The notes under the pieces were generated by a model. That model was not told the origin of the DNA. It was given only the letters and a program-made list of their open reading frames with translations, and ran no database searches. DNA of 42,359 bases from Candidatus Parvarchaeota archaeon (lineage in GTDB: Archaea; Nanobdellota; Nanobdellia; Parvarchaeales; Parvarchaeaceae): assembly GCA_023261805.1 (NCBI GenBank), contig JAGDXV010000022.1, positions 1 through 42,359 of the forward strand. Direction: 5' to 3'. Positions 1-42,359 of this stretch are shown here, piece after piece. The stretch's first letter is position 1; the number at the start of each line of letters is the position of its first letter. Both the position numbers and the translations under genes were made by a program.

Positions 1-2
1 GT

Positions 3-938
3 TTGCCGACGCAAGTGGAGGTCCCTGTGATAACGGATCTGTCAGACATATGTCAGGTTGCCCAGACAACATACAAACCAGGCGTAAATCTGAATATAGA
101 ACTGCAGCCAAGCGGTAATGGTTCTATTACCTTTTCTCTTTCACAAGGATTATTTAATACTCTTTGTAACAAAAACAGCAAAATATATCCTCACTCGATG
201 GCGACTTTCATTAATGACATAATCTCTGCAGGTAACAATGGCGGCGGATATGTGAGCATGCTTCTTCCCCCGCAGTATTCTCTCGGAATAACGGAGGGAA
301 ATAACGCAGATCTGTGCTTATTTCAGAATTTAATTCAGCCGGATGGAAATCCTTTCATGGTAACTGGAAATATCAGAGGAAGCAGGTTTTATCGGCAGAG
401 CGAGTATCCTATTCAGTATGGAAGGGAAGAAGTTTGTATCAATCTTACAAACATAACAAACGGCGCATACAGTATTAGTCTCTCGCCTCCTTCACAAAAT
501 TATCTCACAAATGGAAATCTCTCTTTCATCAATAATGCATCCGTCATCGGCTTTTCAATACCGGCCAATTCTTATCCAAATCCATTTTCTTTGGGCTCTC
601 CTTATGTGCAGGCTAACTATATCGCTTCAAATAGATTTTTTACTATAGAACCTTCACTCGGTATAACTTCTCCTTTATATAACACTTTTCTTTCAAAGTT
701 AGCTACCAAATTATCTCCTATGTTTTCGAGTACTGCTCAAGCAGCCATTTCAGCTTCATTCACATTCAGTTCTCCCGGTCCAGATCTTCTCTATTATCAA
801 ACAGGATACACAAATGTAACGTTTGAAGTGAATAAAATCGGAGACAATTATCAGCTAAGTTTTATATCAAATAAGATAGTGTTTGGAGTGTATCCAAATA
901 ATGATAATGAAATAGGAGGTACTTACACGCAAAGTTAG
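3..938 (+). CDS. exported surface-type protein, 5' truncated by window edge
   Basis: The frame is open to the left edge, so the real start lies upstream and the first TTG here should not be taken as the start. The visible 311 residues are rich in Asn, Ser, Thr, Tyr and Pro with many N-x-S/T sequons and a few Cys, a composition typical of secreted archaeal surface proteins. No transmembrane segment is visible in this C-terminal part and I recognise no domain. The stop at 936-938 lies 3 bases before the next start, so it is probably co-transcribed with the following pilin-like genes. Function unknown; a surface or appendage component is inferred from composition and neighbours. Confidence 0.75.
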   Translation: MPTQVEVPVITDLSDICQVAQTTYKPGVNLNIELQPSGNGSITFSLSQGLFNTLCNKNSKIYPHSMATFINDIISAGNNGGGYVSMLLPPQYSLGITEGNNADLCLFQNLIQPDGNPFMVTGNIRGSRFYRQSEYPIQYGREEVCINLTNITNGAYSISLSPPSQNYLTNGNLSFINNASVIGFSIPANSYPNPFSLGSPYVQANYIASNRFFTIEPSLGITSPLYNTFLSKLATKLSPMFSSTAQAAISASFTFSSPGPDLLYYQTGYTNVTFEVNKIGDNYQLSFISNKIVFGVYPNNDNEIGGTYTQS

Positions 939-941
939 GAT

Positions 942-1769
942 ATGGCTTTACCAGAGTTGATGGGGTTTGCGGATGCAGGGATACTCTTAGCAGCTTTCGC
1001 ACTGTTGCTTGTCGTTCTGTCTTACAATGTATCGCAGATCAATAGCCTTATGATATTTGCCAATGCAAAAGCATTTGTAACGGCGCTCAGCACAAGACTG
1101 GTCACCTCTCCAAACTGTTTTGCATATGAACAGCAGATGCCTTATTATAATCAGCAAGGTTACTCTGGTATTCCTGCAGACAGTGTGAGCATTCAGAGCT
1201 CTGAAACACCAGGCGTAATCAGTTTTTCAAAGTTTATCACAAATAATTTTCTTTCATGTGCTCAATACACTTATTATGGCGGTGCTACAGACGTACCCTT
1301 TAGCAAGACTCTAATACCAGATATGGTGGGTATATCCGTAACATTAACTGACACGCAGGATCCAACAGGCCTCGCTGGGCAGAGGTCGTTGACCTTGTCC
1401 AACTTTCCTCAGTATGAGTATGGATCAGCATTTGTATCCGCTGAGGAAGGTACAGCAAGGGCGGCTGAGGTCGCGGAGGCCGTGTTATTTGTAGGAAGTG
1501 TCGCAATAAATGTTGCGATAGGAGTGCTTACTGCTGGGATATCTTATGCTTCCGGTATAAATGTCAATCTCATAGGAGTACTGGGTTCAAATTCTCATAA
1601 CAGTATAGCTCCACAGTATGTTTTGTCCTATCTTTTGCTTTCAGAGAACCGGTATACAGAGTCAATACCTGTAGTGATACAATTTACCAATCCTGAAAAT
1701 CAACCAACATACACGAACTATGGTGTGATGAAGATAACAGTCTTGTACGGGACTAATTATGGAAGTTAA
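942..1769 (+). CDS. membrane-anchored pilin-like or surface protein
   Basis: This 275-residue protein has a strongly hydrophobic N-terminal segment (about residues 8-28) preceded by only a short polar stretch, then a sequon-containing external-type sequence. A second hydrophobic, Gly/Ala-rich stretch lies at about residues 180-215. It lacks the Lys-Gly-Gln cleavage motif seen in the next two genes, so it may be a plain N-terminally anchored protein rather than a processed pilin. It begins 3 bases after the previous stop and its end overlaps the next start by 11 bases, which indicates an operon. No named family recognised. Confidence 0.8.
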   Translation: MALPELMGFADAGILLAAFALLLVVLSYNVSQINSLMIFANAKAFVTALSTRLVTSPNCFAYEQQMPYYNQQGYSGIPADSVSIQSSETPGVISFSKFITNNFLSCAQYTYYGGATDVPFSKTLIPDMVGISVTLTDTQDPTGLAGQRSLTLSNFPQYEYGSAFVSAEEGTARAAEVAEAVLFVGSVAINVAIGVLTAGISYASGINVNLIGVLGSNSHNSIAPQYVLSYLLLSENRYTESIPVVIQFTNPENQPTYTNYGVMKITVLYGTNYGS

Positions 1770-2328
1770 TAGAAAAGGTCAGATAACACTGATAGATCTT
1801 ATTTTAGCGCCGTTGGTAGCGGTGATACTTTCGGTGATAGCTGTTATGATATTACAGGGATCCACATTTCATCTGATCAATGAGGTTAACATGGAGCCTA
1901 CTGTTGAAGCGTGCAACTTTGGACTTGAAACGCTTTTTTCTTCCTATTATGTTCATACAGCTTCTTCATTGCAATATCTTCAGTCAGCTCATCCGAATCA
2001 GTATGCGGTGGCCACGACAGAACCATTGCAGATCCAGACAGTAAGCTGCGGATATAATTGTTCTGTATCATATGAAGATATTCCTAACACATTGGGAACA
2101 TCATCAGATTTCTATGTAGATTTCATACAGTATTTCGATCCTTTTGCGTTGAGCGTTTTCAATGTTTCCGTTGGGGAAGATGCACCCGAAATGCAGGCCT
2201 TTGGGATGCAGGTGTTTTTGAATAGAGTACCTGCGTTGCCATATACACCATCAGAAGTATGCAGTCTCACTGTATTTAATCCGCAGGATCCAAGCAATCC
2301 ATATACTATCTATGGGGTGATGAGATAA
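1759..2328 (+). CDS. type IV pilin-like protein with class III signal peptide
   Basis: The 189-residue product starts MEVNRKGQITLID and runs straight into a hydrophobic helix (about residues 12-33). A basic residue plus Gly before Gln, then a hydrophobic stretch with an acidic residue near +6 (here Asp rather than the usual Glu), matches archaeal class III signal peptides (DUF361-like) cleaved after Gly by a PibD/EppA-type prepilin peptidase. The mature part has several Cys and a sequon. It overlaps the previous gene by 11 bases and the next by 1 base. It is probably a minor pilin or the subunit of a surface fibre. The signal is visible; the fibre role is inferred. Confidence 0.8.
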   Translation: MEVNRKGQITLIDLILAPLVAVILSVIAVMILQGSTFHLINEVNMEPTVEACNFGLETLFSSYYVHTASSLQYLQSAHPNQYAVATTEPLQIQTVSCGYNCSVSYEDIPNTLGTSSDFYVDFIQYFDPFALSVFNVSVGEDAPEMQAFGMQVFLNRVPALPYTPSEVCSLTVFNPQDPSNPYTIYGVMR

Positions 2329-5300
2329 TGAGTAAGAAAGGTCAGGTCAATATAATCGCAGTAATAGGGATGATAGCAGCGACAATAATTGCGCTGATGA
2401 ACCTGATGAACTACGTTAATGAATTAGGTCTCAGCTCAGCAATATACATAAACGCACAAAACAGCATCTATCAGGTGGCGGGGATGAAGGATTATATCCT
2501 TCAGCAAGCTCAGTACAACTTTGATAAGGCACAGTTGATGACTGGATTGAATCTTGTGCCATCAACAACTTCATGCGGTTATATAAATGGGACACAGCTA
2601 CTTCCACAATTGGGAATTCCGAAGATATACTATTGGAACACACCTTCTGGTCAGACATGCTTGCCTTACAATTCAGAGATAGAATATGCGATACTTAAGA
2701 TATTGAGTCAACCAAGCTTTTCAACGATTCCCGTGAATAACAGTCCTGACTTCAAAGAGTACATTGACATAAATTTAACACATGAGTCAGGTGATCTGTA
2801 TCAAGGTTCATTCACCTCGCCTGTTTTCAATGGGCAATATGTAATAACTTTGGATAAGTCTCAGGACACCGTCAGTGTGACCTATAATGGTAATACTGTC
2901 GCATCCGGCCCGGTTCTATCCACATATCTTTCTATCGGAAATTACTCCTTCCTTTTGGGTCCGGTTGAGAGCACAGTAACAGGAGTATTAAATCAACCGG
3001 CATATCAGGCATCTTTCTTTTCAGGGTCCTTTGTTTCTCCAAGTTCTCAGTACGGTCTGATAACTTTCAATGGTCAGCAGGCGATAGTATATAGCAACCA
3101 GACAAACGGAATGTTTTCATTCCATTTAGCTATTCTCCAAAATCCGTATGCATACACCCTTTCAGAGGCAGATGGAGGGAAAGTTTATAACCTCATAAAC
3201 GGATCAGACACGACTATAGATGGTGAGCCGTATCTTTTCCTTATTACAAACGATACAAACGGGATATTTTCCCTCTCTCCAGTTGATTACACAACTCTTG
3301 CGATCCAGCCCAATTTTGTCTTCATGAAATACCTTGTTAATTCCTTCCAATTGTCAGGTAGTCAGAATCTCCTATTCCCATCGGAAAAGAATCTGTATGT
3401 ATCCCTTTTCACATTTCCTCTGTATAATCCGCAGGTCTGTGTTTCCTCGAATGTAGGCACCTTTTCTATACAGGACTGCTTAAGTCTCGCCGGGCAGGTC
3501 TCTTCGCAGGATTATCTTAGCAATCTTTTGCAGCTGAGCATCGCCTTCGTAAATCAGTCTTTTCCTATCGGTCAGATAAGCATACAGGGCTTTCCGCAGT
3601 ATCTGATATACAATTATCTGGAAAATGTTATCCATGGCGTAAACATGAGGACGGTCTCCGTGAACGGAAGGCCGAAATATGATTGGTACTCATCATTGAT
3701 TTTTGCGATAGGGTCACCGAATGGGCAACAGTATTTGGAGAATGAGATAAGTTGTGCGAAGGAAAATTATTATGGCACTACAATATACGATTGTTCACAA
3801 ACTCCTTCCTGTCTGAGTACATGCAGAAGTGTTCTTTCACAGACCCTTGGATACGCCATCAACAATCTGCTCAGCAATCAAGAGCAGGAGGAATTAAGTT
3901 TCTTGAGCGGTTATCCATTCTCTGTGAGTGTATTGAATGTATCAGTTTCAGCAGCGGAAGCGGCCAACTGTGGAAGCGGAAGTGCATCGTACAGTTATAC
4001 ATATCAGCCCCCTTCATCAGCAGGAACATCATCAGAAGAAGTATTAGGTGTTCCCATCTCTCTTATATTTGGTTACAAAAATGGACTCAAGCTCACACCA
4101 ACTGAGGGCTGCGGTTTACAGGAGGACCCTCAAACAGCCTGTTATCCTGGCTTCTCAACCACTTTGTCTGGAAATTCCAAATCTGGTTTTGATATATTCT
4201 CTTGCTGCTCACCGATATTAGCAAACCAATTCCTAAATAGGACATGCATCGCTAACCTTGGTACGAATAACAGAGCAGTAGCAGAATACATAAACTACTC
4301 AACCGGCCCTCAAAACAACGGTATATGTAGCGCAGGGACGCAAGATGGGCAAACTTATTACTATTGCAATCATTTTATTTTTAATGAAACGAATCCCCTG
4401 TTCGAACCGCAAGGATATATATCGGATTGGGTTCTTCACAGCAATTCCTGTCCAAGTACGATAACTATCGCTGGCCAAACTTTCTCTCAAGGAAATAAGG
4501 ATTACGATATATTATCAGAATACGGCGGTGGTACAAGTCAACCGACTTACTCCCTTTACAACTGGACTTCAGCTTACATTGACAATTTGGATTTGGCAAA
4601 CATATCCGTTCACATGTCAGCAAATTTGGGCGGTGCTGCACCGAACTTAGCCGTCATATTCTCCAGCGGGAATATATCATCTTCTCAGAAGCTCAGTTCT
4701 CCAGCCTTTGCGGTCGATGTGGACATACATGACGGCTCAACCTTTGCTTATAATTCTAATGCAGGGATGATGACAAATGTAGGTGCCGGGGCCGTATACG
4801 CATCCACTGGAAATAATCAAGTGGTCGTTGATAAATCTTGTCTGTCGGGCGAGTGTACTGTGGTGGCCTACGAGAATTCAAGGGAAGCTCTGAATCAATC
4901 CTTCTCCAGCGGTAGCGAGACAGAATCGCTAGGAATATCAACAGGTTCATTACCGTCAAATGTTATTGTACCTGAGTTTTTCGTTACAAATTACTTCCCA
5001 AGCTATGCACCAAAAATAATCATATCATCATATCAGCCAGCCACATTTTTGAATCGTGGCCTGCCAAGCGCAAGTGCTTTTAATATAAGCTACAAATATT
5101 TGGGTCAGACTTACTTCAACGTGATTTCTATAGAAAACGGCAGGAAGTTACCTGCATCCTATCAGCTTGAGGTTCCCCTGACCTCACAGTTTTATGTTTC
5201 ACAGATGTTTCCCAACGAGATAAAAGTTTTTGCAGTATATTCACTTGGAAATGTTAAAGAATTAAGCTGGTGGAATGAGACACCAATCTCTGTTGGGTCT

Positions 5301-6017
5301 CCGCTATGGATAAATATCACAAACAATCCTCCAAGAACCATTTACATTGTCTATGGTCAGGGCGTTGCGTACAACAGTGATTCATACGCTGACAATGGAT
5401 CAAAAGTTTTTCCAGTCTTCTTTTCGAACATCACTCTTCCTTCATCCGAGAGCTTTTCCTTGCTTTATCCTGCAATGCCGTCAGATAATTCGACCGTCAG
5501 CAGCGCCGGACTAGTCCTTCAGCAGAATTCACCCATTCCGCCTTACATTTACAACGTAAGCAGCGGAAGGTTCTATGAGCAATTCGCCTGTGTTACGAAG
5601 TCCTCTATGCTACTCGTAAATGCTTCTTATGCATCTTCATTGCCTTCTATTAACCTTCAGGATCTTTATGGAGCATATGATCCTCTTTATCCAAATCTTT
5701 ATATAATAGGAACTTCCACCCCCTCGGCTCAAGCATCTTCTTTTGTAACAACTTTCTACGCTACCAATTTGCTGCAAGGTGCAACTTGGGAAGTAACTTA
5801 TGATGGAATAGAGAAAACGTCTACAAATCCAACCATCTCTTTCGTCACCCCTCTGGGAACTTATCCGTTTACGATAGGTGGGTCGGTTGCCATTTCTACG
5901 TGCTATGACTATTTTGGAGCTCCTTCTGTGACGAGTGGAAATGAGCTTGCTGGCGGTTCAGTCAGTGTGACCTATGATTATCATGGGGTTCCAACCCATG
6001 CTCCGGGGTGCGGATGA
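2328..6017 (+). CDS. giant pilin-headed surface protein with a DUF2341-like region
   Basis: The 1229-residue protein starts MSKKGQVNIIAVIG and continues into a hydrophobic helix, again a Lys-Gly-Gln class III-type signal, on a protein many times pilin size. The body is rich in Ser, Thr, Asn, Tyr and sequons. A Cys-rich patch lies at roughly residues 547-681, including a Cys-Cys pair. Residues of about 908-1030 show the spacing of DUF2341: a Tyr/Val beta-rich start, a conserved WW-N-E stretch, then LWI, a YG-Q-G segment and a Phe-rich end. A concanavalin-like fold may precede it. GGTGAT at 2316-2321 is a Shine-Dalgarno match 6 bases before the ATG. Likely a cell-surface adhesin or fibre tip; no catalytic motif seen. 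Confidence 0.8.
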   Translation: MSKKGQVNIIAVIGMIAATIIALMNLMNYVNELGLSSAIYINAQNSIYQVAGMKDYILQQAQYNFDKAQLMTGLNLVPSTTSCGYINGTQLLPQLGIPKIYYWNTPSGQTCLPYNSEIEYAILKILSQPSFSTIPVNNSPDFKEYIDINLTHESGDLYQGSFTSPVFNGQYVITLDKSQDTVSVTYNGNTVASGPVLSTYLSIGNYSFLLGPVESTVTGVLNQPAYQASFFSGSFVSPSSQYGLITFNGQQAIVYSNQTNGMFSFHLAILQNPYAYTLSEADGGKVYNLINGSDTTIDGEPYLFLITNDTNGIFSLSPVDYTTLAIQPNFVFMKYLVNSFQLSGSQNLLFPSEKNLYVSLFTFPLYNPQVCVSSNVGTFSIQDCLSLAGQVSSQDYLSNLLQLSIAFVNQSFPIGQISIQGFPQYLIYNYLENVIHGVNMRTVSVNGRPKYDWYSSLIFAIGSPNGQQYLENEISCAKENYYGTTIYDCSQTPSCLSTCRSVLSQTLGYAINNLLSNQEQEELSFLSGYPFSVSVLNVSVSAAEAANCGSGSASYSYTYQPPSSAGTSSEEVLGVPISLIFGYKNGLKLTPTEGCGLQEDPQTACYPGFSTTLSGNSKSGFDIFSCCSPILANQFLNRTCIANLGTNNRAVAEYINYSTGPQNNGICSAGTQDGQTYYYCNHFIFNETNPLFEPQGYISDWVLHSNSCPSTITIAGQTFSQGNKDYDILSEYGGGTSQPTYSLYNWTSAYIDNLDLANISVHMSANLGGAAPNLAVIFSSGNISSSQKLSSPAFAVDVDIHDGSTFAYNSNAGMMTNVGAGAVYASTGNNQVVVDKSCLSGECTVVAYENSREALNQSFSSGSETESLGISTGSLPSNVIVPEFFVTNYFPSYAPKIIISSYQPATFLNRGLPSASAFNISYKYLGQTYFNVISIENGRKLPASYQLEVPLTSQFYVSQMFPNEIKVFAVYSLGNVKELSWWNETPISVGSPLWINITNNPPRTIYIVYGQGVAYNSDSYADNGSKVFPVFFSNITLPSSESFSLLYPAMPSDNSTVSSAGLVLQQNSPIPPYIYNVSSGRFYEQFACVTKSSMLLVNASYASSLPSINLQDLYGAYDPLYPNLYIIGTSTPSAQASSFVTTFYATNLLQGATWEVTYDGIEKTSTNPTISFVTPLGTYPFTIGGSVAISTCYDYFGAPSVTSGNELAGGSVSVTYDYHGVPTHAPGCG

Positions 6018-6080
6018 AAAGATAAATATGAGATACGGGAAAAATCTTAATAGTGAGCGGCTTGGCGAACAGAATCACAA

Positions 6081-6089
6081 GGTGGTGAT
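6081..6089 (+). promoter_or_regulatory. Shine-Dalgarno site of the 2663-aa gene
   Basis: The sequence GGTGGTGAT directly before the ATG at 6090 matches the anti-Shine-Dalgarno complement with one mismatch. An AT-rich TATA-like stretch at about 6041-6052 could start a leadered transcript. This gene therefore appears to use a leader with a ribosome binding site, unlike the leaderless genes elsewhere in the window. Confidence 0.5.
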
Positions 6090-9000
6090 ATGGCAATAAC
6101 AAGACTGAATGGTTTTCTACTGTCTATCCTTTTTTTATTAGTTATAGTTTTCGTTTTCAGTTTTTCTGCGAGTAGAAATACTGTTAATTCTACTCCTGTA
6201 GGTAACTCCATTTTATCTCCATATGTATTATCGAGCTTAAACAAAACAGTTTCAAGTGTTGATTCAATAAGCAGTCTGGATCCATCATTTTCAAATTTGA
6301 TATCCAATAATGAGTATATTTGTCCTTCTTATCCATGCGCCTTGAACAGCAGCATTTGGAACACTTACTCCCAACTTGCTGAACAATCAGGAACACTTTC
6401 AAGTATCTTCTCAATTTTAACAACCAGTATCCTTGGTATACTCTCCGTTCCTTTGAACAACGGATTCGATCAAGTTAACCAGTTTATACCAGGTGCCGTA
6501 AGTGGCACTACCTGCATTGCTCCATCCTCATTTTCTTATTATGGCCCTTTTTTGCCGTCTGGTTCGACTGACACTTCATACAGTGATTTCACGGGCTTCT
6601 TTGGATATCCTCAGGAGAGTACTATCACGCCAGAATATAATGTCAAATTTCCTTCTTTGTTTTCTGGGATAATAAATCTGACGGAAGTATTGACTTTTAA
6701 TCTAGCTGAGGGCAGTGTTAGATCTCCTTATGATGAACCAGGTTCAAAGGGAGTCTATAACATAATTGAATGGGGTCAGAGCTCGCTTCACTATTATCCT
6801 GGCACTAGTTACATGTATGCGGAGAGCACTGATGCAGATCTTTATGTGAATGCATCGCCCGGTCAATCCAGTATGATATCTGGGAACACTTTTATAGTGC
6901 CTGCAATATCTTGCGGTGCAACTGCTACTCCGCCCGTTTTAATCGGCACGACGTATGCAGTTCCTCTAACTTCCGGGTTTGTACCCGCTGTTGGTCTGGC
7001 GGCACAGTCTTCAGTAGGATCGATAGTTAAATCACTTGTTGTAAACGAGTTTTCGAGTGATGACATGTTCTGGTCTTTTTATCAGTATGAGGGCCAGTTC
7101 CCGCAGCTTGCTGTTAAAACACTGAAATCGGATTTCAACTTCACTGAGCCCTCGTTGAATTATGCCGCTTTTCCACCTGGAAACAATGGGGATTCACAAT
7201 ATATTAACAATTCAGGTTTCTTTTCGGTTCCTGTTAATGCAACTTTATTCTTTGGGCAGCAGTTTAATCAGCAGAACTTCTTTGTGTACGAAAGCAACAA
7301 TACAATTTTAACATATCAAACAAGTTCAGATACTCCATCCCTTGCAGATGCTACTAAGGTTTCAAATGTTTCAGCATATTCTGTCCCGAACTTAGTGCCT
7401 GCATATTGGCCTTTCTTAGGCGTATTCGGGGGTTCTTTTGGGTCGAGTAGCGGTCCAGATCCTGCTCTCATATACGATACTTTCAAGGTAGATGGGATTC
7501 TCCCGGTTTGTAATATCGGAAATGGGTACAGTTACTGCACCATGAACAACGCAACGAGCGTAAATCCGATATCACCATACAGGCTTTGGGATTATGAAGT
7601 TAGTGGAAATACTTATAGAACAGGATCAATGTTTGGTGGCAGAACAACAACTCAAAACATAGGAACTTGCCATAACGGAATATGTGCTGTTCAGCCGCAG
7701 TCATATTCTGAGCCGCTGAATCAAAATCCGTATGCTCCGGGTTACGATCCGAACGATGTTTACATTAATACTCTGGAAGAAGATGCTCTGAACAGTTTCT
7801 GTTTCTATGGAGATAATTTTGATACATCAACCGGAGTTTACGATTCGCCGAGCTATACAAGGATAATTCCTCCTCTTTCATCAGAGAACTACACTGTAGC
7901 TTTAGGGAAGTGTAATGGCTTTTTCAATAGCACGGATTGCTTTGGCAGTAGTAATGGGAACTATCTCAATTTTGAATCGGGAATATTTTTATCCAAAGTT
8001 TCATGTACATCAAACGGGATATATCCAACTAATGTTACAGATGCATGGATAAGCAGCGTATCGATAGCTAACAATGCTGGGCAATTCTGTGGTTACTTCG
8101 GTGGTAAGAAGGCTCCAGTGAATCCAGTGACGTTTACTGGACTAGGTCAGCTTTATGCCAACAACACAGTTTTCACCGATACGGTTTCCTCCTGTCCTAG
8201 TTTTAATAACGGTTCTGCTTATGTCAATCTACTCGTGACGGTCCAAAACGTTGGTAATTCCTACATCACTGCCCCCTATTTGTATGTTTTGTATGGAAAT
8301 GTTCAACCGAGTCAGATGTTTTATGCAGAGCAGAATACACCGCAAAATGATTACGAGCTTTATCAGACTTTTCTTCTGAACATGAACTCTCAGTCAAGTG
8401 GGCTGATCCAATTGAGATATCTTAATGGGGGACCGCAAGAAGACATGTTCTTCTCAAGGCCCGGAAATTCAGCTCAGGATATCCCTATCTCCGAACTGTT
8501 TTCTGGGGATCAGGAGTATGTAAACGGTCCATACAACAATTCGCTGTTAGGAATGTGGCTGGATTATAATGGAAAAATAATAAGGACTTCGAATACCTTT
8601 CTGTCTTACTCCAATTCAGGCAATACTTTTCCAACTGTTATAATACCTGGAGGAAAGGCATCCTTTGATATAGAAATTCCCCTTCCAGTTTTTGAGATGC
8701 TTCTGAAGAACAACGAAAAGATAGGGATATACTTTGGAAACATGTTCAATGTTAATTGGTGGAACACACAGATTGGTCAACAATACGTTCCTTCAAGCAC
8801 CTCAAACTCAACTTATACCCACAATACTGAATATCTTGATCCTTCATCTTCTTATCCTATGCCGATCTGGCAATACATAGTCGGATCGGAGATGAACATT
8901 GGAAATTCTGTTTTCAAATCCGTTTCAATCTACTCGGATAGTTTCAGTTTGTCGGTTTCGGCTGATAACAATAATGCAAGCATACTTGATTTGGGTGTCA

Positions 9001-12000
9001 GTACAAACATATTGAAATTCAATGGAAGCGGTTTGTATAACCTGACTAAGATTCAAGAGGGATCGAACGGCGTCGGTCCTTTATCAGGTTCTTCTTTGAC
9101 CTGCTTTGCTACGCAGGACAACATGAACGACTTTGACGTTTTCTGGAGCGTTCACGCGGCTTCGTCATCAAATCTTAAGTTTTTGATGGAGAAATACTAC
9201 GGTGAAAATGCCTATCAAAATGAGATAATTAATATTTGGCGTGGGCTTGTATTCATGCCGTATGCTTCGAATGTCGTTTTGAACTACAATAATCTCCCGT
9301 ACTTCCCAACTGATACGGCATCCTTTTCTCTGGAGGAGCCTGCTATTAATTCTTCTTCTACCGTGAATCAAAAGATCGGTTTCGTTTCGCTTCAGGAGAC
9401 CGGGGAACAATCCTCCCTGAAGGCGCTTTCCGATGTTTATCATACGCTAAATACGACGAGAGTGAATATTTCGCAGGCTTTTCCTACGCCAGCAAGTATG
9501 TACGGTTTCTCGATATCTGCCCTCGTCCCAATTAAAAATCAATCGATTCTGAAGATAGGCGCTATGACTCAGGTATCGAATTCTTCTCCTTTCTCCGATA
9601 TTCCGGTATCTATCACTTTGCTTAATGCTGATGGATCCACTTGTTTGTCTGGAGTGTATCCGACAGATCAGTATGGTGTTGTCAATATCACAGAAGCATG
9701 CAGTGGACTGGAAGGCGGTAAGGCCATAATTACTTCTCCTTCAGGGCCGTTCAGCGTCACAATGTATAACAATACTCCTTTGAATATCACAAATACCTCC
9801 TATAACGGAGCCATGGTTGTGGCCGGGAATTTCTCTAGCTTTTCTTCCAACAACGGGTATAGAGTTACTTTGAACTTGGCCAATTCGGTTTTCAACGGTA
9901 ATGGAGTCTCATTTACGTTCTCCTATATTCCGGAATCGTTAGTTTACAAAAATTCCTTGCTCTATCTGTATTATCTTAATGGGACTCCATTTAACTGTAA
10001 TCCCGTGGATGAAAACATCTTCGGGGTTAGCACTTTGGCTCCTGGAGAATACAGACTTTACAATGGCTCAATACTTTGTTCAATCAATTCTCCATTCAAC
10101 TATCTCCGTGCTGTCTTTTTCAACGTCACAAACGGCGCATATCTTGGTGGAGGAGACATAGAAAGTGGATTGATGATAGCATACAATCAATCTTCGCAGG
10201 GCAATTTGTTGAAGTTTTGGTATAATGGCAAGCCAGTGACTTCCCAGGACGTCAACATGTCGGAAATATTTCCATCTCAATCACCGCCATATTATACAGC
10301 AAACAGTTGTGTTCAAAACCAGCTGATCACGAATGGTGTCCTTAATCTATCTGATTCAAGTGTGTCTTCTTGCAGTTCACTGGGAAATGGGCAAAATTAT
10401 ACTATTGATTTATATGTTAGTTCTGGTGGGGTAATGACGAAGGTCTCCGCTGCAATTTTCAATCTGTCTTTGCCGGCATCGGGAAGTGGGATGATTTCGA
10501 TGTCTCCGCAAGTAGTTTTGGATGCTCCATCGGGCATACAGAACTTAACTATAAACAATCCTAGTGTACCTACCCCTGTCTTCTTCAGCGTGGCTTCAAC
10601 CGCTGTTACATCTTGCAACGACATCAGGTTAATACAACCGAGTGGAAATGCATTCCCATATGAGGAAATTCCTTTCCAGGTAGTTTCAAATGTAAGTCTA
10701 TGCGATTATGTGTTTATTGCCCGGCCATCTTTATCTGGGAGTAAGATAACATATGAAATCTATAGGTCGACGCAACCGGCGATCCCATACTCATCTAATT
10801 GGGGTAGCTTTTCGAATGATGTTTACTATTATAAAATTAAAGCTGATAACTATTCAGCGGATCTTCTTCCGAATTGTATGGCCTCTTTGGGTCCTTGTCT
10901 TTCTAATGTCACCGCTTTTGGAAAGTCTGTTGGTACTTTGCTTTTGAACAATGCTTCCGCTTATTCTACTGAAATGAGACCGGTGGCAAGCGGGCCAGTC
11001 ATGAACTGCATAGACGTTTTGTATACTTCCTCATATACATTAAAGCTTCCGGTCAGCGGGTTTGGAGGATTAAATTACAACCTTAATAGACTTTATCAGA
11101 TAGCCACTCCTTCTCAGCAGATAATAAGTTCTTACTGTTTCTTTAGAGGAAGCGACGTTATCCTTGATTATATTTCAATGACGGGCCCTCAAGTTCCGTT
11201 TAGTTTAGAAAATAAACTTAACACTACTTTCATATCTGCTCAGTCTGGAAATGGTTTATCAATGGGCCTTCCAAAGCCAATCTCTACCTCTTGCCTAAGC
11301 AGTACGACAGCTTCATATACAACGACGACTGTTGGTGTTGGTGGAAGCACAACAACCTATGTTATCTCCCCAAACTGTTTGTCAATACCTCCTCCGCCTC
11401 AAGAACCCAACATGAAAAATGTTACATTGCCAAGCTCCTATTTCAATACAGCTAATGGTCCGTTTTTCTGTCTTGGTCAAACCTATCCAACTTATACACC
11501 TCAATTTGAATTTTACTCCACTGGTACACAAGCTGATTCGTATGGAAATTACAACAATATGTCTGGCGGTCTAAGTTACCTTTATACTCCTGGTAATTAT
11601 AGTATCACAACTCAGTATGGAAATACGATATACTATGATACTTGCATACCACCGAGTGGAACTGCGGAGACTGTAAATACGCTCAATGAGCCAAAGTTCT
11701 ATTTTGGTTCTTCAATTGGGCAGCCATATGATGGCTCTTCAGGGGAAAATTATCTTGAGAAAAACGTGGCGATGACAGCGATTAAGAACACAGGTGTTTC
11801 AAGCAACATACTCTTTAATCCAAATGGCGGTGAACTCATAGGAAAGTGTCCGATCAATACATCGATAAGTGATTACACATTTTGTATCAAGCCTGTAGGA
11901 AGCCAGTACTTTTATCCAACCAATTCATATCCAGGTGGACTTGAAGGGCTTCCAAATAATCGTTCGAGTGTTTACAATTATCCAATAGGGGGCGGCTGCC

Positions 12001-14081
12001 TTGTCGATACTAATAATCCCTCAGGTCAGTATTACTGCGCACCTACTTTCGGCAATCTTAGCAATTCTTATCCAGGAAGTACTTCATATGATTCAGTCAA
12101 TGTCAGCTCTGAAGGGTCACTTCCTTATGAATGGTCAAGCAGCAAGAATTCGAATACTTTGTCTTCGCAGAGCCTTGAGGCAAGTTTCAGCTGCTCCGGT
12201 CAGGCAACTGTAGAGGAAAGCGAGTCGGTAGAGTACTATGAGTATAACACAACAACTGGCAATATACTTAATCCAGACGCAGGATCATGTACATTTTATA
12301 CGACACAGAATGAACCAGTTTCATGTAGTTATAATAATGGAATGAGCTCAGGTAGCAGATGCAGTACAAGTTTCTCAAATGGAAATCTTCAATCAGCAAT
12401 AAGCAGTCCTTCGACAGAGATCACCCTGAGTCCAGTTTCCTACTGCAAGCTTAATGAGAACCCGGCTGAGTACAGCACCTGGTACGTCTCTCCTGAATGT
12501 GCCCCTCCTCCAGGAAATGCAACTGCAGGTTATGCTTATGCAGTTTACACTTCACCAAGTGAAGCTAGAGAATCTGTCGTCAAAGTATATCCATATTCAC
12601 TGACTATATACACCACCGCCATAAGCTTGAATCAGGGTGAGAATACAACCTACTATCCAGGGGATTATTCTGATAGTTGTCAAAATGGAACCACTGCCAT
12701 AAAAGATGATGTTGGATTTGGATGGTCTTGGCATCCATATATGTCTTATGAGTTCGGTGTTTACACAACAAATCCTGATGGAATACCTTTAGTTGGTGGC
12801 TGCGAGGCGAACAGGGATACTTATGATGTAACAAATCCGACAATTTCTGTATCTACAAGTGGAAATGGATACCAATATACCTATTCCTGTCCTTCAGGCT
12901 ACTCCGGAAGCATACTGTCATGCGAAAACGAGTCAGCGTCGCGATCAGCAACTTTGAATAGCTCAGTCTTCAGTGCATCGTGTACATCAACATCCCCTGT
13001 GCTTACACAGACCACACAGCAATATTCGTCAAATTCACCGTATTATGGTGCAGCATGCACATCATGCGCCTCTCTTCCAAGCGGGGATCAGAATCTTTAT
13101 CAGCAACCGAATCCTCAAGCGTCTTGTCTTGCTCTTCCAAGGACGCAATTCAACAGTACAATGGCTCCGTATGTGCTTCAGTATTCGAATGATTCCAATA
13201 TAGGAATAGGTCTCGGAGTTTTAGGACCAAATTCAAGGTTGAATATCACTTTGCCCGGAGACACCGAGTCTACGCATAAGGATCTTTATATGACAAGTCT
13301 TTCTGAGGTGCAGACAGAAGCAGAGAATCTGTTCCTTCAGCTTTATCCTTTCTCTGCTTTGAATCAGAAAACTCTCGCATCAGGAATGGAAGAATCGTTC
13401 ATGTTTCCTTTCGATCTTCTGGATGCGTATCTCCTTCAGAATCCTTACTTTGGTGTGAGCGGCGAGCCAGGATTTATCAATGGAAGTGTATATGATGATG
13501 CAATGAATATCTTTTCAGGAGGCACACAATACAATTGTCCTAGCTCCAGCTTGAGGGGGAACTACGGAATATACGCCCTTGGAGAAGGTGTTCTTTGCGA
13601 TGGGAATAACCTGCCAAGCGACTATGTCAATGGAATCTACGCTTCATTAGGCACGTTGAATGAGGGACCACATGCTGTTCAGTTCTATAGCGTATCTGCT
13701 GGAAACAACAGCATACCTCCTACCGTTGGACTTTATAGTAGCGGCGGTCGGGCGGTTTCATTGAATACCGCTTGTTCGAATGGAAATAGCAGGTCTTTTA
13801 CGTTCTCCTATGATGGGACACAGAAGACGTTTGATATTTCATCGGATGACGAATGCGATCCAATAAACAATCTTTTGTATGGGTACATAATAAATTGCAT
13901 GTATCAGACACCGGAAAATCAGACCTATAACATAGGGTCAGTTTATTATTTAGCTTATGATCTACCAACAGTTTGGGATGTTAGTTATACCCTTCTTGTT
14001 TCTCCAAGGAGCTATAATGTTGTGCCGGTCAAGGTGAAGCTAGCGACAGGAAGCAGTGGCTCTTACATAACGATAGGCTAA
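6090..14081 (+). CDS. giant (2663 aa) N-terminally anchored surface protein
   Basis: This is the largest gene of the window. Residues of about 8-27 form a single hydrophobic signal-anchor after a short start containing one Arg. The rest looks extracellular: very rich in Ser, Asn, Tyr, Gly and Pro, with dozens of N-x-S/T sequons and many Cys. A Thr/Gly-rich linker lies near residues 1740-1760, followed by a region with dense Cys. No C-terminal membrane helix is visible. I recognise no enzyme motif or named domain. It lies 72 bases after the 1229-aa gene on the same strand, with its own ribosome binding site. Probably an S-layer-like, stalk or adhesin protein; the role is inferred from size, anchor and composition. 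Confidence 0.8.
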   Translation: MAITRLNGFLLSILFLLVIVFVFSFSASRNTVNSTPVGNSILSPYVLSSLNKTVSSVDSISSLDPSFSNLISNNEYICPSYPCALNSSIWNTYSQLAEQSGTLSSIFSILTTSILGILSVPLNNGFDQVNQFIPGAVSGTTCIAPSSFSYYGPFLPSGSTDTSYSDFTGFFGYPQESTITPEYNVKFPSLFSGIINLTEVLTFNLAEGSVRSPYDEPGSKGVYNIIEWGQSSLHYYPGTSYMYAESTDADLYVNASPGQSSMISGNTFIVPAISCGATATPPVLIGTTYAVPLTSGFVPAVGLAAQSSVGSIVKSLVVNEFSSDDMFWSFYQYEGQFPQLAVKTLKSDFNFTEPSLNYAAFPPGNNGDSQYINNSGFFSVPVNATLFFGQQFNQQNFFVYESNNTILTYQTSSDTPSLADATKVSNVSAYSVPNLVPAYWPFLGVFGGSFGSSSGPDPALIYDTFKVDGILPVCNIGNGYSYCTMNNATSVNPISPYRLWDYEVSGNTYRTGSMFGGRTTTQNIGTCHNGICAVQPQSYSEPLNQNPYAPGYDPNDVYINTLEEDALNSFCFYGDNFDTSTGVYDSPSYTRIIPPLSSENYTVALGKCNGFFNSTDCFGSSNGNYLNFESGIFLSKVSCTSNGIYPTNVTDAWISSVSIANNAGQFCGYFGGKKAPVNPVTFTGLGQLYANNTVFTDTVSSCPSFNNGSAYVNLLVTVQNVGNSYITAPYLYVLYGNVQPSQMFYAEQNTPQNDYELYQTFLLNMNSQSSGLIQLRYLNGGPQEDMFFSRPGNSAQDIPISELFSGDQEYVNGPYNNSLLGMWLDYNGKIIRTSNTFLSYSNSGNTFPTVIIPGGKASFDIEIPLPVFEMLLKNNEKIGIYFGNMFNVNWWNTQIGQQYVPSSTSNSTYTHNTEYLDPSSSYPMPIWQYIVGSEMNIGNSVFKSVSIYSDSFSLSVSADNNNASILDLGVSTNILKFNGSGLYNLTKIQEGSNGVGPLSGSSLTCFATQDNMNDFDVFWSVHAASSSNLKFLMEKYYGENAYQNEIINIWRGLVFMPYASNVVLNYNNLPYFPTDTASFSLEEPAINSSSTVNQKIGFVSLQETGEQSSLKALSDVYHTLNTTRVNISQAFPTPASMYGFSISALVPIKNQSILKIGAMTQVSNSSPFSDIPVSITLLNADGSTCLSGVYPTDQYGVVNITEACSGLEGGKAIITSPSGPFSVTMYNNTPLNITNTSYNGAMVVAGNFSSFSSNNGYRVTLNLANSVFNGNGVSFTFSYIPESLVYKNSLLYLYYLNGTPFNCNPVDENIFGVSTLAPGEYRLYNGSILCSINSPFNYLRAVFFNVTNGAYLGGGDIESGLMIAYNQSSQGNLLKFWYNGKPVTSQDVNMSEIFPSQSPPYYTANSCVQNQLITNGVLNLSDSSVSSCSSLGNGQNYTIDLYVSSGGVMTKVSAAIFNLSLPASGSGMISMSPQVVLDAPSGIQNLTINNPSVPTPVFFSVASTAVTSCNDIRLIQPSGNAFPYEEIPFQVVSNVSLCDYVFIARPSLSGSKITYEIYRSTQPAIPYSSNWGSFSNDVYYYKIKADNYSADLLPNCMASLGPCLSNVTAFGKSVGTLLLNNASAYSTEMRPVASGPVMNCIDVLYTSSYTLKLPVSGFGGLNYNLNRLYQIATPSQQIISSYCFFRGSDVILDYISMTGPQVPFSLENKLNTTFISAQSGNGLSMGLPKPISTSCLSSTTASYTTTTVGVGGSTTTYVISPNCLSIPPPPQEPNMKNVTLPSSYFNTANGPFFCLGQTYPTYTPQFEFYSTGTQADSYGNYNNMSGGLSYLYTPGNYSITTQYGNTIYYDTCIPPSGTAETVNTLNEPKFYFGSSIGQPYDGSSGENYLEKNVAMTAIKNTGVSSNILFNPNGGELIGKCPINTSISDYTFCIKPVGSQYFYPTNSYPGGLEGLPNNRSSVYNYPIGGGCLVDTNNPSGQYYCAPTFGNLSNSYPGSTSYDSVNVSSEGSLPYEWSSSKNSNTLSSQSLEASFSCSGQATVEESESVEYYEYNTTTGNILNPDAGSCTFYTTQNEPVSCSYNNGMSSGSRCSTSFSNGNLQSAISSPSTEITLSPVSYCKLNENPAEYSTWYVSPECAPPPGNATAGYAYAVYTSPSEARESVVKVYPYSLTIYTTAISLNQGENTTYYPGDYSDSCQNGTTAIKDDVGFGWSWHPYMSYEFGVYTTNPDGIPLVGGCEANRDTYDVTNPTISVSTSGNGYQYTYSCPSGYSGSILSCENESASRSATLNSSVFSASCTSTSPVLTQTTQQYSSNSPYYGAACTSCASLPSGDQNLYQQPNPQASCLALPRTQFNSTMAPYVLQYSNDSNIGIGLGVLGPNSRLNITLPGDTESTHKDLYMTSLSEVQTEAENLFLQLYPFSALNQKTLASGMEESFMFPFDLLDAYLLQNPYFGVSGEPGFINGSVYDDAMNIFSGGTQYNCPSSSLRGNYGIYALGEGVLCDGNNLPSDYVNGIYASLGTLNEGPHAVQFYSVSAGNNSIPPTVGLYSSGGRAVSLNTACSNGNSRSFTFSYDGTQKTFDISSDDECDPINNLLYGYIINCMYQTPENQTYNIGSVYYLAYDLPTVWDVSYTLLVSPRSYNVVPVKVKLATGSSGSYITIG

Positions 14082-14084
14082 AAA

Positions 14085-14093
14085 TTTTAAATT
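14085..14093 (+). promoter_or_regulatory. TATA box of the PF04008 gene
   Basis: The AT-rich element ATTTTAAAT is centred 27 bases upstream of the ATG at 14116, the spacing expected for a leaderless archaeal transcript. Confidence 0.55.
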
Positions 14094-14115
14094 CATGCTA
14101 CGATTAGAATAACCA

Positions 14116-14610
14116 ATGGAAAGCATAAAGATCGAGAGGATATACTTTGAAAATAAGGAAGGTTACAATGTAATAATAGGTCAAAGTCACTTTATCAAGA
14201 CAGTGGAAGACATATACGAGGCGATAGTCACCGCCTCTCAGTCGATCAAGTTTGGAGTCGCTTTCAATGAGGCGTCAGGTACAAGGCTAATAAGATATGA
14301 TGGGAATGATGATAGGGCGGTAAATTCAGCCATAGACATAGCAAAAAGAATCGGTGCAGGCCATGTTTTCTGTGTTGTTTTGACACAGGGGTATCCAATT
14401 AACATACTAGACAGAATAAAGGGTGTGGAAGAAGTTGTGTCTTTATACATATCAACGGCGAACGATTTCTCAGTAGTCATAGCGGATGACGAGAAAGAAG
14501 GAAGGGGCGTCCTTGGTGTCATAGACGGTAAATCTCCGAAAGGAGTGGAAGATGATCAAGAGAAATCAAAAAGACATAAATTTCTCAGGGACATAGGGTA
14601 TAAGAGATAA
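14116..14610 (+). CDS. adenosine-specific kinase family protein (PF04008)
   Basis: The 164 residues align with memory of the archaeal adenosine-specific kinase family (DUF355/Adenosine_kin) over nearly the whole length. Recognisable blocks are NVIIGQSHFIKTVED, KFGVAFNEASG, IGAGHVFCVVL and RGVLGVIDGKSPKGVE. The family has a known structure from Pyrobaculum and has been reported to bind adenosine, but its physiological role is poorly defined. The C-terminal tail (DDQEKSKRHKFLRDIGYKR) is basic and fits the family. It has its own TATA box and ends 1 base before a tRNA gene, so gene and tRNA may share a transcript. Confidence 0.92.
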   Translation: MESIKIERIYFENKEGYNVIIGQSHFIKTVEDIYEAIVTASQSIKFGVAFNEASGTRLIRYDGNDDRAVNSAIDIAKRIGAGHVFCVVLTQGYPINILDRIKGVEEVVSLYISTANDFSVVIADDEKEGRGVLGVIDGKSPKGVEDDQEKSKRHKFLRDIGYKR

Positions 14611-14611
14611 A

Positions 14612-14698
14612 GTCGGGGTTGTATAGTGGTTAGTACGCTGCCCTCATGAAGAAAATTAAGAAAGGCAGAGATCGAGGGTTCAAATCCCTCCCCCGACA
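14612..14698 (+). tRNA. tRNA with CAU anticodon (Met elongator or Ile2), 14-base intron
   Basis: The acceptor stem pairs GTCGGGG (14612-14618) with CCCCGAC (14691-14697), with discriminator A and no encoded CCA. The D stem is GTAT/GTAC. The anticodon stem is CTGCC (14638-14642) with GGCAG (14664-14668). The T arm is GAGGG-TTCAAAT-CCCTC. The 21 bases between the anticodon-stem halves exceed a 7-base loop by 14. Cutting after G14648 and after A14662 leaves the loop CTCATGA with anticodon CAT. This matches the canonical 37/38 archaeal intron position. The stem lacks the GGG/CCC block of initiator tRNA, so elongator Met or Ile2 (agmatidine-modified CAU) are the options. Confidence 0.85.
14649..14662 (+). 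other. 14-base tRNA intron with relaxed bulge-helix-bulge
   Basis: CTCA (14643-14646) faces TAAG (14657-14660) with one C-A mismatch. The two flanking 3-base bulges are TGA (14647-14649) and AAA (14661-14663). This is the geometry cut by archaeal splicing endonuclease, with a terminal loop of only 7 bases. Runs of A make the exact borders uncertain by a base or two. Confidence 0.65.
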
Positions 14699-14700
14699 GT

Positions 14701-15504
14701 TCAGGAGTGGAGCTCTGGTACTATAAATGTAGGCGATACGCCGTATTCTTCCAGGTATCTTTCATTCTTTTTTATTATTATGTCTCCATAAAAAACAAAG
14801 GGTATACCACTTTTGTCAAAGTTTAATTTACCTTTTACTTCACTTTTTAGATGATCCTTGTCCTCTTCTAAAAGAGATATCGCCGCTATCAACTTGCTGT
14901 GATAAGCGGCCTCCAGTCTTTCTTCCAGTCTTCTTCTTATATCAGCCAGATCGAAGGAGGAGTATTTGTCAGGATAATCATTTATCGTCCCGTCCTTTAT
15001 GTTTATTCTTAAGTTTTGATCCACAGGTATTGTGCCGATGTTTATTCTTTGCCACAATAGATCAAATAAGTAATCTATAGTTTTTTCATAAAACTTTATG
15101 CTTTCCTTCCCTTCAGGCAGTCCGGTGATGACATTGAGATTTTTTACTATCCTTTTTTCCTGGTTTTCATAGTATTCCCCTTCTCTGAGTCTAATCAATT
15201 CATATTCAAACAATGCACGATAAATAGCATATTTCTCTCCATACGGCAAGACAATCAGATAATTTTCCTTGTCATTTTTAGATTCAATAGTTTGTACGAT
15301 ATAATCGATTGTATGCTTGATTTTCTCGTCTACTTTTTCTTCAACCATTTTAAAGGGGGAGAATTCACCTGGATTAATTATAAATTCTTTCCTATTTGGA
15401 TAATCTACTATTTTTTCCAGATCAGTTTCAGTTTTCATAAAAACCGAGTTATATTCAGTATTATAATGTAGTGATTCTATTAGATATTTAAACATTTCTA
15501 ACAT
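14701..15504 (-). CDS. unrecognised 267-aa protein
   Basis: A soluble, charged protein rich in Glu, Lys, Ile and Tyr without signal peptide or membrane helix. Predicted character is helical in the middle (residues of about 60-220, including an RRRLEERLEAA stretch) with a beta-rich C-terminal end. I do not recognise a family. Its stop codon lies 2 bases from the 3' end of the tRNA on the other strand, and its start is only 26 bases from the divergent PF10107 gene. The start could also be the Met four residues in (15495). Base composition is somewhat more AT-rich than the neighbouring housekeeping genes. Confidence 0.7.
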   Translation of the reverse strand: MLEMFKYLIESLHYNTEYNSVFMKTETDLEKIVDYPNRKEFIINPGEFSPFKMVEEKVDEKIKHTIDYIVQTIESKNDKENYLIVLPYGEKYAIYRALFEYELIRLREGEYYENQEKRIVKNLNVITGLPEGKESIKFYEKTIDYLFDLLWQRINIGTIPVDQNLRINIKDGTINDYPDKYSSFDLADIRRRLEERLEAAYHSKLIAAISLLEEDKDHLKSEVKGKLNFDKSGIPFVFYGDIIIKKNERYLEEYGVSPTFIVPELHS

Positions 15505-15530
15505 GATTTGTTTTTATAGATAGGATTGTA

Positions 15531-15950
15531 ATGTATGTTATGGATAGCTTTCTTTTAGGCATACTCATAGGGATAATACTTTCAGCAGTAGCCTCCTTTT
15601 TGTTGTACAGATTGATTTTATTTAGGAGAATAAGGCGGTGGAAGGAAACTGAGCTGCAGAAGGAAATAGAAAAGGCATTAGAAAGGCAAAGATCCGTGGT
15701 GAAAGGAAAAATAAGCGAACAGTTGGTGCCTTTTCTTTCAGATGAGCTCGGGACGCCATCAGATGCAAGATTCATCGGTGATCCGGTGGATTATGTTGTT
15801 TTTGATGGACTATCAAGAGGGGATGATCAAAAGGTCTCTGTCAAATTTGTCGAAGTGAAGACAAGCGGATCGAAATTGAACGATCGTGAGTCTAGGGTGA
15901 GAGACGCAGTTATCGATAAACGTGTTGAATGGAAGGAGATCAGGGTGTGA
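15531..15950 (+). CDS. Holliday-junction-resolvase-related endonuclease-like protein (PF10107)
   Basis: A membrane helix at about residues 6-30 is followed by a basic, helical linker. Then comes the PF10107 core: RQRSVVKGKISEQLVPF (53-68), DARF-x-GDPVDYVVFDG (78-93) and KFVEVKT (105-111). Asp87, Glu108 and Lys110 fit a PD-(D/E)xK nuclease centre. The family is annotated as related to archaeal Holliday junction resolvase, with unproven activity. The start at 15531 or the Met at 15540 are both possible; the latter lies about 25 bases from a TTTTATAG element. The 3' end faces ogt tail to tail, 4 bases apart. The membrane anchor on a nuclease-like protein suggests activity on DNA at the membrane, an inference. 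Confidence 0.85.
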   Translation: MYVMDSFLLGILIGIILSAVASFLLYRLILFRRIRRWKETELQKEIEKALERQRSVVKGKISEQLVPFLSDELGTPSDARFIGDPVDYVVFDGLSRGDDQKVSVKFVEVKTSGSKLNDRESRVRDAVIDKRVEWKEIRV

Positions 15951-15954
15951 AGCC

Positions 15955-16266
15955 TCACAATTTTCTCACAATAAATCTCTCCTGAACCTTGCTGTTTTTA
16001 ACCACAATTCTGTCTCTTTTCAATTTTTGGATCTTCATAAGAACTGTTTTCCTATTATTCTTTCCTTTGATCGTATATCCCCCAACCCTGTGATCGCTCC
16101 TCACAACCTTGTAACAAGGATATCTATCCGGTTGTCCGTTCTTGCTCAGGATTTTTCCAACATATCTCGCCGGAAGTCCAACTTTTTCTCCTATTGCTTT
16201 GTATGTTGTGACTTTTCCCTTGGGTATTGAAAGCAAGAGCTTATAGACCTTCATTTCCTTTTTCAT
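15955..16266 (-). CDS. ogt: methylated-DNA-[protein]-cysteine methyltransferase, minimal form
   Basis: At 103 residues this contains only the C-terminal DNA-binding and active-site domain of O6-alkylguanine-DNA alkyltransferases. Visible blocks are the IPKGKVTTYKAIGEKVG helix-turn-helix start, the Arg finger in ARYVGKIL (Arg34) and the acceptor Cys51 in PCYKVV. The usual motif is PCHRV; here the His of the catalytic relay is Tyr and Arg is Lys. The Cys separates it from non-enzymatic ATL proteins, which carry Trp. It repairs O6-alkylguanine in DNA by irreversible transfer to Cys. It overlaps rio1 by 26 bases at its start and lies last in the lonB-rio1-ogt run. Confidence 0.88.
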   Translation of the reverse strand: MKKEMKVYKLLLSIPKGKVTTYKAIGEKVGLPARYVGKILSKNGQPDRYPCYKVVRSDHRVGGYTIKGKNNRKTVLMKIQKLKRDRIVVKNSKVQERFIVRKL

Positions 16267-16945
16267 TCGTAATCATCTCCAGTATCTGTTCCTCTTTCAT
16301 CGTCTCCAATCCAAGCCTTCTGAACCAGTCATTGATATTGCGTATGTCCCTGATCAGATACTGCCTTGTTGCACTGCTGAGTTTAAGCGCTTGGGAAAAA
16401 TCGATTATGTAAGGTTCTTCGTTGAAATTGAGTATGTTGTATGGACTAAGGTCTCCGTGTATTATCCCTCTTTTTGCAAGTTTTATTATATCATCGATTA
16501 TTTCCTTGTACCATCTGTCCACATCAAATGAACTGCTTTTTACAGCCAGTTCGGCGGGTCTTTTATCTGAGCCTATGAACTGCATCACTATCACATTTCC
16601 GCTTCTTCCATACGGCTCGGGACACTTTACTCCGGCGGAATATGCTCTTTTCAAGGTCTCATATTCGTAGCGGGTCCATTCATCTATTATTTTTATGAAG
16701 CCGCCCGCCCTTTTTCCCCTCAGTTTGAGGTATTCGGGTATCGATTTGAAGGTGTTTATGTTGTGTCTGTGTATTTTGATCGCCGAGGCCCTTCCAAAGT
16801 CGTCTTCTGTATAAAATATATTGGCTTCTTTTCCGCTTCCGATAGGGCCAGAGATCTCGTTTATCAGGCCCGAATTTATAAGCCTGCTTATGTTTTCACC
16901 GGTGTTTTTGTCAAATAAGGGGGAATATTTTTTATCTTTCTCCAT
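16241..16945 (-). CDS. rio1: RIO-type serine kinase, Rio1-like
   Basis: This atypical protein kinase/ATPase takes part in maturation of the small ribosomal subunit. Visible: nucleotide loop GSGKEANIF (36-44), Lys57 in AIKIH, the FIG hinge motif after VIVM (119-125), catalytic loop [10 protein letters not shown] with Asp165 and Asn170, and metal-binding IIDFSQA with Asp182. There is no N-terminal winged helix of the Rio2 type, and the ID-SQ motif fits Rio1. At 234 residues it is close to other archaeal Rio1 proteins. It overlaps lonB by 14 bases and ogt by 26 bases, so the three are probably translated from one message. Confidence 0.92.
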
Positions 16946-18851
16946 GTTTCTTGAAAGCGGTTTTGATCGCCCTTATAAGCCTCATCTTCTCCCTTTTTCC
17001 TGTCATCGCGTAGTTTATCACGTCTGTTATAGATGTGGCGGTTATTATTTTTACCTTGTTTTTAAGCTGCGGTATAACATCGTCTTTGTTTGTTGATGGT
17101 ATGATCACTTCCTTTATCCCTGCGTTGATCGCTGCCTCAATCTTCGGATTGACACCCCCTATTGGAAGAACTTCTCCGAGTATGGAAAGTGAGCCAGTCA
17201 TCGCAACATCCTGTCTAACAGGTATGCCCGTAAGTGCAGAGAGGATGCTGACAGCTATACTTATGCTCGCACTATCCCCCTCAACACCTGAATAAGCCTG
17301 AAGGAATTGGATGTGTATATCATAGTCGCTCATCTGCTGCTTCGAATACGCCTTCACTATGGCTGAAACGTTTTTCACGGCCTCCTGTGCGATCTCACCG
17401 AGTTTTCCTGTGGCGATTATCTCACCGGCTCCCTTCCTCATGCTTTTTGTTACTATCGCTTCTATGGGCAGAAGCAAGCCAGAATCTGAATTTTCTATCA
17501 CGGCCAGTCCATTGACCCTTCCAACCCTCGCACCTTTTGTCTGTATGACATCATATTCCTTTTTCTCTTTGATGTACCTTGAGGCGACCTGTTGTTCAAA
17601 GGACGTCGCATACTCCTTTGCATTTATCACATCCTCGGCCTCAACTATTTTCTTCCCTTTCTCCCTCGCCATGTCGCCGGCAACACGTATTATGCCGCCA
17701 AGCTCTCTTAATTTCAGTGTGAGGGCATTCTTTTTGTCCGCTCTTCTTTTAGCTTCATTGACTATCTCTATAACGGCGTTTCTTGAGAAGGGAGGGATCC
17801 TTCCATCTTTTTTGATCTCCTGTGCCACAAATCTGGCTATTTTATCTCTGTTCTCGACCGTATCATCCATGAAATCATTCATGTAAACCTCATAACCATA
17901 CCCTCTTATCCTGGATCTCAGTGCCGGGCTCATCTTCGTTATTGACTCTGGGTTTCCAGCACCGACAAGAATAAAATCACAAGGTACAGGCTCGGTTTTG
18001 ACCATCGCTCCCGCACTTCTTTCGCTTCTTCCTGTTATAGGGGCTTTCTTTTCCTGCATCGCCGTAAGCAGCTGTATTTGCATCTCAGGGGTCATATCTG
18101 CTAATTCATCGATGAAGAGGACCCCTCCATTGGCCTTGTGTATGTCACCTAAAACGACCCTTTCATGAGGAGGTGTTCCAAGGCCGCCTGTTTGGAAAGG
18201 ATCATGTAGGACGTCGCCCAGCAGAGCCCCTTCCCTTGCCCCTGTTGCATCTACGAAAGGTGCAACCTTAACGTTCGAATTATCAAGCAGAAGTTTTGGA
18301 GTCAGAACATTGCTCACCCTTGTCCTTGTTAATCTATACATCAGGAGAACCATCAAAAAGCCGATAAGCATCGTTATTATGAAGAGCGTTCCGGAGATCT
18401 GATCAGCCGCTGCAAGCACCGCGTTTGACTGGGAGTTTACGATCAATTCGACGATATAACTGGCTATGAAAAAGGCAACAAGGATGCCCAAGAATATTAC
18501 CGTGCTGTTACCGTTATTGATCGATGCGAGGGCCTTAGCTTTGGATTGTGCGACTATCTTTTTTCCCTCACCGGCAGGGACGGTCTTTATTATTGGATTG
18601 TTCTCGTCTTTGGGGTTTGGATAAGCAAGAATATCCACGAGTTTTTCTGTTGGCAGCAACTCAGAGAGTGCCTGACCAAGCATACTCTTTCCAACGCCGG
18701 GCTGACCAACGAGAAGCACGTTCCTGTGCTGTATTGCAGCTTTTTTGATTATCTCGACCGCCCTATCTTGTCCTATGACTTGATCGATCAGCCTTTCAGG
18801 TACCTTGATGTCTTCCGTTGTTTTGAATTTAATGCTGAATTCCTCATCCAT
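16932..18851 (-). CDS. lonB: membrane-anchored ATP-dependent protease LonB
   Basis: Archaeal Lon of the LonB type, a hexameric AAA+ Ser/Lys protease facing the cytoplasm from the membrane. Order: AAA+ part with Walker A GQPGVGKS (49-56); an insertion with two membrane helices (about 118-138 and 155-172); Walker [10 protein letters not shown] (242-250); sensor and arginine regions; and a C-terminal S16 protease domain. The catalytic Ser lies in EGDSAS at about 527 and the catalytic Lys in [10 protein letters not shown] at about 570, the usual 43-residue spacing. Length (639) is normal for the family. It degrades misfolded and membrane proteins. It heads a run with rio1 and ogt, overlapping rio1 by 14 bases. 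Confidence 0.97.
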
Positions 18852-18915
18852 TTTGAGTAAAACCCCTAATAATGAATACTTCTTTCAGGAATTTATACCC
18901 TAATGCGGTCGTCGT

Positions 18916-19191
18916 TCACTCGGTTTTTTCTTCCCCTTCAGAAGGGGCAGACACAACGCTCGAGATGATGAATATGTCCTCAATGGCTCTGACAAGGCTG
19001 TGCTGTATGATAGCACCTCTAGCCCCGCTGATCATCTTTGATAGATTTGATGAGGGCCCGGCTTTTACCCTCCAGCCTATTATCCTGTTGTCTTGAATTA
19101 TCGCCTCCTCGACCTCTCCAAAATATGCACCACTGTCAGTATACACCTTTAAACCGTACGTGCTCGAGACCGTTTTAAGCTTCAATGCCAT
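18916..19191 (-). CDS. PRC-barrel domain protein
   Basis: A 91-residue protein that is essentially one PRC-barrel beta domain. KVYTDSGAYFGEVEEAII, then an IIGWRVK strand, and a C-terminal I-HSLVRAIEDIFII segment follow the family pattern, with an acidic tail. Such small archaeal PRC-barrel proteins are widespread. They are linked to RNA processing or membrane/cell-division adaptors (as in CdvA), but this one has no further domain, so its role is unknown. A TATA box at 19212-19221 fits its start at 19191. Confidence 0.85.
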   Translation of the reverse strand: MALKLKTVSSTYGLKVYTDSGAYFGEVEEAIIQDNRIIGWRVKAGPSSNLSKMISGARGAIIQHSLVRAIEDIFIISSVVSAPSEGEEKTE

Positions 19192-19211
19192 ATCTATTTT
19201 GATTATCCCTG

Positions 19212-19221
19212 AATTTAAATA
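19212..19221 (-). promoter_or_regulatory. TATA box of the PRC-barrel gene
   Basis: The element reads ATATTTAAAT on the minus strand and is centred about 26 bases upstream of the ATG at 19191, as expected for a leaderless message. Confidence 0.55.
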
Positions 19222-19230
19222 TCTTCTTTT

Positions 19231-20250
19231 TTAGTTTGGTAGAAATTCTTTTCCAAGTTTTTCAAGCCAATCTCTTCTCTCAGCGAAATAATCTCTCGCC
19301 GATTTGAAAGTTTCTATAAGATAACTTGAAACGGCTCCCTTAATGTCATCCGGATGTATCTTTTTTTGTATAAACGCCTCTTCAAACGCGTTGTAATCCT
19401 CGAATTCAATTGTGCCTCCGTATTTCTCAGGCCTCTCTATCTTTATCCTTCCAGTGGCAGGGAAAATTACATACCTGACAATTTGAAGGATCATATTGTT
19501 TTCAACGATGCCCGCCGGGCAATAGGCGTTCTTTATCTTTCTCTTTATCGCCTCCTCACTGTCGTATATTTTGATGTGGCTTTCAGGTATGGATGAGCTC
19601 ATCTTTGTTCCGGGTCCATTCAGAGATGCTATCAATGGCGTCATCACCTCTATTCTTTTTCTGTAACCCAAAAGGGGGAGGTATTCCCTCGCATACATGA
19701 GAATATGTCTTTGATCGGTCCCGCCTAGCTGTATGTCGACATCAAGGTATTGCTCGTCCAATGCCTGCATTATCGGATATATCATCTCACTAACCTTTGG
19801 ATTTTTCATCCTTGTAACCTCAGATGCAGCTCTCATCGCCCTATCAATAGTCGTCTGTGTGGACAATTTAAGCACATCCAATACATATTCTCTCTTCAAT
19901 TGATAACTTGATCCGCGTATGAATTCAGGTTTCTTTATCCAAGGAAGCGCAAGTTCGATGCATCTCTGTGTGTATTCGCTTCTGGCATCAAGAGCCTCCC
20001 AGGGAGCTTTCAGATCATCAAGCGCTGCATGCACATCAGCTATAAGTATCTTTGTTTTTACCCCCGCCTTTTGGAAGTCCAGCAGTTTGCTCAAAGCAAC
20101 GATATGTCCTATATGTAATGGTCCAGTCGGTGCCCTACCTATATACATCGACAGATCCTTCTTTGTTTTCAATGCTTCTCTAAGTTCAGTCTCCTCAACT
20201 ATTTCGACCGTACCCCTCTTTATTAGGTTGAATCTCTCTTCGGCATCCAT
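19231..20250 (-). CDS. tyrS: tyrosyl-tRNA synthetase
   Basis: Class I synthetase charging tRNA-Tyr, closely following the archaeal/eukaryotic short form (339 residues; M. jannaschii about 306). Visible: Tyr36 in MYIGRAPTG, which aligns with the tyrosine-binding Tyr32 of M. jannaschii; HIGH motif at 46-49; PKVSEMIYPIMQALDEQYLDVD; LGGTDQR; and the KMSSS signature as TKMSSS. The C-terminal AYCPAG block and the RPEKYGG-helical end bind the anticodon region. It is divergent from mre11, each with its own TATA box. Confidence 0.97.
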   Translation of the reverse strand: MDAEERFNLIKRGTVEIVEETELREALKTKKDLSMYIGRAPTGPLHIGHIVALSKLLDFQKAGVKTKILIADVHAALDDLKAPWEALDARSEYTQRCIELALPWIKKPEFIRGSSYQLKREYVLDVLKLSTQTTIDRAMRAASEVTRMKNPKVSEMIYPIMQALDEQYLDVDIQLGGTDQRHILMYAREYLPLLGYRKRIEVMTPLIASLNGPGTKMSSSIPESHIKIYDSEEAIKRKIKNAYCPAGIVENNMILQIVRYVIFPATGRIKIERPEKYGGTIEFEDYNAFEEAFIQKKIHPDDIKGAVSSYLIETFKSARDYFAERRDWLEKLGKEFLPN

Positions 20251-20272
20251 GGATAATAGTTTGTTTCTATTG

Positions 20273-20280
20273 TTTTAATA
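20273..20280 (-). promoter_or_regulatory. TATA box of tyrS
   Basis: TATTAAAA on the minus strand is centred about 26 bases upstream of the ATG at 20250. Confidence 0.5.
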
Positions 20281-20321
20281 CCTTTGAGCAACCTTTTTCG
20301 CTGAAGTTCAAGATATGAAAA

Positions 20322-20330
20322 AGAATTAAA
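20322..20330 (+). promoter_or_regulatory. TATA box of mre11-rad50
   Basis: AGAATTAAA is preceded by A-rich sequence that can serve as BRE. It is centred about 26 bases upstream of the mre11 ATG at 20353. Confidence 0.5.
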
Positions 20331-20352
20331 CTCTGAGGGATGTCATATTTTT

Positions 20353-21516
20353 ATGAAATTCATACATACTGGAGATTCACATATAGGGGAAGTTTATAAG
20401 GACAGGCAAAGAAACGAGGACATAAAGGATGCATTCAGACAAGTCATAGATGCGGCCATAGATGAGAAGGCAGATTTCATCATTCACTCAGGCGATCTTT
20501 TTGATACAGGAGTCCCCTCCTTTCAGGACATGCTTTTTGTAACCGATCAATTGAAGCGGTTGAAGGAGAAAGGAATAAAGATGTTCATCGTCCCCGGATC
20601 CCATGATATAGGTCTTGGAGAAGAAACAAGCGTGATAGAACTTTTCGATAGGAACGATCTGCTGGTAAATCTGAATTCAAGCAGGTACATAAAGAAGGAA
20701 GAAGACAAGGTTCTATTGAAAGGAGAAGTCTACAAAAACGCCTTCATAGCGGGGATAAGGGGCAAGCGCAGCAGGGTTGAGGACGAGATATTTAAGAGAC
20801 TGAAAGTTGAGATGAGGGACGCATGGATAAAGATATTCGTCTTTCATCATACGATCTCAGCCTTAGGCGAGCCCTTCAGCGATCTTGATACAGATTCTCT
20901 TCCAAAGGGCTTCGATTATTATGCAGCTGGGCATTGGCACGGTCATAGGGACAATATACCTTATGGAAAAGGGATAATACAGTATCCGGGCTCAACTGAG
21001 TACTGTGATGAGAAGGAGATAGTTGATTACAAGAACAGAGGCTTTTATGTCATAGACTACAATGAAAAAGGAATAGGGAAGATATCCTACAGCATCCTCA
21101 AGACAAGGGAAAAGGAGATCCTGCATATAGATGCTAACGGGAAGACTGCACAGAAAGTAAGAGAAGAGATAGGGCAGAAAATAAGCGAGAACGATGGAAA
21201 GATCCTTGTCATAAGGATAGATGGAAAGCTGAACGATAAGCGGTCCTCCTTAGATATCGAGGGAATAAAACAGGATGCGAAATCGCTGGGCTATTCATAT
21301 GTCAGCGTAAATATCTCAAGGTTATCCGACAAATCTGAGGAAGAAGTGAAGGTTTCATCTGACAGCATAGAACAGATAGAGAAGGAATTCCTTGAGAAAA
21401 AGGGGTATTCAGACAAGGACATAGCTGTCGCGAAGCTCTTGATAGATGCAGCCGAAACTGGTCTCAGTATAGATGAAACAAGAAAGAAAACGGAGGAGCT
21501 CTATAAAGACTTATGA
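20353..21516 (+). CDS. mre11: DNA double-strand break repair nuclease Mre11
   Basis: Metallophosphatase nuclease of the Mre11-Rad50 complex. Motifs in order: Asp8 and His10 (GDSH), GDLFD with Asp48, PGSHD at 81-85 with catalytic His84, a FHHT helix, and GHWHGH near 193-198. The third motif is normally GNHD; Ser83 replaces the Asn that binds metal. The C-terminal half (about 280-387) carries the capping and Rad50-binding region. Length is close to archaeal relatives. The stop overlaps the rad50 start as ATGA, so the two are translationally coupled. It processes DNA ends for homologous recombination. Confidence 0.95.
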   Translation: MKFIHTGDSHIGEVYKDRQRNEDIKDAFRQVIDAAIDEKADFIIHSGDLFDTGVPSFQDMLFVTDQLKRLKEKGIKMFIVPGSHDIGLGEETSVIELFDRNDLLVNLNSSRYIKKEEDKVLLKGEVYKNAFIAGIRGKRSRVEDEIFKRLKVEMRDAWIKIFVFHHTISALGEPFSDLDTDSLPKGFDYYAAGHWHGHRDNIPYGKGIIQYPGSTEYCDEKEIVDYKNRGFYVIDYNEKGIGKISYSILKTREKEILHIDANGKTAQKVREEIGQKISENDGKILVIRIDGKLNDKRSSLDIEGIKQDAKSLGYSYVSVNISRLSDKSEEEVKVSSDSIEQIEKEFLEKKGYSDKDIAVAKLLIDAAETGLSIDETRKKTEELYKDL

Positions 21517-23915
21517 TAATAAGAGCCATAAGACTGAGGAATATAAGGAGTCACGTCTCATCCGAGATACCTTTCAAAGAAGGGATAAACGTCATAATCG
21601 GAAACACAGGCAGCGGTAAATCATCGATTCTGATGGGCATAGAATACGCACTTTTCGGCAAGATAGGGGAAGGAAGAGGGGAGGGAAAGATGCTGCTCAG
21701 GCACGGTTCAAGACAGGGAAGCGTTGAATTGGAAATACAGGAGGGAGATGATGTTTTCAAAATAAGGCGCGGTCTGAAGAGAACCTCAGAGGATGTGAGA
21801 AACGACGATGCGCAGAACTCTATATCAAAGAATGGAAAGGACGTTGACATACTTAACAGGGCGATGGATCTCAGCTTCTACATGAAAAATCTTTTTGGAA
21901 TTTCAACAGCATCACCAATAAAAGTCTTCGAGGCGATAACATACATAAAACAGGATGAGCTTAAAGAATTGATATTTGACACCGGGCAGGAGAAGCAAAC
22001 ATACATAGATGGGCTTCTCCAGGTCGACAGATACGCAAAAACATATGAATGGATGAGGGATCTTCTGTCGGCTATAAACAAAGATGTCGATGTTTACAGG
22101 GCTCAGCAGCAGTTGCTAATAGGGGAGGAAAAGGCTATAGAGCTCGAGGAGAAGATAGTTGATCTAAGAACAAGCATATCTTCACTTAAAGCAAGCGAGG
22201 AGGTTCTGGTCGGCAGCATAAGAGAGAAGGAGGAGTACACGAGTCAGCTTGAGAAAGATGTAAGTTCAGGGAGAGAATTGAGACTGAAGCACGAAAGCCT
22301 GGTGTCGAAGCTAAATGAGAAGAAAGAAGAGATAATTAGACTTAACAAGCAGGCTGAGGAGAATCTGAAGATAATAAAGGAGAAGGAGGCGGACGCTGGA
22401 AAGTATTCCGCCGAGAAAGAGAGGGAATTAACGGAAAAGGAGAGAGCACTCTCGGATAGGCTCTCATCAAAGAACATCGAGATGAATTCTCTTTATCATA
22501 TGATGTCTGATTTGGAGAGCAAGTACAACTCCTCCTCGAACAGGCTGGGACAGATAGAAAAGGAGCTGTCAGATCTAACTTTATCAAAAAATAAACTGAA
22601 AGAAAGGAAGGAAGTGATATTGAGGGAATTGCCAGCTGCTGAGAAGCGTCCGTCGGCGGATGAGATAGGTGGCAGGATAAAACAGATACAGGACGACATC
22701 AAGAAACTCGAGAAAGAGAAAGAGGATGCACTGATTTCAAAGACCTGTCCATATTGTGGAGCTCACTTCGAAGATCCATCTCATATCGCCTCGGAGTTTG
22801 GGAAGAGAATAGGAGAATACGAGGTTCTCTTAAAAGAGTATGAGGGGGCGAGAAAGACCGGCTTCGCCTCGGCAGAGACGATGAGAAAAGAGATGGAGGT
22901 GATAGATGAGAGGCTCGCAGAGATCGATTCAAGGGTCAGTCTTTTATTGATGGAAAAAGAAGGGATGGATCTGGATTCTTTATCGTCTTCATTGAAAAGA
23001 TCAAAAGAAGAATACGCTAAAGCCGTCAAGGAAACCTCCGAACTTAATTCTCAAAGGGAAGATATACTTAAAGAGCTGGATGAGATAGTCAAGTTCAGAG
23101 GGATAGCTGATGAGATAAAAGTCCTTCGAGCAAGGGTCGAGACACTTAATGAGAGCATCGTAAAGGCTGATGAAGAGATATACAAGGTTTCATCGGAATT
23201 GAATATGCTTCAATTCAACGCTGAAGATCTGGAGAGAAAAGAAAAAACACTTAAAGAGACGCAGGAGGAGTTGAACAGAGCGAAGGCGCAGATAACAACG
23301 ATCAAAAGGGAGATAGAACTGAAAGAGGAGACAATGAAAGAGTATGAGGATGAGATGAAAGAGATAAAGGAGCAGATGGAGAAGAAGGAAGAGATACAAA
23401 AGAAACTATCGCATGAGGAAAAGATTTTGGAAAGGCTCAATAATCTAAGGGAGGACATAAGAAGCATAAGAGAATATGTGAGAAATAAGTTTCTCAGTGA
23501 TTTCAGAAGCATATTTCGTGAGAGGTTCTATGAGATAAGAAGCGAGGCCGACTACGATGTAGATATAGACAACAATTACAACGTCGTTATATCGGCTTCG
23601 AATGAGATTTTCGAGTCCAGGACCCTTTCAGGAGGGGAAAAGACGTCAGTTGCACTGGCTTACAGGATCGCACTATCGGCGATAGTTTCAAGGCTGGGCG
23701 GAATCAGCAGAAACGAACTTCTGATAATGGATGAGCCGACATCAGGATTGGATAAAGAAGATGTGAACGCATTGGCCTCATCTATAACGAAAATAAGCGG
23801 CATAAATCAGATAATAATAGTCACGCACGATGATACACTTAAAGGGATAGCTGACAGGGTGATAAGCGTTGACAAGGTAGAGGGGAAAACAAACATCAGC
23901 GTCAGCGACTTCTAA
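21513..23915 (+). CDS. rad50: DNA double-strand break repair ATPase Rad50
   Basis: SMC-like ABC ATPase partner of Mre11. Visible: Walker A GNTGSGKSS (30-38); long Glu/Lys-rich coiled coils (about 170-400 and 420-650); the zinc hook CPYC at about residue 411, which dimerises through zinc; signature LSGGEKTS near 706; and Walker B LLIMDEPTSGLD near 738. Near the N-terminus, the Q-loop sits in the ITYIKQDEL stretch. 800 residues is slightly short for the archaeal family (about 850-900), mainly in the coils. It overlaps mre11 by 4 bases. It tethers DNA ends and controls Mre11 by ATP-driven opening and closing. Confidence 0.97.
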   Translation: MIIRAIRLRNIRSHVSSEIPFKEGINVIIGNTGSGKSSILMGIEYALFGKIGEGRGEGKMLLRHGSRQGSVELEIQEGDDVFKIRRGLKRTSEDVRNDDAQNSISKNGKDVDILNRAMDLSFYMKNLFGISTASPIKVFEAITYIKQDELKELIFDTGQEKQTYIDGLLQVDRYAKTYEWMRDLLSAINKDVDVYRAQQQLLIGEEKAIELEEKIVDLRTSISSLKASEEVLVGSIREKEEYTSQLEKDVSSGRELRLKHESLVSKLNEKKEEIIRLNKQAEENLKIIKEKEADAGKYSAEKERELTEKERALSDRLSSKNIEMNSLYHMMSDLESKYNSSSNRLGQIEKELSDLTLSKNKLKERKEVILRELPAAEKRPSADEIGGRIKQIQDDIKKLEKEKEDALISKTCPYCGAHFEDPSHIASEFGKRIGEYEVLLKEYEGARKTGFASAETMRKEMEVIDERLAEIDSRVSLLLMEKEGMDLDSLSSSLKRSKEEYAKAVKETSELNSQREDILKELDEIVKFRGIADEIKVLRARVETLNESIVKADEEIYKVSSELNMLQFNAEDLERKEKTLKETQEELNRAKAQITTIKREIELKEETMKEYEDEMKEIKEQMEKKEEIQKKLSHEEKILERLNNLREDIRSIREYVRNKFLSDFRSIFRERFYEIRSEADYDVDIDNNYNVVISASNEIFESRTLSGGEKTSVALAYRIALSAIVSRLGGISRNELLIMDEPTSGLDKEDVNALASSITKISGINQIIIVTHDDTLKGIADRVISVDKVEGKTNISVSDF

Positions 23916-23925
23916 GAATTAATAT
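23916..23925 (+). promoter_or_regulatory. TATA box of the SRP RNA
   Basis: The AT-rich GAATTAATAT just after the rad50 stop is centred about 26 bases upstream of the predicted SRP RNA 5' end near 23946. Confidence 0.45.
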
Positions 23926-23944
23926 TCAAAAATAGATATCTTAA

Positions 23945-24215
23945 TTGGCAGGCTAACCGGGAAGTCAGTCCCTTCCTGTGAGCGCAAATGGACTTTAGGC
24001 GCGGTGACTACATCGGCGAGGGACAAGATCCTCTAATATGATGGCAAAGCTATCGATGAATGAGGGCCCTACAGGGATGGAGCCGTTAGAAACCCGGCCA
24101 GGTCCGGAAGGAAGCAACCGTAACTGATGGTTTCATCGCTTGTAGACACTCCTTCATGAGAGAATGTTGCCACCCTCTGTAGGGGTTATTGCCTCGAACC
24201 GATGGTGCCTGCCTT
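23945..24215 (+). ncRNA. ffs: signal recognition particle 7S RNA
   Basis: The S-domain helix 8 core GGCCAGGTCCGGAAGGAAGC is present at 24096-24115, the most conserved part of SRP RNA, where SRP54 binds. The ends close on each other as archaeal helix 1: GGCAGGC (23947-23953) pairs with GCCTGCC (24207-24213). An Alu-domain TGTGA motif near 23977 fits the UGUNR turn. The size of about 270 bases is somewhat short against typical archaeal RNAs of about 300. The gene lies between rad50 and tRNA-Ser(GCU), with its own TATA-like element. The exact ends are estimated from pairing. Confidence 0.92.
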
Positions 24216-24233
24216 TCTGAGAGGACAGTAAAG

Positions 24234-24243
24234 ATATTAATTG
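24234..24243 (+). promoter_or_regulatory. TATA box of tRNA-Ser(GCU)
   Basis: ATATTAATTG is centred about 26 bases upstream of the tRNA 5' end at 24264. It suggests the tRNA is transcribed separately from the SRP RNA. Confidence 0.45.
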
Positions 24244-24263
24244 AAATAAGTAAATCAATTCTA

Positions 24264-24346
24264 GTCAGGGTACTCAAGTGGTTACGAGGCAGGCCTGCTA
24301 AGCCTGTTGGCGAAAGCCTGCGTGGGTTCGAATCCCACCCCTGACG
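24264..24346 (+). tRNA. tRNA-Ser (anticodon GCU)
   Basis: Acceptor GTCAGGG pairs with CCCTGAC and the discriminator is G, a serine identity base. The anticodon stem CAGGC/GCCTG encloses CTGCTAA with anticodon GCT. A long variable arm closed by GGC/GCC shows a class II tRNA. The T arm is GTGGG-TTCGAAT-CCCAC. CCA is not encoded and no intron is seen. Confidence 0.95.
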
Positions 24347-24384
24347 AGCTGTTTCATTTTCTGATGAAGTCCCTCCCTTCTAAC

Positions 24385-24394
24385 GTTTATAAAT
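24385..24394 (+). promoter_or_regulatory. TATA box of the uL16 gene
   Basis: GTTTATAAAT is centred about 27 bases upstream of the ATG at 24416, giving a leaderless transcript. Confidence 0.6.
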
Positions 24395-24415
24395 GATGAT
24401 GATTTACTGAAAGCA

Positions 24416-24949
24416 ATGGGAAGCTTAAGGCCAGGAAGAACGTACAGGGATCTCAAGCAGCCTTACACGAGAAAGTCTAAATATAAGAGCAAGAGCTTCG
24501 TAAAGATCGCTCAACAGCCAAGGATAACGCAGTTTCATTCCGGCGGAAAGATGGCTGATTTTGATACTAAGGTAGTAGTCATCAGCAAACGAACACTCCA
24601 GATAAGAGACAATGCATTGGAAGCTGCAAGGATCGTCGCTAATAAGTACCTCACCGACAATCTCGGCGAAACAGGCTTTCACCTTTTCGTTGTCAAGTTC
24701 CCACACCAGGTTTTGAGGGAGCACAGGTTTGCGACGATAGCAGGTGCTGATAGGTTCTCCTCGGGTATGCAGAAATCCTTTGGTAAACCGATCGGTCTCG
24801 CGGCGAGGCTCTTTGCAGGGGATGAGATATTCGAGATCTTCCTAAACAAGGAGAACGTTAAGATCGGAAAGGAAACAGCCAAGAAGATAGGCAAGAAGCT
24901 CGGTTTTCCTGTCTTAGCGATAGTTTCACAGGCGCGCGTCAGCTCATGA
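24416..24949 (+). CDS. rpl10e: ribosomal protein uL16 (archaeal L10e)
   Basis: 177 residues with the full archaeal/eukaryotic L10e pattern: LRPGRTYRDLKQPYTRKSK at the start, then PRITQFHSGG, and later the KFPHQVLREH and ADRFSSGMQKSFGKP-G-AAR blocks. It sits at the tRNA-binding and peptidyl-transferase side of the large subunit. The gene stands apart from the main ribosomal cluster, which is usual in archaea. It has its own TATA box. Its last 11 bases overlap the 3' end of the convergent adenosyltransferase gene. Confidence 0.97.
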   Translation: MGSLRPGRTYRDLKQPYTRKSKYKSKSFVKIAQQPRITQFHSGGKMADFDTKVVVISKRTLQIRDNALEAARIVANKYLTDNLGETGFHLFVVKFPHQVLREHRFATIAGADRFSSGMQKSFGKPIGLAARLFAGDEIFEIFLNKENVKIGKETAKKIGKKLGFPVLAIVSQARVSS

Positions 24950-25430
24950 GCTCTTCTTTGTCATTGAGATACCTAAATAGTACAAAAAACAGGGACGATA
25001 GTCTATTCATGTAAGAGAGGATCTCTTTATTTTTTGTGACGCTGACGGTGTGTCTTTCAGCTCTCCTACATACAGCCCTGCAGATGTTTATTATTGTCGA
25101 TTCAGTGTTTCCGTTCGGATAAACAAACTTGTGTATGTCCTTCACATTTAATGAGTATTCATCGATCTCTTTTTCAATTCTTTTTAGATTCTCCTGCAAG
25201 GAATCTTTTCTATACCCAGCCAGCTCAGAATTGATGATATATAGGTCCTTTTCGATGTTCTTCAATGTCTCCTTTACTTTCTCGTTCGACGTCAACGAAT
25301 AGGCGAGGCCGATGATTGAACTGAGCTCATCTATATCGCCTATTGCCTCGACAGCATTGGAATTTTTCTTGGTTCTTTTTCTAAACAGGTCGGTTTCACC
25401 GTTATCTCCCCTTCCTGTATAGTATTTCAT
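24939..25430 (-). CDS. cob(I)alamin adenosyltransferase, PduO type
   Basis: 163 residues matching PF01923: YTGRGDNGETDLF at 4-16 (the ATP-binding N-terminal motif), EAIGDIDELSS, and the helical block CRAVCRRAERHTV followed by YMNRLSSLFFVLFRY. The enzyme transfers the adenosyl group of ATP to reduced cobalamin, making coenzyme B12. The usual TGxGDxGxT and GxxDEL patterns are kept, so activity is plausible. It forms a two-gene unit with the upstream winged-helix gene (4-base overlap). No other B12 gene or B12-dependent enzyme is in the window, so its user is unknown. Confidence 0.92.
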   Translation of the reverse strand: MKYYTGRGDNGETDLFRKRTKKNSNAVEAIGDIDELSSIIGLAYSLTSNEKVKETLKNIEKDLYIINSELAGYRKDSLQENLKRIEKEIDEYSLNVKDIHKFVYPNGNTESTIINICRAVCRRAERHTVSVTKNKEILSYMNRLSSLFFVLFRYLNDKEELMS

Positions 25431-25777
25431 TTTTTCTCCTCTTCAGTATCCTCAGTATTGTTTGTGAGGTAATATTTCACCTTTCTTCTGATCCCATCTA
25501 TATATACCCTGAACATGTCATATGAGAGATGATACAAAACAGTCTTTCCGCTTCTTTCCGATACAAGTATCTTATTGAACATCGGTGATATCAGCGTATA
25601 GAAATGTTTTTTTCCATTGGACGTGCTTATGTCTATCCCAAGAAAAGAGGCAAGCTCCTCCCTACTGACGGACTTTTTCTCCCTGAGAAAGTTTATCGTC
25701 TTTTCAGCTTCAGGATACAGTCTCACACTTTTTGGGTGAGTACCATATAAAATCTGGAGCAGTTCATCCATTGCCAT
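25427..25777 (-). CDS. small winged-helix-like DNA-binding protein
   Basis: 116 residues with the look of a helix-turn-helix/winged-helix domain. AEKTINFLREKKSVSREELASFLGI suggests the recognition helices, then a beta-wing-like stretch (ILVSERSGKTVLYHLS), a basic helix and an acidic tail. I do not recognise a named family. It is first in a two-gene unit with the cobalamin adenosyltransferase, overlapping it by 4 bases, so it might regulate it; that is inference. A second Met at 25771 is an alternative start. The AT-rich element at 25801-25809 is 26 bases upstream of 25777, supporting the longer form. Confidence 0.75.
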   Translation of the reverse strand: MAMDELLQILYGTHPKSVRLYPEAEKTINFLREKKSVSREELASFLGIDISTSNGKKHFYTLISPMFNKILVSERSGKTVLYHLSYDMFRVYIDGIRRKVKYYLTNNTEDTEEEKK

Positions 25778-25800
25778 TATCTATATTAATTGCTGAACCT

Positions 25801-25809
25801 TTTTAAATA
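25801..25809. promoter_or_regulatory. near-symmetric TATA box shared by two divergent genes
   Basis: TTTTAAATA, extended to TTTTTAAATAT, is nearly symmetric. Its centre is about 26 bases from the rnp1 ATG at 25830 on the plus strand and about 27 bases from the ATG at 25777 on the minus strand. No other good element lies at that distance for either gene in the 52-base gap. Confidence 0.5.
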
Positions 25810-25829
25810 TCTGCGCTCTTCTATAAGGA

Positions 25830-26042
25830 ATGCTTATAGGAAGGGATATTTTTGTCGTGGATAAAAATATTAAGGGAAAAGTGATCGATGAAACTAAGAA
25901 TACCCTTTTGCTCTCCACGGAGAAGGGAATAAAAAGGATATTAAAGGATAAAAGAAAGATTATTATATACTTAAAAGATAAAGAAATTAAAGTCCACGGG
26001 GAAGATATCCTGATGAGACCTTGGGAATATGCGATACGCTGA
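25830..26042 (+). CDS. rnp1: ribonuclease P protein subunit Rpp29/Pop4-like (Rnp1)
   Basis: 70 residues forming the Sm-like barrel of Rpp29: IKGKVIDETKNTLLLST followed by GIKRILKDKRKIIIYL and an end ILMRPWEYAIR that mirrors the family's RP(E)-R ending. It helps the RNase P RNA cut the 5' leader from pre-tRNA. It is short compared with the usual 90-130 residues, having lost the N-terminal extension. Its place directly upstream of uS17 is the classic archaeal location. It overlaps uS17 by 14 bases and heads the ribosomal cluster here as a leaderless gene. Confidence 0.9.
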   Translation: MLIGRDIFVVDKNIKGKVIDETKNTLLLSTEKGIKRILKDKRKIIIYLKDKEIKVHGEDILMRPWEYAIR

Positions 26043-26340
26043 TCTGGCTAAACCAGCCGTAGAATGCAAGGACAAGAACTGTCCGTATCATGGCACATTG
26101 AGAGTGCACGGTCTGCACTTTGAAGGCGTGGTGGTATCGAGCAGATCGCCGAGAACAGCTGTCGTCGCTTGGGAAAGGCACATGAAGCTAGAAAAGTACG
26201 CTATATACGTTAAGAAGAGAACAAAGGTCATAGTTCATAATCCTGACTGCATAGGTGCAAAGGAAGGAGACAAAGTAATAGTGTATGAGACTAGGCCTAT
26301 CAGCAGGTGGAAGAGGTTTGTGATCGTGAGGAAGTTGTGA
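26029..26340 (+). CDS. rps17: ribosomal protein uS17
   Basis: Small-subunit primary binding protein. NCPYHGTLRVHG-x-FEGVVVSSRSPRTAVVAWERHM matches the archaeal/eukaryotic S11/S17 form, then KYAIYVKKRTKVIVHNPDCI and GDKVIVYETRPISRWKRFVIV. 103 residues, normal size. It overlaps rnp1 by 14 bases and is followed by uL14 after one base. Confidence 0.97.
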   Translation: MRYADLAKPAVECKDKNCPYHGTLRVHGLHFEGVVVSSRSPRTAVVAWERHMKLEKYAIYVKKRTKVIVHNPDCIGAKEGDKVIVYETRPISRWKRFVIVRKL

Positions 26341-26341
26341 T

Positions 26342-26773
26342 ATGGGAACCGGTAGGAAGGGCGGAGGTTTGAAGCCCTTGAAGGCGCGTATTTCGAAGGG
26401 GATCAACGTAAGCAGTTATATCAATGTCGCTGATAACTCAGGAGGAAAAATAGCAAAGGTGATTAATGTTCGCGGTTATCACGGCGTCAAGAACAGACAG
26501 CCGAAATGCGGTGTCGGTGATACCGTCTTTGTGGTTATCAAACGCGGCGACACAGCCGTCGTTCATAAGGTTTTTCCAGCGGTGATAATAAGGCAGAGAA
26601 AGGCCTACAGGCGGTTGAACGGTGTGAGGATCTGTTTTGAAGACAATGCATGCGTTCTGATAAAGGACACGGTCAAGTATGAGCCGGTCGGGACGATAAT
26701 AAAGGGTCCACTGCCAAGGGAAATTTCGTTTAGATTTCCTAATATAACAAAGATAGCAAACAAGATCGTATGA
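26342..26773 (+). CDS. rpl14: ribosomal protein uL14
   Basis: VADNSGGKIAKVINVRGY, then KCGVGDTVFVVIKRG and the KAYRRLNGVRICFEDNA block identify uL14, a large-subunit protein at the subunit interface. 143 residues including an archaeal Gly/Lys-rich N-terminal extension. Its end overlaps the uL24 start by 4 bases (ATGA). Confidence 0.97.
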   Translation: MGTGRKGGGLKPLKARISKGINVSSYINVADNSGGKIAKVINVRGYHGVKNRQPKCGVGDTVFVVIKRGDTAVVHKVFPAVIIRQRKAYRRLNGVRICFEDNACVLIKDTVKYEPVGTIIKGPLPREISFRFPNITKIANKIV

Positions 26774-27165
26774 AATCTCATTCATTCAGTGAACATTGGA
26801 ACTCGAGTAAAAATCCGTCAAAGCAGAGGAGATACAGGAAGAACGCCCCATTGCATATAAAGCACAGGTTGCTTTCAGCTCATCTCTCAAAAGAGTTGAG
26901 GAATACTTACAAGATAAGGTCTTTTCCTTTGAGAACAGGGGACACTGTGATGATAATGCGCGGAAAGTTCAAGGGAATGGAGGGAAAGGTTGAGAAAATA
27001 TATATGAAACAGTTAAAAGTTTCCGTGGATACAGCAAAGATAACAACAAAGAAAGGCACGAAAGTACCGCTGAAGATAAGGCCTTCGGCACTGCTGATAA
27101 AGGAATTGAATCTTTCGGACAACAGGAGGGCTAAGGCACTGGAGAAATATGGCAAGGCACGGTGA
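26770..27165 (+). CDS. rpl24: ribosomal protein uL24
   Basis: The archaeal-type N-terminus (KNPSKQRRYRKNAPLHIKH) precedes a KOW domain, RTGDTVMIMRGKFKGMEGKV (about residues 56-75). 131 residues, normal for archaea. It initiates large-subunit assembly near the exit tunnel. It overlaps eS4 by 17 bases. Confidence 0.96.
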   Translation: MKSHSFSEHWNSSKNPSKQRRYRKNAPLHIKHRLLSAHLSKELRNTYKIRSFPLRTGDTVMIMRGKFKGMEGKVEKIYMKQLKVSVDTAKITTKKGTKVPLKIRPSALLIKELNLSDNRRAKALEKYGKAR

Positions 27166-27805
27166 GTCGAAGCATTTTAAGCGATCAGTTGTGACAGGAG
27201 CAGTGAGCATACCGAGAAAAAGGTATAAGTATTATGTTAGGAATCTTCCGGGCAAACACGAGAACCAGTATGCGATCGCCCTTTTGGGTGTCATCAGGGA
27301 TGTTGGGAAATTCGCGCTTAATGCGAAAGAGGCAAGGTATCTGATAAATAACGGCTTCGTGAAGGTAGATGGAAAGACAGTGAGAGAGGAGCGCTACAAC
27401 CTAGGTTTCGGAGATATCCTGACGGTGAAGGAAGACAGCTTCATCCTTTGGTTTGGTCCGAGCGGTAAATTTATTCTCAAGCCTTATGACACGCCGGAAG
27501 TGAAATTAATGAAGGTTGTATCGATCTATAGTGGTAAGAAGGGAAAGAAGATACTTTTCACAAATGATGGGAGAAACATAATTTATGATGGAAGTATCAA
27601 GGCTGGTGATTCGATAAAGTACAATCTTAAGGAGAAAAAGGTCGTAGAGATCATACCTTTTGAGCAGGGGAGGGAGGCTGTGATATACCGCGGTAAGAAT
27701 CTCGGGAAATCTGGAAAAATAGAGGAGATCGTAGGCGACAATTCCCTTCTCTCTATCAATGGCGAGAAATTAACCGCACTTTCAGATGCATGCATGGTGT
27801 TATGA
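27149..27805 (+). CDS. rps4e: ribosomal protein eS4
   Basis: The archaeal/eukaryotic-only small-subunit protein. ARHGESKHFKRSVV start, then an S4-like RNA-binding part (RYLINNGFVKVDGKTVREERY) and a C-terminal KOW-like segment (REAVIYRGKNLGKSGKIEEI). 218 residues, slightly short of the usual 235-245. It overlaps uL24 at the start and uL5 at the end. Confidence 0.96.
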   Translation: MARHGESKHFKRSVVTGAVSIPRKRYKYYVRNLPGKHENQYAIALLGVIRDVGKFALNAKEARYLINNGFVKVDGKTVREERYNLGFGDILTVKEDSFILWFGPSGKFILKPYDTPEVKLMKVVSIYSGKKGKKILFTNDGRNIIYDGSIKAGDSIKYNLKEKKVVEIIPFEQGREAVIYRGKNLGKSGKIEEIVGDNSLLSINGEKLTALSDACMVL

Positions 27806-28314
27806 ACATGGAAAATAAAATGAGGAACATCTCTGTTGAGAAGATTACGTTGAATGTCGGTGTTGGAGAGCCTGGGGAGAAGCTTGAAAGGGTCGTAACA
27901 TTGTTGAAGAACATCACTGGAAGCCAGCCGGTCAAAACCAAGGCGAAGAAAAGGATACCGGAGTGGGGATTGAGACCAGGTCTGGAGGTTGGCGTCAAAG
28001 TTACTCTGAGGGGAAAGAAAGCTGAAGAAATGCTTCAGAGGCTTTTCAAAGCCGTTGAGAACAAGATACCTGGCAATAAATTTGATGAACAGGGGAACTT
28101 TTCCTTCGGCGTGCCTGAATATGTTTATATTCCCGGCGTAAAATATGATTACACTGTCGGGATAATCGGCCTGTCTGTTGCAGTGACCCTCAAAAGACCG
28201 GGCTTCAGCATCTCAAAGCAGAGACAGAGAAGAAGCATCGGGAAAAAGCACATGATAACAAAGCAGGAGGCCATGGATTTTGTGAGGGAAAGATACAAGG
28301 TGGATGTCGTCTGA
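27802..28314 (+). CDS. rpl5: ribosomal protein uL5
   Basis: 5S rRNA-binding protein of the large-subunit central protuberance. Visible: ISVEKITLNVGVGEPGEKL, KTKAKKRIPEWGLRPGLEVG-KVTLRG, FGVPEYVYIPGVKYDY and KRPGFSISKQRQRRSIGKKH. I chose the ATG at 27802, which overlaps the eS4 stop as ATGA. An ATG four codons upstream at 27790 is in frame but less likely. Confidence 0.95.
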   Translation: MNMENKMRNISVEKITLNVGVGEPGEKLERVVTLLKNITGSQPVKTKAKKRIPEWGLRPGLEVGVKVTLRGKKAEEMLQRLFKAVENKIPGNKFDEQGNFSFGVPEYVYIPGVKYDYTVGIIGLSVAVTLKRPGFSISKQRQRRSIGKKHMITKQEAMDFVRERYKVDVV

Positions 28315-28315
28315 T

Positions 28316-28552
28316 ATGGAAAGTGCGTATGAAAGAATATTGAGAACATTAGAGAAGAAACCTGCGAAGAAGGCGAGGTTCATCAGATTCAACAGCAGGA
28401 AACAGAGGAAATATGGTATCGCTACGCACAGATGCGTAAGATGTGGAAGATTTGAGGCTCACATCAGCGTTCATGGACTTAATTACTGCAGGGAATGCTT
28501 CAGAGAGGTTTCAAAGGACCTCGGTTTCAAAAAATACGGGAAGGAGGTATGA
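28316..28552 (+). CDS. rps14: ribosomal protein uS14, zinc-binding form
   Basis: Small-subunit protein with CVRCGRF and YCRECF, a four-cysteine zinc site, flanked by FIRFNSRKQRKYGIATHR. I chose the ATG at 28316: AAGGTGG at 28298-28304 sits 11 bases upstream and the ATG follows the uL5 stop. An in-frame ATG at 28304 would overlap uL5. Its end overlaps uS8 by 4 bases. Confidence 0.93.
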   Translation: MESAYERILRTLEKKPAKKARFIRFNSRKQRKYGIATHRCVRCGRFEAHISVHGLNYCRECFREVSKDLGFKKYGKEV

Positions 28553-28935
28553 CAGATACATTATCTGATGCAATAAACACGATAAAGATCGCGAGGAAGA
28601 CGGGAAAGGCAGTCTGCGTTCTGAAGCCGTTTTCTAAGCTGCTTGTTAACGTCCTGGGAATACTTCAGAAAAACGGTTACATAGAAAAATATGAAATGAT
28701 CTCGGATTCAAGGGGAGGCTTTATAAGGGTGACATTGAACGATTCGCTGAATGAATGCAAAACAATCAAACCGCGCATATCTGTGCGTTTCGAGGACCTT
28801 CAGCGTTACGAGAAGAGATTCCTTCCCGCCCTGAATTTCGGTTTGCTCATCCTTTCCACGAGCAGCGGCGTGATGACAAACATCGACGCAAGAAATAATC
28901 ATGTCGGTGGGAGGCTTTTACTATATGTCTATTAA
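28549..28935 (+). CDS. rps8: ribosomal protein uS8
   Basis: Binds 16S rRNA helix 21 in the platform. DTLSDAINTIKIARKTGKAV start, FSKLLVNVLGILQKNGYI, and the C-terminal LPALNFGLLILSTSSGVMT-x-NIDARN with GGRLLLYVY. The start is the ATG at 28549, overlapping the uS14 stop as ATGA, with AGGAGGT just before it (28541-28547). An in-frame ATG at 28495 would add 18 residues not seen in the family. Confidence 0.95.
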   Translation: MTDTLSDAINTIKIARKTGKAVCVLKPFSKLLVNVLGILQKNGYIEKYEMISDSRGGFIRVTLNDSLNECKTIKPRISVRFEDLQRYEKRFLPALNFGLLILSTSSGVMTNIDARNNHVGGRLLLYVY

Positions 28936-29449
28936 GTTCAATGTACTAGTACCGGAGAATGTAGATTTGAGAATAGATGGGAAGAAAATCTATGTCAAAT
29001 CAGAGAAGGGAGAATTATCTACGGACATACGTTATTCTTTCTTGAATGTCACAAAGGATGGCAAGCTTCTTCGTATAACAGCGCAGAAGGATAACGATTT
29101 TCAAAAAGCTATAGCCGGCACGCTGGCGGCAAGTGTGAGGAACATGATTAAGGGCGTGACGGAGGGATACACAGCGACCTTGGAGCTGGTTTACTCACAC
29201 TTTCCTGCCTCTCTGAAGCTTGATGGGAAGAAGCTTCTGGTCGAAAATTTTGTTGGTGAGAGAAAAAGCAGAGAAATCTTGATACCAGACGGTGTTGATA
29301 TCAAAGTCCATGGTACACAGATCACTCTCTCAGGTATAGATAAATATCTCGTTGGTCAAACCGCTGGAAGCATAGAGGCAGCAACAAAGTTGAAGGCAAA
29401 GGATAGGAGGGTATTTAAGGACGGGATATATATAACGAAGAAGCCCTGA
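28925..29449 (+). CDS. rpl6: ribosomal protein uL6
   Basis: Large-subunit protein near the GTPase centre, with two uL6 repeats. VDLRIDGKKIYVKSEKGEL in the first, and HFPASLKLDGKKLLVENFVGER, IEAATKLKAKDRRVFKDGIYI in the second. GGGAGG at 28909-28914 gives a ribosome binding site for the ATG at 28925. An upstream in-frame ATG at 28901 is less likely. It overlaps uS8 by 11 bases. Confidence 0.95.
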   Translation: MSIKFNVLVPENVDLRIDGKKIYVKSEKGELSTDIRYSFLNVTKDGKLLRITAQKDNDFQKAIAGTLAASVRNMIKGVTEGYTATLELVYSHFPASLKLDGKKLLVENFVGERKSREILIPDGVDIKVHGTQITLSGIDKYLVGQTAGSIEAATKLKAKDRRVFKDGIYITKKP

Positions 29450-29455
29450 AAAAAT

Positions 29456-29803
29456 ATGGAATTCACAAAACACGATGCGGGAAAATTGAAGCGTGTCGGC
29501 AGCTCCTGGAGGCTACCGAGAGGAAAGAAGAACAGAGACCGGCTTCAAAGAAGGGGACACAGGAAACTACCGCAAGAGGGTTTCAGGCGTGCAAGAGAGG
29601 AGAGGGGAAAGATAAACGGAAAGGAGGTTTTTCTGCTCCATTCTCTCTCTGAGATTTCACAGTTGAATCAGGATAACATCGTCATAATTTCATCATCCGT
29701 AGGAAAAAGGAAGAGGGAAGCTCTATTGAAGGCGTGCACGGAAAAGGGGATAGAGGTATTGAACCATGGTGTCACTAAAAACACAGAGAAGGGTAGCCAG
29801 TGA
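29456..29803 (+). CDS. rpl32e: ribosomal protein eL32
   Basis: Archaeal/eukaryotic large-subunit protein. FTKHDAGKLKRVGSSWRLPRG-K followed by GFRRAREERGKINGKEVFLLHSLSE and SVGKRKREALLKACTEKGIEVLN matches eL32. 115 residues, within the normal range but on the short side. Its last 38 bases overlap the eL19 start in another frame. Confidence 0.93.
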   Translation: MEFTKHDAGKLKRVGSSWRLPRGKKNRDRLQRRGHRKLPQEGFRRAREERGKINGKEVFLLHSLSEISQLNQDNIVIISSSVGKRKREALLKACTEKGIEVLNHGVTKNTEKGSQ

Positions 29804-30209
29804 AATACTGGGTGTTGGGGAGAAGAGGATCAAGATGGATCCATCGAAGATGAAGGAGATAAAGGAAGCGATAACAAGGGAAGACATCAAGAAGCTGATA
29901 GATCAGGGTGTGATCTCCGTCAGACCGATCGTCGGTCAGTCAAGAGCGAGGGCAAGGGTGCTCGCTGAAAAGAAATCAAGAGGACATAGGAAGGGCAGGG
30001 GAAGCAGAAAGGGAAAGCTTTCAGCGAGGGAGGCGACGGACTGGAGGCTTAAGATAAGAGCACTCAGGAGGGAGCTTAAGAAGCAGCTGAGTGCAGGAAA
30101 TATAAGTAAAGCGGAATATAGACTGCTTTACAGACGCGCAAAGGGAGGGGCATTTCACAGTGTTTCCCACCTTAGATACATGATAAGCGCGGAGCGGAAG
30201 AACCAATGA
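29766..30209 (+). CDS. rpl19e: ribosomal protein eL19
   Basis: LKTQRRVASEILGVGEKRI at the start and SRARARVLAEKKSRGHRKGRGSRKG are diagnostic of eL19. The C-terminal half is helical and basic (RRELKKQLSAGNISKAEYRLLYRRAKGGAFHS). The family start (M-x-LKTQRR) confirms the ATG at 29766, so the 38-base overlap with eL32 is real. Its stop overlaps uL18 as ATGA. Confidence 0.96.
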   Translation: MVSLKTQRRVASEILGVGEKRIKMDPSKMKEIKEAITREDIKKLIDQGVISVRPIVGQSRARARVLAEKKSRGHRKGRGSRKGKLSAREATDWRLKIRALRRELKKQLSAGNISKAEYRLLYRRAKGGAFHSVSHLRYMISAERKNQ

Positions 30210-30721
30210 AAAAGAGAGCTGTTAAAACTGATTATAGGAGAAGGATGAAACTTTTGAAGTCCGGTTTACCAAGACTTGTCATCAGAAAGACGAACCGCTA
30301 CATAATAGGGATGATCGTTGAGTATTCTCCATCCGGAGACAGGACGAGTAAACTGATCACGAGCAAATCATTGAAGAAATACGGTTGGGAGCTTGGTCTT
30401 AAGAATACGCCTGCTGCCTATTTGACTGGCTTTCTGATCGGAAAGACAGGAGGGGTCAAGGAAGCCATCGTTGACAAGGGGAGACATACAATGAGCAAAG
30501 GAAGTTTCATACGTTATTTCATAAAAGGCGCGCTGGATGCAGGGATGGATCTTCATGTAAAGGAAATGGATATCGACAAGGAGAGAATGGTCGGAAAACA
30601 TATTTTAGATTATTATTCAAAGGACTCATCAAAGTTTTCAGAGCTCGGTGATAAGATTAAACTTATAACTGATGAGTTCAATAAGGTGATTGAGAAAATA
30701 AATCAGGAAAATGGAAGATGA
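30206..30721 (+). CDS. rpl18: ribosomal protein uL18
   Basis: 5S rRNA-binding protein. TDYRRRMKLLKSGLPRLVIRKTNR is the family start, followed by KYGWELGLKNTPAAYLTGFLIG and a FIKGALDAGMDL block. 171 residues, somewhat shorter than the usual 190-200 of archaeal forms. It overlaps eL19 by 4 bases and uS5 by 11 bases. Confidence 0.95.
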   Translation: MKKRAVKTDYRRRMKLLKSGLPRLVIRKTNRYIIGMIVEYSPSGDRTSKLITSKSLKKYGWELGLKNTPAAYLTGFLIGKTGGVKEAIVDKGRHTMSKGSFIRYFIKGALDAGMDLHVKEMDIDKERMVGKHILDYYSKDSSKFSELGDKIKLITDEFNKVIEKINQENGR

Positions 30722-31427
30722 GGTTGAAGAGAAGCAAGAGATAGAAGAGGAGAAGCAGCAGAAGTCGTACAACTTCAAGACGGAACTTGGAAAAAAAGTC
30801 CTGTCTGGAGAAATAAAGAACATCGATGAAATACTCGACAGCAATCTAAAAATACTTGAGGAGGGCATCGTTGACTATCTTCTTCCTGATCTTGAAATAG
30901 AATATCTTTACATCGGCCAGTCAAGGGGAAAGCTTGGTGGAGGAAAGAGAAGGATCGTGAAGAACACACAGAAGGTTACCGCCGAGGGAAAGAGGCAGAG
31001 GTTCTCCGCTGTCGCCGTTGTAGGGGATAAGAAAGGCCATCTTGGGATAGGCAGAGGAAGCGGGCTAGAGTCGGTGATAGCAAAGGAAAAGGCCGTAAAA
31101 AATGCAAAATTGAACATCACGAAGGTGCTTCTGGGCTGCGGTAGCTCCGAGTGTGCCTGCAGGGAGAAGCATTCTATTCCATTCGTCACCACGGGGAGAA
31201 GTGGCTCAGTGAGGGTGACGTTGATTCCAGCTCCAAAAGGTGTCGGTGCTTGCACGGCAGATGATATCAAGACGATAATACGTCTCGCCGGGATAAAGGA
31301 TGTTTGGTCGAAGGTCATAGGTCAGACAGGTACAAGGGTCAATCTCGGTTATGCGACCTTCGATGCGCTGAGGAAATTAAATCTTTTCAGGTACAATGAT
31401 AAAAACAAGGAAGAGTTGGGTATCTGA
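30711..31427 (+). CDS. rps5: ribosomal protein uS5
   Basis: Decoding-fidelity protein of the small subunit. An acidic, Glu/Lys-rich N-terminal extension (about 30 residues) precedes the double-stranded RNA-binding domain: KVTAEGKRQRFSAVAVVGDKKGHLGIGRG, then SIPFVTTGRSGSVRVTLIPAPKG and a LGYATFDALRKLN end. Cys residues in CGSSECACREKHS follow the archaeal/eukaryotic S2 form. 238 residues. Confidence 0.96.
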   Translation: MEDEVEEKQEIEEEKQQKSYNFKTELGKKVLSGEIKNIDEILDSNLKILEEGIVDYLLPDLEIEYLYIGQSRGKLGGGKRRIVKNTQKVTAEGKRQRFSAVAVVGDKKGHLGIGRGSGLESVIAKEKAVKNAKLNITKVLLGCGSSECACREKHSIPFVTTGRSGSVRVTLIPAPKGVGACTADDIKTIIRLAGIKDVWSKVIGQTGTRVNLGYATFDALRKLNLFRYNDKNKEELGI

Positions 31428-31432
31428 TTCAC

Positions 31433-31858
31433 ATGGAAAAGCTTTGTGTGATAAAAATAAGGTCGGATATAAGGGCAAATGGTAAGCAGAAGGAGATTTT
31501 TTCGATCCTTGATTTAAGAAAACAAAATAATTGTGCGATATTTGATAAAACAGATTCGATTTTAGGTCTATTGAAGGAAGTGGAGGGTTACGTGACGTAC
31601 GGCGAGGTCGATGCCGAGAGCCTCAAAAAGCTACTGAAAAAGAAAACAACCATAGATGAACAGAAACTGGATCAATTTGTAAAGGATTTTTTTGATTCAA
31701 AGGCCAAACTTTCCGACCTCGGGATCAGAAACAGATTTTCGCTTCATCCGCCGAGGAAAGGATTTGAGAGAAAAGGTAAGAAAGTACCGTATAAATTGGG
31801 AGGAGCTGCCGGTTATCGGGGAAAAGATATAAATGAACTTTTGTTGAGGATGATATGA
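31433..31858 (+). CDS. rpl30: ribosomal protein uL30
   Basis: CVIKIRSDIRANGKQKEIFSIL-LRKQNNCAI at the start and FSLHPPRKGFERKGKKVPYKLGGAAGYRG at the end match the long archaeal uL30. The 141 residues fit. Its end overlaps the uL15 start by 4 bases. Confidence 0.94.
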   Translation: MEKLCVIKIRSDIRANGKQKEIFSILDLRKQNNCAIFDKTDSILGLLKEVEGYVTYGEVDAESLKKLLKKKTTIDEQKLDQFVKDFFDSKAKLSDLGIRNRFSLHPPRKGFERKGKKVPYKLGGAAGYRGKDINELLLRMI

Positions 31859-32262
31859 AACACAAGAAACTTAGAGGAAGCAACACCGCTGGAAGAGGGG
31901 CAGGAGATAGATCCCGCAGCGGAGCTGGGAGAAGGGGAGGAAGAGGAAAAGCTGGCGGGGGAAAGAGAGGACAGCAGAAGCTGATGTCTTTCCATGAGAA
32001 TAGGCATGCTCCGGAGGAAAGGCACATTAAAAAGATTCCCCTTAATTTGAATCGTATTCAATTTATTATCGAAAAGCTGAAAAAGGATGGAAAGCTGGTA
32101 TACGATGGTGATAGGATCGTACTTCACCTAGACGAGCTCGGTTTTTCAAAAGTCTGTGGCGGTTTCAAGGGCGAAAAGATGAAGCTTGTCGTTTACGGCA
32201 AGGCATCTGCCAAAGCGGAGGAGGACATAAAGGCGGGCGGTGGTGAAGTTAGATATGAATGA
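31855..32262 (+). CDS. rpl15: ribosomal protein uL15
   Basis: A Gly/Arg/Lys-rich N-terminal loop (GRGAGDRSRSGAGRRGGRGKAGGGKRGQQK, cited in part) is followed by a globular C-terminus ending KLVVYGKASAKAEEDIKAGGGE. This fits uL15. It overlaps the secY start by 8 bases, the usual coupling of the last ribosomal gene with the translocon. Confidence 0.95.
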   Translation: MKHKKLRGSNTAGRGAGDRSRSGAGRRGGRGKAGGGKRGQQKLMSFHENRHAPEERHIKKIPLNLNRIQFIIEKLKKDGKLVYDGDRIVLHLDELGFSKVCGGFKGEKMKLVVYGKASAKAEEDIKAGGGEVRYE

Positions 32263-33652
32263 GAAGATCAAAAATTTTCTCTCAAATTTGCCATCCGTTC
32301 CAGTTCCAGAGGAGAAGCTTTCACTCAAAACTAAATTTATCTGGACAGGCATCATCCTTCTTCTTTTCATAATCATGTCCTTCACCCCTCTTTACGGGGT
32401 CAGTAGCGCATACAGTTTGAACTTTGAGATACTTCAGGTTCTTCTTGCTTCTCACTTCGGTTCACTTCTTTCCTTAGGTATAGGTCCGATAGTTAGCGCA
32501 AGCATAATAATACAAATGCTGCAGGGGACAGACATCATACACATAGATACCTCAACGAGGGACGGAAGGGTCCTTTTTCAGGGTCTGCAGAAGATATCTG
32601 CGATCATATTTGTTATAATAGAGAATGCGGTCTATGTTTTCAGTGGCGCACTCTCCCCTGCCGGTCCAGGCCTATTTTACCCGCTGGTGATGTTCGTTCA
32701 GCTTGTGATAGCTGGCTTTATCCTTGTACTGATGGATGAAGTTGTAAGCAAGTGGGGAATCGGTTCAGGTATAAGTCTCTTCATATTGGCTGGAATCTCC
32801 CTTCAGCTCATCAATACGACCTTCAATCCATTCATCTCACCGCAAGGTGCGATACCGGCGATCATATCTTCATTGTCAACAGGTGCACCGTTGAGCGCAT
32901 TGTTCCCTGTTATAACGATAATATCGACGATAGCGTTGTTCGCGGTTTCAATATGGCTTCAGGGTGTCAAGGTAGAACTTCCTCTCGCCTTCGGTAGGCT
33001 TAGAGGCTATGCGATAAGATGGCCGGTTGCGCTTTTTTACACAAGTATAATACCGATAGTGCTGATCGTTTCGATCGTCGCGGGTATCCAGTTTTTCGGT
33101 TTGGAGCTGTTCCATTCAGGAATAACGATACTTGGAACATATACACAAGAATCAACGATATTCGGCGTTCAAGAGGTTCCGGTGAGTGGAATAGCCGCGT
33201 TGTTGTCACCTCCAACTATACAACAATTGTATGTTAGTTATACCACCACGGGCATAACCCTTCTGCAGATCGAATCCATGATAGTCTATACCCTCGTTCT
33301 GGTGATAGGTGCTGCTATTTTTTCATATCTCTGGATGTTTCTTGGAGGGCAGGATCCAAAATCCGTCGCTACACAACTGATAGAATCCGGTCTTTCGATG
33401 CCTGGTTTCAGGAGGGATGAAAGGGTCTTGACGGAGGTTCTGAAGCGTTATATTATTCCTCTCGCTGTGATAGGCGGTGCGCTGACGGGTCTTATAGCGG
33501 CACTGGCAACGTTCCTTGATACGCTCACCGCGGGGATAGGTATATTACTTATAGTCATGATAATATATCAGTTCTATACATCTTTGATGAGCGAGAACAG
33601 GGAGGAATTCGAACCGATCAAGGACAAATTGGTCGGAGAATCTGAAGAATAA
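32255..33652 (+). CDS. secY: preprotein translocase subunit SecY
   Basis: Channel subunit of the Sec translocon. I see about ten hydrophobic helices, GVSSAYSLNFEILQ (plug region), GIGPIVSASIIIQMLQG after it, DEVVSKWGIGSGISLFI, and LAFGRLRGYAIRWPV in the cytoplasmic loop. The end has the KRYIIPLAVIGGALTGLIAALA helix. 466 residues from the ATG at 32255, which overlaps uL15 by 8 bases; a GTG at 32240 is an alternative. It is followed after 2 bases by the DUF106 insertase. Confidence 0.97.
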   Translation: MNEKIKNFLSNLPSVPVPEEKLSLKTKFIWTGIILLLFIIMSFTPLYGVSSAYSLNFEILQVLLASHFGSLLSLGIGPIVSASIIIQMLQGTDIIHIDTSTRDGRVLFQGLQKISAIIFVIIENAVYVFSGALSPAGPGLFYPLVMFVQLVIAGFILVLMDEVVSKWGIGSGISLFILAGISLQLINTTFNPFISPQGAIPAIISSLSTGAPLSALFPVITIISTIALFAVSIWLQGVKVELPLAFGRLRGYAIRWPVALFYTSIIPIVLIVSIVAGIQFFGLELFHSGITILGTYTQESTIFGVQEVPVSGIAALLSPPTIQQLYVSYTTTGITLLQIESMIVYTLVLVIGAAIFSYLWMFLGGQDPKSVATQLIESGLSMPGFRRDERVLTEVLKRYIIPLAVIGGALTGLIAALATFLDTLTAGIGILLIVMIIYQFYTSLMSENREEFEPIKDKLVGESEE

Positions 33653-33654
33653 AT

Positions 33655-34362
33655 ATGATTTGGGAAGCTTGGCTTGTTGTGATCCTAGGGGTGATCGTCG
33701 GTGTTTCCGGGCAGATCGCATATCTTTTGATCGTCGACCATGAGAAGGTAAGGGCAAGCAAATCAAGGATAAAAGAGCTTCAAACGAAGATAAAAGCGAC
33801 CCCGCCGACAGATCCTTCCTTCAAGTCATTGCAGACGGAACTTCTTTCAGAGAATGCGAAGATAATGAAGCAGACAATGAAACCAACTTATGTGACCTTC
33901 ATCCCTTTTCTTATAATATTTGTTTTGGTTGAGATGTATCTAAGTGCTGTTCCGATCACCATCGGCGTTCCAATTTCTGCTCAGATCATTGGGAATTTCA
34001 CAGGCAATATAACCTCAACCTGTCTCATGATCAACGGGGAGTTGACTAGGTCGCTTTCTGTCGTCAATGGGATGGCATTCAATGCGACTGTATTGAAAGA
34101 CAACTGCACCCTCTTTTTTATAAGCAATCATGCCAAAAGCAATGTGAGCCTTTCAGGCCTTGTCGGATCGGTACAGAAGAAGGTCTTTTCAGTGAACGGT
34201 GTGAAATTGGCTTTTACCCCCAATGACCTGATCGTAGCATCCTTTTACCTTCCACCTTTCGGAACGATCTATATAAACTGGTTCTGGGCTTACCTTATTT
34301 TCTCTCTCATCTCTGGATTGGGCTTGAACAGGGTCTTCATCCACTACAAGCTTGTGGCTTAG
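33655..34362 (+). CDS. EMC3/TMCO1-family YidC-like insertase (DUF106)
   Basis: Archaeal member of the Oxa1 superfamily that helps membrane-protein insertion, found beside secY in many archaea. Three helices: about 5-27, 80-102 and 207-228. A charged coiled coil (about 30-65) follows the first. The distinctive feature is a roughly 100-residue stretch between helices 2 and 3 with five N-x-S/T sequons (NFT, NIT, NAT, NCT, NVS) and two Cys. In DUF106 relatives I know, this link is short. The gene begins 2 bases after the secY stop. Family assignment comes from topology and place; the conserved core is weakly visible. Confidence 0.85.
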   Translation: MIWEAWLVVILGVIVGVSGQIAYLLIVDHEKVRASKSRIKELQTKIKATPPTDPSFKSLQTELLSENAKIMKQTMKPTYVTFIPFLIIFVLVEMYLSAVPITIGVPISAQIIGNFTGNITSTCLMINGELTRSLSVVNGMAFNATVLKDNCTLFFISNHAKSNVSLSGLVGSVQKKVFSVNGVKLAFTPNDLIVASFYLPPFGTIYINWFWAYLIFSLISGLGLNRVFIHYKLVA

Positions 34363-34378
34363 GAATTCTGAGGGTCAT

Positions 34379-34461
34379 CGCTGGGTACAGGATTCGAACC
34401 TGTGCATCCTTACGGAAACTGGCTCTCAAGGCCAGCGCTTTAACCACTCAGCCAACCCAGC
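34379..34461 (-). tRNA. tRNA-Ser (anticodon UGA)
   Basis: On the minus strand the acceptor GCTGGGT pairs with ACCCAGC and the discriminator is G. The anticodon stem CTGGC/GCCAG encloses CTTGAGA with anticodon TGA. A long variable arm shows class II. The T arm is ACAGG-TTCGAAT-CCTGT. No intron, no encoded CCA. It lies between convergent genes. Confidence 0.95.
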
Positions 34462-34486
34462 ATTCATTATAGAAGGCTAACATCAA

Positions 34487-34495
34487 TTTTATAGT
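34487..34495 (-). promoter_or_regulatory. TATA box of tRNA-Ser(UGA)
   Basis: CTATAAAAT on the minus strand, about 29 bases upstream of the tRNA 5' end. It overlaps the last codons of the CruF-like gene. Confidence 0.45.
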
Positions 34496-35187
34496 TTTCT
34501 TTTCCTCTTTCTTTTGTTTTTTCTTCTGTACAGGAGCACAACGATGACAATTCCAAGACCGATCATCCCTGCCACGACTATCTCCCTTACAAAGGCGATA
34601 ATCGACAGGGAGAGCACCAAGGAAACATAAGTCATCCAGCTCCCGAGATCCCTGGCATCACCCCTTTTGGTTCCGAAGGTCAAGAACAGAATAGTAAAGC
34701 TTACAAGAAACCATCCGACGAAGTTTGATAGAGGGACACCATAGTAGAAATTATCAAGTGTTGTCAGCCATATCCATGCCCTTCCGCTCAGAAGCGGATC
34801 CATCACAACATCAATAAGCATGGTGAAAACAGCTGAAAGGAAGAGGGAATTGAAGGTCATATATGACACAGCAATGAATGAAAACCACATGAAAGGTATC
34901 AGCAACGGGATCCCGAATATCTTATAACCAAGGTTAGAGGTGTAAATGTATTTTCCAAAGGGAAAGCCGTAGTGCACACCGAGGAACTCAAACGCATAGG
35001 AAAGGACCACCGCCGTCAGCAGAAATTTTGTGCTTTTTTCCAGGCCATATTTTTTGACGGAGAGAAGAAAAGCGTATGGGATCAGAAGGGTATACGCAAG
35101 AAAGGAGAAGAAGTTGTTTGGAAAAGCGGTGGCGATTATTACCACAGATATTATGAGAGAAAGCAGCCAATACTTTTGTGCATCCAT
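34489..35187 (-). CDS. CruF-like carotenoid biosynthesis membrane protein (DUF422)
   Basis: 232 residues with six to seven hydrophobic helices and a strongly basic C-terminal tail. Conserved family points: EFLGVHYGFPFGKY (about 69-82), GIPLLIPFMWF, VVMDPLLSGRAWIW and YYGVPLSNFVGWF. These match the CruF/DUF422 family, which includes the bisanhydrobacterioruberin hydratase of haloarchaea. The match is at family level only; its substrate here is unknown, and no other carotenoid gene is in the window. It follows aspS by 6 bases on the same strand, so it is probably co-transcribed. Confidence 0.82.
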   Translation of the reverse strand: MDAQKYWLLSLIISVVIIATAFPNNFFSFLAYTLLIPYAFLLSVKKYGLEKSTKFLLTAVVLSYAFEFLGVHYGFPFGKYIYTSNLGYKIFGIPLLIPFMWFSFIAVSYMTFNSLFLSAVFTMLIDVVMDPLLSGRAWIWLTTLDNFYYGVPLSNFVGWFLVSFTILFLTFGTKRGDARDLGSWMTYVSLVLSLSIIAFVREIVVAGMIGLGIVIVVLLYRRKNKRKRKRKL

Positions 35188-35193
35188 AATATT

Positions 35194-36471
35194 TTATGGG
35201 GTTACCCTTTCAGGAGTTCTTGGAAGAAGCGTGGCTTCAGCGATGTTTTGAAGGTCTAACATCTGCTTTACTATCCTCTCAAGGCCGGTGCCTCCTCCGC
35301 CATGCGGGGGTGCTCCATACTTAAAGAAGTCAAGATAGAATGAGAATTTTTCAGGATCAAGACCTTTCTCCTTCAATTGAGATACGAGAACATCGTACCT
35401 GTGTTCTCTCTGTGCAAGGGTCGTAATTTCTAATCCTTTGTATATCAGATCGGCCCTGTATGTTACATCCTCCTCACCTGCCTTTCGCATGTGATAGAAC
35501 TGCGCGGCTGACCAGGGGAATTCGGTCAGGAAGAAGAAGTCACTTTTGTACTTGTTCTTTACGTACTCTCCGAGCATTCTTTCGCCCTCAGGGTCTATGT
35601 CATCCCCTATTTCCTTGTTATATTTCTCCTTCAGTATTTTCTTAGCTTCCTTGAATGGAATGCGGGGGAACTTATAATGCTGGAGCTCCGCCCTCGCACC
35701 AAGTATGTCCAGTTCGGTCTTGTTTTTCTTGTGTACAAACTTTAGTAGCTTAACCATCAGCTCCTCCATTATTTTCATAATCTCCTCATACGACTCTATG
35801 AAGCCCATCTCTATATCCACACTAGTATACTCGCACAGGTGTCTTGTGGTATGGTGGGGCTCAGCCCTAAAAACAGGCCCTATCTCAAATACTTTCGGAT
35901 AGCCAGCTATCACCATCATCTGTTTGTAGAATTGAGGCGATTGTGCAAGATAAGCAGTCTTATCGAAATATACTATCGGAAATACATTTGCCCCTCCTTC
36001 TGTAGCCTGCGAAACTATCTTTGATGAATGAAAGTTGACAAAGCCTTTTTTCTGGAAGAAATCATTTATAAAGTATGTGACAGTGCTTTCTATTTTGAAT
36101 ATCGCGTGCTGTTTCTCCTTTCTCAGGCTCAGGAAACGGTAATCAAGCTGTTTATCGAGTGTTGAATCAATTTTTTCATTCATATTCAGCGGTATCGGCT
36201 GCTCAGCGTGCGCAAGTATCTTGATCTCCAAAGGGGTTATCTCGAAGTTATTGATGACATCGCTGTTGAGTTTTATCTTTCCCCTCAATACAATCACATC
36301 TTCAGGCTTGAGTGATCTTGCGATAGAAAAATTTGGTTCATTTTCTTCTGTCAGAGTAGCCTGATAGTATCTACCATCCTCCCTGACGATCAGAAATATT
36401 ATTTTATTTAGATCTCTGACGGCGCTTACCCATCCCTTTAAAACTACTATATCTTCTGTTTCGTAAAACAT
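35194..36471 (-). CDS. aspS: aspartyl-tRNA synthetase, probably non-discriminating
   Basis: Class IIb synthetase: an N-terminal OB anticodon domain (about 1-90), then the catalytic domain with LAQSPQFYKQMM, motif 2 FEIGPVFRAEPHHTTRHL and motif 3 GGGGTGLERIVKQMLDL, ending LLPRTPERVTP. 425 residues, normal for archaea. Against the Thermococcus kodakarensis enzyme, the tRNA-Asp discrimination residues Trp26 and Lys85 appear as Ser16 and Ile73 here. This points to an enzyme that also charges tRNA-Asn, to be amidated by GatCAB; that is inference. It is followed by the CruF-like gene. Confidence 0.96.
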   Translation of the reverse strand: MFYETEDIVVLKGWVSAVRDLNKIIFLIVREDGRYYQATLTEENEPNFSIARSLKPEDVIVLRGKIKLNSDVINNFEITPLEIKILAHAEQPIPLNMNEKIDSTLDKQLDYRFLSLRKEKQHAIFKIESTVTYFINDFFQKKGFVNFHSSKIVSQATEGGANVFPIVYFDKTAYLAQSPQFYKQMMVIAGYPKVFEIGPVFRAEPHHTTRHLCEYTSVDIEMGFIESYEEIMKIMEELMVKLLKFVHKKNKTELDILGARAELQHYKFPRIPFKEAKKILKEKYNKEIGDDIDPEGERMLGEYVKNKYKSDFFFLTEFPWSAAQFYHMRKAGEEDVTYRADLIYKGLEITTLAQREHRYDVLVSQLKEKGLDPEKFSFYLDFFKYGAPPHGGGGTGLERIVKQMLDLQNIAEATLLPRTPERVTP

Positions 36472-36494
36472 ATCTAATTCGAGTAAATGAAGGT

Positions 36495-36506
36495 ATTAAT
36501 ATTTTA
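36495..36506 (-). promoter_or_regulatory. TATA box of aspS
   Basis: TAAAATATTAAT on the minus strand, centred about 28 bases upstream of the ATG at 36471, in the short gap after fttA. Confidence 0.45.
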
Positions 36507-36513
36507 TTCTTAA

Positions 36514-38400
36514 TTATCTCAATCTCAAGGCATCGAGAATCTTCGGTGCGACGGTTTCTATGTGCTCATTTGTCCTAGCGTATTTCATCAAAGCGATGAT
36601 TTTGCTCTCTTCTCCATGATCCAGCACAAGCCTCCTTGGTTTCGGTTTTATGTCCTTTAAGTACCTTTCCAGTTCTTTTCTATCCGAGTGGCCGGAGAAG
36701 CCTTGTATTGAGTATACAGGCAGGTTCACATTAAAATGTCTGAGGGATCCGTTCAGATCTATACTCACCTCCTTTGCTCCCTCCTGAAGTGCCCTTCCAA
36801 GTGTACCATTACCTTGGTAGGAAACAAGTACGACGGCGTTTCTATCGTCTTCGCAGAGATTGGCAAAGTAATAGACAGATGGGCCCCCATTAAGCATACC
36901 TGAGGTAGCAAGTATTATAGCAGGACCTCCAGACAGGACTTTTTGTCTTTCCTCTTCGCTCACAACATGTTTGAATATCTTTGACATGAAAGGACTGTTA
37001 TTGTACTCTATTATTCTCCTTTTTGTCTCAGCATTCATGAACTCTGGATATACGGTATATATCGCCGTCACATCCCAAAGCATCCCATCAACAATCACCG
37101 GCACATCCTGGAGGAAGCCGTAGCGTGTCCATTCCTCGGCCATAAGCATTATCTCCTGTGCCCTTCCTACTCCAAGCACCGGCACTAGAACCTTCCCCCC
37201 TTTATCAATGGTCTTCTTAACAATATCAAAGAAAAAGTTTTCGGCTTCCTCTCTGCTTGGCTGCTTATCATCATCACCACCGTATGTGCTTTCCATGATC
37301 AGCGTTTCAACCCTGTCGAATGTGTTATCGGCTTTGTTCAGTGTTTTTGAGTCAGCGTATTTGAAATCTCCGGTGTAAAGGATATTGTGGAAGCCGTTTC
37401 CTACATTAAGATGAACCATCATCGCTCCAAGTATATGGCCTGAATTGTGTAATGTCACTCTAACATCAGGCGTCACATCAGTCACCTCGTTTGGATTCAG
37501 GACTATAGAATACTTCAACATCTCTTTTATGTTGTCGATGTTGAACAGCTGCTTTTCATTCGTTTTGTCTGTAAGGGAGAGATAGTCGAGATGAAGCAGA
37601 GTCATCACATCTCTAGTTGGGGCTGTTGAAAAAACAGGACCCTTATAACCGTATTTGTACAGGACAGGAAGAAATCCGCAGTGATCCAGGTGGCTGTGGG
37701 TAATCACAACAGCATCAAGCTTTGATATGTCAAATTCAGGTGCATCGATCCTTGGGACCGGATCCCTTGAATTGCTGACATCTATCCCCGCATCCACAAG
37801 AACACTGCTTATTGGGGTTTGTATAAGGATCGCGGATCTTCCGACCTGTCTGAAGCCACCAAGGGCGCTCATCCTAACCCAATATTTATCGTTGACATCA
37901 AACTTCGAATTGTAGATTTTTTCGCCTATTGAATTCATCAGTTTCTTCCTGAAATCAGCGTTCGAGAAAAGCATCTCCCTAATCGCCCTCACGATATCGG
38001 ATTTTATCAGAGGGTATCTTAGTGTCGCTATCGACCAGCCTGTTTTGTCTTTTATTTCCTTGGCGACGTCCATTCCCTTGCTTATCATCTCAGGCCTCAT
38101 CACTTCTAATGTTGCAATGCTCCTGTCCCTTTCAAACCATATCTGCTTTATCTCCGCGGATTTAGGTACGATCTTTTCGATCTCTTTCTCAGCTTCCTTT
38201 TCATCCATTAGAAGAGAGGGATCCAGGCGGACCTCAATCCTTTTTTTCTTAGTGTTCACTATTGGTTTGATGATGTCCAGATTGTTAACAAGGAAATTTT
38301 TGTTTTTTGTGTAGACTATTATGTTGGATACTTCAAACTCTATATCGCTCACTAGAGAGGGATCGCCTATCATCTCCGCTATTTCCTTTTTTATGTCCAT
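36514..38400 (-). CDS. fttA: transcription termination ribonuclease FttA (aCPSF1), KH-beta-CASP
   Basis: Archaeal homologue of CPSF73, the general factor for transcription termination. Two KH-like domains (about 1-75 and 76-140) precede a metallo-beta-lactamase domain with HSHLDHCG (His235, His237, Asp239, His240), a SGHILGAMMVHL motif, YTGDFKY and MESTYGGDD. The beta-CASP part follows, with SGMLNGGPSVYY and GFSGHSDRKEL near the end. 628 residues, normal size. The second KH has SKGM (107-110) where the usual sequence has a Gly-x-x-Gly loop. It begins 3 bases after the DUF929 gene's stop, so they are probably co-transcribed. Confidence 0.96.
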   Translation of the reverse strand: MDIKKEIAEMIGDPSLVSDIEFEVSNIIVYTKNKNFLVNNLDIIKPIVNTKKKRIEVRLDPSLLMDEKEAEKEIEKIVPKSAEIKQIWFERDRSIATLEVMRPEMISKGMDVAKEIKDKTGWSIATLRYPLIKSDIVRAIREMLFSNADFRKKLMNSIGEKIYNSKFDVNDKYWVRMSALGGFRQVGRSAILIQTPISSVLVDAGIDVSNSRDPVPRIDAPEFDISKLDAVVITHSHLDHCGFLPVLYKYGYKGPVFSTAPTRDVMTLLHLDYLSLTDKTNEKQLFNIDNIKEMLKYSIVLNPNEVTDVTPDVRVTLHNSGHILGAMMVHLNVGNGFHNILYTGDFKYADSKTLNKADNTFDRVETLIMESTYGGDDDKQPSREEAENFFFDIVKKTIDKGGKVLVPVLGVGRAQEIMLMAEEWTRYGFLQDVPVIVDGMLWDVTAIYTVYPEFMNAETKRRIIEYNNSPFMSKIFKHVVSEEERQKVLSGGPAIILATSGMLNGGPSVYYFANLCEDDRNAVVLVSYQGNGTLGRALQEGAKEVSIDLNGSLRHFNVNLPVYSIQGFSGHSDRKELERYLKDIKPKPRRLVLDHGEESKIIALMKYARTNEHIETVAPKILDALRLR

Positions 38401-38403
38401 ATT

Positions 38404-39345
38404 TTATCTAAACTTGTCATAGAATGCGGTCCAATTGTAATATCCGCATATGTCTCCCGCTTTTTCATTTGCATTGCATATCGCTGCTATTATCATATCT
38501 GCCTCTATTCTCATCGCAACGGAATAAGCATCATCTTCTCCATACATGGCCTTTTGTGCCAGCTCGGTTGCATTCTGCGAGATGTTCATCGGTGCCAGTG
38601 CTGTCAGAGCTCCATTCATATAAACACCAGCAAAACTTTCGAGAGGAGTGCCGAAGGCATTGTTCACTATCGCCCCGTTTTTGACTCCAAGAGCATACAA
38701 GGGTTCAAATTCAGGATAAGCCTCGAGCATCTGCTGGGCAGGAGGGGGATAGAATCCATAGGGCATATAATACTCAACACTGTTGAATTGAACTGTCTTG
38801 GAACGGTATGTGTTTCCGACCATGAATTTGAGGGTAGTTTCATTCGTTTTCCCTTGGATCGATTCATTAGTCAGCGTTCCATTTTTGAGCCAGTAGACGA
38901 CGGGAACGGTAACATTTTTCTCCCCAAATAGGAATTCGGGAAGATTTCCATCACCGTATGAATATGAATCTATCAGGGACGAGAAGTTTCCAAACTGGTC
39001 TAATGCGATCACAAGTCCAACGCTCAATCTGGCGCAGAACTGGCAGTTTGTCATGCTGGCCAAATAAACCATCACCTTCCCATCGGTGTTATTGATCATC
39101 AACCCATCATTTTGAGACTTGGGGATGAAAATATCATACTGATTAGCCGTTATTTTTCCGCTCATAAGGGCGTTCGCCGTTGTTATCAGGTTGCTGGACA
39201 CATTATCTGAAGGCTGCGTTTGGTAATAGCTTGCATGGTATAGGAATTCATAAGTTGCAAATATCACAACTAAGACAGCCAAAGCGGCTATCACGGCGAT
39301 CACAATCAGCCTTGTTCTTCCTTTCGCACTTTTATTTTCCTCCAT
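38404..39345 (-). CDS. DUF929 family exported thioredoxin-like protein
   Basis: 313 residues: a single N-terminal membrane helix (about 13-35), then an external domain. Cys101 and Cys104 in NCQFCARLSVGLVIALDQFGNF match the DUF929 (PF06053) core, which has a C-x-x-C pair and an FGNF strand. A second Cys pair sits near the C-terminus (AICNANEKAGDICGYYN). Several sequons fit extracellular exposure. The family occurs in Sulfolobales, Thermoplasmatales and ARMAN-like archaea. The role is unknown; a disulfide or redox function outside the cell is inferred. It lies between psmB and fttA on the same strand. Confidence 0.85.
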   Translation of the reverse strand: MEENKSAKGRTRLIVIAVIAALAVLVVIFATYEFLYHASYYQTQPSDNVSSNLITTANALMSGKITANQYDIFIPKSQNDGLMINNTDGKVMVYLASMTNCQFCARLSVGLVIALDQFGNFSSLIDSYSYGDGNLPEFLFGEKNVTVPVVYWLKNGTLTNESIQGKTNETTLKFMVGNTYRSKTVQFNSVEYYMPYGFYPPPAQQMLEAYPEFEPLYALGVKNGAIVNNAFGTPLESFAGVYMNGALTALAPMNISQNATELAQKAMYGEDDAYSVAMRIEADMIIAAICNANEKAGDICGYYNWTAFYDKFR

Positions 39346-39382
39346 ATTTTCTCAAAAGAATAATGAATGAGAAAGGAGAATT

Positions 39383-40006
39383 TTACTTGGAGATGATCTT
39401 ATTGATCTCCTCGTCTGTAAGCTTGTTATACCCTTTTTTGTTGATCACGACTATATCTATTCCATTTCCTGTGTAAACATCACGTTGAAGGGAGGAGGAA
39501 ACTGCTTTGTGCGCTAATCTTATCGCCTCCTCTTCGCTCATATTATCCTTGTAATCTGCTTGTAGGACGCCAAGCGCAAAGACACCGCCGGAACCGGTGA
39601 AAGCGTACTTGTCTTCGGTGTATGATCCAACCTCATCTATCACAAATAATCTCGGCTTTGTATCATATCCACCAACAATTAGCTCAGCGTACAATATATT
39701 CAGGGACAACCTCTTTTCGTAAAGCATTGAACTCAGCAACCCAACAACGGCCTCTGTTGTCATCTCAGACCCAGATCTTATTGTGAAAAGCCTTGTTTCA
39801 GCCTGTATGAGCTTGACAAGCACCTGTAGGTCAGACACCAATCCAGCTGTCGTTATTCCTATGTTTTTCGTCACAGGAAATATCTTTTGTCCATTTGGAT
39901 GTGCGACAATGTGATCCAAAGACACCCTTCTATCCGCTGCCAAAACTACACCGTCCTTGTAGACAAGCCCTATCGTTGTAGTTCCAGTTTTTTCAGCCAT
40001 AAACAT
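39383..40006 (-). CDS. psmB: proteasome beta subunit
   Basis: Catalytic subunit of the 20S proteasome. A short propeptide (MFMAEKTG) ends in Gly before the Thr nucleophile TTTIG; counting from it, Asp17 (AADRR) and Lys33 (GQKIF) complete the active site. Visible too are AETRLF, ELIVGGYD and TGSGGVFALGVL. The 207 residues are normal. A TTTTTATA element centred 25 bases upstream supports the start at 40006 rather than the second Met at 40000. No alpha subunit lies in the window. Confidence 0.97.
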   Translation of the reverse strand: MFMAEKTGTTTIGLVYKDGVVLAADRRVSLDHIVAHPNGQKIFPVTKNIGITTAGLVSDLQVLVKLIQAETRLFTIRSGSEMTTEAVVGLLSSMLYEKRLSLNILYAELIVGGYDTKPRLFVIDEVGSYTEDKYAFTGSGGVFALGVLQADYKDNMSEEEAIRLAHKAVSSSLQRDVYTGNGIDIVVINKKGYNKLTDEEINKIISK

Positions 40007-40027
40007 CAGATTGATTGTCGATTATCG

Positions 40028-40035
40028 TATAAAAA
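40028..40035 (-). promoter_or_regulatory. TATA box of psmB
   Basis: TTTTTATA on the minus strand, centred about 25 bases upstream of the ATG at 40006. Confidence 0.55.
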
Positions 40036-40125
40036 CCTTTTTTGGTTAAGAGTATACAGACGTTTCCTATATTTAACCCTTTTCTTTTTTTGATTTTCCA
40101 CAAATCTGATCGTCAGTACAAAAAG

Positions 40126-40133
40126 AATTTAAA
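40126..40133 (+). promoter_or_regulatory. TATA box of the 87-aa gene
   Basis: AATTTAAA is preceded by ACAAAAAG, which can serve as BRE. It is centred about 26 bases upstream of the ATG at 40156. Confidence 0.55.
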
Positions 40134-40155
40134 TCCTCACAGCATATTATAATGA

Positions 40156-40419
40156 ATGCAGTTTGAAGATATAGCTGAGCCGAACGAATTGATCGTCAGA
40201 GAGGGCTCCAACAATTTCATAAAGATAAACATGACAAAAGGAAAGGAAGGAGACAGGGAGATAACTTTTATAAGCATCAAGAAGGGTTATTATGTTGATG
40301 TAAACGGTAAAAAGCAGGAAAGGATAAAAACAAGCCTTTCCGTGAATTTCGACGAGTTACCTCTTCTGATAGAGGCACTGTCATCATTTAAGAAAAAACT
40401 TGAGTCAAGCACATTTTGA
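40156..40419 (+). CDS. small unrecognised protein, possibly PC4/Whirly-like
   Basis: 87 residues, no signal or membrane helix. The pattern is beta-strand-like: FIKINMTKG, ITFISIKKGYYVDVNGKKQERIKTSLSV, then a helix (LPLLIEALSSFKKKL). A strand-rich front with a GYY turn and a C-terminal helix is reminiscent of PC4-type single-stranded DNA-binding proteins, but I would not assign it. It has a clear leaderless promoter and its stop overlaps the ATG of the Lon-like protease gene (TGATG), so the two form one unit. A link in function is unknown. Confidence 0.75.
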   Translation: MQFEDIAEPNELIVREGSNNFIKINMTKGKEGDREITFISIKKGYYVDVNGKKQERIKTSLSVNFDELPLLIEALSSFKKKLESSTF

Positions 40420-42266
40420 TGCTTATGAATAAAATAATTTACGTATTGTTGTTTGTCGTAGCTTTATCACTAATAGGGGTCTCGCACGCGTCTCCATCAA
40501 ATCTGACTGTGATTGGAAAAGCAGGCCTCTACATCTTCGGCGTGACCCAAGAGCCGAATGGAACGATGGTCGGTGTACCCGCTATGCTTAATCTTACCGT
40601 CACGAAGGGGACAGGGCAGATATATATAGGTTCAACCCCCTTGACAGGCACGGATACACAAGCACAGGCAGTCATATCAACGGATGTTGCGTGTAGGTTA
40701 TTAAATGTCAACTGTAATCAGTATAATTTCTATTATTTCATCACCTCCTTTTCCCCAGAAGTGAGCGGGCCGAGCGCCGGTGGCGCTTTCACCATCGCCG
40801 CCATGTCGATTCTATCTGGTAAGCCGTTAAATCCGAATGTAGCGATGACGGGTACAGCGAATCCGGATGGGAGTGTCGGGATTGTCGGGGACGTATCTGA
40901 GAAGAGTGAGGCAGCTGCTCTTCAGGGGATAAAGATCTTCCTCTATCCTTCGACTGACAACGTATCTTCGAGCGCTGAATCTTTTGATCAGGCCCGTGGA
41001 ATGGAGACGATTCCCATAAGCACGATAGATCAGGCCTTCGAATATTTTACAGGCTATAGCGTGTATCAACCATTAAATTCTAGCATCTATACACCGTTTT
41101 ACAATGCGGTCATGAACAGGACATACTATGTAATTTCTTCCTATCAAACCCAGCTTTATGATAGCCTCCCAAGCGTCACGCCTAGCAATCAGACGGCTGA
41201 GTACTACATAACAACCGCGCAGAACGCCATCACTAGGGAGAGGAGTCTTTATTCGGAAGGCGATGCATACGATGCGGCTAGCCTGGCTATAAATACTTCC
41301 ATCCCCGATCTTGTGATGGCTAGAGTGATCGAATCAAGCGGCGGAAATCTCCAGTCTTATCTCAGTTCTTTAATCAATCAAGAATATGGACAGATCTCCT
41401 CGACTTACAATAATGTAACTCAAGACTACGTAACAAATTCCTCCGATCTCGATCTGAAGTTGATTGCTGTGGATAGACTTGCCCAGGCCAGTTATCTCCT
41501 GAACGCATCAAATTCCTCCCTGTCATCGAATCTCTCCCAGGCCCTTTATTACTACGCTCTTGCGAACACGAAGCGCGTCTCGGCTGTTTTTTGGGTTTCT
41601 ATTCTGCCAAGGGGCCATGTTTCGTTCAGTCAGGATTCATTTTATAATTACAGCTCCTATTATCTGTATAAAGCCTCTTCCTATGCCGATTATTCAGCGC
41701 TTCTGGGCGTGAATTCCCCGGATCAGATTTCACTGATGAATTATTATCTTAACAAGGCAAATAATTATTATAATGAAGGTCAGTATATACCATCGATCTT
41801 CGATTCTATTGAGGCGTTAGGGGTGTCACAATTGATAATAGAGGAAAACAGTGTGATAAATGGCTCCTTTGCTCCTATAAACTCTCAGCTTGCAAACATG
41901 GCCTTAGCATCCATAGACAACGCTGAAAGAGCAGGGGTCACGCCGTTCCTTGGAATAAGTTATTATCAGTATGCTCAGAGCTTCTCCCCTGATACAGGAG
42001 AGGCGTATCTGATACAATTCTATGCAAATTCTATGCTGTACTCGGAGTTTGAGGAAGACCTTGTCAGCGGTGCTACATTGAAAAGTGTGGCACTTGTTCC
42101 TTCATCTGCTCCTGTTCAGAATGTTTACACATTTCAGCCTGGAGACGCATATATTTTATATTTCCTCTTCATAGTTTCACTCATAATAATCGCTCTTAAA
42201 TTGATCTCAGAAAACAGATTTCATCCTGTAAGCAAAAATAAGAAAACCAGGCATCAAAAACACTGA
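40419..42266 (+). CDS. exported Lon-like Ser/Lys protease (COG1750 type)
   Basis: Order: signal peptide (about 4-25), a Lon-like (S16-type) protease domain, a long helical region with many Tyr, Ser and sequons, and a C-terminal membrane helix (about 582-602) with a basic tail. The catalytic Ser119 lies in SGPSAGGAF, the catalytic Lys162 in GDVSEKSEAA. The spacing of 43 residues equals that of LonB. No AAA+ part is present, so the protease works outside the cell without ATP. Fits archaeal COG1750. I chose the ATG at 40419, overlapping the upstream stop; a TTG at 40416 and an ATG at 40428 are alternatives. Confidence 0.9.
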   Translation: MLMNKIIYVLLFVVALSLIGVSHASPSNLTVIGKAGLYIFGVTQEPNGTMVGVPAMLNLTVTKGTGQIYIGSTPLTGTDTQAQAVISTDVACRLLNVNCNQYNFYYFITSFSPEVSGPSAGGAFTIAAMSILSGKPLNPNVAMTGTANPDGSVGIVGDVSEKSEAAALQGIKIFLYPSTDNVSSSAESFDQARGMETIPISTIDQAFEYFTGYSVYQPLNSSIYTPFYNAVMNRTYYVISSYQTQLYDSLPSVTPSNQTAEYYITTAQNAITRERSLYSEGDAYDAASLAINTSIPDLVMARVIESSGGNLQSYLSSLINQEYGQISSTYNNVTQDYVTNSSDLDLKLIAVDRLAQASYLLNASNSSLSSNLSQALYYYALANTKRVSAVFWVSILPRGHVSFSQDSFYNYSSYYLYKASSYADYSALLGVNSPDQISLMNYYLNKANNYYNEGQYIPSIFDSIEALGVSQLIIEENSVINGSFAPINSQLANMALASIDNAERAGVTPFLGISYYQYAQSFSPDTGEAYLIQFYANSMLYSEFEEDLVSGATLKSVALVPSSAPVQNVYTFQPGDAYILYFLFIVSLIIIALKLISENRFHPVSKNKKTRHQKH

Positions 42267-42302
42267 ATATTTTTGTGTTAGAAAAACCATCAACCTAGAA
42301 AC

Positions 42303-42312
42303 ACTTAAATAT
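42303..42312 (+). promoter_or_regulatory. TATA box of the gene entering at 42336
   Basis: ACTTAAATAT, centred about 28 bases upstream of the ATG at 42336; it fits the spacing of the other leaderless genes. Confidence 0.45.
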
Positions 42313-42335
42313 CCCAACTTCTATAATAATAATTT

Positions 42336-42359
42336 ATGAATACAATCCCTTATACCAAT
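42336..42359 (+). CDS. start of a gene cut by the window end
   Basis: An ATG at 42336 opens a frame (MNTIPYTN) that stays open to the last base, at the right distance from a TATA box. Too little is visible to name it. Confidence 0.35.

Follow-up and report, generated by a model that had tools for sequence, protein, structure and literature searches.

We consider it quite probable that the exported Lon-type protease and the small, putatively nucleic-acid-binding cytoplasmic protein encoded next to it represent two independent genes, which are neighbours by inherited gene order. The small gene is very probably not the partner of the protease, merely adjoining it in this lineage. The idea that an exported protease and an orphan form a regulatory pair is thereby removed as a false lead. 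Of the two, the protease is ordinary for its kind, and more interest attaches to the small protein with its unnamed family.

Both genes are present as open reading frames in the window, i.e., the whole stretch of 42,359 nucleotides that was analysed (contig C15 of a tiny archaeon of acid mines, with an assembly of 0.55 Mb that is 89% complete), and their coordinates are given with those of the other features in Table 1. Three start codons can be considered for the protease, all leading to the same end at 42266: TTG 40416 (616 aa), ATG 40419 (615 aa) and ATG 40425. ATG 40419 is more likely than TTG 40416, and ATG 40425 is possible too.

Table 1. Features of the small gene, the protease and their neighbours in the window, followed by the loci in other genomes referred to in the text.
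Feature	Position or locus	Strand	Basis or remark
TATA-like box TTTAAAT	40129..40135	+	putative, read from sequence; ~27 bases 5' of the small gene ATG
Small protein gene	40156..40419	+	ORF; 87 aa, cytoplasmic type
Exported Lon-like serine protease	40419..42266	+	615 aa from ATG 40419
Hydrophobic N-terminus (~residues 1-26), probable Sec signal peptide	40419..40496	+	hydropathy, model helix
Lon proteolytic domain (~residues 30-211)	40506..41051	+	catalytic S119, K162
Cysteine pair C92...C99, possible disulfide	40692..40715	+	conservation (pair); disulfide presumed
All-helical region (residues 226-550), N-glycosylation sequon-rich	41094..42068	+	AF2 model
C-terminal transmembrane helix (~residues 576-600) and short basic tail	42144..42263	+	hydropathy, AF2 model
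Proteasome beta subunit	39383..40006	-	PF00227, E 4e-51; divergent neighbour, in inherited gene order
LonB with AAA+ domain, cytoplasmic/membrane	16932..18851	-	TIGR00764, E 1.6e-252
Micrarchaeota protease/signal-peptide-peptidase loci	L131:4674-5762, L137:574-1569, L156:4952-5944, L157:971-1948		PF06550
Small-homologue loci near Rad50/Mre11/HerA/NurA	L063, L064, L066, L069, L070, L072, L073, L075, L077, L078, L183-L186		

The exported protein is a Lon-like serine protease, presumably with proteolytic activity. Pfam Lon_C (PF05362) matches its residues 117-208 (E 3e-10, 40.3 bits at a cut-off of 21.1), and a phmmer search against the PDB returns archaeal Lon domains (best 5e-9). The AlphaFold2 model, based on a 33-sequence alignment (pLDDT 86.7), contains the complete Lon proteolytic fold. 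The top Foldseek match of this model is the proteolytic domain of E. coli Lon (E 3.5e-9, TM (target) 0.77), for which TM (target) values span 0.77-0.80. Sequence score, spacing of the Ser-Lys dyad and fold all assign the protein to peptidase family S16.

The dyad S119/K162, with a spacing of 43, is kept in 33/33 aligned homologues. The original prediction regarded this as the spacing of cytoplasmic LonB; the dyad and its spacing stand, but since the window's own LonB also has a spacing of 43, this value is not specific to LonB, representing instead the general Lon spacing common to LonA and LonB. Moreover, the serine motif of the exported protease is GPSAG, i.e., of the LonA type, in contrast to EGDSAS in the LonB of the window (motif definitions from PMC2605481). 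The LonB gene is separate from that of the exported enzyme, and these two account for all Lon_C matches in the whole assembly. The exported protease has no AAA+ domain and falls outside the archaeal LonB family TIGR00764 (45.3 bits at a cut-off of 516.6, with the protease part alone matching).

Export of the enzyme without an ATPase, which was predicted originally, is supported by its hydrophobic N-terminus and C-terminal anchor in addition to the lack of the AAA+ domain. The N-terminus shows a hydropathy maximum of about 2.3 at residues 1-24 and a model helix at 3-20, and a hydrophobic start is present in all aligned homologues. At the C-terminus, hydropathy is 2.67 at residues 579-597, the AlphaFold2 helix spans 576-600, and the basic tail presumably lies in the cytoplasm. 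The large helical, glycosylation-rich region that had been predicted is likewise seen at residues 226-550, and the mature protease carries 15 sequons versus 7.6 +/- 2.4 in shuffled sequences, an excess which is real but modest. No Pfam family matches the helical region, and among the Foldseek matches listed, Lon domains fill the output and none classifies it. C92 and C99 are the only cysteines of the mature exported part, and both are kept in 27/33 homologues, a conservation that would suit a disulfide in an exported domain. The cysteine pair and the sequon excess both agree with an exported protein, and the combined evidence supports a predicted protease that is exported, anchored in the membrane and free of an ATPase, and of which a large part is helical and rich in sequons.

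We suggest that this protease may act as a single-pass, outward-facing Lon-type Ser/Lys endoprotease, which would be exported by its signal peptide and anchored by its C-terminal helix, and in which the Lon domain would cleave without an ATPase motor. Since such an enzyme would have no unfolding power, its substrates should be limited to flexible, unfolded, damaged or membrane-proximal proteins, and the helical domain may select them or bring them to the Lon domain. It would serve in quality control outside the cytoplasm or process proteins of the surface and the membrane. It is plausible that surface proteins, perhaps including giants, are processed or cleared by this protease. The giants on the surface mentioned in the original prediction are the window ORFs 2328-6017 (1229 aa) and 6090-14081 (2663 aa), neither of which has a Pfam match.

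The gene neighbourhoods in other lineages are consistent with this role. In Micrarchaeota, the protease gene comes directly after a signal-peptide-peptidase (SPP)/presenilin gene (PF06550) in the four checked loci, which hints at the clean-up of membrane or exported proteins, and in Diapherotrites it comes after ribosomal stalk genes; both types of neighbours suit housekeeping at the site of export. The enzyme may alternatively be catalytically competent but nutritional, degrading environmental peptides for uptake and not processing surface proteins. This would agree with the peptide scavenging that was suggested for the secreted serine peptidases (S16 and S53 listed) of the acid-mine Parvarchaeota Ca. 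Acidifodinimicrobium (PMC7779479), and with the listing of T. gammatolerans tg2111 among the enzymes of protein-substrate assimilation (PMC2718504). We regard this as rather unlikely, since the protease is membrane-anchored, not released, and since many unrelated lineages have retained it next to genes with housekeeping functions (GlyRS, ribosomal proteins, SPP), which fits such a function better. An extracytoplasmic Lon protease without ATPase is thus retained in ultra-small archaea, and its SPP neighbour in Micrarchaeota suggests a compact outer-face quality-control set.

The 87-aa protein belongs to no Pfam or NCBIfam family, and its profile detects homologues in 51/378 genomes of the class. 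Its AlphaFold2 model (pLDDT 91.5) consists of four strands followed by a C-terminal helix (beta4-alpha, read as PC4/Whirly-like), a predicted topology that would fit the ssDNA-binding folds of PC4/MoSub1 and PUR, whereas there is no significant sequence or profile similarity to these proteins. The top Foldseek match is the MoSub1-DNA structure 4bhm (E 0.016, probability 0.99, TM about 0.5), the best matches also include 5zg9 and 8chv, and PURA is among the top ten; since CaMKII hub domains score similarly, the fold match with MoSub1 is suggestive only. PDB profile matches to the designed repeat proteins 8vd6 and 8erw were discarded because they represent sums of many sub-significant repeats.

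A true membership of the small protein in the PC4 family (PF02229), as a protein like the transcriptional coactivators, could be argued from its fold topology, the top Foldseek match and a profile search that gave MoSub1 at E 0.87, but this match was gone with a larger profile, and we consider such an identity improbable. Membership in PC4 was rejected on the basis of hmmscan, which gave no match, and of a PF02229 search of 141 genomes, which finds the PC4 proteins of family f5, not the small gene; hhalign of the small family against the PC4 members of f5 and related ones (probability 0.6%) speaks against the link as well. The true PC4 proteins (PF02229) of f5, a family of the same class, are encoded at L192-L201, and f5 has no small-protein matches; the exported protease was also not found in most f5 genomes listed.

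Outside the Parvarchaeota family of the window (f1), 15/25 small-gene loci, which are not phylogenetically independent of each other, lie within 5 kb of Rad50, Mre11, HerA or NurA genes, as checked with Pfam. These loci come from families f10, f16, f20, f23, f26, f33 and f41, and in two cases the small gene is 60-67 bases from HerA. In family f12 (L187, L188, L189), its neighbours include HhH-GPD repair glycosylase-like genes as well as Ssb-like OB genes; Pfam confirmed this repair-gene context in L187 and L188, and an Ssb-like OB protein is given for L187.

The gene context points in the same direction as the fold, and most likely the small protein would bind nucleic acid and serve in repair or recombination. 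More tentatively, and with slightly less than balanced confidence, we propose an undescribed DPANN family of nucleic-acid-binding (probably ssDNA-binding) PC4/Whirly-like proteins. In Nanoarchaeia-type archaea, these would act together with Mre11-Rad50/HerA-NurA end resection or with base-excision repair, and they would replace PC4-like proteins where these are absent. The small protein, which is unannotated, is conserved in many families of DPANN and is encoded close to the principal genes of DNA end resection, is a candidate ssDNA-binding protein of repair.

Within family f1, a common gene order is widely kept: FttA, proteasome beta, RHH-nucleotidyltransferase (not in every member), small gene, protease, GlyRS and NAD(P)H-hydrate dehydratase. 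The third of these, an apparent ribbon-helix-helix (RHH) N-terminus fused to a nucleotidyltransferase (PF00483; L079:7431-8255 and relatives), occupies this place in most family members, but is absent there in the window. Just 3' of proteasome beta and on the same strand, the window encodes a DUF929-like protein (38404-39345, minus) with an N-terminal hydrophobic segment and a CxxC motif (MTNCQFCARL). In G004, representing the third genus of the family, reductase and dehydratase genes come directly after the protease, and GlyRS is elsewhere. Adjacency of the small gene and the protease is kept in nearly all family members with both genes visible, which possibly reflects a weak selective link there.

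The start of the protease was originally reported to overlap the stop of the 87-aa protein gene. This overlap is indeed present (ATG 40419 shares one base with the small gene's stop codon, TGATG), but it occurs in the window genome only, and other directly adjacent pairs are separated by 5-86 bases. Leaderless archaeal mRNAs usually have their TATA box 27-34 bases upstream. At this distance 5' of the protease start, a TATA box (TTTATA, TTATAA or TTTAAA) is found in 14/20 relatives, while by chance the mean is 1.15/20 and the maximum 6/20 (2000 shuffles). The remaining 6/20 have no clear TATA box and include both relatives from the window's own genus (L034, L035); since the box is not clear throughout this genus, the window included, co-transcription is likely there, but derived. 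The stop/start overlap in the window genome may mean that the promoter between the two genes was lost recently.

A gene on the opposite strand lies between the small gene and the protease in L079 and L081 and, according to gap length and sequence, in L080; in L079 it is YdjC-like by Pfam. L082 shows the same arrangement of the small gene and the opposite-strand gene as far as the contig end and presumably represents a fourth insertion locus. The genome to which L082 belongs (G023) carries two different small-gene copies on two contigs (L082, L083), which is probably a result of a mixed bin, not of duplication. Co-loss was rejected as evidence for pairing: the five family genomes without both genes are also without the essential neighbour GlyRS, which indicates an assembly gap, not co-loss, and in these genomes, G006 excepted, no gene closely matching proteasome beta is present either.

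Outside the family, a homologue of the small gene and a protease match of the full-length type occur together in 12 genomes (G032, G034, G038, G042, G044, G047, G052, G054, G059, G062, G069, G076), and they are adjacent in 0/12, with either separate contigs or distances of 34 kb and about 500 kb between them. When 80 named protease loci are considered (up to 6 kb flank), the small gene is seen solely in Parvarchaeota of family f1. The functional pairing proposed in the original prediction is not upheld by the separate TATA boxes, the inserted antisense gene and the lack of adjacency outside the family. The same prediction had named non-conservation of the pair and a small protein found beside unrelated genes as observations against it; the latter is fully what we see, and the former holds outside the family. 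A role of the small protein as a dedicated partner of the exported protease in the cytoplasm (regulator, inhibitor or assembly factor), translationally coupled to it, would agree with the overlap in the window and with the adjacency retained in family genomes with both genes on one contig, but is very improbable given that the two proteins are predicted to be in different compartments, the overlap is unique to the window, relatives have their own protease promoter or an inserted antisense gene, the small family outside f1 never adjoins the protease and is mostly close to genes of DNA repair, and many lineages retain the protease at loci without the small gene.

Homologues of the same architecture as the protease were found in Parvarchaeota, Woesearchaeota, Diapherotrites, Micrarchaeota, Thermoproteota, Methanosarcinales/ANME-2, Hadarchaeum, Bathyarchaeota and some bacterial assemblies. 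This distribution across DPANN, other archaea and some bacteria indicates a protease of an already known kind. The homologues, which have a signal-peptide-like N-terminus, a GPSAG...K Lon domain, a long helical region, a C-terminal hydrophobic helix and no ATPase, can be likened to the archaeal exported S16-type proteases, called the COG1750 group in the original prediction (our literature search found no paper naming COG1750). T. gammatolerans tg2111 serves as an exported S16-type comparison by its description, not by sequence. Compared with this group, only the sequon richness and the basic tail are specific to the family studied here.

In the bacterial extracytoplasmic PDZ-Lon proteases of the SepM/YlbL family, the Lon proteolytic domain is likewise exported or anchored in the membrane and has no ATPase. 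NF041438 (SepM) matches residues 115-180 of the protease (E 1e-7), yet the score of 31.2 bits is under the cut-off of 200 and Pfam detects no PDZ domain, which places the protease outside SepM; instead of PDZ, it has the C-terminal anchor and the helical region. With the proteolytic domains of archaeal LonB (TIGR00764) and LonA, it has in common the fold and the Ser/Lys dyad spacing of 43, whereas it differs from LonB in being extracytoplasmic, in doing without AAA+ and in carrying the LonA-like GPSAG instead of GDSAS.
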